A stretch of 64,000 bases of DNA from Streptomyces sp. ERV7 (lineage in GTDB: Bacteria > Actinomycetota > Actinomycetes > Streptomycetales > Streptomycetaceae), in NCBI RefSeq assembly GCF_001653515.1, contig NZ_LYOY01000051.1, positions 888,001 through 952,000 of the forward strand, in the 5' to 3' direction. The notes under the pieces are model-generated. The model saw only the letters and a list, made by a program, of their open reading frames with translations, did no database searches and was not told where the DNA came from. Below, in pieces: positions 1 through 64,000 of this stretch. The position numbers were made by a program, and so were the translations under genes. Within the stretch, counting starts at the first letter, position 1. Every line of letters starts with the position of its first letter.

Positions 1-56
1 AGGCCTGGTCACACACCGCGAGGTGGTAGAGAGTGGCCAGGCAACGAGGAGGGCAT

Positions 57-1745
57 ATGGACGCACGTGGCGCCACGGAGGAGTTCCGGGCCGGACGGGA
101 CTTCCTGCTGGAGCACCGGGAGGACTACGCGACGGCCTGCCAGGGGTTCACCTGGCCGCGCCCCGAGCGGTTCAACTGGGCGCTCGACTGGTTCGACGTC
201 ATCGCCGAGGGCAACAGCGCCACCGCGCTGCACATCGTCGAGGAGGACGGCAGCGAGATCACCCTCTCGTACGCCGAGATGTCCCTGCGCTCGGACCAGG
301 TCGCCAACTGGCTGCGCGCCCAGGGGGTACGGGCCGGGGACCGCGTCCTCGTCATGCTCGGCAACCAGCAGGAACTGTGGATGACCGCGCTGGCCGCGAT
401 GAAGCTGCGGGCGGTCGTCATCCCCGCGACTCCGCTGCTCGGACCTGCCGATCTGCGGGACCGGATCGAGCGGGGGCGCGCCCGGCATGTCATCGTGCGG
501 GCCGAGGACGCGGCCAAGTTCGCGGACGTGCCCGGCGGTTACACCCGGATCGCCGTCAAGCCGCGCGGCGCCGACCCCGTTCCCGGGTGGCTGGACTTCG
601 ACGGGGCGTTCGGCGCGGAGGCGCGGTTCGAGCCGGACGGTGTCACCCGGGCCGCCGACCCGCTGATGCTCTACTTCACCTCCGGCACCACGGCCCGCCC
701 CAAGCTCGTCGAGCACACCCATGTCTCGTACCCCGTCGGGCACTTGGCGACGATGTACTGGATCGGGCTGAAGCCCGGCGACGTACATCTGAACATCTCC
801 TCGCCCGGCTGGGCCAAGCACGCCTGGTCGAACCTCTTCGCCCCGTGGAACGCCGAGGCCACCGTCTTCATCCACAACTACACACGCTTCGACGCGGCCA
901 GGCTGATGGCGGCGATGGACGCGGCGGGCGTCACCAGTTTCTGCGCGCCGCCCACCGTGTGGCGGATGCTGATCCAGGCGGACCTGAGCGCGCTGAAGAC
1001 CCCGCCCCGCGAGGTCGTGGCGGCGGGCGAACCGCTCAACCCGGAGGTCATCGAAACGGTCCGGCGCGCGTGGGGCCGGGTCATCAGGGACGGCTTCGGG
1101 CAGACCGAGACGGCCGTCCAAGTGGCCAACACCCCGGGCCAGTTGCTCAAGACCGGCTCGATGGGCCGGCCGAGCCCCGGCTACCGGGTGGAGCTCCTGG
1201 ATCCGGTGACGGGCGAGCCCGGCGCGGTCGAGGGAGAGATCGCCCTCGACCTCTCGGCCCGCCCGGTCGGCCTGATGACCGGCTACCACGGCGACCCCGA
1301 GCGTACGGCCGAGTCCATGGCGGGCGGCTACTACCGCACCGGCGACATCGGCTCCCGCGACGAGGACGGCTACATCACCTATGTCGGCCGCGCCGACGAC
1401 GTGTTCAAGGCCTCCGACTACAAGATCTCGCCGTTCGAGCTGGAGAGCGCGCTCCTGGAGCACGAGGCGGTGGCCGAGGCGGCCGTCGTGCCCGCGCCCG
1501 ACCCGCTGCGGCTCGCCGTGCCCAAGGCGTACATCGTGCTCGCGGCGGGCTGGGAGCCGGGCCCGGACACCGCGAAGGTGCTCTTCGAGCACTCGCGCGC
1601 GGTCCTCGCCCCGTACAAGCGCATCCGCCGGATCGAGTTCGGCGAGCTGCCCAAGACGGTCTCCGGGAAGATCCGCCGCATCGAGCTGCGCGAGGCGACG
1701 GCGGCGGGCTCGTCGGCCGAGTACGCCGAGGGGGACCTGCGATGA
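57..1745 (+). CDS. AMP-forming acyl-CoA synthetase (medium-chain/ACSM-like)
   Basis: Adenylates a carboxylic acid with ATP and transfers it to CoA, in the cytoplasm. The 562-residue product has the adenylate-forming signatures: a P-loop-like [12 protein letters not shown] near residue 206, the A8 motif GYYRTGDIG near 423, and a C-terminal [12 protein letters not shown] near 531 whose lysine serves the adenylation half-reaction. The ATG at 57 is preferred because GAGGAGGG ends four bases upstream; an in-frame GTG at 33 has no such site. The stop overlaps the next start as ATGA, so the two ligases are translationally coupled. The overall look is closer to acetyl/medium-chain acyl-CoA synthetases than to long-chain FadD. 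The actual substrate cannot be read from the sequence. Confidence 0.9.
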
Positions 1746-3349
1746 CGGACCTCTCGTACGCCCACGGCACCAGCGGCACGCCGCTGCTCGGCGACACCAT
1801 CGGGGCCAGTCTGGACCGGGCGGTCGCCGCCTGGCCGGACCGCGAGGCGCTGGTCGACGTGGAGTCCGGGCGGCGCTGGACGTACGCACGGTTCGCCTCG
1901 GCCGTCGACGAGCTCGCGCGCGGACTGCTCGGCAGCGGCGTCGGCAAGGGCGACCGGGTCGGCATCTGGGCGGTCAACTGCCCGGAGTGGGTGCTCGTGC
2001 AGTACGCCACGGCCCGGATCGGCGCCGTCATGGTGAACATCAACCCGGCGTACCGGGCGCACGAGCTCGCGTACGTACTGAAGCAGGCCGGGATCTCGCT
2101 GCTCGTCGCCTCGCAGGCGCACAGGACGAGTGACTACCGGGCGCTGGTGGAGGAGGCGCGTCCGCGGTGTCCGGAGCTGCGAGCCGTGCACTACATCGGG
2201 GACGCGTCGTGGGACGGGCTCCTGGCGGCGGGCGCGTCGGTGACCCCGGACGAACTGGCCGCCCGTGGCGCCGAGTTGTCGTGCGACGACCCCATCAACA
2301 TCCAGTACACCTCGGGCACCACCGGCTTCCCCAAGGGGGCCACGCTCTCCCACCACAACATCCTCAACAACGGCTATTTCGTGGGGGAGATGATCTCCTA
2401 CACCGAGCAGGACCGGATCTGTGTGCCGGTGCCGTTCTACCACTGCTTCGGCATGGTGATGGGCAACCTCGCGGCCACCTCGCACGGCGCCTGCGTGGTG
2501 ATCCCGGCGCCGTCCTTCGACCCGGCGGCGACCCTGCGGGCGGTGGAGCGGGAGCGGTGCACCTCGCTGTACGGGGTGCCGACGATGTTCATCGCGGAGC
2601 TGAACCTGGCGGACTTCGCCTCGTACGACCTGTCCTCGCTGCGTACGGGAATCATGGCGGGGTCGCCGTGCCCGGTCGAGGTGATGAAGCGGGTCGTCGC
2701 CGAGATGAACATGGCCGAGGTGTCCATCTGCTACGGCATGACGGAGACGTCCCCGGTCTCCACCCAGACGCGCGTCGAGGACGATCTGGAGCGCAGGACC
2801 GGCACGGTGGGGCGGGTGATGCCGCACATCGAGGTGAAGGTGGTGGACCCGGCGACCGGGGTCACCCTGCCGCGCGGCACGGCGGGCGAGCTGTGCACCC
2901 GGGGCTACAGCGTGATGCTCGGCTACTGGGACGAGCCGGAGCGGACCGCCGAGGCGATCGACGCGGGGCGCTGGATGCACACGGGTGATCTGGCGGTGCT
3001 GCGCGAGGACGGTTACGTGCAGATCGTCGGCCGGATCAAGGACATGATCATCCGGGGTGGCGAGAACGTCTATCCGCGCGAGATCGAGGAGTTCCTCTAC
3101 GCCCACCCGAAGATCGCGGACGTCCAGGTGGTGGGCGTCCCCGACGAGAAGTACGGCGAGGAGATCCTCGCCTGCGTCATCCCCCGCGACCCGGCGGACC
3201 CGCCCACGCGGGAGGACATCGCGGAGTTCTGCCGCGACCGCCTCGCGCACTACAAGGTGCCGAGGCGGCTGCGGATCCTCACCGCGTTCCCGATGACGGT
3301 GAGCGGGAAGGTGCGGAAGGTGGAGCTGAGGGAGGGGTACGGGGAGTAG
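1742..3349 (+). CDS. AMP-binding acyl-CoA synthetase (FadD-like)
   Basis: Second acid:CoA ligase of the pair, 535 residues, starting at the ATG that overlaps the preceding stop by 4 bp. Visible signatures are [19 protein letters not shown] (P-loop), [11 protein letters not shown] (A5), [11 protein letters not shown] (A8) and [12 protein letters not shown] (catalytic lysine loop at the C-terminus). The spacing and the TGFPKG form resemble fatty acyl-CoA or 3-oxo/aromatic acyl ligases in the FadD/AcsA-like family. Two different coupled ligases suggest a shared carboxylic-acid activation operon; no downstream beta-oxidation gene is adjacent on this strand. The gene ends 36 bp from a convergent gene. 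Substrate unknown. Confidence 0.9.
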
Positions 3350-3385
3350 CGCGTCCGGTGCGGGCCCCCGACTCCCCCGCCCGGC

Positions 3386-4366
3386 TCAGGGGCCCGTCGC
3401 CACCAGCTCGTCCGCCGCGTCGTTGACCGGCTGGGGCGTGCCCGTCAGGTCCATCACGAACAGCGGCAGGGACAACTCGTCGCCGCGGGCCCTGGCGTCC
3501 TTGGTGTACCCGGCGAGCGAGAAGTAGACGCCGGTGGCCGAGCCGCTGAGCGCGTTCAGCCACAGGCACTCCACCGCGCGCAGCGAGGCCGGGCGCGTCG
3601 TCGGGTCGACCTGGGCGACCAGGCCCGGCCCGCGCAGATCGATCCCGGAGGCCGGGCGCGCCTCGGACTGCAGCACATCGCGGAAGCCGAGCCACCTCAG
3701 ATAGAGCGCCGCCGCCGTCACCGCGTCCCTGGCGGTACGGATGGTCACCGGCCGGAACGCCGGGCGCGGGGGTGCGGCGGTCGGCGGGACCGGGATGTGG
3801 ACCGGCAGCGGGACGGGCGGCGCGGTGACCGGCCGGACCGGGATCCGCAGCACGGCGCCGCACGAGCACCCCAGCTCCGGCTGCGGCCACTGGTCCTGCC
3901 GCCCGCAGGCGTCGCAGCGCACGACGACCCAGTCCTCGGTCCAGGTGCGATGGGTGATCGGCTCGGGCGAGCCCCCGCGCTGCAGCGGCGGCGCGAGCGG
4001 GGCGCCGCAGGGGCAGGGGTAGGTGGTCGCGGCGTACCGGTGCTCACGCCGACAGAGAGGACACCGCACGCCGAGGGTCTCCCGCCCGAGACCGCCTCGG
4101 GGCTGCCCTCCGGAGGGGCGCCCGTGCCCGGGACCATCGGCTCCGCCGGGGCCACCGCTGCCGCCCGCGCGTCGGGTCCCGGGCGCACCCTCGGGTGCCC
4201 CGCCACGGCCGCCGCCGGGCGATCCCCCGCGCCCGCCGCCAGGCGACCCGCCGGGTCCCTGGAGCCCGCCGTACCTGCCGGTTCCGCCGGCCCCGTCGCC
4301 GATTCCGTCGATGCCCATGTCGTCCACCCCGCCGTACTCGCCGCCGTGCGGTCCATCGTCCTCCAC
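3386..4366 (-). CDS. Zinc-ribbon protein with degenerate restriction-endonuclease-like C-terminal domain
   Basis: Up to 326 residues from a GTG at 4366. Residues 1-95 are Gly/Pro-rich low complexity. Two zinc-ribbon units follow, with C102/C105/C118/C120 and C151/C154/C167/C169 (each CxxC then CxC). After a proline-rich linker (about 175-205), residues 210-320 follow the Mrr-like nuclease layout: a helix, GIDL with Asp243, then a strand reading VAQVD and GYTKDARA. Active Mrr enzymes have Q-V-K at that strand; here the lysine position is Asp254, so a non-catalytic role is inferred. No clear ribosome site precedes 4366, so a start nearer Met17 is possible. The gene is divergent from gcl. I recognise no specific function. 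Confidence 0.7.
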
Positions 4367-4400
4367 CTGCGCCCGGCCGGGAGGCGAACGCGGCGATCCC

Positions 4401-4467
4401 TTGACGCGCCTGCGTACGCCCCCTATGTTTCTTCCATATAGCAGAACTAAACTTCCGCATTACGGAA
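4401..4467 (+). promoter_or_regulatory. gcl promoter with TTCCG-N5-CGGAA operator candidate
   Basis: A good sigma-70-type promoter is visible: TTGACG (4401-4406), 17 bp spacer, TATGTT (4424-4429). The perfect inverted repeat TTCCGCATTACGGAA lies at 4453-4467, just downstream of the expected transcription start, a position suited to repression. A near-identical palindrome (TTCCGTATTGCGGAA) sits upstream of hyi at 11392-11406. An IclR-family AllR-type repressor is a plausible binder because gcl and hyi belong to the glyoxylate branch of allantoin catabolism, but no such regulator gene is in this window. Confidence 0.6.
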
Positions 4468-4526
4468 TCACGGCTCTCAGGTGGCGCGACAGAGCCCGAT
4501 CCGCCAGGCCGAAGCAGGAGCACTCC

Positions 4527-6308
<1,782 letters not shown>

Positions 6309-6347
6309 GACCGTACAAGGCGGCTGAGCGAGCCCGCCTGCCGGACC

Positions 6348-6399
6348 GACGGCTCCGGTGCTTCCCGTGGGGGGTGGCACCGGGGCCGTCGCCGTTTTT
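6348..6399 (+). terminator. Rho-independent terminator of gcl
   Basis: GACGGCTCCGGTGC (6348-6361) pairs with GCACCGGGGCCGTC (6377-6390) with one G-T wobble, followed by GCCG and five Ts (6395-6399). It lies 39 bp after the gcl stop. Confidence 0.8.
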
Positions 6400-6549
6400 C
6401 TCTTGCGTTTACTCCGTCGCCGTTCACTCGTTCGAGTTCACCTGACGGTGTTCCGGCGGCGTTCCAAGGGGCTCCCGAGCCAATCGTGTCGAATCCGAGA
6501 CGAGTGGAGGCCGGTGGGAAGGGCCCGGACGGCGCATACTGGTAGGACC

Positions 6550-6771
6550 ATGACGCAGCCGTCCGCGCCGAGGCGCCACCTGCCCACCAGTCCCTTCAAA
6601 GCTCCGGTCGAGCCGCAGGCCAAGACCTTCGCCCTGGGCGACCGGGTCTCCCACGACCAGTTCGGCCTGGGCACGATCGTGGGCGTCGAGGACGGAGTCG
6701 CCATGCTCGTCGACTTCGGCTCCCGACGCGCACGCATCCTGAGCCCCTACACCCGCATGCACCGCCTCTGA
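6550..6771 (+). CDS. Small UvrD/PcrA C-terminal Tudor-like protein
   Basis: A 73-residue protein. Residues about 29-60 (LGDRVSHDQFGLGTIVGVED, then MLVDFGS) match the small Tudor/KOW-like beta domain found at the C-terminus of UvrD/PcrA helicases and in CarD-like proteins, which contacts RNA polymerase or nucleic acid. The basic C-terminus reads RRARILSPYTRMHRL. The ATG at 6550 is chosen because the longer upstream frame is low-complexity and the domain begins soon after this start. The stretch GGTAGGACC just upstream gives only a weak ribosome site, and leaderless initiation is possible. Role not known. Confidence 0.75.
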   Translation: MTQPSAPRRHLPTSPFKAPVEPQAKTFALGDRVSHDQFGLGTIVGVEDGVAMLVDFGSRRARILSPYTRMHRL

Positions 6772-6798
6772 CCTCAGAGCGGCCCCGCACTACCCGGC

Positions 6799-6839
6799 AA
6801 GGCCCCGCCCGTGATCACTTGATTCGCGGACGGGGCCTT
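6799..6839. terminator. Bidirectional terminator-like hairpin
   Basis: The arms AAGGCCCCGCCCG (6799-6811) and CGGACGGGGCCTT (6827-6839) are complementary apart from one mismatch. It sits between convergent genes ending at 6771 and 6882, and can serve both strands. Confidence 0.7.
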
Positions 6840-6881
6840 GACGACGTTCTGGTGCGGAGAAATCGGCTGACTGCAAGCCGA

Positions 6882-7262
6882 CTACAAATAGACGATGGGG
6901 CGGCAGATCCAGGGGCTGGTATTCCTGCACACCTGGTACTTGGATATGTAGTTCCCCGGCCATACGTCACCGCAGGGATCGTCGGCGCCATTCCCGTCGC
7001 CGACGTACCCCTCGCGCCCGTCGATGGTCCACCAGCGGGTGAGGAACCCCTCGCCGTTCGCATAGGTGTCGCATGCGTAGACCCGCTGGTTGCCGCCGTT
7101 GACGCCGCCGTGGCCGCAGATCTTGCGCCCGAGGAACCCGCACCCGCCGAGCTGGCTGTCACTGTCGGCGGCGGCCCCCGGCGCCAGCCACAGCCCCGCG
7201 CTGACGATTACGGTCAGAGCCCCGCTCAAAGCGGCGAACCGACTCCTTTTCCCAGCTTTCAT
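6882..7262 (-). CDS. Secreted six-cysteine small protein
   Basis: A 126-residue exported protein of unknown function. Residues 1-36 form a Sec signal peptide: a KAGKRSR basic start, a hydrophobic core ALSGALTVIVSAGLWLA, and a probable cleavage after GAAA. The mature part holds six cysteines (in GGCGF, KICGH, YACDT, DPCGD, YQVCRN and WICRP), consistent with three disulfides, plus Trp- and Gly-rich stretches. The ATG at 7262 is preferred over 7271 because GGGGGA lies nine bases upstream of it. The ending GNYISKYQVCRN...WICRPIVYL looks like a compact extracellular fold; I do not recognise the family. Transcription ends at the hairpin at 6799-6839. Confidence 0.7.
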   Translation of the reverse strand: MKAGKRSRFAALSGALTVIVSAGLWLAPGAAADSDSQLGGCGFLGRKICGHGGVNGGNQRVYACDTYANGEGFLTRWWTIDGREGYVGDGNGADDPCGDVWPGNYISKYQVCRNTSPWICRPIVYL

Positions 7263-7476
7263 ATGGATCATTCCCCCGTTTCTGGTGGCCGGTGTTTCCC
7301 CGTTTGGTACCTCATTCCGCTGAATATCAGTAGGCTCGTTGATCGCTGTTCGGCTGAATGTCCGATACCGCCACATTCTGTGGCCGTAAAGGGATTGTTG
7401 ACGCGGGATACGCGGGACGCGTCCCGCTCCCCGAGGCCGTCGGCGCGGCCGGCTTCCGCAGGAGCGCCACCTGGGC

Positions 7477-7524
7477 GAAAAAAGGATCAAGGCTCCACCC
7501 AAAAGTGCAGGTGAAGCCTTGATC
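7477..7524 (-). terminator. Strong intrinsic terminator
   Basis: The arms at 7485-7499 and 7510-7524 (GATCAAGGCTCCACC and GGTGAAGCCTTGATC) pair over 14 of 15 positions. On the minus strand they are followed by a run of six Ts (As at 7478-7483 on the plus strand). It lies about 380 bp beyond the katA stop. Confidence 0.8.
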
Positions 7525-7880
7525 GTCGAGCGCTCGATTCGGGACCGTAAACCGAACCCAGCACCCGGGCTCTGAAGTGGTGACCGCCCGACGGGGCGAG
7601 GCTGGCGCGACAGGACGTTCGCACCGCCGGGCGGAGTCGAGTGGGGGAGGTGCGGGCTTTCCGAAGCCCGTGGTGCGGGATCGCGGCGGCGGGGCGATTG
7701 GTGTGGCCCGGACGCCCTCCTTCAGGTCAGGAAGGGGTCGGGCCAGACCTTGACCACCGCACTGGCATCGACACGCCGCCGCGATCACCGAGTCGTCCGA
7801 AGTCACCGACCACCCCTCATCCGGGCCGGTGGTTCGGACTGCGTACGAGATCTGACCTCCCGTCAGAATTCGTACGCGGT
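7478..7880 (-). ncRNA. Candidate structured noncoding RNA
   Basis: About 640 bp (7263-7905) carry no credible gene, yet 7478-7880 is packed with perfect inverted repeats: 7841-7848/7870-7877 with inner CTGAC/GTCAG, 7795-7801/7833-7839 with inner ACCACC/GGTGGT, a 13-bp pair 7679-7691/7774-7786 enclosing TGGCCCG/CGGGCCA and CCTTC/GAAGG, 7653-7659/7664-7670, and 7584-7590/7628-7634. The block ends at an intrinsic terminator that functions only on the minus strand. It may be an independent RNA or a long structured 3' UTR of katA. No conserved RNase P, tmRNA or SRP core was recognised. Confidence 0.45.
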
Positions 7881-7905
7881 CTGGGAGTTGTTACGGGGGA
7901 AGGGC

Positions 7906-9363
7906 TCAGTCCTCGCGCAGGGCGCGGACCGCCTCCTCCACGCGCTTGCCGTACTCGGCGTCCGCGGCGTGGAAGTGGGCCAGGTTCTTCTCGATGACGT
8001 CGTCGCGGGTGACCTGGGACAGGCCCCCGGCGATGTTCGCCACCAGGCGGGACTTCTCGTCGTCCGACATCAGGCGGTACAGCTCGCCCGCCTGGAAGAA
8101 GTCGTCGTCCTTGACGTGGGCCGGGGCCGCGTGGGTGCCGGTCCAGCCCGCGATCGCGAGCGGGGCGGAGAGCGCCGCGTCCGTCTGGGACGGGCCCGCG
8201 TAGGAGTTGGGCTCGTAGTTCTTGTCGTGGCGGGAGCCGTAGCGGGTCGCCATCAGGCCGTCGCGGCCGTAGTTGTCGGCGGTCGTCGCCTTCGGCGCGT
8301 TCACCGGCAGCTGGGTGTGGTTGACGCCCAGGCGGTAGCGGTGCGCGTCCGCGTAGGCGAAGAGGCGGCCCTGGAGCATCTTGTCGGGGGAGGGGCCGAT
8401 GCCGGGAACGAAGTTGTTCGGGGAGAAGGCGGCCTGCTCGACCTCGGCGAAGACGTTGTCGGGGTTGCGGTCCAGGACCAGCCGGCCCACCCGCTGGAGC
8501 GGGTAGTCGGCGTGCGGCCACACCTTCGTCAGGTCGAAGGGGTTGAAGCGGTAGTCGGCCGCCTCGGCCGCCGGCATGACCTGCACGTACAGCGTCCAGG
8601 ACGGGTTCACGCCCCGCTCGATCGCCTGGAGGAGATCGGTCTGGTGCGAGTTCGCGTCCTTGCCGACCAGCTCCGCCGCCTGCTCGGACGACAGGCTGCG
8701 GACGCCCTGGTTGGTCTTGAAGTGGTACTTGACGAAGAACGCCTCGCCCGCCTCGTTCGTCCACTGGTACGTGTGCGAGCCGTAGCCGTTCATGTGGCGG
8801 TACGACGCCGGGATGCCGCGGTCGCCCATCAGCCAGGTGACCTGGTGCGTCGCCTCGGGGGCGTACGCCCAGAAGTCCCAGACGTTGTCCGGCTCCTGCT
8901 TGCCCGTGAACGGGTCGCGCTTCTGGGAGTGGATGAAGTCGGGGAACTTGATCGGGTCCTTGATGAAGAAGACCGGCGTGTTGTTGCCTACGAGGTCGTA
9001 GTTGCCGTCCTCCGTGTAGAACTTCAGCGCGAAGCCGCGCGGGTCGCGGACCGCGTCCGCGCCGCCGAGCGAGTCCGCCACCGTGGAGAAGCGGATGAAC
9101 GTCTCGGTGCGCCTGCCGACCTGCGAGAGGAAGTCGGCCTTGGTGAAGCCGGTGACGTCGTCGGTCACCTCGAAGTAGCCGTACGCGCCGGAGCCGCGGG
9201 CGTGGACCACGCGCTCCGGGATCCGCTCACGGTTGAAGCGCGCGAGCTTCTCCAGCAGGTGCTGGTCCTGGAGGAGGATGGGGCCACCGACGCCGGCGGT
9301 GGCGGAGTTCTGGTTGTCGGCGACGGGGGCGCCGGACTCGGTCGTAAGCACGCGCTTCGACAT
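7906..9363 (-). CDS. katA: Monofunctional haem catalase
   Basis: Decomposes H2O2 in the cytoplasm. The product is 485 residues, the small-subunit clade size. Catalytic His54 ([11 protein letters not shown]), Asn127 ([10 protein letters not shown]) and the haem-ligand Tyr337 ([12 protein letters not shown]) are all present, as is the NADPH-binding-type C-terminal region. The likely task here is removal of the peroxide made by uricase: its promoter carries the same palindrome and the same -35/-10 geometry as the uraD promoter. No Fur-type regulator lies upstream, which is where katA genes often have one. Confidence 0.96.
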
Positions 9364-9413
9364 CGTGACCTTCCGTACGGGAGCTGCACTGCTGAACGGT
9401 CTGCGGTGTCAGG

Positions 9414-9454
9414 AGCGTAGGTACGCCCCGAAGCGAACGTCAACAGTCTGTTGA
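9414..9454 (-). promoter_or_regulatory. katA promoter with TCAACA-N3-TGTTGA operator
   Basis: On the minus strand the sequence reads TTGACG (plus 9438-9443), 18 bp spacer, TACGCT (plus 9414-9419). The perfect 6-3-6 palindrome TCAACAGTCTGTTGA (9440-9454) overlaps the -35 box. The uraD promoter has the same element in the same register (12216-12230), so one repressor probably controls both. Confidence 0.65.
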
Positions 9455-9468
9455 AAATGAAGTGGGTG

Positions 9469-9530
9469 TTCCGGGCGGCGGCGACGCCTGGGCGCGACAG
9501 GACAGGTGTCAGCGCCACCGCCGCCCGGAA
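9469..9530 (-). terminator. Long-stem hairpin downstream of glxR
   Basis: TTCCGGGCGGCGG (9469-9481) and CCGCCGCCCGGAA (9518-9530) form a perfect 13-bp stem. The 36-nt loop itself contains GACA/TGTC and GGCGC/GCGCC pairs. It lies 40 bp beyond the glxR stop and before the katA promoter. No T-run is visible, so it may be a factor-assisted or GC-hairpin terminator. Confidence 0.5.
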
Positions 9531-9570
9531 GTCTGGGGGCCCGCACCGGCGGGCCGAGGAGCCCGAGGGC

Positions 9571-10485
9571 TCAGATCTGGGCGCCCGAGAGGCGCTCGAC
9601 CGCGCGCAGCAGCGCGGAGTGGTCGAGGCCGCCGTCGCCCTGGGCGCGCAGCGAGGCGACCAGCTGGGCCACGACCGCGCCGACCGGGAGCGCCGCACCG
9701 ACGTTGCGGGCGGCGTCGGTGACGATGCCCATGTCCTTGTGGTGCAGGTCGATGCGGAAGCCCGGCGCGAAGTTCCGGTTGAGGAAGTTGTCCTTCTTGC
9801 GGGTCAGCACGGTCGAGCCGGCCAGACCGCCGTTCAGGACGTCCAGAGCCGCCGCGAGGTCCACGCCGGACTTCTCCAGGAAGACCACGGCCTCGGCGCA
9901 CGCCTGGATGTTGACCGCCACGATGAGCTGGTTGGCGGCCTTCACCGTCTGGCCGGAGCCGTGCGGGCCGCAGAGCACGATGGTCTTGCCCAGCGCGTCG
10001 AAGATGCCCTTGGCCTCGTCGAAGTCGGCCTTGTCGCCGCCGACCATGATGGAGAGCACGGCCTCGATGGCGCCGGCCTCGCCGCCGGAGACCGGGGCGT
10101 CGAGCACGCGGACGCCCACCTCCTTGGCGTTCTTCGCCAGGTCGACCGAGGTCTGCGGGGTGATCGAGGACATGTCGATCAGCAGGGCGCCCGACCGGGC
10201 GTGCGCCAGGATGCCGGCCTCGCCATAGGCGATCGCCTCGACCTGCGGGGACGCCGGGACCATGGTGATGATCACGTCCGCGTCCTTGACCGCCTCGGCG
10301 ATCGAGGCGGCGGCGGTGCCACCGGCGGCGGTCAGGCGGTCCAGCTTGTCCTGCTCCAGGGTGAAGCCGGTGACGGAGTAACCCGCCTTGATCAGGTTCT
10401 CGGCCATGGGGGAGCCCATGATGCCGAGGCCGATCCATGCGATCGCCGGGCGGGCGGGCCGGGAGGAGTCTGCAAGCGTGCTCAT
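9571..10485 (-). CDS. glxR: Tartronate semialdehyde reductase (2-hydroxy-3-oxopropionate reductase)
   Basis: Reduces tartronate semialdehyde, the Gcl product, to D-glycerate with NAD(P)H. The 304-residue protein has the Rossmann start IAWIGLGIMGSPMAENL, the substrate-binding APVSGGEAGA motif near residue 130 and the catalytic-lysine segment GQTVKAANQL near 180, as in 3-hydroxyisobutyrate dehydrogenase family reductases. It lies 57 bp downstream of hyi on the same strand, so hyi-glxR is probably one transcript. The start is the ATG of MSTLADSS at 10485. Family paralogs such as 3-HIBADH cannot be excluded by motif alone, but the gcl/hyi context makes GlxR the best call. Confidence 0.9.
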   Translation of the reverse strand: MSTLADSSRPARPAIAWIGLGIMGSPMAENLIKAGYSVTGFTLEQDKLDRLTAAGGTAAASIAEAVKDADVIITMVPASPQVEAIAYGEAGILAHARSGALLIDMSSITPQTSVDLAKNAKEVGVRVLDAPVSGGEAGAIEAVLSIMVGGDKADFDEAKGIFDALGKTIVLCGPHGSGQTVKAANQLIVAVNIQACAEAVVFLEKSGVDLAAALDVLNGGLAGSTVLTRKKDNFLNRNFAPGFRIDLHHKDMGIVTDAARNVGAALPVGAVVAQLVASLRAQGDGGLDHSALLRAVERLSGAQI

Positions 10486-10542
10486 TGGGGGGCCTCTCTC
10501 AACTGCTGTGTTGCGTCAGGAAGTTCGTGGGGCGGCGAAGCC

Positions 10543-11376
10543 TCAGCGCGCCGCGCGGGCCTCGGCCGGCAGCCACGCGAAGGAGGCGGCGGCGTCGGCG
10601 GCCTTGTACTCCAGGCCGACCCAGCCGTCGTAACCGGCCTTGGCGAGCTGGTCGAGCAGCGCCTCCAGGGGCAGCGAGCCGGTGCCCGGCGCGCCGCGGC
10701 CCGGGTTGTCGGCGATCTGCACATGGCCGGTCTTGTCCGTGTAGGCCTCGATGACCTGGGAGACGTCCTCGCCGTTCATCGACAGGTGGTAGATGTCGAG
10801 GAGGAACTTGGCGTTGCCGAGGCCGGTCGCCGCGTTCACCTTGTCGACGACCTCGATCGCGGACGGGGCGCTCACCAGCGGGTAGAGCGGCGACTCCGGC
10901 TTGTTGAGGGCCTCGACCAGGAGGATCGCGCCGACCCGGTCGGCCGCGCGGGCGGCGAGCACCAGGTTCTCCAGTGCGAGCGCGTCCTGGATCTGCGGGT
11001 CCACGCCCTCCACCCGGTTGCCGTACAGCGCGTTGAGCGCCTTGCAGCCCACCGAGGCGGCGAAGTCGGCCGCGACCTCGATGTTGGCGCGGAAGCGGTC
11101 CGACTCCTCGCCGGGTACGGAGAGGGCTCCGCGGTCGGGGCCCGGCAGGGCGCCCGCGTAGAAGTTCAGCCCCACCAGCTGGGTGCCGGCGTCGTCGAGC
11201 GCCTTCTTCAGGGCGTCGAGCTCGGCCTGCGCCGGAGTGGGGGTTTCGATCCAGGGCCACCACAGCTCGACCGCCGTGAAGCCCGCCGCGGCGGCTGCCG
11301 CGGGGCGCTCCAGGAGCGGGAGCTCGGTGAAGAGGATCGAGAGGTTCACATCGAAGCGCTGGTCCGAGTATCCCAT
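10543..11376 (-). CDS. hyi: Hydroxypyruvate isomerase
   Basis: Interconverts hydroxypyruvate and tartronate semialdehyde. The 277-residue product has the xylose-isomerase-like TIM-barrel pattern of Hyi: an N-terminal RFDVNLSILFTELPLLER, the metal and base region ILLVEALNKPESP near residue 150, LLDIYHLSMNGED, and HVQIADNPGRGAPGTG near 210-225. The ATG at 11376 has AAGGAG upstream. The first gene of a probable hyi-glxR unit, it carries the TTCCG-N5-CGGAA palindrome between promoter and start, as gcl does. Confidence 0.92.
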   Translation of the reverse strand: MGYSDQRFDVNLSILFTELPLLERPAAAAAAGFTAVELWWPWIETPTPAQAELDALKKALDDAGTQLVGLNFYAGALPGPDRGALSVPGEESDRFRANIEVAADFAASVGCKALNALYGNRVEGVDPQIQDALALENLVLAARAADRVGAILLVEALNKPESPLYPLVSAPSAIEVVDKVNAATGLGNAKFLLDIYHLSMNGEDVSQVIEAYTDKTGHVQIADNPGRGAPGTGSLPLEALLDQLAKAGYDGWVGLEYKAADAAASFAWLPAEARAAR

Positions 11377-11391
11377 GAGGGTCGGCGCTCC

Positions 11392-11456
11392 TTCCGTATT
11401 GCGGAAGTTACTTTCTGCTTGATGGAAGGTTGCAGGGAGAGCGGTGAGCTTGTCAA
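11392..11456 (-). promoter_or_regulatory. hyi promoter region with TTCCG-N5-CGGAA operator
   Basis: TTCCGTATTGCGGAA (11392-11406) is a perfect inverted repeat 16-30 bases upstream of the hyi start. A consensus -35 TTGACA on the minus strand lies at plus 11451-11456; the matching -10 is weak. The palindrome is the partner of the gcl operator at 4453-4467. Confidence 0.55.
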
Positions 11457-11512
11457 GGGGGCCTGTCCGATTGGCCTCCCGGATTCCGGAATCCGGGCAG
11501 TAGGTTGTGCGC

Positions 11513-11764
11513 GTGCGATTGAGAGTGGAGTTCACGACCGAGCCCTTCGACCTGGACGAGGCGCCCCCGCATGCGGTGGCCGCCCGCGAGGTCCTGCTGA
11601 CGGCGGCGCTCGACGCCGTGGACGTGGGCCCCTTCGGCAACACCGCCGAGGGCGGCGCCGACCAGGTGCTCACCGCCGTCGACGCGCTGCTGCGCAGATC
11701 CCTGGCGGCCGGCGCCACCCGGGTGTCGCTCCAGGTCAACGTGGTCGGGGAGGGCGAGAAGTGA
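11513..11764 (+). CDS. Thiamine-binding/MTH1187-YkoF-like small protein
   Basis: An 83-residue protein with the beta-alpha-beta-beta-alpha-beta look of the PF01910 (MTH1187/YkoF) family: RLRVEFTTEPF as the first strand, VDVGPFGNTAEGGADQV with the conserved glycine loop, and a final strand TRVSLQVNVVG. Members of the family bind thiamine or related small molecules and form oligomers. The GTG at 11513 is seven bases after a TAGGTT -10 box (11501-11506), so leaderless translation is likely; GTG 11507 is the alternative. The stop overlaps the next start (GTGA). The gene is divergent from hyi. Confidence 0.7.
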   Translation: MRLRVEFTTEPFDLDEAPPHAVAAREVLLTAALDAVDVGPFGNTAEGGADQVLTAVDALLRRSLAAGATRVSLQVNVVGEGEK

Positions 11765-12138
11765 CCGAGCCTGCCGACCACCCGCTGGTCACGGCGGTCA
11801 AGCCGCTGGTGGACGCCATGGGGGCGGAGATACTGGGGCCCGACCAGGCCCAGCCCGACGATGTGGTGCTCAGCTGGGAGGGCGAGGACGTCATCGCGGT
11901 GCGGCTGCCGCAGCTGTCGGACTCCCTCGATCACATCCTGGCCGCCATGGAGCGCCGCCACGGCAAGCCGCTGGCCGAGCTCGACCGCAAGGCCAAGCAG
12001 TCGGTCGTACGGACCCTGGAGGCGCGCGGAGCCTTCTCCGTACGCCATGGGGTGGAGACCGTCGCGTCCGCCCTCGGGGTGAGCCGCTTCACCGTGTACA
12101 ACTACCTGAACAGGGAAAACGCGGCCAGAGGCGAGTAA
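11761..12138 (+). CDS. HTH regulator with DauR/YheO-type C-terminal domain
   Basis: A 125-residue protein translationally coupled to the preceding small protein by a GTGA overlap. The N-terminal half (HPLVTAVKPLVDAMGAEIL) recalls a shortened PAS-like sensor. The C-terminal half has the HTH_22 signature of DauR/YheO regulators, VASALGVSRFTVYNYLNR. A ligand-binding partner plus HTH protein lying divergently from hyi makes this pair a candidate regulator of the glyoxylate or purine genes. That is inferred from position only. A terminator follows 30 bp downstream. Confidence 0.7.
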   Translation: MTEPADHPLVTAVKPLVDAMGAEILGPDQAQPDDVVLSWEGEDVIAVRLPQLSDSLDHILAAMERRHGKPLAELDRKAKQSVVRTLEARGAFSVRHGVETVASALGVSRFTVYNYLNRENAARGE

Positions 12139-12167
12139 GAACGCCCGCCCGCGAGCCGTGCTCGCCG

Positions 12168-12202
12168 AGCCGCCGTCCGGAATCCCGGGCGGCGGCTTTT
12201 TG
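12168..12202 (+). terminator. Rho-independent terminator
   Basis: AGCCGCCGTCC (12168-12178) pairs with GGGCGGCGGCT (12187-12197) with one wobble, and a run of five Ts begins within the last pair (12197-12201). It closes the two-gene unit ending at 12138. Confidence 0.8.
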
Positions 12203-12215
12203 TTGCTCCAAGTTT

Positions 12216-12256
12216 TCAACAAAGTGTTGACGTGATGTTTCCGAGGGCGTTAGCTA
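12216..12256 (+). promoter_or_regulatory. uraD promoter with TCAACA-N3-TGTTGA operator
   Basis: The palindrome TCAACAAAGTGTTGA (12216-12230) overlaps TTGACG (12227-12232). An 18-bp spacer leads to TAGCTA (12251-12256). The palindrome arms, the preceding TTTT and the overlap with -35 match the katA promoter exactly. Confidence 0.65.
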
Positions 12257-12295
12257 TCCGCAGCCCGTCCAGCACCAAGGCCACGGAGGCCGTTC

Positions 12296-12820
12296 GTGAC
12301 TTCGACCTCGACGCCGGGCCTCGCCCGGTTCAACACCTCCGACGACAGCACGGCGCTCGCCGCGCTCCACGAGGTGTGCGCCAGCTCGGTATGGGGGAGC
12401 AAGCTGCTCGCCCGGCGCCCGTACACCACCGCCGACGAGCTCTTCACCGCCAGCGACGCCGCCATGGCCGAGCTGGACGTGAAGGACCTCGAAGAGGCGA
12501 TGGCGGGGCACGCGCCGATCGGGCGGCCGAAGCCCGGCGACCCGACCTCCGCCCGTGAGCAGCGGGGGATGGCCGGCGCCACCGAGGAGCTCAGGGCCGA
12601 GATGCTCGAACTCAACCTGGCGTACCAGGACAGGTTCGGCCATGTCTTCCTGATCTGCGCCACCGGGGCCACCGGTGAGCAGATGCGCGACGCGATGAAG
12701 GCCAGGATCGGCAACACCGCCGAGGCGGAGCGCGAGATCGTGCGCGCCGAACTCGGGAAGATCAACCGAATCCGGCTGACCCGTCTCGTGGAAACAGCAG
12801 AAGAAGAGGACAGGGACTGA
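12296..12820 (+). CDS. uraD: OHCU decarboxylase
   Basis: Decarboxylates 2-oxo-4-hydroxy-4-carboxy-5-ureidoimidazoline to S-allantoin, the last step of urate breakdown. The 174-residue all-helical protein shows the family features FNTSDDSTALAALHEVCAS, ARRPY near residue 37, a catalytic-type histidine in GHAPIGRP and the SAREQRG loop near 85, ending with helices containing RIGNTAEAEREI. A GTG start at 12296 follows CGGAGG by six bases. The stop shares one base with the uraH start, so uraD-uraH-transporter form one operon under the shared operator. Confidence 0.92.
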   Translation: MTSTSTPGLARFNTSDDSTALAALHEVCASSVWGSKLLARRPYTTADELFTASDAAMAELDVKDLEEAMAGHAPIGRPKPGDPTSAREQRGMAGATEELRAEMLELNLAYQDRFGHVFLICATGATGEQMRDAMKARIGNTAEAEREIVRAELGKINRIRLTRLVETAEEEDRD

Positions 12821-13209
12821 TGAGCACCGCGACCACCGCTTCGGTGTCCACGCACATCCTGGACACCAGCATCGGACGCCCCGCCGAGGGCGTCGCCATC
12901 TCGCTCGCCGCCCGTTCGGGCCGCGACGCCGGGTGGGTGACGCTCGGCGGCTCCGCGACCGACGCGGACGGGCGCTGCAAGGACCTCCCGGCGCTGCCGG
13001 AGGGCACGACCCATGTGCGACTCGACTTCGAGGTCGAGTCCTACTTCGAAAAGAAGCAAGCCGAGGCGCAGCAGGACGCCCCCCGCGTAAGGGACAGCGG
13101 TGCGTTCTTCCCGGAGGTGGCGATCACGTTCGCCGTCGTGCCGGGCGAGCACTTCCACGTACCGCTGCTGCTCAACCCGTTCGGCTACTCCGTTTACCGA
13201 GGGAGCTAG
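12820..13209 (+). CDS. uraH: 5-hydroxyisourate hydrolase (transthyretin-like)
   Basis: Hydrolyses 5-hydroxyisourate, the uricase product, to OHCU. The 129-residue protein has the HIUase hallmarks: THILDTSIGRPAEGV at the N-terminus, a central GRCKDLP, FPEVAITFAV, the HFHVPLLLNPFGYSVYRGS ending and the diagnostic C-terminal tetrapeptide YRGS. It shares one base with the uraD stop. In vitro homologues are tetramers with a central active-site channel; nothing here suggests otherwise. The gene sits between uraD and a transporter. Confidence 0.95.
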   Translation: MSTATTASVSTHILDTSIGRPAEGVAISLAARSGRDAGWVTLGGSATDADGRCKDLPALPEGTTHVRLDFEVESYFEKKQAEAQQDAPRVRDSGAFFPEVAITFAVVPGEHFHVPLLLNPFGYSVYRGS

Positions 13210-13214
13210 CAGAC

Positions 13215-14819
13215 ATGACCGGCCCCGGGAGGACCGGGGAGCCGGACGAGCCGCTGGAACCGGTCGGCCCCGGCGAGCCGGGCGGGCCCGTGGGGCCCGG
13301 GGAGACCGCCTCGACCGAGCCGCCCGGCCCGCCACAGAAGCGGAAGCTCGCGTTTCCGAGTGCGCTGACCGTTCTCGCGATCGTCACCGTCGCGGTGTGG
13401 CTGCTCGCCTTCCTCATTCCCTCCGGCCAGTACGACCGCAACGACAAGGGGGCACCGGTCCAGGGCACCTACCACCGCGTGTCGTCGGGCCAGAGCTTCG
13501 TCGACCGTCTCAACGACCTCTTCCTGGCGCCGGTCAACGGTCTGTACGGCATCCGCGACACCGCCTCCGGCGAGGTCGGCCCCAGCCTCACCGGCGATCT
13601 GTACGGAAGCGCGGGAGTGTTCCTCTTCGTCCTGGCGATCGGCGCGTTCATCACCGTCGTCTTCGCCACCGGCGCCCTGGACCGGGGCATCGAGCGCCTG
13701 GCCCACCGGCTGCGCGAGCGCGGGACCCTGCTGATCGCGGGGGTGATGGTGGTCTTCTCGGTCCTGGGCACGGTGGAGGGTTTCGCCGAGGAGACGCTCG
13801 GCTTCTACGGGCTGCTCGTGCCGATGATGCTCGCGCTCGGCTACGACCGGATGGTGGCGGTGGGCACCGCCATCCTGGGCGCGGGGGTGGGCGTGCTGTG
13901 CTCGACCGTCAACCCCTTCGCGACGGGCGTCGCCTCCTCCGCCGCCGACATCTCGCTGGGCGACGGCATCGCGCTGCGCTTCGTGATGTGGCTGGTGCTG
14001 ACGGCGGTGACCATCGCGTATGTCGTCCGCTACGCCCGGCGCGTACAGAAGGTTCCGGCGCGTTCGCTGAGCGGCTTCCTGCCCGGGGACCGCGAACTGA
14101 ACGCGACGGACGCGGGCGAGGCTCCCGAGCTCACCGGCACGCACAAGGCCGTGCTCGTGGTGCTCGGCCTCGTCTTCGCCTTCATGATCTTCTCGGTGGT
14201 GCCGTGGTCGAGCGCGCTGACCGGCAAGGCCGACGCCACTCCGTACTCCTTCGAACTGGGCTGGTCCTTCCCGCAGTTGGCGGCGCTCTTCCTGTGCGCG
14301 GCGGTGCTGGTCGGCCTGGTGGCCCGGCTGGGCGAGCAGAAGACCAGCTCGACGATCATCCAGGGCGCGGGGGACTTCATCTCCCCCGCCCTCGTCATCA
14401 TGCTGGCCCGCGGTGTCACCGTGATCATGAACAACTCCCGGATCACGGACACGGTCCTGCACTCCATCGAAGGCGTGGTGAAAGGGACCTCGTCGGGCCT
14501 GTTCGCCATCATCGTCTTCGTGGTGAACCTGCCGCTCGCCTTCCTGATCCCCTCCACCTCCGGCCATGCCACCCTCGCCATGCCGATCCTCGCCCCGCTG
14601 GCCGACTTCGCGGGCGTCTCGCGCGCGGTGGTCGTCACCGCCTGGCAGGCGGCCAGCGGGTGGATGAACCTGTGGGTGCCGACGACGGCCGTGACGATCG
14701 GCGGCGTCGCCCTCGCCAAGGTCGGCTACGACAAGTACCTGCGTTTCGTCTGGCCGCTGCTGGCCATCCTGTTCGTGCTGATCTGCGGCTTCGTGGCGCT
14801 GGGGGCGGCGCTGACGTGA
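13215..14819 (+). CDS. DcuC/YfcC-family membrane transporter
   Basis: A 534-residue inner-membrane permease. Residues 1-47 form a cytoplasmic Pro/Gly/Glu-rich tail, and about 12 hydrophobic segments follow, starting at [22 protein letters not shown]. YfcC-family marks include [37 protein letters not shown] and [22 protein letters not shown]. Known relatives carry C4-dicarboxylates or amino-acid antiport substrates. Its place five bases after uraH under the urate operator suggests it moves a purine-degradation intermediate or product (for example allantoin, allantoate or a dicarboxylate). That substrate is inference. Confidence 0.85.
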
Positions 14820-14844
14820 GGGCGGGGCCCCGGGCCGCCCGGGC

Positions 14845-15234
14845 CTAGGGCCTGCGGTGACCCGGATGGTCGCCCGCCAGCGCGTCCGTCACCAGGCGCA
14901 CCCCGCGGGCGAGGCGGCCCAGCTGGTCCAGCTCCGTCGCGTACATCCGGATGGTGTTCTCGATGACCGCCTCCGCCACGCCCAGCGTGGGCAGCTCGGC
15001 CCGGCTGGTCTGGAGGGCCACCCGGACCGCGCGCATCTCGTGCTGGAGCTGGAGCTGCGCGTGCCGGGCGAGGATGACGTGGTGGCGGGTGAGCGGTGAG
15101 TAGCCGGCGTAGCGGGCCGGCAGCAGGTCGCGCAGCCAGCGGGTGGCCGTGCGTTCCCAGTCCCGCGTCCCGGGTTCCTTGACCTGACAGGGCCAGTCCG
15201 GGCTGAGCGCGATGGTGGGGGCCGTGTGGGGCAT
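14845..15234 (-). CDS. Conserved hypothetical protein, helical
   Basis: A 129-residue soluble protein that I do not recognise. The sequence is mostly amphipathic helix: RTATRWLRDLLPARYAGYSPLTRHHVILARHAQLQL (split here across several helices), then a long helix around VAEAVIENTIRMYATELDQLGRLARG. There is no signal peptide, metal motif or DNA-binding motif. The start at the ATG of MPHTAPTIAL has only a weak GACGAGA upstream. The 335-bp gap upstream holds AT-rich repeats that may drive it. It is convergent with the uraDH operon, 25 bp from the transporter stop. Confidence 0.65.
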   Translation of the reverse strand: MPHTAPTIALSPDWPCQVKEPGTRDWERTATRWLRDLLPARYAGYSPLTRHHVILARHAQLQLQHEMRAVRVALQTSRAELPTLGVAEAVIENTIRMYATELDQLGRLARGVRLVTDALAGDHPGHRRP

Positions 15235-15461
15235 TCTCGTCGCTTCCGAAGTTGTCGAACTCTGATCGAGAGGTGGGAGGGGGGCGGCCCCGGCCTAGGG
15301 GTTGGCCGAGGCCGCCCGTGGGCGTCCGCCCGGATCCGAAAGCCTCGATCGGACTTCCGGCTGACGCGAGGAGGGGGGCGTCACGTCGGCTGTCCGCTCT
15401 GGGAAGGCGTGGGGAAGCGCCTTCCTTGGCATCTGGGGGATCGGGGGATCGCCACCGCCTC

Positions 15462-15508
15462 AGTAAACATATATACCGTTGAGTAAACAAGGGTATGAAA
15501 AAATTCAT
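15462..15508 (-). promoter_or_regulatory. AT-rich regulatory patch with 20-bp-spaced repeats
   Basis: Within the gene-free stretch 15235-15569, AGTAAACA occurs at 15462-15469 and again at 15482-15489, exactly two helical turns apart, flanking ATATATACC. Just beyond is ATGAA-AAAA-TTCAT (15495-15508). This is the only strongly AT-rich sequence for kilobases and is a likely promoter/operator for the 14845-15234 gene. The rest of the gap (15235-15460) shows nothing recognisable. Confidence 0.5.
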
Positions 15509-15569
15509 GCACTCGTACGGTGTGAAGATCCCAAGGAGCCGGGCGGGCGAATCGGGTCCTAATCGGGGC

Positions 15570-16487
15570 CTAGAGGAAGAAACCGTGCTGGTCGGCGGCC
15601 TGCTCGTACTCTTCCAGCCGCGCCTGCGTCCGCTCCGGATCGGCGTCCGCCATCGCCTGGAGCAGGGCCGCCGCGAGCACGCCCGGTGCCGCGTACGAGT
15701 CGAAGACCAGCCGTGACCCGGTCCCGGCGGTCAGGGCCACATCGGCCTCGTCGACCAGCGGGCCAAGGGTCGTGTCCGTGATCAGCGCGATGCGCAGCCC
15801 CGCGCTGCGGGCCGCCCGCAGCGCCGCCAGGCTCTCCTTGGCGTGCCGGGGCATGGCGAAGGCGAGCACCCAGGTGCCGCCCGCCGAGCGGGACTGCAGC
15901 AGGGCGTCGTAGGCGACGCTGCCGCCGCGCGTCACCAGCCGCACATCGGGGTGGATACGCCGGGCCGCGTACGCGAAGTACTCCGCCAGGGACACCGAGA
16001 TCCGCAGTCCGAGGACGGTCAGCGGCACCGAGCCGGCCAGCTCGCGGCCGATCTCCAGGACCTGGTTGGTGTTGGCCACCAGCCTGCGCACGTTCTCCAG
16101 GTTCTCGATCTCCGCGTCCACCGCCGCCTGGAGCTCGTTGTGCCGGATCTCCTCACGGGTCTCGGGCGCGACCGCGACCGCGCTGAGGGCGATCGGCTGG
16201 AGCACGTCCCGCAGTGCGGGATAGCCGCTGTAGCCGAGGGACACGGCGAAGCGCGTCACGGACGGCTGGCTCACCCCGGCCCGCTCCGCGAGCTCGGTGA
16301 TCGAGAGGAACACGGCCTCGGTCAGGTGGTCGATCAGGTACTGGGCGATGCGCCGCTGCCCCGGGGAGAGGCGGTGGCCGTCGAAGAGGGCCCGGACCCG
16401 GTCCGCCGCGGGGCGCTCGTGGTCCGACGCCTGCCCGCTCGGCGTGATCGCGGCCGCCTGGGCGCGCGCCTTCTGCCCCGATGACAC
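15570..16487 (-). CDS. RpiR-family transcriptional regulator (HTH + SIS)
   Basis: A 305-residue regulator. The N-terminal HTH_6 domain reads LSPGQRRIAQYLIDHLTEAV and then SITELAERAGVSQPSVTRF. The C-terminal SIS sugar-phosphate domain spans about 125-260 and includes VLGLRISVSLAEYFAYA and TWVLAFAMPRHAKES. The GTG at 16487 is chosen because GAAGGAGG precedes it by six to seven bases; the ATG at 16511 has no site and would put that Shine-Dalgarno inside the gene. RpiR proteins respond to phosphosugars or, in some actinobacteria, to amino-acid or purine cues. Its place among urate genes makes it a candidate local regulator (inference). Confidence 0.88.
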   Translation of the reverse strand: MSSGQKARAQAAAITPSGQASDHERPAADRVRALFDGHRLSPGQRRIAQYLIDHLTEAVFLSITELAERAGVSQPSVTRFAVSLGYSGYPALRDVLQPIALSAVAVAPETREEIRHNELQAAVDAEIENLENVRRLVANTNQVLEIGRELAGSVPLTVLGLRISVSLAEYFAYAARRIHPDVRLVTRGGSVAYDALLQSRSAGGTWVLAFAMPRHAKESLAALRAARSAGLRIALITDTTLGPLVDEADVALTAGTGSRLVFDSYAAPGVLAAALLQAMADADPERTQARLEEYEQAADQHGFFL

Positions 16488-16729
16488 CGGCGGGCCTCCT
16501 TCTCGTGCCATGTGTGTTCAAAACATAGCTCACCGCCGTGGTGGCCCGGCGCCCGTTCCACCGGTGGCGACAGGCACGTATTCGAGACACCGGTGGCTTG
16601 GTGTGCTGGACGTGACGAGCCGGAGGGTGTTCCCTGTGCCGCGCTCGCGCGGGGGAAGCGGCCGGGGGGCCGCACGCGCGCCGTCAACGCACGGACCGGG
16701 TGGCCGGTTCGTGGGATCAGGGGGGACAC

Positions 16730-18136
16730 ATGGCCAGAGCAGGACGTCCGCAGGGGACTCCGAAGGGCAGAACGGAAGCCGCCAACGACCTCGCGCGCTT
16801 TCTGCGCGAGGTGACCCGCGGCCTGACGGTGCGGGAGCTCGCACACCGGTACGGCGGCGGCAAGACGGCCTGGAGCGAATACCGCTCGGGGGCCCGGATC
16901 ATCGCGCTCGGGCGCCTCAACACCGTACTCAAGGACCAGATCCGCGAGCCCCGCCGCCAGGGGCTCCTCGCCGAGGCCCGCCGGCTGCACGACCGGGCGC
17001 TCACGGCCGAGGCGTCGGGCCGCCCCGCGCCGAGCGTGGAGGAGGCACTCCGTCAGGCACGCACCGACCTCGCCGAGTCGGGCCGACTGGTGGAGAACCT
17101 GCTGGCGATGGTGACACTGCTCCGCGAACGCGTCGACGACGGCGGGGCCGGGTACGCGAGCGCCGCCGCCGGACGGCCGAGCGCCTCCCCCGCGCCCGAG
17201 GAGGCGAGGTCACCGGACGCGGTACCCGAGCAAGCGGAATCCACCGCGACCCAGGAGGTGCGGCTGCGCCTGGACCAGGCCGTCGACCAGTTGGCGGCGG
17301 CACGGTCCGTGGAGGCGGCGGCACGACGAGCCGTCGCGGACGCCGAGGCCCAGCGGGACACGGCGGCGCGGGAAGCAGTCGAAATCCAGCCGGATACCCG
17401 GGAGTTGAGCGAAGGCGAGGGCGCGCCGCACACGGATCCCGAGCGGAGCGCCCCCGGCCTGTCGGCCGTCCCGGGCGGCGTCCGCCGGGTCCCGGCCGTC
17501 GCCGACGCCGCGCTCTGCGTCCAGTTGGTCCGCATCGGGAACGCCCTGGCGCAACAGCGCGCCGACGCACGGTGGTTGTGGAAGCGGGTTCGCCGCCTTC
17601 CGTCCGGCTCTCTGACCGGGCCGGTCTCCTTCCGTCCGTACGTCGTCGAGGGCGTGGTCCTGGAACGGCTGGACAGGTCCGTCGCCGTGCCCGCCTCGCG
17701 GGCGCCCGCCCTCCCTGCCGTGCCCGACCCGCGGCCCGGGCGGGGCGCCAGAAGAACGCTCGCCCTCCTGGGGACGGTCACCGCCCTCGCCCTGCTCGCC
17801 GCGGCCACCCTGGCCGGGGTCGTCCTCGGGCGGCACCACACCTCGGCCGCGCCCGGGACGACGGTCTACCAGGAGGGCCCCGGCGCCCTCCTCCCGGCGC
17901 CCAGCGGTGGGCCCGGCACGGCGAGTCCGTCGCCGTCCGCGTCGCCGTCGCCGTCCGCGTCGACACCCTCGCCCGGCACCGGTCGCACCTCCGCCCGACG
18001 TTTCCCGCCCCACCCGCCCCGTGATCCTCGGCCAGAACCAGTACGGCAAAGCAGAGAACCGCGTCGTCAAGATCACGCGGGACGGCGACACGCACCACAT
18101 CAAGGACCTGAACGTCTCGGTCGCCCTCTCCGGTGA
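16730..18136 (+). CDS. HTH membrane-anchored protein with lost 3' end
   Basis: The reading frame encodes 468 residues, but only about the first 420 look native. Residues 1-75 contain an HTH-like segment (LTVRELAHRYGGGKTAWSEYR). An Ala/Glu-rich coiled-coil-like region follows (about 105-230). A single transmembrane helix (LALLGTVTALALLAAATLAG, about 343-366) leads into an external Pro/Ser repeat (SPSPSASPSPSAS). From about 17990 the frame runs out of phase into the uricase gene and stops at 18136. The native C-terminus is therefore missing, so the gene is probably a broken fusion rather than a true overlap. The ATG at 16730 follows GGGGGGA. Confidence 0.6.
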   Translation: MARAGRPQGTPKGRTEAANDLARFLREVTRGLTVRELAHRYGGGKTAWSEYRSGARIIALGRLNTVLKDQIREPRRQGLLAEARRLHDRALTAEASGRPAPSVEEALRQARTDLAESGRLVENLLAMVTLLRERVDDGGAGYASAAAGRPSASPAPEEARSPDAVPEQAESTATQEVRLRLDQAVDQLAAARSVEAAARRAVADAEAQRDTAAREAVEIQPDTRELSEGEGAPHTDPERSAPGLSAVPGGVRRVPAVADAALCVQLVRIGNALAQQRADARWLWKRVRRLPSGSLTGPVSFRPYVVEGVVLERLDRSVAVPASRAPALPAVPDPRPGRGARRTLALLGTVTALALLAAATLAGVVLGRHHTSAAPGTTVYQEGPGALLPAPSGGPGTASPSPSASPSPSASTPSPGTGRTSARRFPPHPPRDPRPEPVRQSREPRRQDHAGRRHAPHQGPERLGRPLR

Positions 18137-18938
18137 CATGGAGGACGTCCACTACTCCGGCTCGAACGCGAACGTCCTGCCGACGGACACCACCAAGAAC
18201 ACGGTGTTCGCCTTCGCCAAGGAGCACGGCATCGAGTCCGCCGAGCAGTTCGGCATCCACCTCGCCCGTCACTTCGTAACGTCGCAGGAGCCGATCCACC
18301 GGGCGCGCATCCGCATCGAGGAGTACGCCTGGGAGCGGATCGCCACCTCCGACGCCAACTCCAAGTTCATCGGCTCGGACGAGGTACGCCACTCCTTCGC
18401 CCGCAAGGGCCAGGAGCTGCGCACCACCCAGATCACCTTCGACGGTGAGAACTGGGAGGTCATCTCCGGCCTGAAGGACCTGACGGTCATGAACTCCACC
18501 AACTCGGAGTTCTGGGGCTACGTCAAGGACAAGTACACGACGCTGAAGGAGGCGTACGACCGCATCCTGTGCACCGACGTCTGCGCCGCCTGGCGTTACA
18601 ACTGGACCAGCGACGAAGACCGGATGCCCCACTGGGAGAAGTCGTACGAGCAGGCCAAGAAGCACATCCTGCAGGCCTTCGCCGAGACGTACTCGCTCTC
18701 CCTCCAGCAGACCCTGTACCAGATGGGCTCGCGGGTCATCAACAGCCGCAGCGAGATCGACGAGATCCGCTTCTCGCTGCCGAACAACCACCACTTCCTG
18801 GTCGACCTGGAGCCGTTCGGGCTCAAGAACGACAACGAGGTCTACTTCGCGGCCGACCGGCCCTACGGTCTGATCGAGGCCACCATCCTGCGGGACGGCG
18901 TCGAGCCGCGCATCCCGGTCGACATGACCATCCTCTGA
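18021..18938 (+). CDS. pucL: Urate oxidase (uricase) with lost or altered 5' end
   Basis: Oxidises urate to 5-hydroxyisourate and H2O2. From the GTG at 18021 it has 305 residues: ILGQNQYGKAENRVVKI with catalytic Lys10, SNANVLPTDTTKNTV with the catalytic threonine, SQEPIHRARIRIEEY, SLQQTLYQMGSRVI and PNNHHFLVDLEPFG with the third triad residue. It ends in DMTIL. The codons just upstream (RPTRP) read like native uricase N-terminus, but beyond them the sequence belongs to the HTH/membrane gene, and no ribosome site or promoter is visible. Either it starts leaderless or from 17907 in the Arg-rich frame, or it has lost its expression signals through a deletion. Confidence 0.85.
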   Translation: MILGQNQYGKAENRVVKITRDGDTHHIKDLNVSVALSGDMEDVHYSGSNANVLPTDTTKNTVFAFAKEHGIESAEQFGIHLARHFVTSQEPIHRARIRIEEYAWERIATSDANSKFIGSDEVRHSFARKGQELRTTQITFDGENWEVISGLKDLTVMNSTNSEFWGYVKDKYTTLKEAYDRILCTDVCAAWRYNWTSDEDRMPHWEKSYEQAKKHILQAFAETYSLSLQQTLYQMGSRVINSRSEIDEIRFSLPNNHHFLVDLEPFGLKNDNEVYFAADRPYGLIEATILRDGVEPRIPVDMTIL

Positions 18939-19036
18939 CGCGGAGCGCCCCCGGACTCCGCCGCCCGGGGGCGCGTTCCTCACTCGGCACCCGTGGGTCA
19001 CCCGGCCCCGGCACTCAAATCCTCTAGGGTCCTGCC

Positions 19037-19077
19037 GTGCCCTCCCCCAAGCTCTCAAGGAGCAGGGGGGACCCCCA
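19037..19077. repeat. Streptomyces-type interspersed palindromic repeat
   Basis: The core CCCTCCCCCAAGCTCTC, AAGG, then AGCAGGGGGGACCCCC forms an imperfect hairpin. From memory, similar palindromes are common between genes of streptomycetes. It lies in the leader of the deaminase gene, about 30 bases before its start. Confidence 0.5.
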
Positions 19078-19106
19078 CGTTCAGTCGCAGAAAAAGAGGA
19101 AGCACG

Positions 19107-20492
19107 ATGGCACCATCGGCAGCCCAGCGCATCGTCATCGAGAACTGTGCGATCGCGACCGTAGACGCCGACGACACCGAGTACGCCTCGGGGTACCTCG
19201 TCGTCGCCGACAACAGGATCGAGTCGATCGGGGCGGGCAGTGCCCCGCAGGGCCTGGAGAACGTGGTCCGCCGCATCGACGGCACCGGCCACCTGGTGAC
19301 CCCCGGCCTGGTCAACACGCACCACCACTTCTACCAGTGGATCACGCGCGGCCTGGCCACCGACCACAACCTCTTCAACTGGCTGGTGGCGCTCTACCCC
19401 ACCTGGGCGCGCATCGACGAGCAGATGGGCCGCGTCGCCGCGCAGGGCTCGCTCGCCATGATGGCCCGCGGCGGTGTCACCACCGCGATGGACCACCACT
19501 ACGTGTACCCGCGGAACGCCGGGGACCTGTCCGGCGCGATCATCGGCGCGGCCTCCGAGATGGGCGTCCGCTTCACGCTGGCCCGTGGCTCCATGGACCG
19601 CAGCAAGAAGGACGGCGGCCTGCCCCCGGACTTCGCCGTCGAGACCCTGGAGGGCGCGCTCGCCGGGACCGAGGAGACCGTCGACCGCTTCCACGACGCC
19701 TCGTTCGGCGCGATGACCCAGGTCGCGGTCGCCCCCTGCTCGCCGTTCTCGGTCTCCACCGAACTCATGAAGCAGGGCGCGGAACTGGCCCGCCGCAAGG
19801 GCGTACGGCTGCACACCCACGGTTCGGAGACCGTGGAGGAGGAGCAGTTCTGCAAGGAGCTGTTCGGCATGGGCCCCACCGACTACTTCGAGTCGACCGG
19901 CTGGCTCGGCCAGGACGTGTGGATGGCGCACTGCGTCCACATGAACGACTCGGACATCGCCGCCTTCGCCCGCACCGGCACCGGCGTCGCCCACTGCCCG
20001 TCCTCCAACGCGCGCCTCGCGGCCGGTATCGCCCGCGTCCCCGACATGCTGAAGGCGGGTGTCCCGGTCGGTCTCGGTGTCGACGGCACCGCCTCCAACG
20101 AGTCCGGCGAACTCCACACGGAACTGCGCAACGCGCTCCTGATCAACCGTCTCGGCGCCCACCGCGAGGCCGCTCTCAACGCCCGCCAGGCGCTGCGGCT
20201 CGGAACGTACGGCGGCGCCCAGGTGCTGGGCCGCGCGGCCGAGATCGGCTCCCTCGAAGCCGGCAAGCTCGCCGACTTCGTGCTCTGGAAGCTCGACACC
20301 CTCGCCCACGCCTCCATCGCCGACCCGGTCACCGCCCTGGTCTTCGGCGCCGCCGCCCCGGTGACGGCGTCGTTCGTCAACGGCAAGCAGATCGTCGAGG
20401 ACAACCACCTCCTCACGGTCGACGAGGACGCCATCGCCCGCGCCACGCGGGACGAGGCGCAGCGCCTCGCGCGGATCGCCGCGCAGGGCTGA
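19107..20492 (+). CDS. 8-oxoguanine deaminase-type amidohydrolase
   Basis: A 461-residue metallo-amidohydrolase of the guanine/8-oxoguanine deaminase group; 8-oxoguanine deaminase releases ammonia and gives urate. Metal ligands are visible: His72 and His74 in NTHHHFYQW, a histidine in RLHTHGSETVEEE, another in WMAHCVHMND and the aspartate in GLGVDGTASNES. The ATG at 19107 follows AAAGAGGA. Gene order with uricase and a purine permease supports a feed into urate. Guanine deaminase or another aryl amidohydrolase remains possible by motif alone. Confidence 0.88.
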   Translation: MAPSAAQRIVIENCAIATVDADDTEYASGYLVVADNRIESIGAGSAPQGLENVVRRIDGTGHLVTPGLVNTHHHFYQWITRGLATDHNLFNWLVALYPTWARIDEQMGRVAAQGSLAMMARGGVTTAMDHHYVYPRNAGDLSGAIIGAASEMGVRFTLARGSMDRSKKDGGLPPDFAVETLEGALAGTEETVDRFHDASFGAMTQVAVAPCSPFSVSTELMKQGAELARRKGVRLHTHGSETVEEEQFCKELFGMGPTDYFESTGWLGQDVWMAHCVHMNDSDIAAFARTGTGVAHCPSSNARLAAGIARVPDMLKAGVPVGLGVDGTASNESGELHTELRNALLINRLGAHREAALNARQALRLGTYGGAQVLGRAAEIGSLEAGKLADFVLWKLDTLAHASIADPVTALVFGAAAPVTASFVNGKQIVEDNHLLTVDEDAIARATRDEAQRLARIAAQG

Positions 20493-20520
20493 TCCCGGCC
20501 CGGGATTCCCGCCCAGGAGT

Positions 20521-20548
20521 CCGGCCGAGGGGGACGGCCCTCGGCCGG
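20521..20548 (+). terminator. GC hairpin after the deaminase gene
   Basis: A perfect 11-bp stem CCGGCCGAGGG/CCCTCGGCCGG with a GGACGG loop, 28 bp after the stop. There is no T-run; GC-only terminators are usual in Streptomyces. Confidence 0.65.
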
Positions 20549-20584
20549 TCGCCGTGGACCCGAGCGGGGTCCGCGGCAGCCGCG

Positions 20585-20625
20585 CCCGGGGGGTGCGCAC
20601 CACATGAACGTGCGCACCCCCCGGG
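20585..20625. terminator. Second, 16-bp perfect hairpin
   Basis: CCCGGGGGGTGCGCAC (20585-20600) and GTGCGCACCCCCCGGG (20610-20625) pair perfectly around CACATGAAC. With the hairpin at 20521 it forms a double terminator. The rest of the 20493-20812 gap holds GTACG/GTAACACC repeats (20680-20735) and no gene. Confidence 0.65.
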
Positions 20626-20812
20626 ACGGTGACCCGTGCCCATCCCCGCACGAGGCACCGCCGCTCCACGCCGCACGCCGTAACACCCGTACCCCGTACG
20701 AGACCCTGCCGTACGCCGTACGTAACACCGCCGCATCACACACGCGTCATCCTGCACCACCTCCCTGACACCCGCGTCGCCGCCGACGCGTAACCGACCG
20801 GAGGAACCGCCC

Positions 20813-22219
20813 GTGGCCCCGCAGCCCAGGTTTCGCAACGATGCAGTCACTCCCGACCCCGCCAGTGAGAAACACCCGGTCGACGAGACCCTGCCCCCAC
20901 TGAAGATGTTCACCAGCGGCCTCCAGCACGTGGCCGCGATGTACGCGGGCGTGGTGGCCCCGCCCATGGTCGTCGGGCCCGCCGTAGGGCTCACCCCCAA
21001 GGAGACCGCGTTCCTGATCGGCGCGAGCCTCTTCACCGCCGGGCTCGCCACCCTGCTCCAGACCCTCGGGTTCTGGAAGGTCGGCGCCCGCCTCCCGTTC
21101 GTCAACGGCGTCTCGTTCGCCGGGGTCACCCCGATGATCGCCATCGGCAAGGACCGCGGCCACGAGGGGATGGCCGTCATCTTCGGGGCGGTGATCGTCG
21201 CCAGTGTGCTCGGCTTCGTGCTCGCCCCGTACTTCAGCAGGCTGCTCCGCTTCTTCCCGCCCGTCGTCACCGGCACCGTGATCACCCTGATAGGTGTCTC
21301 GCTGCTCCCGGTCGCCTTCCGCTGGGCGCAGGGCGGCAACGCCACCGCCCACGACTACGGTTCGATGAAGAACATCGGCATGGCCGCGCTGACCCTGGTG
21401 ATCGTGCTCGCGCTGCGCAGGCTGCTGCGCGGGTTCCTGCAGCAGATCGCGATCCTGCTCGGCCTGGTCGTGGGCACCCTGGTCGCCGTGCCCTTCGGGA
21501 TGACCAGCCTGGACGCGCTCCGCGGCGCGGACGCGGTCGGCTTCCCCACCCCGTTCCACTTCGGCGCCCCGCACTTCGAGGCCGCCGCCATCGTCTCGAT
21601 GTGCATCGTGATGCTGGTCTGTATGACCGAGTCGACCGCCGACATGCTGGCGCTCGGCAAGATCGTCGGGCGGCCGGCCGACGAGCGGACCATCGAGGGC
21701 GGACTGCGCGCCGACACCCTCGGCAGCGCGGTGAGCCCGCTCTTCAACGGCTTCATGGCCAGCGCCTTCGCCCAGAACATCGGTCTGGTCGCGATGACCA
21801 AGGTGCGCAGCCGCTTCGTGGTCGCCACCGGCGGAGGCATCCTCGTCCTGCTCGGCCTGTGCCCGGTGGCCGCCTCCGTGATCGCGCTCGTGCCGCTGCC
21901 GGTGCTCGGCGGCGCGGGCATCGTGCTCTTCGGGTCGGTCGCGGCCAGCGGCATCCAGACGCTGTCCACGGCGGCCCTGGAGAAGGGCGAGAACGCCCTG
22001 ATCGTGGCTGCCGCGCTCGGCATCGGGCTGATCCCCATCGCCGCGCCGACCTTCTACGACGCCTTCCCGGAGAACGTCCGGGTGGTGCTCGACTCCGGTA
22101 TCTCCACCGGCTGCGTGGTCGCGATCGTGCTCAATCTCGCCTTCAACCACCTTGGCCAGAAGGAGAGTTCACCGGACGAGGCGGGGGTGCTCGCGGAGCC
22201 CGTGGTGGCCGCGCACTGA
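20813..22219 (+). CDS. NCS2-family purine (xanthine/uracil/urate) permease
   Basis: A 468-residue inner-membrane proton symporter. The NCS2 marks are TSGLQHVAAMYAGVVAPPMVVG in the first membrane segment, VVTGTVITLIGVSLLPVA, the substrate-motif region VCMTESTADMLALGKIVGR and NGFMASAFAQNIGLVAMTKVRSR. About 12-14 hydrophobic segments are visible. The GTG at 20813 follows CGGAGGA by about seven bases. Its place after 8-oxoguanine deaminase and uricase points to uptake of xanthine, urate or another purine for this pathway rather than uracil. A bidirectional terminator follows. Confidence 0.92.
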   Translation: MAPQPRFRNDAVTPDPASEKHPVDETLPPLKMFTSGLQHVAAMYAGVVAPPMVVGPAVGLTPKETAFLIGASLFTAGLATLLQTLGFWKVGARLPFVNGVSFAGVTPMIAIGKDRGHEGMAVIFGAVIVASVLGFVLAPYFSRLLRFFPPVVTGTVITLIGVSLLPVAFRWAQGGNATAHDYGSMKNIGMAALTLVIVLALRRLLRGFLQQIAILLGLVVGTLVAVPFGMTSLDALRGADAVGFPTPFHFGAPHFEAAAIVSMCIVMLVCMTESTADMLALGKIVGRPADERTIEGGLRADTLGSAVSPLFNGFMASAFAQNIGLVAMTKVRSRFVVATGGGILVLLGLCPVAASVIALVPLPVLGGAGIVLFGSVAASGIQTLSTAALEKGENALIVAAALGIGLIPIAAPTFYDAFPENVRVVLDSGISTGCVVAIVLNLAFNHLGQKESSPDEAGVLAEPVVAAH

Positions 22220-22244
22220 GCCCGCCGTCGCCCGGCCCGCACGC

Positions 22245-22292
22245 GAGCGGCGCGTACGACACCTACCCCGTGTCGTACGCGCCGCTCTTCTT
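22245..22292. terminator. Strong bidirectional terminator
   Basis: An 18-bp perfect stem, arms 22245-22262 and 22270-22287, loop CTACCCC, with TTCTT beyond on the plus strand. It lies between the convergent permease and chitosanase genes. Confidence 0.85.
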
Positions 22293-22336
22293 GCCGGCCG
22301 TGTCAGCCTCGTGGCCGGGTCAGACTCGTGGCCGGA

Positions 22337-23185
22337 TCAGCCGATGTGGTACGAGTCGCCGTAGACCTTCCAGTCCAGCGGCGTGTTCAGGTTGAGGTTG
22401 CCCTTCTTCAGGAACACCCGCTGCTCGGTGTCGACACGGCTGGTGTCGCTGTGCGCCTCCTCCTGCTTCATCGCCCAGACGCGGGCGTCGAGGAAGGCGT
22501 TGAGGTACTTCGTCTCGTCGCCGCCCTGGGACGGCGGCTTCGCCTTGGCCAGGGCCTTCTTGCGGATGCTGCTGAAGCTGGTCGGGTCGCCGCCGTCGCC
22601 GTGCATGACGATGGCGTCGTAGTAGATGAACTGCCCGAGCGTGCCCACTCCGTCGGACTTGCCCTGCTTGACGGACGGGTTGAAGTAGACCCGGTCCCGC
22701 TCGTCGTTCTGGGCGTTCTTGAAGGCGGTCTCCGAGGCGGCCGTCTTCCAGTCCCTGGTGAAGTTGGGGTCGAGCCCGGCGTGCGAGTCGCTCCCGTCCA
22801 CCTTGCGCAGCGCGGGCAGGTACTTCTCCAGTACGTTCCCCGGCTCGCGGGCGGAGTAGAGCTCGACCAGGTCGAGCATGTCGCCGGTGCCGGAGCAGAA
22901 GCCGATGATCCCGGCCGTGTAGCCCCGGCCGTCGTCGATGTCCTCGATGTACTTGTACTGGGCCTTCCAGTTCAGTGAGGAGTTCTCCGCGCTGGAGACG
23001 AGCTCCATCGCTATTTCCTTCTTCGCCGGGTCGTCGAGCCCGGCCGCCGCTGCTGCCATGGGGGCATTGTGGCTGGTCGCGGCGGTGGCCGTGGCCGCGG
23101 GTAGGGCGATCACGGCGGCGCCGAGCACGGCGGACGCGGTGATCCTCAGACGACGTGCGAGGGCGCTGTGGTGGGGGGTGAGCAC
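22337..23185 (-). CDS. csn: Secreted GH46 chitosanase
   Basis: An endo-chitosanase that cleaves chitosan outside the cell. The 282-residue precursor has a Sec-type signal peptide (RRLRITASAVLGAAVIALPA, AxA cleavage near residue 33-36). The GH46 core carries the catalytic glutamate E67 in SSAENSSLNWKAQY and Asp85 in EDIDDGRGYTAG, spaced 18 apart as in the N174 enzyme, then IGFCSGTGDMLDLV. The GTG at 23185 is chosen because AGGAGG ends four bases before it; upstream in-frame codons have no site. The operator-like palindrome at 23224-23238 suggests control by a ROK repressor of the CsnR type. Confidence 0.94.
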   Translation of the reverse strand: MLTPHHSALARRLRITASAVLGAAVIALPAATATAATSHNAPMAAAAAGLDDPAKKEIAMELVSSAENSSLNWKAQYKYIEDIDDGRGYTAGIIGFCSGTGDMLDLVELYSAREPGNVLEKYLPALRKVDGSDSHAGLDPNFTRDWKTAASETAFKNAQNDERDRVYFNPSVKQGKSDGVGTLGQFIYYDAIVMHGDGGDPTSFSSIRKKALAKAKPPSQGGDETKYLNAFLDARVWAMKQEEAHSDTSRVDTEQRVFLKKGNLNLNTPLDWKVYGDSYHIG

Positions 23186-23223
23186 CTGACCTCCTGGGGG
23201 GAGTTCGTCGTTCACTGTTTTGT

Positions 23224-23238
23224 TAGGAAACTTTCCTA
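23224..23238 (-). promoter_or_regulatory. Chitosanase operator (CsnR-like palindrome)
   Basis: TAGGAAACTTTCCTA is a perfect 7-1-7 palindrome about 40 bases upstream of the csn start. It resembles the operator described for the ROK-family repressor CsnR in Streptomyces lividans (from memory). No CsnR gene is seen in the window; the ROK protein at 35855 is a sugar-kinase type. Confidence 0.65.
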
Positions 23239-23317
23239 CCACTAGCGCGCGGGAGGCGTACACCCTTGTGGCAAAAGGAAGTTGAAGATTTCGGCCGCGT
23301 CGGGTTCAGTTCACCCG

Positions 23318-23926
23318 GTGAATGAATCGAGCCGGGTCGAGGCGTTCAGCGACGGCGTGTTCGCCATCGCGATCACCCTTCTGATCCTGGAAATCAAGGT
23401 GCCCCCGCACGCGGGCGACCACCTCTGGAGCGACCTGGGCCACCAGTGGCCCTCGTACGCCGCCTACGTGGTGAGCTTCCTGGTCATCGGCATCATGTGG
23501 GTCAACCACCACACGCTGTTCAGCTACGTGGTGCGCGTCGACCGCACACTGATGTTCCTCAATCTGATGCTGCTCATGACCGTCGCGGCGATCCCCTGGC
23601 CGGCCGGGCTGATGGCCGAATACCTCAGGGAGGACAACGCGTCACATGTGGCCGCCGCCGTCTACAGCGGGCTCATGGTCGTCATGGCCCTCAACTTCCA
23701 GGCCCTGTGGTGGCATGTGACCCGCACCGGCCACCTCTTCGACGACCGCGTCGACTTCGCGGCCGCCCGGGCCACCCGCGCCCGCTTCGCACTCGGCTCG
23801 CTCGCCTATCCGGCGACGGTGCTGCTGGCCTTCGTCTCGGCGCCGCTGACGCTCGCCGCGCACGGGGCGCTCGCGCTGTACTACGGCTTCAACCAGCTCA
23901 GGATCCCTACGCGGGAGCCTGTCTGA
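23318..23926 (+). CDS. TMEM175-family (DUF1211) membrane protein
   Basis: A 202-residue protein of the bacterial TMEM175 potassium-channel family. The N-terminal signature RVEAFSDGVFAIAITLLILE in the first helix (RxxxFSD) is the family's pore-lining mark. Further helices are VVSFLVIGIMWVNHH, MFLNLMLLMTVAAIPWPAGL and GLMVVMALNFQALWW, six in total. The GTG at 23318 gives the usual family start MNESSRVEAFSD; TTG at 23282, with AAGGAAG just before it, is the alternative and would add 12 residues. Divergent from csn. Confidence 0.85.
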   Translation: MNESSRVEAFSDGVFAIAITLLILEIKVPPHAGDHLWSDLGHQWPSYAAYVVSFLVIGIMWVNHHTLFSYVVRVDRTLMFLNLMLLMTVAAIPWPAGLMAEYLREDNASHVAAAVYSGLMVVMALNFQALWWHVTRTGHLFDDRVDFAAARATRARFALGSLAYPATVLLAFVSAPLTLAAHGALALYYGFNQLRIPTREPV

Positions 23927-23979
23927 CGTACGCGAGCCCGCGGGCCCGAGCGGGTCCGCGGCCTCCTCATCGGCTCGGC

Positions 23980-24345
23980 TCAGACGGCCCAGCCGGGATC
24001 CCGCCCGCTCAGCCCGACCACCCGGTCGAGCAGCGGAGCGTCCTCGGGCACCTCGACGACCGGCCCGAACGCGGGGGCGCGCATCGCGTCGTCGCGGCTC
24101 GCGTCGAAGAAGCCGTGGACGGCCTCCAGGCTCGCGGCGCCCGGGTCGTACGGCTGGCCGGTCGCCCGGGCCAGGTCCCAGCCGTGGACGACCAGTTCGT
24201 TGAGCGCGACCACACCCGCGATCGCGGCGGGGAAGGTGATGCCGCCCGCCTGGGTGTCGCCGCCCCTGCTGGCCGCGCGGATCGCCCGTACCCCCGCCCC
24301 GGCCCCCGCGTCGGCCTTCGGGCTCACCCGGCGCGGCGAAAGTCT
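23980..24345 (-). pseudogene. 5'-truncated mycothiol-dependent maleylpyruvate isomerase-like (TIGR03086) remnant
   Basis: About 105 residues of the C-terminal half of a TIGR03086-type DinB-fold protein remain: AGGITFPAAIAGVVALNELV, VHGWDLARATGQPY, LEAVHGFFDASR, and an intact stop at 23980. The N-terminal half with the metal-binding helices is missing; upstream the frame turns to low-complexity Arg/Ala/Gly sequence and runs into the histidine-kinase promoter. No start with a ribosome site is visible. It is a remnant rather than a small gene. Confidence 0.6.
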
Positions 24346-24420
24346 CGGACCGTACGACTTTGGTAGCGCACCCCGTCCGGAAGCCGCCACGCCACCCCTG
24401 ACCTGCGTAGCTTGGACGGT

Positions 24421-25653
24421 ATGACACGCGCTGGTCCCGAATACCGCTGGCTGCTGCCGTCCGCCGTCGTCGCCCCCGAGCTGCCGGGCGACCGGTCCGA
24501 CCGGAGCAGGCCGCGCCGTACCGTACGGGACTGGGTCGTCGACACCTGCGCGTTCGTCGGCGCCGCCCTGATCGGCGTGCTCGCCGCCGACGCGATGAAC
24601 CAGGCCTCCGACTACTCCGAGATCCTCCAGGCGGCCGACCAGCTGGTCGGGGCCCTCGCCTGCTGCACGGTCTGGCTGCGCCGGCGCTGGCCCGTGGGAC
24701 TCGCCTCGGTGCTCGTCGTGGTCACCGTGGTCGCACCGGTCGCCTCCGGGGCGCTGCTCGTCGCCCTGTTCAGCCTGGCCGTGCACCGGCCCCTCAAGCC
24801 CGCCGTCGCCGTCGTGGGCGCCGCCGCCGTGGTCAGCTCGGTGCTGCAGCCGGTCGTCCGCCCCGACCCGCACACCAGCCTGCTGGCCAACGCGGTCACC
24901 GGGACGGTGATGGTCCTCCTCGTCATGGGCTGGGGCATGCTCGTCCGCTCCCGGCGCCAGCTGGTGGTGGCGCTGCGCGAGCGGGCCGTGCGCGCCGAGG
25001 AGGAGGCCGCGCTGCGGGCCGAGAACGCCCAGCGGCTGGCCCGCGAGGCCATCGCCCGCGAGATGCACGACGTGCTGGCCCACCGGCTCACCCTGCTCAG
25101 CGTGCACGCGGGCGCCCTGGAGTTCCGCCCCGACGCGCCCCCGGCCGAGGTCGCCCGGGCCGCCGGGGTCATCCGCGACAGCGCCCACGAGGCCCTCCAG
25201 GACCTGCGCCAGATCATCGGTGTGCTGCGCAGCCCCGACGAGGGTGCCGAGGACCGGCCCCAGCCCACGCTCGCCACCCTGGACGCGCTGGTCGCCGAGT
25301 CCCGCGAGGCCGGGGCGAAGGTCATCCTGGACAGCCGGATCGGGGATCCCGCCACCGTCCCGGCGGCCACCGGGCGCAACGCCTACCGCATCGCCCAGGA
25401 GGCCCTCACCAACGCCCGCAAGCACGCCCCCGGCGCCGAGGTCACCGTGACCGTCACCGGGTGCCCGGGCGACGGGCTCACCGTCGAGGTGCGCAACCCG
25501 GCGCCCGTCGGGGACGTACCGGAGGTGCCCGGGTCGGGGCAGGGGCTGATCGGGCTGACCGAGCGCGCCACGCTCGCGGGCGGCCGCCTGGAGCACGGAG
25601 GCACGCCCGGTGGCGGGTTCGAGGTCCGCGCCTGGCTACCGTGGCCCTCATGA
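24421..25653 (+). CDS. NarL-type sensor histidine kinase
   Basis: A 410-residue membrane kinase. Four to five hydrophobic segments lie between about residues 40 and 165, with no large extracellular domain. A HisKA_3 dimerisation helix follows with phospho-acceptor His216 in EMHDVLAHRLTLL. The HATPase domain has RIAQEALTNARKHAPG (N-box) and GSGQGLIGLTERATLAGGRL (G-box). The ATG lies eight bases after a TAGCTT -10-like box, so leaderless initiation is likely. It overlaps its response regulator by ATGA. The signal is unknown; an inverted repeat AAAGTC/GACTTT at 24339-24361 precedes the promoter and may be autoregulatory. Confidence 0.93.
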   Translation: MTRAGPEYRWLLPSAVVAPELPGDRSDRSRPRRTVRDWVVDTCAFVGAALIGVLAADAMNQASDYSEILQAADQLVGALACCTVWLRRRWPVGLASVLVVVTVVAPVASGALLVALFSLAVHRPLKPAVAVVGAAAVVSSVLQPVVRPDPHTSLLANAVTGTVMVLLVMGWGMLVRSRRQLVVALRERAVRAEEEAALRAENAQRLAREAIAREMHDVLAHRLTLLSVHAGALEFRPDAPPAEVARAAGVIRDSAHEALQDLRQIIGVLRSPDEGAEDRPQPTLATLDALVAESREAGAKVILDSRIGDPATVPAATGRNAYRIAQEALTNARKHAPGAEVTVTVTGCPGDGLTVEVRNPAPVGDVPEVPGSGQGLIGLTERATLAGGRLEHGGTPGGGFEVRAWLPWPS

Positions 25654-26330
25654 CCATCCGGCTGCTGGTCGTCGACGACGACCCCCTCGTCCGCGCGGGA
25701 CTCGCCTTCATGCTCGGCGGCTCCGACGACCTGGAGATCGTGGGGGAGGCCTCGGACGGCTCCCAGGTGGAGGAGCTCGCCGACCGGCTGCGCCCGGACG
25801 TCGTCCTGATGGACATCCGGATGCCGGTCGTCGACGGGCTCTCCGCCACCGAGACCCTGCGCGGCCGCCCCGACGCCCCCGAGGTCATCGTCCTGACCAC
25901 CTTCCACGCCGACGAGCAGGTGGTACGGGCGCTGCGCGCGGGGGCCGCCGGGTTCGTCCTGAAGGACACCGCGCCCGCCGAGATCGTCGCCGCCGTACGC
26001 CGGGTGGCTGCGGGCGAGCCGGTGCTCTCCCCGGCCGTCACCCGCCAGCTGATGCACCAGGTCGCGGGCGCCCCGGAGGGATCCGGCGACCGGGCGGCCC
26101 GGGCCCGGGCGAGGATCGGCCAACTCGCCGAGCGGGAGCGCGAGGTGGCGGTCGCCGTCGGCCGGGGCCAGTCGAACGCGGAGATCTCCGCCGCCCTCTT
26201 CCTCAGCGTGCCCACGGTGAAGACCCATGTCTCCCGGGTGCTGGCCAAGCTGGGCCTCAACAACCGTGTCCAGATCGCCCTGCTCGTCCACGACGCCGGA
26301 CTCCTCGACGAGGACGGCGACATAGGCTGA
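25650..26330 (+). CDS. NarL/LuxR-family response regulator
   Basis: A 226-residue cytoplasmic regulator. The receiver domain has the acidic pocket VVDDDP, phospho-acceptor Asp55 in VVLMDIRMP, the switch threonine in VLTTFH and lysine in FVLKDT. The C-terminal LuxR helix-turn-helix reads REREVAVAVGRGQSNAEIS and VPTVKTHVSRVLAKLGLNN. Translated from the ATGA overlap with the kinase. A P450 gene starts 27 bp downstream on the same strand and may belong to the same transcript, so the P450 is a possible target. Confidence 0.94.
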   Translation: MTIRLLVVDDDPLVRAGLAFMLGGSDDLEIVGEASDGSQVEELADRLRPDVVLMDIRMPVVDGLSATETLRGRPDAPEVIVLTTFHADEQVVRALRAGAAGFVLKDTAPAEIVAAVRRVAAGEPVLSPAVTRQLMHQVAGAPEGSGDRAARARARIGQLAEREREVAVAVGRGQSNAEISAALFLSVPTVKTHVSRVLAKLGLNNRVQIALLVHDAGLLDEDGDIG

Positions 26331-26357
26331 CCGGACCACCGGAGGGGGAACACCGCC

Positions 26358-27542
26358 ATGCCGCTCGTCGACCTGCGCGACCACGAGGACTTCACCGCCA
26401 ACCCGTATCCGTACTACGCGAAGTTGCGCGCGGAGGGGCCGGTGCACCGCGTCCGCACCCCCGAGATCGACGAGGTCTGGCTGATCGTCGGGCACGAGGA
26501 GGCGCGGGCCGCGCTCGCCGACGGCCGCTTCTCCAAGGACTGGCGGGCGATCGCCGAAGAGCCCGACGAGTTCGCCGCGGTCAGCGCCAACATGCTGGAC
26601 TCGGACCCGCCGCAGCACACCCGGCTGCGCAAGCTGGTGGCGCGCGAGTTCACCGCGCGCCGGATCGAGGGGCTGCGCCCGCGCGTCCAGGAGATCACCG
26701 ACGGTCTGCTCGACACCATGCTGGCCGCCCCCGGCCACACGGCCGACCTGGTCGACTCGTTCGCCTTCCCGCTGCCGATGACGGTCATCTGCGAACTCCT
26801 CGGCGTACCGGACCTGGACCGGGAGACCTTCCGCAGGCTCTCCAACGAGGCCGTCGCCCCCACCGAGAACGACGGGACCAACGCCTCCGCCCTGGAGATG
26901 GGCGCCTATCTGGTCGAGCTCATCGAGGACAAGCGCGCCACCCGCCCCGCCGGCGACCTGATGAGCGCCCTCATCCGCACCCGGCACGAGGACGGCGACC
27001 AGCTGTCCCCGGACGAGCTCATCGGCATGGCCTTCCTGCTGCTCGTCGCGGGCCACGAGACCACCGTCAACCTCATCTCCAACGGGGTACGGGCGCTGCT
27101 CGGCCACCCGGAGCAACTGGCCGCGCTGCGCGCCGACTTCGACGGTCTCATCGACGGGGCGATCGAGGAGATGCTGCGCTACGACGGCCCGGTGGAGACG
27201 GCCACGTACCGCTTCGCGCGCGAGGACGTCGAATGCGGCGGAACCGTCATCCCGGCCGGGGCGCCCGTCCTGGTCGGCCTCGCCTCCGCCGGGCGCGACC
27301 CGGCCCGCTACCCCGACCCGGACCGCTTCGACATCCGCCGCGCCCCGCAGAGCCACCTCGGCTTCGGCCACGGCATCCACCACTGCCTGGGCGCCCCGCT
27401 CGCCCGGATGGAGGGCCGCATCGCGGTCCGTACGCTCCTGGAACGGGCCCCCGGTCTCGAACTCGCCGGGGGCGAGGGGCCGTTGGAGTGGCTGCCCGGG
27501 ATGCTCATCCGGGGTGTGCGCCATCTGCCCGTGCGCTGGTGA
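26358..27542 (+). CDS. Cytochrome P450 (CYP107-like), copy 1
   Basis: A 394-residue soluble bacterial P450. Visible motifs are the I-helix VAGHETTVN (acid/threonine pair for O2 activation), the K-helix EEMLRYDGPVE (ExxR) and the haem loop FGHGIHHCLGAPLAR with Cys343 as thiolate ligand. GGAGGGGG lies upstream of the ATG. It follows the two-component pair on the same strand and is a close relative of the P450 at 28424. No ferredoxin gene is adjacent, so electrons must come from elsewhere. The substrate is unknown; CYP107 members act on macrolides and many other scaffolds. Confidence 0.93.
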   Translation: MPLVDLRDHEDFTANPYPYYAKLRAEGPVHRVRTPEIDEVWLIVGHEEARAALADGRFSKDWRAIAEEPDEFAAVSANMLDSDPPQHTRLRKLVAREFTARRIEGLRPRVQEITDGLLDTMLAAPGHTADLVDSFAFPLPMTVICELLGVPDLDRETFRRLSNEAVAPTENDGTNASALEMGAYLVELIEDKRATRPAGDLMSALIRTRHEDGDQLSPDELIGMAFLLLVAGHETTVNLISNGVRALLGHPEQLAALRADFDGLIDGAIEEMLRYDGPVETATYRFAREDVECGGTVIPAGAPVLVGLASAGRDPARYPDPDRFDIRRAPQSHLGFGHGIHHCLGAPLARMEGRIAVRTLLERAPGLELAGGEGPLEWLPGMLIRGVRHLPVRW

Positions 27543-27552
27543 GGCGCGGCAC

Positions 27553-28329
27553 TCACGCCTCGCGGGCCGCCGCCGCCCTGCGGCGGTGCTCACCGCGCAG
27601 CACCAGGCCCGGCCACTCGTCCCCGTGGGCGCCGCACGCCGAGACCGACCACAGCGACCACTGCTGCGGCACCGAGTAGTACGGCACCAGCATCCGCGCG
27701 GTGCGCCGCCGGGACACCTTCACCGGGACCAGCGCGGGCAGCACGTCCGGCCGCTCGCCCGCCAGGATCGCCTTGCGGCAGGACGGGCAGGCGGGACGGC
27801 GGTCGGCCGCCGCCTCGCGCGGCCCGGTGCGGCGCCGGGCCCGTTCGCGGTGCTGCTTGCGCGCGGGCGGCCCGCCGCTCTCGGCCGCCGTGTGCAGCGG
27901 GTTGTACCAGCAGCGCTCGGGCGGCCTGGGCGCCGGCTGCCCCGTGCGGCGGGCGTGCAGCGCGGCGAACCGGACCAGGGCGCGCTCGGCCAGCACCGCG
28001 GCGGCGGCCAGGTCCGGCAGATCGGCCGCCTCGTCCAGGAGCTTGCCCGCGGCCTGGAAGGCGTCGAGCACCCATGTGTAGTCGTGCTCGTCCCGTGCGT
28101 CCCCGCCGGGCCCCGGCGCGTCCGGACCGCCCGCCCCGACCGGGAGTTCGGCCGCCCGCAGCACGTCGCCGACGGCCGTGACACGGGCCGCCACGAGCCG
28201 TTCGAGGCGCGCGCGGGCCGTCTCCCACTCGTCGAGGATCCGCTGCTGCTCCTCCTTCGACGGTTCCCACGCCCGCTGTGCGGGCATGCCCGGACGCAGC
28301 ACCCCCATGAACCACCAACGCTTCAGCAC
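27553..28329 (-). CDS. Conserved Streptomyces hypothetical with single CxxC
   Basis: A 258-residue protein I cannot assign. It starts with MLKRWWFMGVLRPGMPAQ, is helical through about residue 130 (EEQQRILDEWETARARLERL), and has a basic central stretch ARKQHRERARRR. Next comes CPSCRKAILAGERPDVLPAL, a possible half zinc site, and an aromatic segment VPYYSVPQQWSLWS. The GTG at 28329 follows GGGGAGG closely. It lies convergent between two P450 genes, ending 10 bp from the first. There is no signal peptide or clear catalytic motif. Confidence 0.7.
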   Translation of the reverse strand: MLKRWWFMGVLRPGMPAQRAWEPSKEEQQRILDEWETARARLERLVAARVTAVGDVLRAAELPVGAGGPDAPGPGGDARDEHDYTWVLDAFQAAGKLLDEAADLPDLAAAAVLAERALVRFAALHARRTGQPAPRPPERCWYNPLHTAAESGGPPARKQHRERARRRTGPREAAADRRPACPSCRKAILAGERPDVLPALVPVKVSRRRTARMLVPYYSVPQQWSLWSVSACGAHGDEWPGLVLRGEHRRRAAAAREA

Positions 28330-28423
28330 CGCGCCTCCCCTCGCCGCGACCAGGGTAGAAGCCCTTGAAGCTACTGGAGAGTCAGGGTGAGCGCTCCGTC
28401 ACGACGCCCTGAAAGGAACCTCG

Positions 28424-29635
28424 TTGACCAGCGATGCCACAGAGGACGCCGTCGTCGACCTCGCCGCTCTCGGTGACGGCTTCACCCGCGACCCCTACCC
28501 GGTCTACGCCGGGCTGCGCGAGCGCGGCCCGGTGCACCGCGTCCGGATGCCCGAGGGCGCCGACGCCTGGCTCGTCGTCGGCTACGAGGCGGGCCGCGCC
28601 GCGCTCGCCGACCCGCGCCTGTCCAAGGAGTGGCGCAACGCCGCACCCGGCCTCGGGGTGCGGCACATAGCCTCCGGCACCACCGTGCTCAGCTCCGACG
28701 CCCCCGCTCACACCCGGCTGCGCAAGCTGGTGAGCAGGGAGTTCACCCCGCGCCGGGTCGAGCTGCTCGCCCCGCGGGTCCAGCGGACGACCGACGCGCT
28801 GCTGGACGCGATGCTCAAGCGGCCGGACCGCCGGGCGGACCTCGTCGAGGCGCTCTCCTTCCCGCTGCCGATCACCGTCATCGGCGATCTGCTCGGCGTG
28901 CCGGACTTCGACCGGGACAGCTTCCGCCAGTGGTCCAACACCGCGGTCTCCGCGCCCGCCCTGGCGGACCGGATGGCCGCGGCCGGGGCCATGAGGGAGT
29001 ATCTGACCGCGCTCCTGGAGAGCAAGCGCGAGCGGCCCGGCGACGACCTGATGAGCGCGCTCATCACCACCGCCGACGAGGACGGCGACCGCCTCTCCGG
29101 CCCCGAACTGCTCGGCATGGCCTGGCTGCTCCTGGTCGCGGGCCACGAGACGACGGTCAACCTGATCTCCAACGGCGTCCTCGCGCTGCTCGGCCATCCG
29201 GAGCAACTGGCCGCGCTGCGGGCCGACTTCGACGGGCTCATCGACAACGCGGTGGAGGAGATGCTGCGCTACGACGGCCCGGTGGAGACCCCGACGTACC
29301 GCTTCACCACCGAACCGGTCGACCTCGGCGGCACGGTCGTGCCCGGCGGCGGACAGCTGGTCCTGGTCGCCATGGCCGACGCCAACCGGGACCCGGCCCG
29401 CTACCCCGAGCCGTCCCGCTTCGACATCCGGCGCGACGCGCGCGGCCATGTGGCGTTCGGGCACGGCATCCACTACTGCCTGGGCGCGCCGCTGGCCCGC
29501 CTTGAGGCGCGCATCGCGATCCGCTCGCTCCTGGACCGCTGCCCGGACCTGGCGCTCGACATCCATCCGGCGGCGCTGACCTGGCGTTCGGGGCTGCTGG
29601 TGCGCGGCCCGCAGAGCCTGCCGGTGCGCTGGTGA
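28424..29635 (+). CDS. Cytochrome P450 (CYP107-like), copy 2
   Basis: A 403-residue P450 with the same layout as the one at 26358: VAGHETTVN in the I-helix, EEMLRYDGPVE in the K-helix, and FGHGIHYCLGAPLAR with Cys352. The pair share long identical blocks (for example ADFDGLID), indicating a local duplication. The TTG start at 28424 is supported by GAAAGGAA five bases upstream; no ATG or GTG with a site is available. It is separated from copy 1 by a gene on the other strand, so it needs its own promoter. Substrate unknown. Confidence 0.93.
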   Translation: MTSDATEDAVVDLAALGDGFTRDPYPVYAGLRERGPVHRVRMPEGADAWLVVGYEAGRAALADPRLSKEWRNAAPGLGVRHIASGTTVLSSDAPAHTRLRKLVSREFTPRRVELLAPRVQRTTDALLDAMLKRPDRRADLVEALSFPLPITVIGDLLGVPDFDRDSFRQWSNTAVSAPALADRMAAAGAMREYLTALLESKRERPGDDLMSALITTADEDGDRLSGPELLGMAWLLLVAGHETTVNLISNGVLALLGHPEQLAALRADFDGLIDNAVEEMLRYDGPVETPTYRFTTEPVDLGGTVVPGGGQLVLVAMADANRDPARYPEPSRFDIRRDARGHVAFGHGIHYCLGAPLARLEARIAIRSLLDRCPDLALDIHPAALTWRSGLLVRGPQSLPVRW

Positions 29636-29666
29636 GCCCGGGTCGGTGAACCTCGGGGGATGAGCC

Positions 29667-30665
29667 TCAGCCGGTGAACTCCGCGACGGCCACCGGGCGG
29701 CGCTCGTGCCGCGAGCGCTCGCACGCCTCCGCGACGCGCAGCGCGTGCAGCGCCTCCCGGCCGTCGCAGGGGTTCGCCAGCTCGCCCCGTACGACCCGTA
29801 CGAAGGCGTCGAGCTCGGCCCGGTAGGCGGGGGCGAACCGCTCCAGGAAGCCGGGCCAGGGCTTCGCGGGGGGCTCGGGCGCGCCCGGCTCGGCCGAGGT
29901 CAGCGGGGTGCGCTCGCCGAGCCCCACGGCCACCTGGTCGAGGTCCCCGGCCAGCTCCATCCGTACGTCGTACCCGGCGCCGTTGCACCGGGTCGCCGTC
30001 GCCGTGGCGAGGGTGCCGTCGTCGAGGGTGAGGAGGGCCGCGGCCGTGGCGACGTCCCCGGCCTCGCGGAACATCGCGGGCCCCGCGTCCGAACCGGTCG
30101 CGTACACCTCGACGACCTCGCGGCCGGTCACCCACCGCAGACTGTCGAAGTCATGGACCAGGCAGTCCCGGTAGAGCCCGCCGGAGAGCGGCAGATACGC
30201 GGCGGGCGGCGGCGCCGGGTCCGAGGTGACGGCCCGTACGGTGTGCAGCCGCCCGAGCCCGCCGGACCGCACGCGCTCGCGGGCCGCCGCGTACCCGGCG
30301 TCGAAGCGCCGCATGAACCCGATCTGGAGGACCGTGCCCGCGCTCTCGACCTCGTCGAGGGCCGCCAGTGTGCCGGCCAGGTCCAGGGCGATCGGTTTCT
30401 CGCAGAAGGCGGGGAGGCCCGCCCGGGCCGCGCGGGCGATCAGGCCGGCGTGCGCGGCGGTCGCCGAGGCGATCACCACCGCGTCCGGCCCGGCCGCGAA
30501 GAGCTGGTCGACCGTGGCGGCCGCGGCCCCGGTCCGCGCGGCCGCCACGGCGGCCCGCTCGGGGTCGGCGTCGGCGACGACGAGCTCGGTGACCGAGGGG
30601 TGGCCGGCCAGCACCTCCGCGTGGAAGGTGCCGATACGTCCCGTTCCGATGAGTCCGATACGCAT
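29667..30665 (-). CDS. iolG: Inositol 2-dehydrogenase-like Gfo/Idh/MocA oxidoreductase
   Basis: A 332-residue NAD(P)-dependent sugar or cyclitol dehydrogenase. The Rossmann start is RIGLIGTGRIGTFHAEVL. The CEKPIALDLAG motif holds the catalytic lysine, and the active-site segment RDCLVHDFDSLRWVTG holds the aspartate and histidine expected of inositol dehydrogenases. The ATG at 30665 is preferred because the Rossmann fold begins at residue 2; there is no clear ribosome site. Divergent from a GntR regulator and close to a sugar ABC transporter, so it probably oxidises myo-inositol or a related sugar imported by that system. The specific substrate is inferred. Confidence 0.82.
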   Translation of the reverse strand: MRIGLIGTGRIGTFHAEVLAGHPSVTELVVADADPERAAVAAARTGAAAATVDQLFAAGPDAVVIASATAAHAGLIARAARAGLPAFCEKPIALDLAGTLAALDEVESAGTVLQIGFMRRFDAGYAAARERVRSGGLGRLHTVRAVTSDPAPPPAAYLPLSGGLYRDCLVHDFDSLRWVTGREVVEVYATGSDAGPAMFREAGDVATAAALLTLDDGTLATATATRCNGAGYDVRMELAGDLDQVAVGLGERTPLTSAEPGAPEPPAKPWPGFLERFAPAYRAELDAFVRVVRGELANPCDGREALHALRVAEACERSRHERRPVAVAEFTG

Positions 30666-30703
30666 GGCCAAAAGGTGACGGTGCCGGATCGTCCTGTCAA
30701 GAG

Positions 30704-30718
30704 TTTGTCCTGACAATC
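30704..30718. promoter_or_regulatory. Operator candidate TTTGTCC-N-GACA between iolG and gntR
   Basis: TTTGTCCTGACAATC contains TTGTC-CT-GACAA. A reverse-oriented match, TTTGTCCGAACATTC, lies at 31588-31602 in front of the ABC operon (12 of 15 identical). Both sit beside genes likely controlled by the GntR protein encoded between them. Confidence 0.5.
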
Positions 30719-30766
30719 AGACTTCACGACTTCCCGTCAACATGGCCCGCGCACTACGCTCACCCC

Positions 30767-31540
30767 GTGTCCAAGCAGCCCAGAACCGTGCCGGATCCCG
30801 CCGTGCCGCTCCAGCTCAGCGTGGACCGCACCAGCCCGGTCCCGCTCTACTTCCAGCTGTCCCAGCAGCTGGAGGCGGCCATCGAGCGCGGCACCCTCAC
30901 GCCCGGCAGCCTCCTCGGCAACGAGATCGACCTCGCGGGCCGCCTCGGCCTGTCCCGCCCCACCGTCCGCCAGGCCATCCAGGCCCTGGTCGACAAGGGT
31001 CTGCTGGTGCGGCGCAGAGGCGTCGGCACCCAGGTGGTGCACAGCCAGGTCAAGCGCCCGCTGGAGCTGAGCAGCCTCTACGACGACCTGGAGGCGGCCG
31101 GGCAGAAGCCCGCCACCAAGGTGCTGCGCAACACCGTGGAACCGGCCACCGCGGAGGTGGCGGCGGCCCTCGGCGTGGCCGAGGGCGACGATGTCCACCT
31201 GGTGGAGCGGCTGCGGTACGCGCACGGCGAGCCGATGGCCGAGCTGCGCAACTACCTGCCCACCGGGCTGCTGGCGCTCGACACGCCGCTGCTTGAGACC
31301 ACCGGCCTGTACCGGCTGATGCGCGGCGCGGGGATCACCCTGCACAGCGCCCGGCAGTCGGTGGGGGCGCGGGCCGCCACCGCCGCCGAGGCCGGGCTGC
31401 TCGCCGAGACCGAGGGCGCGCCGCTGCTGACCATGCAGCGCACCACCTTCGACGACACCGGGCGGGCCGTGGAGTTCGGCACCCACATCTACCGGGCCTC
31501 GCGGTACGCCTTCGAGTTCCAGCTGCTCGTACGGCCGTGA
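30767..31540 (+). CDS. GntR/HutC-family transcriptional regulator
   Basis: A 257-residue repressor-type regulator. The winged HTH lies at about residues 25-90 (LYFQLSQQLEAAIERGTL, EIDLAGRLGLSRPTVRQAI, LLVRRRGVGTQV). The UTRA ligand-binding domain follows (about 105-250) with YDDLEAAGQKP and ending HIYRASRYAFEFQLLV. The GTG at 30767 comes shortly after TACGCT (30755-30760), so it is likely leaderless. It stands between the iolG-like gene and the sugar ABC operon, both with a similar candidate operator, and probably senses an inositol or sugar derivative. Confidence 0.9.
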   Translation: MSKQPRTVPDPAVPLQLSVDRTSPVPLYFQLSQQLEAAIERGTLTPGSLLGNEIDLAGRLGLSRPTVRQAIQALVDKGLLVRRRGVGTQVVHSQVKRPLELSSLYDDLEAAGQKPATKVLRNTVEPATAEVAAALGVAEGDDVHLVERLRYAHGEPMAELRNYLPTGLLALDTPLLETTGLYRLMRGAGITLHSARQSVGARAATAAEAGLLAETEGAPLLTMQRTTFDDTGRAVEFGTHIYRASRYAFEFQLLVRP

Positions 31541-31587
31541 TCCGCGCGGCGGTCCCGGGCGCGCCCCCGGCCGCGATCGCCGCGTAA

Positions 31588-31629
31588 GAATGTTCGGACA
31601 AAGTATTGACGCGTCCGTCCGTACGCCGC
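31588..31629 (+). promoter_or_regulatory. Promoter and operator of the sugar ABC operon
   Basis: TTGACG (31606-31611), 18 bp spacer, TAGAAC gives a moderate promoter. The operator candidate GAATGTTCGGACAAA (31588-31602) abuts the -35 box and repeats, in reverse, the motif at 30704. Confidence 0.5.
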
Positions 31630-31677
31630 TAGAACTCACGTGCCGCGATCCGGCGGCCCAGGCGGAAGGCGGACCCC

Positions 31678-32691
31678 ATGCGCATACCCCGCACGGCAGC
31701 CACGGCGACGGCGGTCGCCGCGGCCCTCGCACTCACGGTCGCCGGATGCAGCGGCTCGGGCGGCAAGGACTCCGAGGACAAGGGCGACGACAGCGCCTCG
31801 GGCGGCAAGGGCGTCTCCACTCCCCGGATGAAAGTCGCGATGATCACCCATTCGGGCGAGGGCGACACCTTCTGGGACATCGTCCAGAGCGGCGCGAAAC
31901 AGGCCGCGGCCAAGGACAACGTCGACTTCCTGTACTCGGCCAACAAGGAGGGCCAGCAGCAGTCGCAGCTGATCCAGGCGGCCATCGACCAGAAGGTCGA
32001 CGGGATCGTGGTCACCCTGGCCAAGCCCGAGGCCGTCCGGGACGTCGTCAAGAAGGCGGTCGCGGCGGGCATCCCGGTCGTCACCGTCAACTCCGGCGCC
32101 CAGTACTCCAAGGAGCTCGGCGCGCTCGGCCACATCGGCCAGGACGAGGGCGTCGCGGGCGAGGCGGTCGGCGAGCAGCTGAACGCGGGCGGCCGGAAGA
32201 AGGCCGTCTGCGTCATCCACGAGCAGGGCAACGTGTCGCTGGAAGAGCGCTGTGCCGGGGTGAAGAAGACCTTCAAGGGCTCGGTGGAGAACCTGAACGT
32301 CGACGGGACCAACACGCCCGCAGCGACGTCCTCCATCGAGGCGAAACTCCAGGCGGGCTCCGGGGGAACGGCCATCGACGCGGTGGTCACCCTCGGCGCG
32401 CCGATGGCGGCCGCCGCGGTCAAGGCCAAGGGCGACGCGGGCAGCTCCGCCGAGGTCGACACCTTCGACCTCAACGCCGCCGTGATCAAGCAGTTCAAGG
32501 CCGAGGAGATCGGCTTCGCGGTCGACCAGCAACCCTATCTCCAGGGGTATCTCGCGGTCGACGAACTGTGGCTCCACAAGACCAACGGCAACATCGTCGG
32601 CGGCGGCAGGCCGGTCCTCACCGGGCCCGCGATCGTCACCGAGAAGGACGTGCCGGCGCTGGAGAAGTACACCGCTCGCGGTACCCGATGA
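31678..32691 (+). CDS. Sugar ABC transporter substrate-binding lipoprotein 1
   Basis: A 337-residue lipoprotein of the ribose/inositol-type (periplasmic-binding-protein I fold) family. The signal ends in a lipobox LTVAGC. The ligand domain contains MKVAMITHSGEGDTFWD, AIDQKVDGIVVTLAKPEAV, IPVVTVNSG and GFAVDQQPYLQGYLAVD, the last typical of the hinge strand. First gene of an operon with a second, very similar binding protein, a permease and an ATPase. The divergent iolG-like gene makes inositol a reasonable guess; glucose-like sugars are also possible given the downstream ROK kinase. Confidence 0.9.
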   Translation: MRIPRTAATATAVAAALALTVAGCSGSGGKDSEDKGDDSASGGKGVSTPRMKVAMITHSGEGDTFWDIVQSGAKQAAAKDNVDFLYSANKEGQQQSQLIQAAIDQKVDGIVVTLAKPEAVRDVVKKAVAAGIPVVTVNSGAQYSKELGALGHIGQDEGVAGEAVGEQLNAGGRKKAVCVIHEQGNVSLEERCAGVKKTFKGSVENLNVDGTNTPAATSSIEAKLQAGSGGTAIDAVVTLGAPMAAAAVKAKGDAGSSAEVDTFDLNAAVIKQFKAEEIGFAVDQQPYLQGYLAVDELWLHKTNGNIVGGGRPVLTGPAIVTEKDVPALEKYTARGTR

Positions 32692-32789
32692 TCCGCCGCC
32701 GACCTGATGTGACCCATACTTGGGCGGCCGGGGCAGGTCCGCACCAGTCCCGGTCGCACCTGGGAGTACAGCAAGAGGAGCACGGCGTC

Positions 32790-33803
32790 GTGGCAAGGGT
32801 TCGGACAGGGGTACGCGCGGTGGGCGCGGTGCTGGCGGCGGTGCTCGGAGCTTCCCTGGTGGGATGCAGCAGTACCGGGGGCAAGCGCGCCGAGGACGCG
32901 CGCAAGGCCGCCTCGGCACAGGGCAAGGCGGCGGTGAACACCCCCCGCTGGAAGGTCGCCATGATCACCCACTCGGGCGACGGCGACACCTTCTGGGACA
33001 TCGTCCAGAGCGGCGCCAAGCAGGCCGCCGTCAAGGACAACATCGACTTCCTGTACTCGCACAGCGACCAGGGCCAGCAGCAGGCGCAGTTCGTGCAGGC
33101 GGCCATCGACCAGAGGGTCGACGGGATCGTCGTCACGCTCGCGAAGCCGGACGCGATGAAGGACGTCGTCGCCAAGGCCGCCAAGGCCGGCATCCCGGTG
33201 ATCACGGTGAACTCGGGCTCCGAGAAGTCCAAGGACTTCGGCGCGCTCACCCACATCGGCCAGGACGAGACCATCGCGGGCGAGGCCGTCGGCGAGGAGC
33301 TCAACAAGCGCGGCAAGAAGAAGGCGCTCTGTGTCCTGCACGAGCAGGGCAACGTCGGCCACGAGCAGCGCTGCGCGGGCACCAAGAAGACCTTCAAGGG
33401 CGACCTGCAGAACCTCTACGTCACGGGTACCAACATGCCCGACGTCCAGTCCTCCATCGAGGCCAAGCTCCAGGCGGACAAGTCCATCGACTCCGTGGTC
33501 ACCCTCGGCGCGCCCTTCGCGGACACCGCCGTCAAGGCCAGGAACTCCGCGGGCAGCTCCGCCGAGGTCGACACCTTCGACCTCAACGCCAAGGTCGCGG
33601 CCGAGCTCAAGGACGGCACCCTCGGCTTCGCGGTCGACCAGCAGCCCTACCTCCAGGGGTACGAGGCCGTGGACCTGCTCTGGCTCTACAAGTACAACGG
33701 CGATGTGCTCGGCGGCGGGCTGCCGGTGCTGACCGGACCTCAGATCATCACCAAGGACGCGGCCGCAAAGCTGGAGGACTACACGAAGCGGGGGACCCGA
33801 TGA
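32790..33803 (+). CDS. Sugar ABC transporter substrate-binding lipoprotein 2
   Basis: A 337-residue close paralog of the preceding protein, sharing long blocks such as VAMITHSG-GDTFWDIVQSG and SSAEVDTFDLNA. The lipobox is ASLVGC. The GTG at 32790 follows AGAGGAG by nine bases. The gap of 98 bp before it has CATACTT, a possible internal promoter. The stop overlaps the permease start (ATGA), so this copy is the one tightly coupled to the transporter. The two copies may differ in ligand or be a recent tandem duplication. Confidence 0.88.
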   Translation: MARVRTGVRAVGAVLAAVLGASLVGCSSTGGKRAEDARKAASAQGKAAVNTPRWKVAMITHSGDGDTFWDIVQSGAKQAAVKDNIDFLYSHSDQGQQQAQFVQAAIDQRVDGIVVTLAKPDAMKDVVAKAAKAGIPVITVNSGSEKSKDFGALTHIGQDETIAGEAVGEELNKRGKKKALCVLHEQGNVGHEQRCAGTKKTFKGDLQNLYVTGTNMPDVQSSIEAKLQADKSIDSVVTLGAPFADTAVKARNSAGSSAEVDTFDLNAKVAAELKDGTLGFAVDQQPYLQGYEAVDLLWLYKYNGDVLGGGLPVLTGPQIITKDAAAKLEDYTKRGTR

Positions 33804-34849
33804 CCGCCACAGCACCAGCGCCGGCGCCCGCGAAGGACGAGCGGCTGATCCAGCGGTCGGTGCTGCGCAAGCTGCTCGGCCGCCCGGAGCTCGGCTCGGT
33901 CGTCGGCGCCATCGCCGTCTTCGTCTTCTTCTCCGTCGTCGCGGACAGCTTCCTGCGCGCCTCCAGCCTCTCGACCGTCCTGTACGCGGCGTCGACCATC
34001 GGCATCATGGCGGTGCCGGTGGCGCTGCTGATGATCGGCGGTGAGTTCGACCTGTCGGCCGGTGTGCTGGTGACGACGTCGGCGCTCGTCTCGTCGATGT
34101 TCAGCTACCAGATGACGGCGAACATCTGGGTGGGCATCGGTGTCTCGCTGCTGACCACGCTCGCCCTCGGCGCCTTCAACGGCTTCATGCTGACCCGTAC
34201 CAAACTGCCCAGCTTCATCATCACGCTGGGCACGTTCCTGATGCTGACGGGCCTCAACCTCGGCTTCACCAAGCTGATCAGCGGCACGGTCTCCACCAAG
34301 TCCATCGCCGACATGGAGGGCTTCGCCTCCGCGAAGAAGGTGTTCGCCTCCCAGCTGACCCTCGGCTCGGTCAACCTCAAGGTGACCATCCTGTGGTGGT
34401 TCGGCCTGGTCGCGGTCGCCACCTGGGTCCTGCTGCGCACCCGGTTCGGCAACTGGATCTTCGCGGTCGGCGGCGAGGCCGACGCGGCCCGCGCGGTCGG
34501 CGTGCCGGTCTACAAGACCAAGATCGGCCTGTACATGGGCGTGGCGTTCGCCGCCTGGATCTCCGGCCAGCACCTGCTCTTCTCGTTCGACGTGGTCCAG
34601 TCCGGCGAGGGCGTCGGCAACGAGCTGATCTACATCATCGCGGCCGTCATCGGCGGCTGTCTGATCACCGGCGGCTACGGCTCCGCGATCGGCTCCGCGG
34701 TCGGCGCGTTCATCTTCGGCATGACCAGCAAGGGCATCGTCTACGCCGAGTGGAACCCGGACTGGTTCAAGTTCTTCCTGGGAGCGATGCTCCTGCTGGC
34801 CACCCTGCTCAACGCGTGGGTGCGCAAGCGGGCGGAGGCGACGGCATGA
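33800..34849 (+). CDS. Sugar ABC transporter permease (RbsC-like)
   Basis: A 349-residue inner-membrane permease with about eight to ten hydrophobic segments. It carries the BPD_transp_2 family marks [49 protein letters not shown] (the cytoplasmic loop contacting the ATPase) and [22 protein letters not shown] overlaps both up- and downstream tie it to binding protein 2 and the ATPase. Confidence 0.92.
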
Positions 34850-35682
34850 CGGACGTGACCCTGACCAAGAGCGCCCTCGTGGAGCTCGACGACGTCAGTA
34901 AGTACTACGGCAACATCCGCGCCCTCGAAGGGGTCTCCCTGGAGGTCCACGGCGGCGAGATCACCTGTGTGCTCGGTGACAACGGCGCCGGCAAGTCCAC
35001 CCTCATCAAGATCATCGCGGGGCTGCACCGGCACGACGCCGGGGCCTTCCGCATCGAGGGCGAGGACGTCTCGCTCAGCAACCCGCGCGAGGCGCTCGAC
35101 CGGGGCATCGCCACCGTCTACCAGGACCTCGCGGTCGTCCCGCTGATGCCGGTGTGGCGCAACTTCTTCCTCGGCTCCGAGCCGACCAAGGGCGCGGGGC
35201 CCTTCAAGCGCCTCGACGTCGACCTGATGCGCCGCACCACCCGCTCGGAGCTGCTGCGCATGGGCATCGACCTGCGGGACGTGGACCAGCCCATCGGCAC
35301 CCTGTCGGGCGGCGAGCGCCAGTGCGTGGCGATCGCCCGGGCGGTCTACTTCGGCGCCAAGGTGCTGGTCCTGGACGAGCCCACGGCGGCGCTCGGCGTC
35401 AAGCAGTCCGGCGTCGTGCTCAAGTACGTGGCGGCCGCCCGGGACGCCGGCCTCGGCGTGGTCCTGATCACGCACAACCCGCACCACGCCTATCTGGTCG
35501 GCGACCGCTTCGTGCTGCTCAAGCGCGGCACGATGACCGGCAGCCATCTGCGCACCCAGATCACCTTGGACGAGCTCACCCGCCAGATGGCGGGCGGCAG
35601 CGAGCTGGAGGAGCTCAGCCACGAGCTCCAGCGGGCCCCCGAGCCGCACCTCGGCGGCCGGGCCGCCGACACCGGCAAGTAA
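34846..35682 (+). CDS. Sugar ABC transporter ATP-binding protein (single-domain, FrcA-like)
   Basis: A 278-residue ATPase. Walker A is [10 protein letters not shown], the signature is [15 protein letters not shown], Walker B is [12 protein letters not shown] and the H-loop is LITHNP. It has one nucleotide-binding domain, whereas RbsA/MglA-type partners of such permeases usually have two in about 500 residues; FrcA-type systems also use a single domain. Last gene of the ABC unit, with its start overlapping the permease stop. Confidence 0.92.
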
Positions 35683-35854
35683 CGGCCGGGGCGGTACGGG
35701 CACGCGAGGTCGGGTCCCGGCCGGGGTGGCAGAATCGGGCACGGCGGGCGCCGTCCGCCGCCGGCCACCCCGGCTCCCCGAGACCTCCAGGGACGACACC
35801 AGTCGTGCGAGCACTCCAGGACACCCCCCTCCCTCCGCGAAGGGGTGCGGCCCG

Positions 35855-36949
35855 ATGAACACCTACCGAGGCTCCGCCCGGGCCACCGTCCTGCGCACCG
35901 TCGGCACCCGCGAGCGCCGCTCGCACCTGACCGCACCCCGTGTCCCCACCGTCGGCATCGACATCGGCGGCACCAAGGTGATGGCGGGCGTCGTCGACGC
36001 CGACGGCACCATCCTGGAGAAGATCCGCACCGAGACGCCGGACAAGTCCAAGAGCCCCAAGGTCGTCGAGGACACCATCACCGAGCTGGTCCTCGACCTC
36101 TCGGACCGCCACGACGTGCACGCGGTGGGCATCGGCGCGGCCGGCTGGGTCGACGCCGACCGCAGCACCATCCTCTTCGCCCCGCACCTCGCCTGGCGCA
36201 ACGAGCCGCTGCGGGACGCCCTGCAGTCCCGGCTCGCCGTCCCGGTCATGGTCGACAACGACGCCAACACGGCCGCCTGGGCCGAGTGGCGGTTCGGCGC
36301 GGGCCGCGGCGAGGACCACCTCGTCATGATCACGCTCGGCACCGGCATCGGCGGCGCGATCCTGGAGGACGGCCGGGTCAAGCGCGGCAAGTACGGCGTG
36401 GCCGGCGAGTTCGGCCATATGCAGGTCGTGCCCGGCGGCCACCGCTGCCCGTGCGGCAACCGCGGCTGCTGGGAGCAGTACAGCTCGGGCAACGCCCTGG
36501 TCCGCGAGGCCCGCGAGCTGGCGGTCGCGGACTCGCCGGTCGCGTACAACATCCTGGAGCGGGTCAAGGGCAACATCCCGGACATCACCGGGCCGCTGAT
36601 CACCGAGCTCGCGCGCGAGGGCGACGCCATGTGCGTCGAGCTGCTCCAGGACATCGGCCAGTGGCTCGGCGTCGGCATCGCCAACCTCGCGGCCGCCCTC
36701 GACCCGTCCTGCTTCGTCATCGGCGGTGGCGTCAGCGCGGCCGACGACCTGCTGATCGGCCCGGCCAGGGACGCCTTCAAGCGCCAGCTGACCGGCCGCG
36801 GCTACCGGCCCGAGGCCCGGATCGCCAAGGCGCAGCTGGGCCCGGAGGCGGGCATGGTCGGCGCGGCGGACCTCGCCTGGGGGGGGGCGGGGTCTTCGGG
36901 GCGGGCGACGCGGCCCACACCATCCCGCCGCTCGGCGCCTTCGGGATGA
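35855..36949 (+). CDS. ROK-family sugar kinase with foreign C-terminal tail
   Basis: Likely glucokinase-type enzyme phosphorylating the sugar imported by the upstream ABC system. It has [16 protein letters not shown] (phosphate-binding), [13 protein letters not shown] with the catalytic aspartate, [19 protein letters not shown] and the ROK zinc motif [10 protein letters not shown]. Native sequence runs to GMVGAADLA at about residue 341. From 36875 the frame enters a nine-G run and then out-of-frame monooxygenase DNA, adding about 23 foreign residues before stopping at 36949. The core is complete, so activity may survive. The ATG at 35855 is inside a weak ribosome context; an earlier start is less likely. 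Confidence 0.85.
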
Positions 36950-37650
36950 ACTCCGGCATCGCGGACGCCCACAACCTCGCCTGGAAGCTCGCCCAGGTGC
37001 TGCGCGGCACGGCGGGCGAGGGGCTGCTCGACACATACCACGCCGAGCGCCACCCCGTCGCCGCCTTCACCATGCGCCAGGCCCTGCTCCGGCTGAAGAA
37101 CCCGGGCCTGCACTGGAACCCGTTCGCCGGGGCCCAGCGCCAGGAGGCGGGGATGGCCAACACCCCCGTCGTGCACCTGGGATACCGGTACGACTCGGCC
37201 GCCGTCGTGGACGCCAGGACCGAGATCCCCTCCACCGAGGACGTCGCCGCCAGTCTCGACGGCGCCCCCGGCTCGCGCCTGCCGCACCACTGGGTGACGC
37301 GGGCCGGCGACCGCGTCTCGACCCTGGACCTGGCGGCGGCCCGCTGGACCCTGCTGGCAGGGCCGGACGGCGCCGTCTGGTGCGAGACGGCCGCCAAGAT
37401 CGCCGCGGAGGCCGGTCTCGACCTCGCCGTGCACCGGATCGGCGGAGCCGGCGCGGACATCGACGACCCGACGGCCGACTGGGCCCGAGCGGCCGGCACC
37501 GGTGCCGATGGCGCACTGCTGGCCAGGCCCGACGGTTTCGTCGCCTGGCGTGCCGAGGAGGCCGCGGCCGACCCCGGCCGGACCCTGTCCGACGTGTTCT
37601 CGGCGGTGCTCGACCGCCCCGGCCTCGAACGAACCCGTGGTGCACAGTGA
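36880..37650 (+). pseudogene. 5'-truncated FAD-dependent aromatic monooxygenase (PHBH-type)
   Basis: About 255 C-terminal residues of an FAD_binding_3 hydroxylase remain: [20 protein letters not shown] (the GD motif that binds FAD ribityl, normally following a strand ending RVFLA), [23 protein letters not shown] and a thioredoxin-like C-terminal domain. The N-terminal Rossmann GxGxxG half (about 280 residues) is absent; the sequence joins the ROK kinase at a G-run. Relatives include polyketide hydroxylases such as RdmE. The stop overlaps a GTG of the methyltransferase frame. No start codon with a ribosome site is available, so it is scored as a remnant. Confidence 0.75.
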
Positions 37651-37685
37651 CACCCGATACGCCCCTTTCGGAGGAGCACACCGTC

Positions 37686-38498
37686 ATGGAAGCCGTTTCC
37701 TACACCGCCCAGTGGACCGCCGCAGCCCGCGCCCTCGAAACGGAGCGCGACGACGCGTTGTTCAGCGACCCCTACGCACGCGCCGTGGCCGGCGAGGCCG
37801 GTTTCAAGCTCCTTGAGCGGTACGCGAGCCCGGTCACCGTGGCGTACCTGGCGCTGCGCACGGCCTATCTCGACCAGGTGCTGCTGAACTCGCTGGAGGC
37901 GCACGAGATCGACCAGGTGGTCTTGGTCGCCGCCGGCATGGACACCCGCCCCTACCGGCTGAGCTGGGGCCGCAAGGTGTCCGTGTTCGAACTCGACCGG
38001 TCCGCCCTGCTGGACGTCAAGAGCGAACTCCTCGCGGACGCGGAGCCGGCCGAGGGCCTGACCCGCACCACCGTCGGCGTCGATCTCGCCGGTTCCTGGC
38101 AGTCGGCCCTGCTCGACGCGGGCTTCAGCACCGAGGCGCGCACGCTGTGGATCGTCGAGGGCCTGCTGTACTACCTGGAGGAGGGCGCGGTGCGCGGGCT
38201 CCTCGAATCCCTGGCCAGGCTCTCCGGCCCCGGCGCGCTGGTGGCGGGCGACCTCATCAGCACGGCCGCGCTCAGCAACCCGGTGGCCCGCCCCTTCATC
38301 AAGGCGCTGGAGGAGGACGGGGCCCCGTGGCTCTTCGGCACCGACACCCCGGAGGACCTGCTGGCCGAGTGCGGCTGGAGCGTCCAGGAGATCAAGCAGC
38401 CGGGTGAGGAGGGGTCCGGCCGGTGGCCGTACCTCGTCCTGCCGCGCCATGTGACGGACGTCCCGCGCAACTTCCTGTTCACCGCCGTGCTGAGCTGA
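37686..38498 (+). CDS. SAM-dependent methyltransferase (LCM/TIGR00027 family)
   Basis: A 270-residue class I methyltransferase of the leucine-carboxyl-methyltransferase-like family. Marks are TARALETERDDALFSDPYAR at the N-terminus, VVLVAAGMDTRPYRL (SAM loop), VFELDRSALLDVKSEL and LWIVEGLLYYLEE. The ATG at 37686 has GGAGGA ten bases upstream; GTG 37647, overlapping the monooxygenase stop, is an alternative adding 13 residues. With the broken hydroxylase it looks like a leftover of a small tailoring cassette (oxidation plus O-methylation). Substrate unknown. A strong terminator follows. Confidence 0.87.
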   Translation: MEAVSYTAQWTAAARALETERDDALFSDPYARAVAGEAGFKLLERYASPVTVAYLALRTAYLDQVLLNSLEAHEIDQVVLVAAGMDTRPYRLSWGRKVSVFELDRSALLDVKSELLADAEPAEGLTRTTVGVDLAGSWQSALLDAGFSTEARTLWIVEGLLYYLEEGAVRGLLESLARLSGPGALVAGDLISTAALSNPVARPFIKALEEDGAPWLFGTDTPEDLLAECGWSVQEIKQPGEEGSGRWPYLVLPRHVTDVPRNFLFTAVLS

Positions 38499-38520
38499 CG
38501 CCCTCGCACCACTGCGAATC

Positions 38521-38558
38521 AGGGGCCCCACCGGTCGGAGATCTCCGGTGGGGCCCCT
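38521..38558 (+). terminator. Terminator of the methyltransferase gene
   Basis: Perfect 14-bp stem AGGGGCCCCACCGG/CCGGTGGGGCCCCT (38521-38534, 38545-38558), loop TCGGAGATCT, 22 bp after the stop. Confidence 0.8.
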
Positions 38559-38613
38559 CGGCACGGGGAAAACCTGGTGTGTGGGGCCGACGGAAGCGGG
38601 TAACGTCTTTGTC

Positions 38614-38643
38614 ATGTTCTTCCAGACGCCGATTTACGAGTGA
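38614..38643 (+). CDS. Nine-residue leaderless micro-ORF (leader peptide candidate)
   Basis: ATG at 38614 opens MFFQTPIYE and a TGA stop. A TAACGT -10-type box (38601-38606) ends seven bases before the ATG, as in leaderless Streptomyces genes. Seven bases after the stop codon begins a nested hairpin (38650-38691), and the DUF6243 gene starts at 38741. The arrangement resembles an attenuator leader, but the peptide has no run of one amino acid that would name a signal. Whether it is translated is unknown. Confidence 0.4.
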   Translation: MFFQTPIYE

Positions 38644-38649
38644 GAGCGT

Positions 38650-38691
38650 GACGGGCCCCCGCTGACGTCCTTTGACGTCGCCGCGCCCGTC
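38650..38691 (+). promoter_or_regulatory. Nested hairpin after the micro-ORF
   Basis: Outer arms GACGGGC (38650-38656) and GCCCGTC (38685-38691) enclose GACGTC-CTTT-GACGTC (38664-38679). It could be an attenuator or a leader structure for the DUF6243 gene. Confidence 0.45.
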
Positions 38692-38740
38692 CCCCACCGA
38701 TGAATCCGCACATCACCACACATCACCATCGGGAGAACCC

Positions 38741-38956
38741 GTGACCGACAGCAAGAACGTCAACAACCCCGTGGGCCAGGGCGGCGGCCAGCGCAAGAAG
38801 CAGTCCCGCGCCGAACGGCAGAACAACGGTCCGTACCGCAACCTCGACCGCCAGGGTGCCGCCGACAAGAAGGCGGAGCTGGTGCGCAAGATGCGCGAGA
38901 AGGCGGCCGCGGCCAAGGGCGCCGGGCAGACGGGCGACGACACCGCACAGAGCTGA
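38741..38956 (+). CDS. DUF6243-family small basic protein
   Basis: A 71-residue, highly charged, Gln/Asn/Lys-rich protein, typical of a Streptomyces-specific family: NNPVGQGGGQRKKQSRAERQ, then NLDRQGAADKKAELVRKMRE. It is probably helical in the second half and disordered in the first, without a signal peptide. The GTG at 38741 follows GGGAGA by about five bases. Function unknown; the basic, unstructured make-up would suit RNA or ribosome binding, but that is a guess. Confidence 0.8.
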   Translation: MTDSKNVNNPVGQGGGQRKKQSRAERQNNGPYRNLDRQGAADKKAELVRKMREKAAAAKGAGQTGDDTAQS

Positions 38957-38988
38957 CGCACCGCCGCCGCAGGGCGGCACCGCACGGG

Positions 38989-39025
38989 GCGGGGCCCGGA
39001 CCGCGAGGCGCGGACCGGGCCCCGC
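38989..39025 (+). terminator. Terminator of the DUF6243 gene
   Basis: Perfect 11-bp stem GCGGGGCCCGG/CCGGGCCCCGC (38989-38999, 39015-39025), followed by TT. Confidence 0.7.
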
Positions 39026-39199
39026 TTGCCGTACCGGGCGCGGCCGGTCCCGCTCAGCTCTTCGGCCGAGCACCGCACTCCCCGCCCGATCCGGCCTCGC
39101 GCGGACCCTCCACGGAGCCGGAGCTCTGCCACATGGCCGGACCACTACGGCCAGGACCCCGCCTCCAGGGCCTGTGGCGAGATGTGGGAGCGTGAGCCG

Positions 39200-40504
39200 G
39201 TGAGTGAGAGTAAGCCGAACACCCTGCAATACCGCTCTGACGGGCCAGAAGACGCACCGGTTCTGGTCATGGGCCCATCGCTTGGTACCACCTGGCACAT
39301 GTGGGACCGCCAGATACCCGAGCTCTCCGGGAGCTGGCGGATCGTCCGCTTCGACCTCCCTGGCCACGGCGGCGCCCCGGCCCACCCGGCGGCCTCGGTG
39401 TCCGAGCTCGCCGACCGGCTGATCGCCACCCTCGACGAGCTGGGTGTGCAGCGCTTCGGCTACGCGGGCAGCGCGATCGGCGCGGCCGTCGGCGCGGACC
39501 TGGCCCTGCGCCACCCGGGGCGGCTCGCCTCGCTGGCGCTGGTCGCCGCTTCCGCCCGGTTCGGCACCGCCGACGAGTTCCGCCAGCGGGGTGTGGTCGT
39601 CCGCAGCAACGGGATGGACCCGATGGCCCGCAGCGCGCCCGAGCGCTGGTTCACCCCCGCCTACGCGGCGGCCCAGCCCGCCATCGTGGAGTGGGCCGTC
39701 CAGATGGTCCGCACCACCGACCCCGGCTGCTACATCGCCGCCTGCGAGGCGCTGGCCGCCTTCGACATCCGCGCCGACCTCGGCCGTATCGGCGTCCCGA
39801 CGCTGGTGCTGGCCGGCGCCGAGGACCGGGTGACCGGGCCCGGCGCCGCGCGCACCCTGGTCGCCGGGGTGCCCGACGCCCGGCTCGCGGTGGTGCCCGG
39901 TGCCGCGCACCTGGCGCCCGTGGAGCAGCCCGCCGCCGTCACCGACCTGCTCGTCCACCACTTCTCGACGGCCTGGCACGAGACGCTCCCGGCGATCCCG
40001 GTACCGGCCGCGCCCGCGGTCGCCGCGGCCGCGCAGCCGCCGCAGGCCCCGTACACCCTGCACGTGCCCGTCCCCATGGCCGCCGAGCCCGCGCCGGCCC
40101 CGGCGCCCGCGCCCGCCGGGCGGCCCGACCCGTACGAGCAGGGCATGAAGCTGCGCCGCGAGGTCCTCGGGGACGCGCGCGTGGACGAGGAGACCGCCGA
40201 CGCGGACGGCTTCACCGGAGACTTCCAGGAGCTCGCCACCCGCTACGCCTGGGGCGAGGTGTGGGCCCGCGACGGGCTGGACCGGCGCACCCGGGCCGTG
40301 GTCGCGCTCGCCGCGCTGGTGGCGGGCGGGCACCTCGACGAGGTCGCGGCCCACACCCGCGCCGCGCTGCGGGCCGGGCTCACCCCCGACGAGATCAGGG
40401 AAGTGCTGCTCCAGACGTCGGTCTACTGCGGCCTCCCGGCGGCGGGCGCGGCCTTCCGGGCGGCCGCCGCGGTCATCCGCGAGGAGACCACCCCGCAGCC
40501 CTGA
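39200..40504 (+). CDS. pcaL: 3-oxoadipate enol-lactonase/4-carboxymuconolactone decarboxylase fusion
   Basis: A bifunctional enzyme of the beta-ketoadipate pathway (protocatechuate branch). Residues 1-270 are an alpha/beta-hydrolase (PcaD): PSLGTTWHMWDRQIPEL, DLPGHGGAPAHP and a nucleophile-elbow region FGYAGSAIGAAVGADLALRH. A Pro/Ala linker (about 275-312, APAPAPAPAG) leads to the PcaC domain (AhpD-like): ELATRYAWGEVWARDGLDRR, AHTRAALRAGLTPDEI, and VYCGLPAAGAAFRA at the end. The GTG at 39200 has GGGAG nine bases upstream. Other pca genes are not next to it here, unusual for a gene normally inside a pca operon. Confidence 0.9.
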   Translation: MSESKPNTLQYRSDGPEDAPVLVMGPSLGTTWHMWDRQIPELSGSWRIVRFDLPGHGGAPAHPAASVSELADRLIATLDELGVQRFGYAGSAIGAAVGADLALRHPGRLASLALVAASARFGTADEFRQRGVVVRSNGMDPMARSAPERWFTPAYAAAQPAIVEWAVQMVRTTDPGCYIAACEALAAFDIRADLGRIGVPTLVLAGAEDRVTGPGAARTLVAGVPDARLAVVPGAAHLAPVEQPAAVTDLLVHHFSTAWHETLPAIPVPAAPAVAAAAQPPQAPYTLHVPVPMAAEPAPAPAPAPAGRPDPYEQGMKLRREVLGDARVDEETADADGFTGDFQELATRYAWGEVWARDGLDRRTRAVVALAALVAGGHLDEVAAHTRAALRAGLTPDEIREVLLQTSVYCGLPAAGAAFRAAAAVIREETTPQP

Positions 40505-40556
40505 GCCCTCCGGGTGCGTCCGGGCGCCACGGCGCCCGCCGTAGCAGGATGGGGCC

Positions 40557-41195
40557 ATGAGCCTGAAGCTGACCAAGAAGACCCATGCGTGCGTCCGGCT
40601 GGAGAAGGACGGCCGGACGCTGGTCATCGACCCCGGCGCCTTCAGCGAGGCAGACGCCGCGCTCGGCGCCGACGCCGTCCTCGTCACCCACGAGCACCCG
40701 GACCACTTCGCCGAGGACCGGCTGCGGGCCGCTCTGGAGGCCAACCCGGCGGCCGAGATCTGGACCCTGCGCAGCGTCGCGGAGAAGGTCTCGGCGGCCT
40801 TCCCCGGCCGCGTCCACACCGTCGGGCACGGCGACGCCTTCAGCGCGGCCGGGTTCGACGTCCAGGTCCACGGCGAGCTGCACGCGGTGATCCACCCGGA
40901 CCTGCCGCGGATCACCAACGTCGGCTTCCTGGTGGACGGTTCGCTCTTCCACCCCGGCGACGCGCTGACCGTCCCGGACCACCCGGTGGACACCCTGATG
41001 CTTCCGGTGCAGGCGCCGTGGAGCAAGATCTCCGAGGTGATCGAGTACGTACGGGAGGTCGGGCCGCGCCGCGCCATCGACATCCACGACGCGCTCCTGA
41101 CCGACCTCGCCCGGCCGATCTACGACACCCACCTCGGCAATCTCGGCGGGGCCGACCACACCCGGCTGAGCCCGGGGGACTCGGCGGACCTGTGA
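40557..41195 (+). CDS. Metallo-beta-lactamase-fold hydrolase (UlaG-like)
   Basis: A 212-residue metal-dependent hydrolase. The zinc motif is VLVTHEHPDHFAEDR; further ligand candidates are a histidine in VDGSLFHPGDALTVP with its aspartate and one in RRAIDIHDALLTD. The first strand (THACVRLEKDGRTLVIDPG) is typical of the family's UlaG/YtnP branch. The ATG at 40557 comes 53 bp after pcaL. Substrate unknown. Confidence 0.85.
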   Translation: MSLKLTKKTHACVRLEKDGRTLVIDPGAFSEADAALGADAVLVTHEHPDHFAEDRLRAALEANPAAEIWTLRSVAEKVSAAFPGRVHTVGHGDAFSAAGFDVQVHGELHAVIHPDLPRITNVGFLVDGSLFHPGDALTVPDHPVDTLMLPVQAPWSKISEVIEYVREVGPRRAIDIHDALLTDLARPIYDTHLGNLGGADHTRLSPGDSADL

Positions 41196-41234
41196 CGCCG
41201 GTGACTGTCGGACCCCGCCGTTAGGCTGTCTCGC

Positions 41235-42014
41235 ATGCGCATCGCGACCTGGAACGTCAACTCGATCACCGCCCGGCTGCCCCGCCTCCTGGCCTGGCTG
41301 GAGAGCACCGGCACGGATGTGCTGTGCATCCAGGAGACCAAGACCACCCTGGAGGGCTTCCCCGCCGCCGAGCTCCGCGAGCTGGGCTACGAGTCGGCGG
41401 TCCACGCGACGGGGAGGTGGAACGGAGTGGCGCTGGTCTCCCGGGTGGGCCTGGAGGACGTGGTCCTCGGTCTGCCCGGCGACCCCGGCTTCGAGGAGAC
41501 CCTGGAGCCCCGCGCCGTCTCGGCGACCTGCGGCGGAGTGCGCCTGTGGTCGGTGTACGTGCCGAACGGCCGCGAGGTCGGCCACGGCCACTACGCGTAC
41601 AAGCTGGCCTGGTTCGAGGCGTTGAAGGCGGCCGTCGCCCAGGACGCGGCGGGGGAGCGGCCGTTCGCGGTGCTCGGCGACTTCAACGTCGCCCCGACCG
41701 ACGAGGACGTGTTCGACGTGGCGTTCTTCGAGGGCCAGACCCATGTCACCCCGGCCGAGCGGGCCGCGCTCGCCGCGCTGCGCGAGGCGGGCCTCTCCGA
41801 CGTGGTGCCCCGCCCCCTGAAGTACGACCGGCCGTATACGTACTGGGACTACCGCCAGCTGTCCTTCCCCAAGAACCGGGGCATGCGCATCGACCTGGTG
41901 TACGGCAACGAGCCGTTCGCCAAGGCCGTCAAGGACAGTTATGTGGACCGCGAGGAGCGCAAGGGCAAGGGCGCCTCCGACCACGCGCCGGTCGTCGTCG
42001 ACCTGGAGATCTGA
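41235..42014 (+). CDS. xthA: Exodeoxyribonuclease III
   Basis: AP endonuclease and 3'-exonuclease of base-excision repair. The 259-residue product shows the EEP-fold motifs RIATWNVNSITARLPRLL, CIQETKT with the metal-binding glutamate, VYVPNGREVGH, VLGDFNVAPTDEDV, MRIDLVYG and KGASDHAPVVVDL with the catalytic aspartate and histidine. The ATG at 41235 is 39 bp after the MBL gene, on the same strand. Confidence 0.95.
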   Translation: MRIATWNVNSITARLPRLLAWLESTGTDVLCIQETKTTLEGFPAAELRELGYESAVHATGRWNGVALVSRVGLEDVVLGLPGDPGFEETLEPRAVSATCGGVRLWSVYVPNGREVGHGHYAYKLAWFEALKAAVAQDAAGERPFAVLGDFNVAPTDEDVFDVAFFEGQTHVTPAERAALAALREAGLSDVVPRPLKYDRPYTYWDYRQLSFPKNRGMRIDLVYGNEPFAKAVKDSYVDREERKGKGASDHAPVVVDLEI

Positions 42015-42087
42015 GACGGGAGATCTGAGAATCGCACCCCGCGTGCCCTGTGGTGCGCGGCTCTGTGCGAATGGGACGCTTGACGCC

Positions 42088-42522
42088 ATGAACATCCTGG
42101 ACAACTGGCGCAAGCGGCACGGCTCGCAGCGGACGGCGGCCCTCGCCGAGGCGGTGCAGACCGATCCGGAGGGTGTGGGCGAGCTGCTGGCGGAGTGCGA
42201 GCTGCTCCGGGTCAGGGCGCAGCAGGCCGGGCTCGAACTGGACGACAGCCCGGCCTCGTTGGCGGCGCTCGACCAGCTGCCGCCGCGCTGGCGGGACGAC
42301 CCGGAGGAACTGCCCTGGCTGGGCAACGACGCGGGCCTGTATCTGGGCACCGTGCTGGTGCGGACGGTCGAGGGCGCCTCCTGGCAGGTGTGGCCGGGCG
42401 GGCAGCCGGTGGTGCGGCTCGCCTCGGGGCGCGAAGTCGACGTGGTGGGCGCCGGCGTCGAGTGGGCGGCGAGCGGCACGCCCGAGCTCTCGCAGGTGTA
42501 CGCGGAGGCCTCCGAGGTCTGA
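42088..42522 (+). CDS. DUF6278-type conserved actinobacterial protein
   Basis: A 144-residue acidic protein. The N-terminus is helical (ILDNWRKRHGSQRTAALAEA, LLAECELLRVRAQQAG). The second half is beta-rich: YLGTVLVRTVEGASWQVWPG, VVRLASGREVDVVG, with ELSQVYAEA at the end. There is no signal peptide or catalytic motif. The family has no assigned function that I can state. A 156-bp gap with TTGACC (42552-42557) follows before the glutamate operon. Confidence 0.75.
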   Translation: MNILDNWRKRHGSQRTAALAEAVQTDPEGVGELLAECELLRVRAQQAGLELDDSPASLAALDQLPPRWRDDPEELPWLGNDAGLYLGTVLVRTVEGASWQVWPGGQPVVRLASGREVDVVGAGVEWAASGTPELSQVYAEASEV

Positions 42523-42678
42523 CCGTCGCGCACACGGAAGTCAACGTGGCGTTGACCCAACCCGCCGGTAACCCAAAATACGGTTTATGTCCTGTTCGTG
42601 CGTGTCGAAGTGAAGTCCCTTTCCGGGCTGGATAGTTTGCGCTGACCTCGACACAGCGATGAGTGGGCAGGACAGCGT

Positions 42679-43422
<744 letters not shown>

Positions 43423-43441
43423 ACGGGGAGTGGACGCAACC

Positions 43442-44347
43442 ATGACGCGTACGCGACGCGCGCTGGCCGCCCTCGCACTGCTCCTGGCCGCCGCCGGGTG
43501 CGGCAAGTCGGGCAGCCCGCCGGTCAAGGGCCCGCAGCCCGACCAACTGCCCCACTACCGGGTCATGACGGGCTTCACGCTGCCCGACTCACCGGTGTGG
43601 CGGCGGGCGAAGAACCGCGGCCACCTGGTCGTCGGCGCCAAGGAGGACCAGCCCTACATGGGCGAGAAGGACCCGGCCACCGGCGTCTACTCCGGCTTCG
43701 ACATCGAGATCGCCAAGATGATGTCCGCCTCGCTCGGCTTCGACCCCAAGTCCGTCGAGTTCAGGACGATCGCCTCCGCCAACCGCGAGACCGCCCTGCA
43801 GAACGGCCAGGTCGACTACTACGTCGGCACCTACACCATCAACGACAACCGCAAGAAACTGGTCGGCTTCGCCGGGCCCTACTACCTGGCCGGCCAGGGC
43901 CTGCTCGTGCGCACCGACGAGGACGACATCGACGGGCCGCAGGACCTGAACGGCAAACGCGTCTGCTCGGCCGCGGGCTCCACCCCGTACCAGCGCATCC
44001 AGAAGGACTACCCGAAGGCCGAACTCGTCGCGTACGACACGTACTCCGTCTGTGTGGACAACCTGCTCACCTTCCAGGTGGCCGCCGTCACCACCGACGA
44101 CACCATCCTCAGCGGGTACGCGGCCAAGGTGCCCGACGAGCTCAAGGTCGTCGGCAAGCCATTCTCCAAGGAGCCGTACGGCGTCGGTGTGCCGCGCGGC
44201 GACAACGCCCTGCGCTTCGCCCTGGACGACGCCATCGAGACCCACGAGAAGAACGGCGACTGGCAGAAGGCGTACGACGCGACGCTCGGTCTGTCGGGAC
44301 GCAAGGCCGCGCCCGCTCCGCCCATCGACCGCTACCCGGCGAGCTGA
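43442..44347 (+). CDS. gluB: Glutamate-binding lipoprotein
   Basis: A 301-residue solute-binding protein with a signal ending in lipobox LAAAGC. The SBP_bac_3 fold shows GHLVVGAKEDQPYMGEKD, YSGFDIEIAKMMSASLGF, NRETALQNGQVDYYVGTYTI and PYYLAGQGLLVR. Two cysteines in KRVCSAAGST and YSVCVDNLL may form the disulfide seen in such proteins. The ATG at 43442 comes 20 bp after gluA. Confidence 0.92.
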   Translation: MTRTRRALAALALLLAAAGCGKSGSPPVKGPQPDQLPHYRVMTGFTLPDSPVWRRAKNRGHLVVGAKEDQPYMGEKDPATGVYSGFDIEIAKMMSASLGFDPKSVEFRTIASANRETALQNGQVDYYVGTYTINDNRKKLVGFAGPYYLAGQGLLVRTDEDDIDGPQDLNGKRVCSAAGSTPYQRIQKDYPKAELVAYDTYSVCVDNLLTFQVAAVTTDDTILSGYAAKVPDELKVVGKPFSKEPYGVGVPRGDNALRFALDDAIETHEKNGDWQKAYDATLGLSGRKAAPAPPIDRYPAS

Positions 44348-44355
44348 GGCCCCGC

Positions 44356-45000
44356 ATGGACGTACTGACCAAGAACTTCTCGCTGTACGGCAAGGGCTTC
44401 CTCGGCACCGTCGAGCTCACCGTCTACGCCTCGGCCGTGGCCCTGGTGCTCGGCTTCCTGATGGCCTCGTTCCGGGTCTCGCCGGTGGGCTCGTTCCGGG
44501 CGCTGGGCACCGTGTGGGTGAACGTGCTGCGCAACACCCCGCTCACGCTGCTGTTCTTCGCGGTGCTGCTCGGGCTGCCGCGCTTCGGCCTGGTGCTCCC
44601 CTTCAAGCTGTTCGCGGTGATCGCGCTGGGCTGCTACACCTCCGCGTTCATCTGCGAGGCGTTGCGCTCGGGCATCAACACCGTGCCCACCGGCCAGGGC
44701 GAGGCGGCCCGCAGCCTGGGGATGACCTTCGGCCAGACGCTGTCCGGCGTGGTGCTGCCGCAGGCCTTCCGCTCGGTCATCCCGCCGGTCGGCTCCACCC
44801 TCATCGCGCTGGCCAAGAACTCCGCCATCGCGGGCGCGTTCAGCGTCACCGAGCTGCTCGGCACGTACAAGACGCTCAACGAGCTCGGCTACGACATCGT
44901 CTGGACCTTCATCTGGATCGCCGTCGGCTATCTGATCATCACGCTCACCATCAGCGCCGTCTTCAACCTCCTGGAGAAGTACTGGGGAGTCGCCCGATGA
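44356..45000 (+). CDS. gluC: Glutamate ABC transporter permease
   Basis: A 214-residue inner-membrane permease of the His/Glu/Gln/Arg type, with about five membrane segments. The EAA loop that contacts the ATPase is EAARSLGMTFGQTLSGVVLP. It starts eight bases after gluB and overlaps gluD by ATGA. Confidence 0.92.
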   Translation: MDVLTKNFSLYGKGFLGTVELTVYASAVALVLGFLMASFRVSPVGSFRALGTVWVNVLRNTPLTLLFFAVLLGLPRFGLVLPFKLFAVIALGCYTSAFICEALRSGINTVPTGQGEAARSLGMTFGQTLSGVVLPQAFRSVIPPVGSTLIALAKNSAIAGAFSVTELLGTYKTLNELGYDIVWTFIWIAVGYLIITLTISAVFNLLEKYWGVAR

Positions 45001-45869
45001 CCGCACAACTGGCCAGAGAGGCCACCGCCCTCTACGACATCCCCGGCCCGAAGACCCGGCAGCGGCATCTGCTCTACGGGGTCGGCTCCACGTTTCTGAT
45101 CCTCGCCCTGCTGGGCTGGATCATCTATCTGCTGTTCGACACCGACCAGTTCACCGTCACCAAGTGGCGGCCCTTCGAGTACGAGGGGATCCAGCGGCTG
45201 CTGCTGCGCGGGCTCGGCAACACGCTCAAGGCCTTCGGGTTCGCGGCTCTGTTCTCGCTGGTGCTCGGCGCGGTCCTGGCGACCGGGCGGCTCTCGGACC
45301 ACCGGGCGGTCCGCTGGCTCGCCACGCTGGTGGTCGAGTTCTTCCGCGCCATGCCCGTCCTGGTCATGATCTTCTTCATCTTCGTGGCGCTGAAGGTGCA
45401 GCCGTTGCCGGCGCTGGTGGCCGGACTGACGCTCTACAACGGCTCGGTGCTCGCCGAGGTGTTCCGCTCCGGCGTCAACTCCGTGGAACGCGGCCAGAAG
45501 GAGGCGGCATTCTCGCTCGGGATGCGCAAGACGCAGGTCATGACGTACGTGCTGGTCCCCCAGGGGATCCGGGCGATGCTGCCGACCATCATCAGCCAGC
45601 TGGTGGTCGCGCTGAAGGACACCTCGCTGGGCTATCTGATCACCTATGAGGAGTTCCTGCACGCGGGGAAGCTCATCGCTTCGAATCTCGACTACGATTT
45701 GCCGTTCATCCCCGTGGTGATGGTGATCTCGCCGATCTACATCGGGATGTGCATGCTGCTCTCCTGGTTCGCCACCTGGATGGCCAGGAGACAGAAGCGC
45801 AATCCCAAGACGGAGGCCGTGGACGTCGCCCCGGCCGAACCAGGGACGCTGCTGCCTGGAGTGCAGTAG
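44997..45869 (+). CDS. gluD: Glutamate ABC transporter permease
   Basis: A 290-residue second permease, longer at both ends than gluC. A cytoplasmic N-terminus (residues 1-27) precedes the first membrane segment (STFLILALLGWIIYLLF). The EAA loop is KEAAFSLGMRKTQVMTYVLVP. The C-terminus is a charged tail ARRQKRNPKTEAVDV. Translation starts within the gluC stop. No terminator with a T-run is visible after it. Confidence 0.92.
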   Translation: MTAQLAREATALYDIPGPKTRQRHLLYGVGSTFLILALLGWIIYLLFDTDQFTVTKWRPFEYEGIQRLLLRGLGNTLKAFGFAALFSLVLGAVLATGRLSDHRAVRWLATLVVEFFRAMPVLVMIFFIFVALKVQPLPALVAGLTLYNGSVLAEVFRSGVNSVERGQKEAAFSLGMRKTQVMTYVLVPQGIRAMLPTIISQLVVALKDTSLGYLITYEEFLHAGKLIASNLDYDLPFIPVVMVISPIYIGMCMLLSWFATWMARRQKRNPKTEAVDVAPAEPGTLLPGVQ

Positions 45870-45903
45870 CAAGGGGGCAAGCCCTCCCGGCAGCAGCCGG
45901 TGA

Positions 45904-46125
45904 TCACTCCTCGCGGAGAGGGACCGTCAGATACGACGGGTCTGACGCGGGCGAGGAGAAGGTCAGCTGCGCGCCGGTCGGGTTGCGCTCGTTGTAGAGC
46001 GGGTCGACGGTGTCCACGGAAGGTGTAGGGGGCGTTGCTGACCGGCTTGCCGAGGCCGAGCGGGCCCTCGTCGTACAGATATGCGACGAGGGTGCCGCTC
46101 TCCTTGGTGGTGCACCGGTGGGGCT
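45904..46125 (-). pseudogene. Xaa-Pro dipeptidyl-peptidase/CocE-type C-terminal remnant
   Basis: Two minus-strand frames join into the end of a secreted S15/CocE hydrolase: ESGTLVAYLYDEGPLG, KPVSNAPYTF, then after a one-base frameshift near 46020, DTVDPLYNERNPTGAQLTF and PSYLTVPLREE with a stop at 45904-45906. All upstream sequence is missing; the fragment begins right where the L,D-transpeptidase gene ends. Truncation plus frameshift marks it as a dead gene. Confidence 0.65.
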
Positions 46126-47349
46126 CTAGCCCGCGGTGGTGGAAGCCCCGCTCAGGGCGCTCTTGGCCTGCCACTGCTGCCAGCTGAGGTTCCACTCGCC
46201 GTAGCCGTTGTTGAGCGCCTGGGTGCCCTTGGCGTCGTCGCCGGTGATCTCGAACGGGTCGCCGGGCTGCACCATGCCGTACAGCTCCTTGGCGTTGGCG
46301 TCGCTCATGCCGATGCAGCCGGAGCTGTGGTTGGTGTTGCCGAAGTAGTCGGCGTTCCAGGGCGCGGCGTGCGCGTACATCCCGGACCAGGTGAGGCGCA
46401 TCGAGTAGTCGACCATCTTGTTGTAGGCGTCGCCGAGCCCGACCGTCTCGGAGTTCATGTTGATCGTGCCCTCCTTCGCCATCAGGACGGCCTTGCCGCG
46501 CCAGGACGCCTTGTCGCCGCCGGGCGTGCCCCCCGACACCGGGATGTCCTTGACCACGGCGCCGTCGCGGTACAGCTTGAGGTGGTGGTTGTCGAGGCTG
46601 ACCTTGACGACCTGGTTCTTGCCGATGGTCACGTTGGTCGTGTAGTCGCGCACGAACCAGCCGCTGCCCGAGTCGACGCCGTTGAGGTCCGCGTTGAGCG
46701 TGACCTTGGTCCCGCTCTTCCAGTACTCCTTGGGCCGCCAGTCGACACGGGACTTGCCCGAGTAGTCCTCCATCCAGCCCCAGGACCCCTCGGTGTTGTT
46801 CGAGGTGGTCACCTTGAGCTGCTTCTCCACCGCCGCCTTGTCCTTGACCGGGTGGTCGAAGACGATCGACAGCGGCTGGCCGACGCCGACCGTGGAGTTC
46901 TTGCCGGGGACCAGGGTCAGCTTGTTCACCTTGTCCGCGGCGGCGGTCGCGAAGCCGGCCTTGGCGGTGGAGCCCTTGTCGTCCTTCGCCTCCACGGCGT
47001 ACGTGGTGCCGGGCGCGGCGTTGCGGTCCGAGGTCCAGGTCCTGCCGTCGGCGGCTATCTTCCCCGCCAGCTTCCCGCCCTTGGCGTCGGTGACCGTGAC
47101 CTGCTGGAGCTTGCCCCCGGCCAGGGTCACCTTCACGGGCTCGCCGGCCTTCGCCTGCTGCCCCGTCAGGTTCACCGAGATCTCGGCCTTCTTGGCGGAT
47201 GCGATGTCGGCGCCCCCCTTGCCGTCACCGGAGCCGCCCGAGCCACCGGAGCAGGCGGTGAGCGCCGCGGCGAGGACCGCGGTGCCGGCGATGACGGCGT
47301 TACGGACCGGGCGGCGGCGGAGCGGGGTGTGACGGCGTATGCGGCTCAA
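46126..47349 (-). CDS. L,D-transpeptidase lipoprotein (YkuD, Ig-like domains)
   Basis: A 407-residue cell-wall cross-linking enzyme, probably making 3-3 links in peptidoglycan. A lipoprotein signal ends in LAAALTAC, followed by a Gly/Ser linker. Two Ig-like domains span about 45-240 (VNLTGQQAKAGEPVKVTLAG; LSIVFDHPVKDKAAV). The YkuD domain spans about 255-380 with HLKLYRDGAVVKDIPVSGG and the catalytic motif HSSGCIGMSDANAKEL. A C-terminal Trp-rich tail is WNLSWQQWQ. TTG at 47349 is chosen because CGGAGG lies eight bases upstream and the basic signal start follows. Confidence 0.92.
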   Translation of the reverse strand: MSRIRRHTPLRRRPVRNAVIAGTAVLAAALTACSGGSGGSGDGKGGADIASAKKAEISVNLTGQQAKAGEPVKVTLAGGKLQQVTVTDAKGGKLAGKIAADGRTWTSDRNAAPGTTYAVEAKDDKGSTAKAGFATAAADKVNKLTLVPGKNSTVGVGQPLSIVFDHPVKDKAAVEKQLKVTTSNNTEGSWGWMEDYSGKSRVDWRPKEYWKSGTKVTLNADLNGVDSGSGWFVRDYTTNVTIGKNQVVKVSLDNHHLKLYRDGAVVKDIPVSGGTPGGDKASWRGKAVLMAKEGTINMNSETVGLGDAYNKMVDYSMRLTWSGMYAHAAPWNADYFGNTNHSSGCIGMSDANAKELYGMVQPGDPFEITGDDAKGTQALNNGYGEWNLSWQQWQAKSALSGASTTAG

Positions 47350-47571
47350 CTGGAAAACCTCCGTAGCAATGCTTCTCCGTAGGAGAGAGTCGGTCACTCG
47401 ACTCTAGGTTGCACAAAGCGCGGGAAATCTCCGGGATTCGATTGTGACGACGACCGCAGAGGAACTGTCACCGTCCGGTCACATCCGTCGCGCGGCCCGG
47501 TCATGGTCCGCTGTGAGCATCCTGTGCATCCCCGTGGAACCGATGACGGGGCGTACTTGGAGGTCACCCAC

Positions 47572-48471
47572 GTGTCCGCACTGCTAGTGACCGGCGATCG
47601 CGACCGCGACCAGGACCTGCGGGTGCGCGGTCTCTCCGTCGCCGAGTACCGGTCCTTCCTCGCGGGCCGCTCCGGCGCGAGTTTTCTGCAGCACCCCTCA
47701 TGGGCCGAGGTGAAGGACCAGTGGTCTGCGGAACGGGTCGGCTGGCACCTTGACACGGGTGAGCTGAAGGGCGCGGCGCTCGTGCTCTACCGGCAGTTCC
47801 CGGGCACCCGGAAGTACTTCGCCTATCTTCCCGAGGGGCCGGTCGCGGACTGGGCGGACCCCGAAATCGACCGCTGGATGGGGCCGTTGCTGCGCCATCT
47901 GCGCCGGGCCGGCGCCTTCGCCGTACGCATCGGGCCCTCGCCCGCCTACCGGCGCTGGGACGCGGCCCTGCTGAAGTCCGCGACCGGTACCGGCCGCAGG
48001 GTCGGCGATGTGCTCGCCACCGAGGTGGACTCGCTGGGCAGCGCCGTCGCCGAGCGGCTGCGGGCGCGCGGCTGGCGGCGGCGCCGACTGGGCCACCCTG
48101 CTGTGGGAGGCTGCCTCGCTGCCGCCCGACCGGCTCGCCGCCGCGGCCGCCGCACTCGCCGGCGCCGGGCAGAGCGCCGACTGCCACCGGCTGCTGCGCC
48201 AGGGCGTGACCCGGCCCGCCGAGCAGATCGCGGACGCGGTGCTCGCGCTGGGCGACGCCGGGCGCGAGCGCGAGGCGGACGCGCTCCTCAACGCCTTCGT
48301 CCGGGTCCGCACGCCGGAGGACGCGGCGCATCTGGCCGCGCACGCCCCGGCACGCCTCGGCCCGCAGCTGCTCGCCGCCGCCGGGGCGGTCTCCGAGGGG
48401 CGGCGGCGGGACGTCGTCCACGCCTTCCGGGTGGCCAGAATTGCAACAGAACGTTGAAGTCGCTGGATTGA
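47572..48471 (+). pseudogene. FemAB/FemX-like aminoacyltransferase, 3'-truncated
   Basis: About 170 native N-terminal residues of a peptidoglycan-bridge aminoacyltransferase: FLQHPSWAEVKDQWSAERVG, LVLYRQFPGTRKYFAYLPEG, LRRAGAFAVRIGPSPAYR, ending AERLRARGWRR. The GTG at 47572 follows GGAGGT. At 48074-48085 (GGCGGCGGCG) the sequence switches to another gene and the FemX frame continues as Arg/Ala nonsense to 48471. Most of the catalytic GNAT pair is lost. FemX normally adds the first bridge residue (Gly in Streptomyces), so other copies must serve if this is real. Confidence 0.7.
48083..48457 (+). pseudogene. C-terminal fragment of an unidentified protein
   Basis: About 124 codons in a clean coding frame: ADWATLLWEAASLPPDRLAA, HRLLRQGVTRPAEQIADAVL, EREADALLNAFVRVRTPEDA, ending VARIATER. 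It looks like helical repeats (TPR-like alternating helices) from the end of a longer Streptomyces protein. The frame starts at the junction with the FemX-like gene and has no start codon of its own. Confidence 0.55.
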
Positions 48472-48500
48472 GGTGAGGGCGCGGCTGGGCAGGGTCCGTA

Positions 48501-48995
48501 GTGATGATGGACAACGACGCCCATATATCCCGGCCCCCCGTCGCCGCGTTCTTCGATGTCGAGGGCACGCTCCTGGCGCTGCCCGAGCTGCCCCCCGGCG
48601 GCCCCGGGCCGCCGCTCGGCCGCCTCTGGCACCCGCCCGTCCTCGCGGCCCTGCACGGCCACGCCGCCCGGGGGCACCTGGTGGTCCTGGTGACGCCGTC
48701 GTCGGCCGGGGCCGTCGCGCCCGTCGCCCGCGAGCTGGGCGCGGGCGCGGTGCTCTGCGCCCGGCCGCGCGCCCCGATGGCCGGCCAGGGCAAGGGGTAC
48801 GCGGCCCGCGCCCTGCTGCGCGAGCACGCCCTGCTCGCCGCGGACTGCTACGCGTACGCGGACGAGGCGGCCGATCTCCCGCTGCTCGCCGAGGTGGGCA
48901 ACCCGGTGGTCGTCGGCGACGACCCGGTGCTGCTGAGGCACGCCCGGCGGGGCAACTGGGCCCGGCTGCCCGGCCCCGTACCGAGGGAAATGTGA
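48501..48995 (+). CDS. Short HAD-superfamily (SerB-like) hydrolase
   Basis: A 164-residue phosphatase-like protein. HAD motif I is FFDVEGTLL with nucleophile Asp19, where the second acid is Glu21 rather than Asp. Motif II is VVLVTPSSAG, and motif III/IV is GKGYAARALLREH with YADEAADLPLLAEVG and GNPVVVGDD. HAD-IB relatives are normally 220-280 residues; the cap region between motifs I and II is nearly absent. Starts at GTG 48501, ATG 48504 or ATG 48507 are equivalent in frame. Function unknown; phosphoserine-type specificity is doubtful without a cap. Confidence 0.7.
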   Translation: MMMDNDAHISRPPVAAFFDVEGTLLALPELPPGGPGPPLGRLWHPPVLAALHGHAARGHLVVLVTPSSAGAVAPVARELGAGAVLCARPRAPMAGQGKGYAARALLREHALLAADCYAYADEAADLPLLAEVGNPVVVGDDPVLLRHARRGNWARLPGPVPREM

Positions 48996-49055
48996 TCGAC
49001 TTCGTGGCGTAATGGAGATGGTCTTGCCACGGTGCGTGACGGGCTTTACCGTCTC

Positions 49056-49080
49056 TCCACACGCAATCTACGCGTGTGGA
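49056..49080 (+). promoter_or_regulatory. Operator candidate TCCACACGC-N7-GCGTGTGGA
   Basis: Perfect 9-7-9 inverted repeat 34 bp upstream of the first gene of the pyrimidine/hydantoin operon. It could be a repressor site or a leader hairpin. Confidence 0.5.
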
Positions 49081-49113
49081 TGCCTGGCTGACGGCCCGTC
49101 TAAGGAGCAGCTC

Positions 49114-49956
49114 ATGGCCACTGTTGTCCGCGCCGCACTGGTCCAGGCCAGTTGGACCGGCGATACCGAATCCATGATCGCCAAACATGAGGAACACGCC
49201 CGCGAGGCGGCCCGGCAGGGTGCGAAGATCATCGGTTTCCAGGAGGTCTTCAACGCCCCGTACTTCTGCCAGGTGCAGGAGCCCGAGCACTACCGGTGGG
49301 CGGAGCCCGTGCCGGACGGGCCGACCGTGCAGCGGATGCGGGAGCTCGCCCGCGAGACCGGGATGGTGATCGTCGTCCCGGTCTTCGAGAGCGAGGGCTC
49401 CGGTTTCTACTACAACACCGCGGCCGTGATCGACGCCGACGGCAGCTACCTCGGCAAGTACCGCAAGCACCACATCCCCCAGGTGAAGGGGTTCTGGGAG
49501 AAGTACTACTTCAAACCGGGCAACCTGGGATGGCCGGTCTTCGACACCGCCGTGGGCAGGGTCGGCGTCTATATCTGCTACGACCGGCACTTCCCCGAAG
49601 GCTGGCGGCAGTTGGGTCTCAACGGCGCCCAGCTCGTCTACAACCCGTCCGCCACCTCGCGTGGACTTTCGGCCTATCTGTGGCAGCTGGAACAGCCCGC
49701 CTCCGCGGTCGCCAACGAGTACTTCGTGGCCGCCATCAACCGGGTCGGCCGCGAGGAGTACGGCGACAACGACTTCTACGGCACCAGCTACTTCGTGGAC
49801 CCGCGCGGCCAGTTCGTCGGCGAGACCGCGAGCGACAAGGAGGAGGAACTCCTCGTCAGGGACCTCGACTTCGGGCTCATCGACGAGGTGCGCCAGCAGT
49901 GGGCGTTCTACCGCGACCGGCGGCCCGACGCCTACGAAGGGCTGGTGAAGCCGTGA
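49114..49956 (+). CDS. Beta-ureidopropionase/N-carbamoyl amidohydrolase (nitrilase family)
   Basis: Hydrolyses an N-carbamoyl-beta-amino acid (or carbamoyl amino acid) to ammonia, CO2 and amine. The 280-residue product has the nitrilase triad: Glu in IIGFQEVFNAPYFCQ, Lys in LGKYRKHHIPQV and Cys in VGVYICYDRHFPEGW. The ATG at 49114 follows TAAGGAG. It overlaps the aminotransferase by GTGA and lies upstream of a dihydropyrimidinase, so it fits the third step of reductive pyrimidine breakdown. N-carbamoylputrescine amidase is the main alternative. Confidence 0.88.
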   Translation: MATVVRAALVQASWTGDTESMIAKHEEHAREAARQGAKIIGFQEVFNAPYFCQVQEPEHYRWAEPVPDGPTVQRMRELARETGMVIVVPVFESEGSGFYYNTAAVIDADGSYLGKYRKHHIPQVKGFWEKYYFKPGNLGWPVFDTAVGRVGVYICYDRHFPEGWRQLGLNGAQLVYNPSATSRGLSAYLWQLEQPASAVANEYFVAAINRVGREEYGDNDFYGTSYFVDPRGQFVGETASDKEEELLVRDLDFGLIDEVRQQWAFYRDRRPDAYEGLVKP

Positions 49957-51233
49957 CCTCGCTCTTCGACCGCCACCGCGCGGTCCTGCCCGAGTGGCTC
50001 GCGCTCTACTACCGGCACCCGATCGAGATCACCCACGGTGAGGGCCGCCACGTCTGGGACGCCGAGGGCAACCGCTACCTCGACTTCTTCGGCGGCATCC
50101 TCACCACGATGACCGCCCACGCCCTGCCCGAGGTCACCAAGGCCGTCTCCGACCAGGCCGGCCGCATCATCCACTCCTCCACCCTCTACCTCAACCGCCC
50201 GATGGTGGAGCTCGCCGAGCGGATCGCCCACCTCTCCGGCATCCCGGACGCCCGCGTCTTCTTCACCACCTCCGGCACCGAGGCGAACGACACCGCGCTG
50301 CTGCTCGCCACCGCCCACCGCGGCTCCAACCAGATCCTGGCGATGCGCAACAGCTACCACGGCCGCTCGTTCAGCGCGGTCGGCATCACCGGCAACCACG
50401 CCTGGTCCCCGACGAGCCTGTCGCCGCTGCAGACGCTGTACGTGCACGGCGGCGTCCGGTCCCGAGGCCCCTACGCGGAGTTGAGTGACCGTCAGTTCAT
50501 CAACGCCTGTGTGGCCGACCTGGAGGACCTGCTCGGGCACACCCGCGAGGTCGCCGCGCTCATCGCCGAGCCCATCCAGGGCGTCGGCGGCTTCACCTCA
50601 CCCCCGGACGGGCTCTACGCCGCCTTCCGCGAAGTCCTCGACCGGCACGGCATCCTGTGGATCAGCGACGAGGTGCAGACCGGCTGGGGCCGCACCGGCG
50701 ACCACTTCTGGGGCTGGCAGGCGCACGCCGAGAACGGCCCGCCGGACATCCTCACCTTCGCCAAGGGCATCGGCAACGGCATGTCGATCGGCGGTGTGGT
50801 GGCGAGCGCCCGCGTCATGAACTGCCTGGACGCCAACTCGATCTCGACCTTCGGCGGCTCCCCGGTCACCATGGCCGCGGGCCTCGCCAACCTCTCGTAT
50901 CTGCTCGAACACGACCTCCAGGGCAACGCGCGCCGCGTCGGCGGACTGCTCATCGAGCGGCTGCGGGCCGTCGCCGCCCAGCTCCCCCTCGTACGGGAGG
51001 TGCGCGGCCGGGGCCTGATGGCGGGCATCGAGCTGGTGAAGCCGGGTACCGACGAAGCCCATCCGGAGGCCGCGGCCGCCGTGCTCGAAGCGGCCCGTGA
51101 AGGCGGCCTGCTGATCGGCAAGGGCGGCGGCCACAACACCAGCGTGCTGCGCGTCGCCCCGCCCCTGAGCCTCACGGTCGCGGAGGCGGAGGAGGGCGCG
51201 GCAATCCTGGAACGAGCACTGAGGGGCGTGTAG
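49953..51233 (+). CDS. Class III (omega) aminotransferase
   Basis: A 426-residue PLP enzyme. It has YLDFFGGILTTMTAHALPEV, FTTSGTEANDTALLLAT, NSYHGRSF, ALIAEPIQGVGG, WISDEVQTGWGRTGDHFWG and the PLP lysine in TFAKGIGNGMSIGG. In this operon it probably moves the amino group of beta-alanine or beta-aminoisobutyrate, the amidohydrolase product, onto pyruvate or 2-oxoglutarate. Starts within the preceding stop. Confidence 0.9.
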   Translation: MTSLFDRHRAVLPEWLALYYRHPIEITHGEGRHVWDAEGNRYLDFFGGILTTMTAHALPEVTKAVSDQAGRIIHSSTLYLNRPMVELAERIAHLSGIPDARVFFTTSGTEANDTALLLATAHRGSNQILAMRNSYHGRSFSAVGITGNHAWSPTSLSPLQTLYVHGGVRSRGPYAELSDRQFINACVADLEDLLGHTREVAALIAEPIQGVGGFTSPPDGLYAAFREVLDRHGILWISDEVQTGWGRTGDHFWGWQAHAENGPPDILTFAKGIGNGMSIGGVVASARVMNCLDANSISTFGGSPVTMAAGLANLSYLLEHDLQGNARRVGGLLIERLRAVAAQLPLVREVRGRGLMAGIELVKPGTDEAHPEAAAAVLEAAREGGLLIGKGGGHNTSVLRVAPPLSLTVAEAEEGAAILERALRGV

Positions 51234-51258
51234 CCCCCGCGCGCAGGAGGTGCCGTCA

Positions 51259-51287
51259 AGGGGCGCGGGGAACCGCGCGACGAGCCC
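51259..51287. repeat. Common Streptomyces intergenic repeat
   Basis: AGGGGCGCGGGGAACCGCGC followed by GACGAGCCC matches, from memory, an element scattered widely between Streptomyces genes. It sits in the 126-bp gap before the hydantoinase gene. Confidence 0.55.
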
Positions 51288-51359
51288 GGGACGGCCCGCA
51301 GTCGAGAGTCGACGCTCCCGAGCGGAGCGAGAACGGCCGTGTACGAAAGGGCACCACCC

Positions 51360-52763
51360 ATGAGTACCCGCACACTGATCCGCGGCGGCCTGGTGATCAC
51401 CGCCGCCGACGAAATCCACGCCGACGTACTGATCGAGGACGGCCGTGTCGCCGCCCTCGCCGCGCACGGGTCGAGCGCGGCGCAGAGCTGGAGCGCCGAG
51501 CGGACGATCGACGCGACGGACAAGTACGTCATCCCGGGCGGCGTCGACGCCCACACCCATATGGAGCTCCCGTTCGGCGGGACCTTCGCCTCCGACACCT
51601 TCGAGACCGGGACCCGGGCCGCCGCCTGGGGCGGCACCACCACCATCGTGGACTTCGCCGTGCAGTCACCGGGCCACGCCGTGCGCGAGGGCCTGGACGC
51701 CTGGTACGCCAAGGCGGACGGCCGGTGCGCGATCGACTACGCCTTCCACATGATCCTCTCCGATGTGAACGAGCACTCGCTCAAGGAGATGGACCTCCTG
51801 GTGGAGGAGGGCATCACCTCCTTCAAGCTGTTCATGGCGTATCCGGGCGTCTTCTACAGCGACGACGGCCAGATCCTGCGGGCGATGCAGCGCTCGGCCT
51901 CCAACGGCGGGCTGATCATGATGCACGCCGAGAACGGCATCGCGATCGACGTCCTCGTCGAGCAGGCGCTCGCCGCCGGCCGCACCGACCCGCGCCATCA
52001 CGGCGAGGTGCGCCGCGCCCTGCTCGAAGCCGAGGCCACCCACCGCGCGATCCAGCTGGCCCGGGTCGCCGGGGCCCCGCTCTACGTCGTGCACGTGTCG
52101 GCCGAGGAGGCGGTCGCCGAACTGGCCGCCGCCCGGGACAAGGGACTTCCCGTCTTCGGCGAGACCTGCCCGCAGTACCTCTTCCTCTCCACGGACAACC
52201 TGGCCGAGCCCGGCTTCGAGGGCGCCAAGTACGTCTGCTCGACGCCGCTGCGGCCCAAGGAGCACCAGGCCGCGCTCTGGCGGGGGCTGCGCACCAACGA
52301 CCTCCAGGTGGTCTCCACCGACCACTGCCCGTTCTGCTTCGTGGGGCAGAAGGAGCTCGGCCGGGGCGACTTCTCCAAGATCCCCAACGGGCTGCCGGGC
52401 GTGGAGAACCGGATGGACCTCCTCCATCAGGCCGTGCTCGACGGCCACCTCACCCGGCGCCGCTGGATCGAGATCGCCTGCGCGAGTCCGGCCCGGATGT
52501 TCGGGCTCTACCCGAAGAAGGGCACCATCGCGCCGGGCGCCGACGCGGACGTGGTCATCTACGACCCGCACGCCGAGCAGACCATCTCCGCCGAGACCCA
52601 CCACATGAACGTCGACTACTCGGCGTACGAGGGCAGGCGGATCACCGGCCGGGTCGAGACGGTCCTCTCGCGCGGCGAACTCGTCGTCGACGAGCGCCGG
52701 TTCACCGGACGGGCCGGACACGGCGTCTACACCCCGCGGGCCACCTCCCAGTACCTCCGCTAG
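51360..52763 (+). CDS. Dihydropyrimidinase/D-hydantoinase
   Basis: Opens the ring of dihydrouracil, dihydrothymine or 5-substituted hydantoins. The 467-residue amidohydrolase has PGGVDAHTHMELPFGG (metal histidines), SFKLFMAYPG with the lysine carboxylated in this family, MMHAENG, LYVVHVSAEEAV and VVSTDHCPFCF. The ATG at 51360 lies in a GAAAGGG context. Second step of the operon's presumed pathway. Confidence 0.92.
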   Translation: MSTRTLIRGGLVITAADEIHADVLIEDGRVAALAAHGSSAAQSWSAERTIDATDKYVIPGGVDAHTHMELPFGGTFASDTFETGTRAAAWGGTTTIVDFAVQSPGHAVREGLDAWYAKADGRCAIDYAFHMILSDVNEHSLKEMDLLVEEGITSFKLFMAYPGVFYSDDGQILRAMQRSASNGGLIMMHAENGIAIDVLVEQALAAGRTDPRHHGEVRRALLEAEATHRAIQLARVAGAPLYVVHVSAEEAVAELAAARDKGLPVFGETCPQYLFLSTDNLAEPGFEGAKYVCSTPLRPKEHQAALWRGLRTNDLQVVSTDHCPFCFVGQKELGRGDFSKIPNGLPGVENRMDLLHQAVLDGHLTRRRWIEIACASPARMFGLYPKKGTIAPGADADVVIYDPHAEQTISAETHHMNVDYSAYEGRRITGRVETVLSRGELVVDERRFTGRAGHGVYTPRATSQYLR

Positions 52764-52782
52764 TCACCAGGAGCAGCACCAC

Positions 52783-53781
52783 ATGGACTTCGGACTCGTC
52801 CTGCAGACCGACCCGCCCGCCTCGACCGTCGTCGGCCTCATGCGCCGCGCGGAACGCAACGGCTTCCGCTACGGCTGGACCTTCGACTCGGCGGTCCTGT
52901 GGCAGGAGCCGTTCGTCATCTACAGCCGCATCCTGGAGCACACGCGGCAGATGCACGTCGGCCCGATGGTGACCAACCCGGGCACCAGGACCTGGGAGGT
53001 CACCGCCTCCACCTTCGCCACCCTCAACGACATGTACGGCAACCGCACCGTCTGCGGCATCGGCCGCGGCGACTCCGCGATGCGCGTCGCCGGGCGCAAG
53101 CCCAACACGCTGGCCCGCCTGGGCGAGGCCATCGGCGTGATCCGCGACCTCGCGGAGGGCCGCGAGGCCGAGGTCGACGGACAGCGCCTGAAGCTGCCCT
53201 GGGTCAGGGACGGCAAACTGCCCGTCTGGATGGCGGCGTACGGTCCGAAGGCGCTGGCCCTGGCCGGTCGGCAGGCCGACGGCTTCATCCTCCAGCTCGC
53301 GGACCCGTTCCTGACGGAGTGGATGGTCAAGGCGGTCCGCACGGCCGCCGTGGAGGCCGGGCGCGACCCCGCCTCGGTGACCATCTGCGTCGCCGCCCCG
53401 GCGTACGTCGGCGACGACCTCGCCCACGCCCGCGAGCAGTGCCGCTGGTTCGGCGGCATGGTCGGCAACCACGTCGCGGACCTGGTGGCCCGGTACGGCG
53501 AGCACTCGGGCCTGGTGCCCGAGGCGCTCACCGACTACATCAAGGCGCGCCAAGGCTACGACTACAGCCACCACGGCCGCACCGACAACCCGGACACCGC
53601 CTTCGTCCCCGACGAGATCGTCGACCGCTTCTGCCTCCTGGGCCCCGTCGAGGCGCACATCGAGAAGCTGAAGGCGCTGCGCGACCTGGGCGTCGACCAG
53701 TTCGCGGTGTACGCGATGCACGACGCGCGCGAGTCGGTCATCGACGCGTACGGGGAGCGGGTGATCCCGGCGCTGAGCTGA
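52783..53781 (+). CDS. F420-dependent LLM-class oxidoreductase (TIGR03842-like)
   Basis: A 332-residue luciferase-like TIM-barrel protein. It starts MDFGLVLQTDPPASTVVGLM and contains FGWTFDS-like sequence FRYGWTFDSAVLW, VGPMVTNPGTR, GIGRGDSAMRVAG, PVWMAAYGPKALALAGRQAD and the ending GVDQFAVYAMHD. TIGR03842-type members travel with hydantoinases. A dihydropyrimidine dehydrogenase is absent here, so this F420 enzyme may supply the redox step on the pyrimidine or hydantoin ring (inference). AGGAGC lies upstream. Confidence 0.87.
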   Translation: MDFGLVLQTDPPASTVVGLMRRAERNGFRYGWTFDSAVLWQEPFVIYSRILEHTRQMHVGPMVTNPGTRTWEVTASTFATLNDMYGNRTVCGIGRGDSAMRVAGRKPNTLARLGEAIGVIRDLAEGREAEVDGQRLKLPWVRDGKLPVWMAAYGPKALALAGRQADGFILQLADPFLTEWMVKAVRTAAVEAGRDPASVTICVAAPAYVGDDLAHAREQCRWFGGMVGNHVADLVARYGEHSGLVPEALTDYIKARQGYDYSHHGRTDNPDTAFVPDEIVDRFCLLGPVEAHIEKLKALRDLGVDQFAVYAMHDARESVIDAYGERVIPALS

Positions 53782-53789
53782 GGAGTCCA

Positions 53790-53816
53790 GGGGCGCCCGG
53801 ACTCCGCGGGCGCCCC
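53790..53816 (+). terminator. Terminator of the pyrimidine/hydantoin operon
   Basis: GGGGCGCCCG/CGGGCGCCCC, 10-bp perfect stem (53790-53799, 53807-53816), eight bases after the stop codon; flanking GGAGTCC/GGACTCC can form an alternative stem. Confidence 0.65.
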
Positions 53817-53928
53817 GCTCCCGACCCGGGGAACTCCCCGCCCCGCACGGCCCCGCCCCACCCCGCACAGCCGTTACACCACCCCCAGGCAGAAACTGAC
53901 GCCGAACACTCCAAGGAGTAGATGCACC

Positions 53929-54363
53929 ATGGCGAGCGATGCGCCGACCGGACACGTCTCGGACCTCGACTGGCTGCTCAGCGGCCTTGTCCAGCGGGTG
54001 CCCTACACACGCAACGCGGTCCTGCTCTCCTCCGACGGGCTGGTGAAGTCCGTTCACGGTCTCGACGTCGACAGCGCCGACCACATGGCGGCCCTCGCCT
54101 CCGGGCTCTACTCGCTGGGCCGCAGCGCGGGCGCGCGCTTCGGCGACGGCGGCGAGGTCCGCCAGGTGGTGGTGGAGCTCGACTCCACGCTGCTGTTCGT
54201 CTCCACGGCCGGCTCGGGCACCTGTCTCGCCGTGCTCGCCGGGCGCGAGGCGGACGCGGCGGTGCTCGGGTACGAGATGGCGATGCTGGTGAAGAGCGTA
54301 CGGCCCTACCTCGTGACACCGGCCCGGCAAGGTGCCGGTACACCGAGCGGCACGAGGCGCTGA
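53929..54363 (+). CDS. Roadblock/LC7 protein (conservon CvnB-type)
   Basis: A 144-residue regulator of small GTPases. The roadblock fold is visible in LDWLLSGLVQRVPYTRNAVL, LLSSDGLVKSVHGLD, HMAALASGLYSLGRSAG and GSGTCLAVLAGREADAAVLG. First gene of a tight four-gene conservon-like operon; AAGGAG precedes the ATG. The usual CvnA sensor-kinase gene is not upstream. Confidence 0.9.
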   Translation: MASDAPTGHVSDLDWLLSGLVQRVPYTRNAVLLSSDGLVKSVHGLDVDSADHMAALASGLYSLGRSAGARFGDGGEVRQVVVELDSTLLFVSTAGSGTCLAVLAGREADAAVLGYEMAMLVKSVRPYLVTPARQGAGTPSGTRR

Positions 54364-54365
54364 GC

Positions 54366-54737
54366 GTGCCGGCCCCGCAGGACGGACCGTGGCTCGACGA
54401 CGCGGCCGGGCGGCTGATCCGCCCGTACACCGTGAGCAACGGCCGCACCCGGCCGACCGCCACGCTGGACCTGCTCTCCCAGGTGATGGCGACCGGGCAG
54501 CCGCCCCAGACACATCTCGGGCCCGAGCACTCGCAGGCGCTCGGGCTGTGCGAGGGGCCCACCTCGGTGGCGGAGATCGCGGCCCATCTGCGGCTGCCCG
54601 CCGTCGTCACCAAGGTCCTGCTGTCCGACCTGGTGGACTGCGGGGCGGTGACGGCCCGTGCGCCCCGCTTTCACCACACCCCGACCGACCGTTCTCTGCT
54701 GGAGGCAGTGCTCGATGGCCTACGACGACGGCTCTGA
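54366..54737 (+). CDS. DUF742 protein (conservon CvnC-type)
   Basis: A 123-residue winged-HTH-like protein. It has LIRPYTVSNGRTRPT near the N-terminus, typical of DUF742, and a helix-turn-helix-like TSVAEIAAHLRLPAVVTKVL. GTG at 54366 starts two bases after the CvnB stop. It overlaps the GTPase gene by 23 bp. Confidence 0.9.
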   Translation: MPAPQDGPWLDDAAGRLIRPYTVSNGRTRPTATLDLLSQVMATGQPPQTHLGPEHSQALGLCEGPTSVAEIAAHLRLPAVVTKVLLSDLVDCGAVTARAPRFHHTPTDRSLLEAVLDGLRRRL

Positions 54738-55329
54738 CGTCAGCCTTGCCGTGGATCTCTTCCCCACCGCGCTGAAGATCCTCGTCGCCGGCGGCTTCGG
54801 GGTCGGCAAGACGACCTTCGTGGGCGCGGTCAGCGAGATCGAACCGCTCTCCACCGAGGAGTTGCTCACCACGGTCAGCGTGGCGCACGACAGCCTCGAA
54901 GGGGTGGAGTCCAAGACCACCACCACGGTCGCCATGGACTTCGGGCGCATCACGCTCGACGAGCAGCATGTGCTGTACCTGTTCGGCACGCCCGGGCAGG
55001 AGCGGTTCTGGTTCATGTGGGACGAGCTCTCCGAGGGTGCGCTCGGCGCGGTGATCCTGGCGGACACCCGGCGCCTGGAGGACTGCTTCTCCGCCGTGGA
55101 CTTCTTCGAGCGGCGCGGGATCGGCTTCCTCGTCGCGGTCAACGAGTTCGACGGGGCCTTCCGGTACACCCCGGACGAGGTCCGGTCCGCCATAGACCTC
55201 AAGCCGGAGGTTCCCGTCGTGCTGTGCGACGCCCGTATCGGCAGCTCCGGGATCGGCACCCTGGTCACCCTGGTCCAGCATCTGCTGTCCACCTTTCCGG
55301 CCGCCACCAGCCATGGAGCCCACACATGA
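54715..55329 (+). CDS. Small GTPase/ATP-GTP-binding protein (conservon CvnD-type)
   Basis: A 204-residue Ras-like GTPase of the MglA/CvnD group. P-loop at residues 26-33 (GGFGVGKT), switch region SKTTTTVAMDFGRITLD, G3 LFGTPGQERFWFMWDE and a G4-like VAVNEFDG. GGAGG precedes the ATG at 54715. The CvnB/C/D set acts as a membrane-associated switch in Streptomyces. Confidence 0.93.
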   Translation: MAYDDGSDVSLAVDLFPTALKILVAGGFGVGKTTFVGAVSEIEPLSTEELLTTVSVAHDSLEGVESKTTTTVAMDFGRITLDEQHVLYLFGTPGQERFWFMWDELSEGALGAVILADTRRLEDCFSAVDFFERRGIGFLVAVNEFDGAFRYTPDEVRSAIDLKPEVPVVLCDARIGSSGIGTLVTLVQHLLSTFPAATSHGAHT

Positions 55330-55895
55330 CGTACGACCCCACCGGCCATCTGCTGCTCACCCCGGTCGACCGGGAGGCACCGGTCCGCGTGCAGCGGCTG
55401 CGCCAGCTCGGTATGGGGGAGCATCCCGATCCGGCGTTCGACGAGTTCGCCCATAAACTCGCGGAGGTCACCGCGGCGCCCTATTCGATGGTCAACTTCA
55501 TCGACGAGAACCAGCAGTTCTTCGCCGGGCTGCACACCCCGGAGGGGGCGCACGCGGACACCGATCTGAACGCGGTGGCCGCGTCCGGCGGGGTGAGCCG
55601 GTTCATGGCCCGCGACCACGGCTACTGCCCGCATGTGGTGGTGCGCCGAAAAGCCCTGGTCCTGGAGGACGTCTGCGACTACCCGCGCTTCGCGGGCAAC
55701 CCGGTGGTCGACGAGATCGGCATCCGCTCCTATCTCGGCGCCCCGCTGATCGACCGGACCGGGATCGCGCTCGGCACCATCTGCGTCGTCGACACCGAGC
55801 CGCGGCCGTGGGGCCGGGCGGGCCTGGAGACGATCAAGTCGATGGCGGCCGAGCTGATCGAGCAGATCCATCGCCGGGAGGACGGCGGCTTCTGA
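55326..55895 (+). CDS. GAF-domain sensor protein in the conservon
   Basis: A 189-residue protein overlapping the GTPase by ATGA. The GAF fold spans about 25-180: DPAFDEFAHKLAEVTAAPYS, MVNFIDENQQFFAGLH, HGYCPHVVVRRKALVLEDVC, VVDEIGIRSYLGAPLIDR and GTICVVDTEPR. Possible ligand or redox cysteines are Cys102 and Cys115. It may replace the missing CvnA input kinase. Confidence 0.88.
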   Translation: MTYDPTGHLLLTPVDREAPVRVQRLRQLGMGEHPDPAFDEFAHKLAEVTAAPYSMVNFIDENQQFFAGLHTPEGAHADTDLNAVAASGGVSRFMARDHGYCPHVVVRRKALVLEDVCDYPRFAGNPVVDEIGIRSYLGAPLIDRTGIALGTICVVDTEPRPWGRAGLETIKSMAAELIEQIHRREDGGF

Positions 55896-55921
55896 CCGCC
55901 GCCCCACCGGCTCCCGCGCGG

Positions 55922-57127
55922 TCAGTGGGCCGCCGCGAACTCCTCCATGCGTACGGCATCGGAGAGCCGCTGTGACCACTGGCCCTTCGTCGTGCCCAGT
56001 GCCACTTCGGCCAGCCGCAGCAGCTGGACGTCCGTGGTGCCGGCCGGGGCGAAAATGTGGTGCGCGTCGCGCAGATAGCGCTCGATCGGACGGTCGGTGA
56101 AGAGACCGGCCGCCGCGTGGATCTCCATGGCGCTGCGCGCCGAGTCGAGCGTGGACTCCACATTGACCACCTTGGCGTTCATCAGCTCGGCGTCGCACGG
56201 CAGGCCCTGGTCGAGCAGATGCACCGCGTGGTACGCGGCGAGCCGGGCCGTCATCAGCCGGGACTGCAGCCGGCCCAGCTTAATCTTGATGTTGGGCAGT
56301 TCGTACAGCGGCTTGCCGTAGCGGATCCGCTCCGTGCAGAACGTGGTGGTCTCCTCCAGGATCGCCCGGTGGATCCCGAGCGAGACGGCCGTGAGATTGG
56401 CCCGGCCGTACAGGACGCTGGAGGAGTAGGCCACGGCGAGCCCGTCGCCCTCCTCGCCGAGGCGGCTCTCCACCGGCACCCGGCAGTTGTCGAAGTGGAG
56501 CTCGCCGAAGCTGAAGCCGTGCAGCCCCATCGTGTCGCGCTCGGCGCCGACCGAGAACCCGGGCCGGTCGGACTCGACGAGGAACGCGGTCAGCCCCCGC
56601 GAGCCGGGGCCGGTGCGGACGACCACGCCGTGCACATCTCCTACATGACTGTTTCCGACGTACACTTTGCGGCCGTTGAGGACGTAGTCGTCGCCGTCGC
56701 GGACCGCGCTCGCCGTCATCCCCAGGACATGACCGCCGGACTCGGGCTCGGTCACGGCGATCGTCGGGAGGCAGTCACCGGCGGAGATGGCGGGGAGCCA
56801 GTGCTTCTTCTGCTCCTCGCTGCCGAAGTGGACTATCTTGGCCACCCCCAGCTGGGAGGCCTGCGCCATGGCGCCCATGGCGCCGCTGACCCGGGACAAC
56901 TCCTCGATGATGATGGTCTTCCCGAGGTGTCCGACGCCCATTCCCCCGTACGACGGGCTGACGGTCGCGCCTATCCAGCCCTGCCGGGCGATCAGCCGGG
57001 ACAGGTCGTACTGGACGGAACGTGCCGCCTCCATCGCCGCTATCCGGGGCCGGATCTCGCATTCCGCGAACTGCCGTACACACTCCCGCAGTTGGTGATG
57101 CGGGCGGCTGCTGAAGTATCCGTCCAT
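55922..57127 (-). CDS. Acyl-CoA dehydrogenase family protein
   Basis: A 401-residue FAD flavoenzyme. The N-terminal helical domain begins HHQLRECVRQFAECEIRPRI. The middle beta-domain has PTIAVTEPESGGHVLGMTA and GRKVYVGNSHVGDVHGVVV. The C-terminal helical domain has RIRYGKPLYELPNIKIKLG and ends FAPAGTTDVQLLRLAEVALG. The ATG at 57127 is chosen because GGAGGG lies upstream; earlier in-frame ATGs have no site. A consensus TTGACA on the minus strand lies at plus 57257-57262. Relatives occur in natural-product pathways as well as in fatty acid oxidation; the substrate is unknown. Confidence 0.88.
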   Translation of the reverse strand: MDGYFSSRPHHQLRECVRQFAECEIRPRIAAMEAARSVQYDLSRLIARQGWIGATVSPSYGGMGVGHLGKTIIIEELSRVSGAMGAMAQASQLGVAKIVHFGSEEQKKHWLPAISAGDCLPTIAVTEPESGGHVLGMTASAVRDGDDYVLNGRKVYVGNSHVGDVHGVVVRTGPGSRGLTAFLVESDRPGFSVGAERDTMGLHGFSFGELHFDNCRVPVESRLGEEGDGLAVAYSSSVLYGRANLTAVSLGIHRAILEETTTFCTERIRYGKPLYELPNIKIKLGRLQSRLMTARLAAYHAVHLLDQGLPCDAELMNAKVVNVESTLDSARSAMEIHAAAGLFTDRPIERYLRDAHHIFAPAGTTDVQLLRLAEVALGTTKGQWSQRLSDAVRMEEFAAAH

Positions 57128-57736
57128 GGCGAGCCCTCCTCCGCGAAACGCCTGCTCGTAACGGTGTTCGAGCAGGTGGTGCATCGGCAGTGGTCCCCGT
57201 CCCGAAGAGGCCGACCTCATCATGTTGTTGATCATTCGGTGGCGCTTCAACGCACTTGTCAACTTTGGCCGAAAGGCGGCGTGTTGACGTTTGACTACTG
57301 GTGTGTTCTGTGAGGTTGGCCTCCTCGGTTCCACTCGGTTGGCATTCCCCGGTCCCCACTTTTTGCCACATGCCAACGGCAAAGGTTTCGTGGGCATACG
57401 GCACTGAGGGACAGCTTTCGGTCCCGGATGTGCACAGGGACGGCATCCAGGAGCACCCCGGGGCGCGATTGGGCGCCGGGCGTGAACGCATTCGGAAGCC
57501 CGCAGGCCGCCCGTCGTACGGCCTCCGCCTGTGCGAACCTGATCGTTTCACGATGCGACGGCCAAGCGCTGTTCCGGACCGGCGCGTTGGAGTGGGCCAG
57601 GTGGTGGCAGCGCGAAAGAGCGGGCCCAGGTGCGGACTCCGGCGTGCGGCACCGGACCGGGCGCCGCTGTCATCATCGGGCACCGGACCGCTCCGGCGTG
57701 CCGGGCCACCCCGCCCAGACCGTAAGGAAGTTGACC
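57128..57736. other. 609-bp divergent intergenic region
   Basis: No gene is credible here. It lies between the divergently transcribed acyl-CoA dehydrogenase and Gfo/Idh genes. Visible are a minus-strand TTGACA (57257-57262), an inverted repeat GTTGGCAT (57338-57345)/ATGCCAAC (57370-57377) enclosing TTTGCC/GGCAAA pairs, and an AT-richer stretch 57225-57380 typical of regulatory DNA. The part 57420-57700 shows nothing specific. Confidence 0.5.
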
Positions 57737-58921
57737 ATGACCGACCTCCGTATCGGCGTCCTCGGCTTCGGCCTGCGCGGCAGCCTCGCCCGCGTCGCCC
57801 ACCGCCCCGGCCGAGGCTCCGTCGTCACCGCGCTCGCCGACCCCGACCCCCGGGCCCGCGCGCGGGCCGCCGAGGCCTTCCCCGACGCCGCCATGACGGG
57901 CGAGCACCGCAAGGTCGTCGAGGACCCCGAGATCGACGCGCTGCTCATCCTCACTCCCGACCACACCCACGCCGACCTCGCCTGCGAGGCCCTGCGCGGC
58001 GGCAAGCCCGTCTTCGTGGAGAAGCCCCTGGACATCTCGGTCGAGCGCTGCGACACCATCCTGCGCACGGCGCAGGAGACCGGGTCGCGGCTGTACGTCG
58101 GCCACAACATGCGCCATATGCCGGTGGTACGCCTGATGCGCGACCTCGTCGAGCGCGGGGCGATCGGCACGGTCAAGACGGTCTGGATCCGCCACTTCGT
58201 CGGCTACGGCGGCGACTGGTACTTCAAGGACTGGCACGCCGAGCGCGCCCGCACCACCGGTCTGCTGCTCCAGAAGGCCGCCCATGACATCGACGTACTG
58301 CACTGGCTGGCCGGCGGCTACGCGCGCGATGTCCAGGCGATGGGCGACCTCATGGTCTACGGGGACAATCCGCACCGGCGCGCTCAGGGCGAGCCCAAGG
58401 CGGACGACTGGTACACCAAGGACGGCCACTGGCCGCCGCACACCCAGCGCGCCCTCAACCCGGTGATCGACATCGAGGACGTCTCGCTGCTGAACATGCG
58501 CCTGGACAACGGTGTGCTCGCCGCCTACCAGCAGTGCCACTTCACCCCCGACTACTGGCGCAACTACACGGTCATCGGGGACGCGGGCCGGCTGGAGAAC
58601 TTCGGCGACGGGCCGGGCAGCCGGGTCAAGGTGTGGAACGCCCGGCGCTCCCACTTCCGGGAGGAGCCCGACGAGGTCCACGAGGTGCCGCCCGCCCGGG
58701 ACGACTCCGGCCACGGCGGGGCGGACCCGCTCCTGATCGACGAGTTCCTGCGCTTCGTGCGCGAGGGCGGCCGCACGGACACCTCGCCGGTGGCCGCGCG
58801 GATGGCGGTGGCGGCGGGGTACGAGGCGACCATGTCCCTGCGCGACGGCGGCACGCCCCGCCGGGTCGAACCCCTCGATCCGGAGCTCGCGGCCTATTTC
58901 GCGGCGGGTCAGCTTCGCTGA
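57737..58921 (+). CDS. Gfo/Idh/MocA-family oxidoreductase
   Basis: A 394-residue NAD(P)-dependent oxidoreductase. The Rossmann start is LRIGVLGFGLRGSLARVAH and the catalytic-lysine motif is FVEKPLDISVERCD. The C-terminal domain has LLLQKAAHDIDVLHWLAGG, the family's active-site histidine/aspartate segment. AAGGAAG precedes the ATG by six bases. Probably acts on a sugar, cyclitol or glycoside; no transporter or regulator is adjacent to specify which. Confidence 0.88.
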   Translation: MTDLRIGVLGFGLRGSLARVAHRPGRGSVVTALADPDPRARARAAEAFPDAAMTGEHRKVVEDPEIDALLILTPDHTHADLACEALRGGKPVFVEKPLDISVERCDTILRTAQETGSRLYVGHNMRHMPVVRLMRDLVERGAIGTVKTVWIRHFVGYGGDWYFKDWHAERARTTGLLLQKAAHDIDVLHWLAGGYARDVQAMGDLMVYGDNPHRRAQGEPKADDWYTKDGHWPPHTQRALNPVIDIEDVSLLNMRLDNGVLAAYQQCHFTPDYWRNYTVIGDAGRLENFGDGPGSRVKVWNARRSHFREEPDEVHEVPPARDDSGHGGADPLLIDEFLRFVREGGRTDTSPVAARMAVAAGYEATMSLRDGGTPRRVEPLDPELAAYFAAGQLR

Positions 58922-59030
58922 GACGGTCCGCCGGGCCCGTCGGCCGAAAGGGGTTCGTGACCACCGGTCGAAGTGCGGTATTGTTCTCGTGCACCTTCGG
59001 CCGGGGGAAACCCGCAGGTCAGAGGGGCAT

Positions 59031-61510
<2,480 letters not shown>

Positions 61511-61527
61511 TCCGCGGCGGCACCCCC

Positions 61528-61570
61528 ACCGCCCCGGCCGGCATCACGCCCGGCCGGGGCGGTCGCCTTT
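61528..61570 (+). terminator. Rho-independent terminator of icd
   Basis: Perfect 14-bp stem ACCGCCCCGGCCGG/CCGGCCGGGGCGGT (61528-61541, 61550-61563), then CGCC and TTTT. Confidence 0.85.
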
Positions 61571-61718
61571 TCCCCGGCTTTTCCCGTCGCCGCGCCGAGC
61601 TTTTCCGGTTCTCCCCGCGCTCCCGGAAGGTTTCCGCGGCCGACCTTCGCCGACCTGCCGCGAAAGCGCCCCCGCGCTGGCACCATGGGGAAATTCCGGC
61701 GGTGCTTCAGGGGGAGCG

Positions 61719-62762
61719 ATGGTCGAACTGTCCGTGGAAGAGCGTCAGCGGCTCGTCACCCTGCTGACCGCCGTGCCGGTCCTCGGCTCCCCGTCCGGGC
61801 GCGCCGAGATCCTGGCCCTGGCCGGTCTGGGCGGCCTCGTCCCGCACATCGACCTCGAAGGTCCCACGCTGGTGGCGGTCAGCCGCATCGTCACGCACCT
61901 CTCCGCGTACGGCAGGGTCTCCTACGACCACGAGGCCCTCGGTCTGCTCCTCAACGTGATCGCCACCCTCACCGGCAAGGAGCAGCAGGACTTCCTCGCC
62001 GCCCTGCTGCTGCGCCACCGCATGATGGTCCCGGTCTCCCCGGCCCCGGCGGTCACCGTCTGGAAGGGTGCCACCAGCCCCGGCGGGGTCGAGGAGAAGA
62101 TCATCGCCGCCAATACGCTGCGGCCGGTCCACTTCCTGGAGCTCGCCCTGGCCGCCGCCCGGCCGGTCTGCCAGATCGTGGTGGAGCACGGCGCCGGCCG
62201 CTGGACCGGCACGGGCTTCCTGATCGCGGACGACCTGCTGCTGACCAACCATCACGTACTGCCGCACGCGAACCTGCTCGGCGGCGCCCGCTTCCTCTTC
62301 AACTACGAGGACGACTCGTCGGGGCGGCCGCGCCCGGTGCACGAGGTGCGCGCCACCGGGCGGCTCCATCTGGCCGACGAGCGCCACGACTTCGCGCTCG
62401 TCGAGCTCGCGGAGAGCCCCGGCAGCGAGTGGGGGCATCTGGAGATGTCCGGTGAGCCGCCCCGGCAGGGCGACCGCGTCAACATCGTGCAGCACCCGGC
62501 CGGGCGGCCCAAGCAGATCGCGCTCCAGAGCAACTTCGTGGAGTACGCCGACGCCGATGTCGTCCAGTACGTCACGGCCACCCTGCCCGGCTCCTCCGGC
62601 GCCCCCGTGCTCACCGACGACTGGCGGGTCTGCGCGGTCCACCACGCCGGCGGCAATCTCCAGGAACCCGCCACCGGCAGCTACTACTACCGCAACGAGG
62701 GGATCCTGCTGAGCCGGATCCTGCGCGAACTCCCGCCCGACGTCCGCTCCCGCCTCGGCTGA
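61719..62762 (+). CDS. Effector-associated-domain trypsin-like serine protease
   Basis: A 347-residue protein without a signal peptide, so probably cytoplasmic. Residues 1-105 are a helical adaptor ([55 protein letters not shown]) of the effector-associated-domain type. Residues 140-340 are a trypsin-fold peptidase with [20 protein letters not shown] (His179), [10 protein letters not shown] (Asp224) and [15 protein letters not shown] (Ser293), an intact triad. The ATG at 61719 follows GGGGAG. It ends 25 bp before a NACHT-type NTPase whose N-terminus resembles the same adaptor, so the protease is probably the effector recruited or unleashed by that sensor. The protein substrate is unknown. Confidence 0.88.
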
Positions 62763-62787
62763 GCCATTGCACCCCGGAGAGAGGGCC

Positions 62788-64000
62788 ATGCCCGATTCGG
62801 ACCGCGCCGGGCTGCGCGGCAGACTCATCCAGAGCTTCGCCACGCTGCCCGGTATGAACGAGCCCGGGCAGCGGGCGTTCCTCCTGGAAAGCGCCGGATA
62901 CGGCGAGATGCTCCAGCGCGTCCCCTCCCACACCACCACCGTCTCCTTCTTCACCTCGGTCATCGCCCTGGTCGCCGGGGAAGGCCCGCGCGCCCTCGCG
63001 GACTTCGTCCGCGCGCTCGCCGCGGTGGCGGTCGTCGGGGTGGACCGCCAGGAGGCGATGGCCCGGCTCGCCGACGAGGTCGCCGGGCTCGACCCCGCCG
63101 ACCTCGACGCGCTCACCGCCACCGGCACCCCCTTCGCCGGACTGCGCGAGCGGGCCCGGCGCACCACCCTGCGGGAGATCTCCGAGATCGGCTCCAAGTA
63201 CCTGCGCGAGCTCTACTTCCGCCACCGCGAACTGGAGGACCGCGTCGAGGAGTTCCTGGCCAACGACAGCACCTGTCTGCTGGTCGTCTCCAAGCCCGGC
63301 CGGGGCAAGACCAATCTGCTCTGCTCCCTCGCCGAGCGCCGCCTGGAGGACTCGCTGGTCCTGCTGATGTCGGCGCGCGTGCCGGTCTCCGAGCCGCACG
63401 GGCTGCTCAGCCTGGTCGCCACCCGCCTCGGCTACGGCGCCGACTGGCCCGGCTGCTTCGCCGACCTCGCCCGCACCGCCGCCCCCGGCCGTCCGCCGCT
63501 GCTGCTCCTCGACGCGATCAACGAGTCCCCGGCCAAGCCGGAGGCGATGAAGGCGGCGCTGCACGAGCTGCTGCGGCAGGCCGAGAGCGCCGGGGTGAAG
63601 GTGGTGGTCACCTGCCGCACCGACTTCTGGCAGTTCTACCGCGCCCCGTTCTGGGCCAGCTACGTCTGGCAGCGCGAGCCGGTGCAGCACGGCCCGAGAG
63701 CCACGCCCGCGACCCGGGTCGAGGACGTGCCGCTCTTCCCCCTCGACTCCTTCCCCGAGGTCGCCGCCGCCTACTTCGGCGCCTTCGGTATCCGGGGGCG
63801 GCTGCGCGGCGAGGCCGCCGAGCGCTGCCGGCACGCGCTGGTGCTGCGCATCCTGTGCGAGGCGTACCGCGACCGCGACATCGGCGTCGTCGAGGACTTC
63901 CGGCTCTTCCGCCTCTTCAAGCTGTTCTGGGAGCGCAAGGTCGCGCAGGTCGCGTACGCCACCTCGCTCAAGGGGAAGGGCGCGGTGGCCGAACTCGTCC
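62788..64000 (+). CDS. NACHT/STAND-type NTPase with effector-associated domain (3' end outside window)
   Basis: The first 404 residues are visible with no stop. Residues 1-105 are a helical adaptor (LRGRLIQSFATLPGMNEPGQ, RAFLLESAGYGEML) aligning with the protease N-terminus at RL-(V/I), the P....P..RA spacing and the AG-G turn. An NTPase follows: Walker A SKPGRGKTNLL (168-178), Walker B PLLLLDAINES (237-246), sensor-1 VVVTCRTDFW (272-281), a PLFPLDSF turn and ALVLRILCEAY resembling the NACHT winged-helix entry. GGAGAGAGGG precedes the ATG at 62788. Such proteins usually carry C-terminal repeats that sense a trigger; here that part is beyond the window. Probably an infection or stress sensor controlling the protease. 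Confidence 0.85.
   Translation, partial: MPDSDRAGLRGRLIQSFATLPGMNEPGQRAFLLESAGYGEMLQRVPSHTTTVSFFTSVIALVAGEGPRALADFVRALAAVAVVGVDRQEAMARLADEVAGLDPADLDALTATGTPFAGLRERARRTTLREISEIGSKYLRELYFRHRELEDRVEEFLANDSTCLLVVSKPGRGKTNLLCSLAERRLEDSLVLLMSARVPVSEPHGLLSLVATRLGYGADWPGCFADLARTAAPGRPPLLLLDAINESPAKPEAMKAALHELLRQAESAGVKVVVTCRTDFWQFYRAPFWASYVWQREPVQHGPRATPATRVEDVPLFPLDSFPEVAAAYFGAFGIRGRLRGEAAERCRHALVLRILCEAYRDRDIGVVEDFRLFRLFKLFWERKVAQVAYATSLKGKGAVAELV

Follow-up and report, generated by a model that had tools for sequence, protein, structure and literature searches.

A uricase gene parted from its start in a Streptomyces assembly very probably reflects a misplaced contig

The junction between a membrane-protein gene and the uricase gene in the assembly of Streptomyces sp. 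ERV7 is very probably an assembly error, produced by a misplaced contig, and not rewired biology; the evidence favours DNA that was placed wrongly, and the uricase gene itself shows no clear loss. The window, meaning the whole stretch of 64,000 nucleotides that was analyzed, covers positions 888001-952000 of contig C51 of this assembly (G000) and is a single unbroken stretch; neither seam contains a run of N. At ~18000 the frame of the membrane gene, followed from 16730, exits its Ser/Pro tail and the uricase is read in another frame from ~18001 (window frames). Past this seam the membrane frame stays open until a chance stop codon whose last base is 18136, and DNA similarity to the uricases of relatives begins at ~18023. 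The sequence-only reading had described a membrane HTH gene meeting the uricase in a different frame at about 17990-18020, and the letters do join two frames at ~18000; for the membrane protein termed HTH there, searches of Pfam and NCBIfam found no family. The seams are two in number, the second lying at ~13221, right after the uraH stop codon (13207-13209). The suspect joins at window positions 13221 and 18000 correspond to C51:901221 and C51:906000. The features concerned are the following.

12296..12820, plus strand: intact uraD, OHCU decarboxylase (PF09349, 133 bits, cut-off 24; NF010372, 193.6 bits, cut-off 124)
12820..13209, plus strand: intact uraH, 5-hydroxyisourate hydrolase, ending YRGS-stop (PF00576, 110.8 bits, cut-off 25.3; TIGR02962, 104.1 bits, cut-off 87.45)
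13199..13221, plus strand: end of uraH and displaced uricase start, with GAGGGAG as likely ribosome site and ATGACCG as uricase bases 1-7
13222..18000, no strand: putatively misplaced block of ~4779 bp, edges uncertain by a few bases; not between uraH and uricase in the relative G323, where it forms one locus ~840 kb off
13215..14819, plus strand: DcuC-family transporter ORF (PF03606, 325.5 bits, cut-off 23.1)
14845..15234, minus strand: small 129-aa ORF, without a family above cut-off
15570..16511, minus strand: RpiR-family regulator (PF01418 HTH_6, 52.4 bits, cut-off 28.3; PF01380 SIS, 33.4 bits, cut-off 25)
16730..18000, plus strand: front part of the membrane gene, truncated within the Ser/Pro tail, matching residues 1-528 of the 793-aa G323 protein
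18001..18938, plus strand: uricase without its first seven bases, with an in-frame GTG at 18021 (TIGR03383, 359.5 bits, cut-off 168.4, profile 2-283 of 283; PF01014, 212.9 bits)

The uricase matched the model for cofactor-free uricases (TIGR03383) across the full profile and above its cut-off. It is followed on its 3' side by an 8-oxoguanine deaminase gene and then a xanthine permease gene. That the rest of the urate pathway is intact, as the sequence-only reading had stated, holds for uraD, uraH, the deaminase and the permease, which all scored above curated cut-offs. A single uricase gene and a single HIU hydrolase gene were found in the genome, which is incomplete (~96%). Besides the uraD of the window, a second stretch of the OHCU-decarboxylase family is present at C40:1205937-1206353, giving two matches over the cut-off. 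The transporter ORF scored 240.3 bits with the YfcC model NF008611, under the cut-off of 500.

The uricase had been thought to have lost its start region and ribosome site, but an ATGACCG start could be identified at 13215-13221, behind uraH. When window position 13221 was joined to 18001, the sequence read MTVSRPTRPVILGQNQYG, in frame and with an ordinary long-form start, and removal of the block left an ordinary uricase N-terminus, MTVSRPTRPVILGQ. Because the flanks rejoin to a normal N-terminus, the uricase start is not lost, and ~4.78 kb separates it from the gene. Real rewiring or silencing on the one hand and dropped DNA on the other had been proposed for the seam; an assembly fault is indeed favoured, but the ~4.78 kb appears to be misplaced rather than dropped, as the flanks join in frame. 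A promoter scan of 17700-18100 found none, which carries little weight in Streptomyces.

The normal arrangement was determined from 29 loci of relatives (L002-L030), which are those returned from 61 genomes (30 loci, one being the window's own); this count leaves out other uricase matches, some of which are second copies. uraH directly precedes uricase in 29/29 of these loci, and in all 29 the end of uraH (TACCGAGGGAGCTAG) lies 15-62 bases ahead of the LGxNQYG or NQYGK motif of uricase. Among the uricases of relatives, some start with MPTILGQ and others with a longer N-terminus, for instance MTVNSRPARPVILGQ. The 23 bases at 13199-13221 were found in seven named Streptomyces records and lead straight into uricase in every one, although some of these records may be the same species as other relatives counted (L132 and L024 start alike). 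The nearest relative found was G323, in which uraD-uraH adjoins uricase at 96% identity to the window (contig C1 of G323, 7065723-7066643 and 7066646-7067620). Compared with the uraD-uraH-uricase operon of Streptomyces, the genes and the strand are the same here, but 4.8 kb parts uraH from uricase, after about the second uricase codon.

In none of nine further relatives' loci that were fetched, G323 aside, does a DcuC gene lie between uraH and uricase. In five of the nine it lies 3' of uricase on the same strand; these five were chosen since earlier searches had shown both genes, and the other four have no uricase within the stretch. In L073, L074, L075, L076 and L077 the DcuC-family transporter gene shares the strand of uricase and lies ~4-14 kb downstream of it, and the transporter is perhaps a functional neighbour of purine breakdown in five relatives. 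The sequence-only reading had named relatives sharing the arrangement as the result that would speak for an ancestral order. None was found among the relatives examined, and an ancestral arrangement was rejected, since no relative examined has the block between uraH and uricase.

The block matched G323 at C1:7911166-7907024 (92%) and 7906759-7906257 (81%), on the other strand and ~840 kb from uricase, so that the segments joined in the window lie far apart in a near relative. There, the transporter gene comes after an M20 peptidase gene and the membrane gene is whole, encoding 793 aa (L072:7346-9727, minus strand). A Tectonin match at residues 538-597 of this protein reached 24.2 bits, below the cut-off of 30. 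The outer C-terminal part of the whole protein contains repeated sequence, and the protein may be a sensor whose outer domain resembles a propeller. Among the matches listed for 392 genomes of the larger genus group, G323 alone gave one match running from the transporter to the membrane gene. When genome contigs were scanned with the front part of the membrane protein, in a search that may omit near records, no relative could be confirmed.

Contigs of the same assembly tile this home locus. Followed down the G323 coordinates, contig C1 of the present assembly runs to its position 90147, ending at G323 7919066. Contig C61 as a whole corresponds to G323 7918835-7911159, the block in C51 to 7911166-7906257 and C40:1184553-1189623 to 7906195-7901001. 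Contig C90 corresponds to 7900984-7900838 and 7899502-7893697, with ~1.3 kb of G323 between them without a match in C90, and C40 from position 180066 continues at 7893603 downward. From C61 through the block and the C40 piece to C90, neighbours are separated or overlap by under 70 bases.

The ends of these contigs coincide with the edges of the displaced segments. C61, of 7669 bp, stops 20 bases into the transporter gene; it carries a transporter GTG start like that of G323, and the window copy is without that GTG. The ATG of the transporter ORF in the window belongs to uricase, and, judged from G323, the transporter's own start would be on C61. The left edge of the block meets the end of C61, and the right edge leads over the C40 piece to the end of C90. 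The very end of C90 (6448 bp) has 12 exact bases in common with the end of the C40 piece; in a random control, at least 12 shared bases occurred in 13 of 5000 pairs of like size, and in the other three of the four contig-end comparisons the overlaps, of 9, 7 and 7 bases, were unconvincing. Parts of the membrane gene are found on C51 and on C40: for residues 541-793 of the G323 protein the match is to the C40 piece (83%), and neither the window nor C61 nor C90 gave a hit. The loss of the C-terminus of the membrane gene, as it had been described, thus holds for the cut at the seam, but the C-terminal part is present on C40 from ~1184553. Misplaced contigs are indicated by block edges that fall at contig ends, together with the splitting of one gene over two large contigs. 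From the seams, synteny, tiling and contig ends observed, we infer that the joins arose during assembly rather than in the cell.

Assemblies tend to break at repetitive or G+C-rich spots. The right seam lies within Ser/Pro codon repeats (17927-17962), and the left seam lies ahead of a G+C-rich leader. In the true chromosome, uraD-uraH-uricase would probably be intact, and the locus comprising the M20 peptidase, DcuC transporter, RpiR and membrane-protein genes would be found elsewhere, as in G323. This second locus seems to have been broken by the assembly where it is repetitive or rich in G+C, and two of its pieces would have been set in wrong places: 4.8 kb in C51, separating ATGACCG from TTTCCC of uricase, and 5.1 kb in C40. 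One cause would then account for the pieces of the broken locus, which may have been left as small contigs or wrongly placed.

Misassemblies in an Illumina draft of S. leeuwenhoekii, attributed there to short reads and repetitive gene clusters, were shown by PacBio sequencing (PMC4487206). The two cases appear alike in that pieces of the chromosome were misjoined in a high-G+C actinomycete draft and were seen by comparison with another sequence; they differ in that PacBio reads of the same strain served there, whereas a related species and contig ends served here.

Some observations do not fit a simple misjoin. The C40:1184553-1189623 stretch (L103) spans 5.07 kb and includes the C-terminal part of the membrane gene; its flanks lie elsewhere in G323, and it, too, is probably a misplaced contig. 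The site in C40 is, however, not a clean empty site: the flanks correspond to G323 5609982 and 5613837, with 3.85 kb of other DNA between them in G323, most of which had no match in the assembly among the matches listed. Moreover, on both outer sides of the home locus the neighbouring sequence is found within a large contig and not at its end, namely C1 at 90147 (1,197,768 bp) and C40 at 180066 (1,761,277 bp); the joins at C1:90147 and C40:180066 are either wrong or really rearranged. Comparison of the window with G323, up to position 53138, revealed further breaks at 7417/7485, 24266/24309, 36877-39221, 46110-46129 and 48080. At these places G323 has extra DNA of ~17.6 kb (window 24266-24309), 4.5 kb (7417-7485) and 16.3 kb (48080), and the window has 2.3 kb of its own at 36877-39221.

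A real relocation or duplication, in which the cell itself moved or copied the block to the start of uricase, perhaps through end joining, is improbable. It would agree with the unbroken window free of N, with the other rearrangements between this genome and G323, and with the left join, where the end of C61 and the uricase start have at least GAC in common. A block present twice could also break contigs at its edges and so explain the end of C61, but a second copy was not found in the genome. Excision, for its part, should have left C61 continuous with the remainder of the membrane gene, which is not the case. The displaced neighbouring 5-kb piece that meets the end of C90 would be left unexplained, and the arrangement occurs in none of the relatives examined. 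A real move would require that two neighbouring pieces were displaced and that, by chance, their edges met the ends of two further contigs.

An insertion by a mobile element is far less probable still, even though a multi-gene block inside a conserved operon might suggest one. No transposase, integrase or other mobility family was identified in the four gene products of the block, no repeat pair linked the block ends among 20 of 25 direct families and 25 of 40 inverted pairs listed, and a possible target duplication is at most 2 bases; the block ends inside two genes, and only 2 of 72,556 plasmid records matched, in the transporter part only. The insertion of a mobile element, looked for by mobility gene, matched ends and target duplication, was therefore rejected. 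With regard to possible insertion sites, Rfam at gathering score gave zero matches for RNA elements in 13000-18500, and the sole tRNA of the window is at 59031-59107. A true gene fusion yielding a membrane-tethered uricase would be in line with two abutting coding stretches, but the frames differ and the membrane frame stops at 18136. As the uricase N-terminus is needed only from ILGQ on, no tether is made. With no single open frame across the seam, the fusion was rejected unless an indel lies at the seam, and it is given next to no credence.

If, against expectation, the block had really moved, the transporter would stand under the uricase ribosome site and the only uricase found would be left without one. 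Uricase would then start weakly at GTG 18021 or at an upstream in-frame GTG such as 17907, or urate breakdown would be lost, and the locus would offer an example from nature of a housekeeping catabolic gene severed from its start. The joins at C51:901221, C51:906000, C40:1184553 and C40:1189623 are to be distrusted by users of the genome. Where a conspicuous seam between genes is seen in a single assembly, its cause can be a misplaced contig, and as a general check the home of the displaced piece may be located in a relative, followed by a search for contig ends of the same assembly at its edges.
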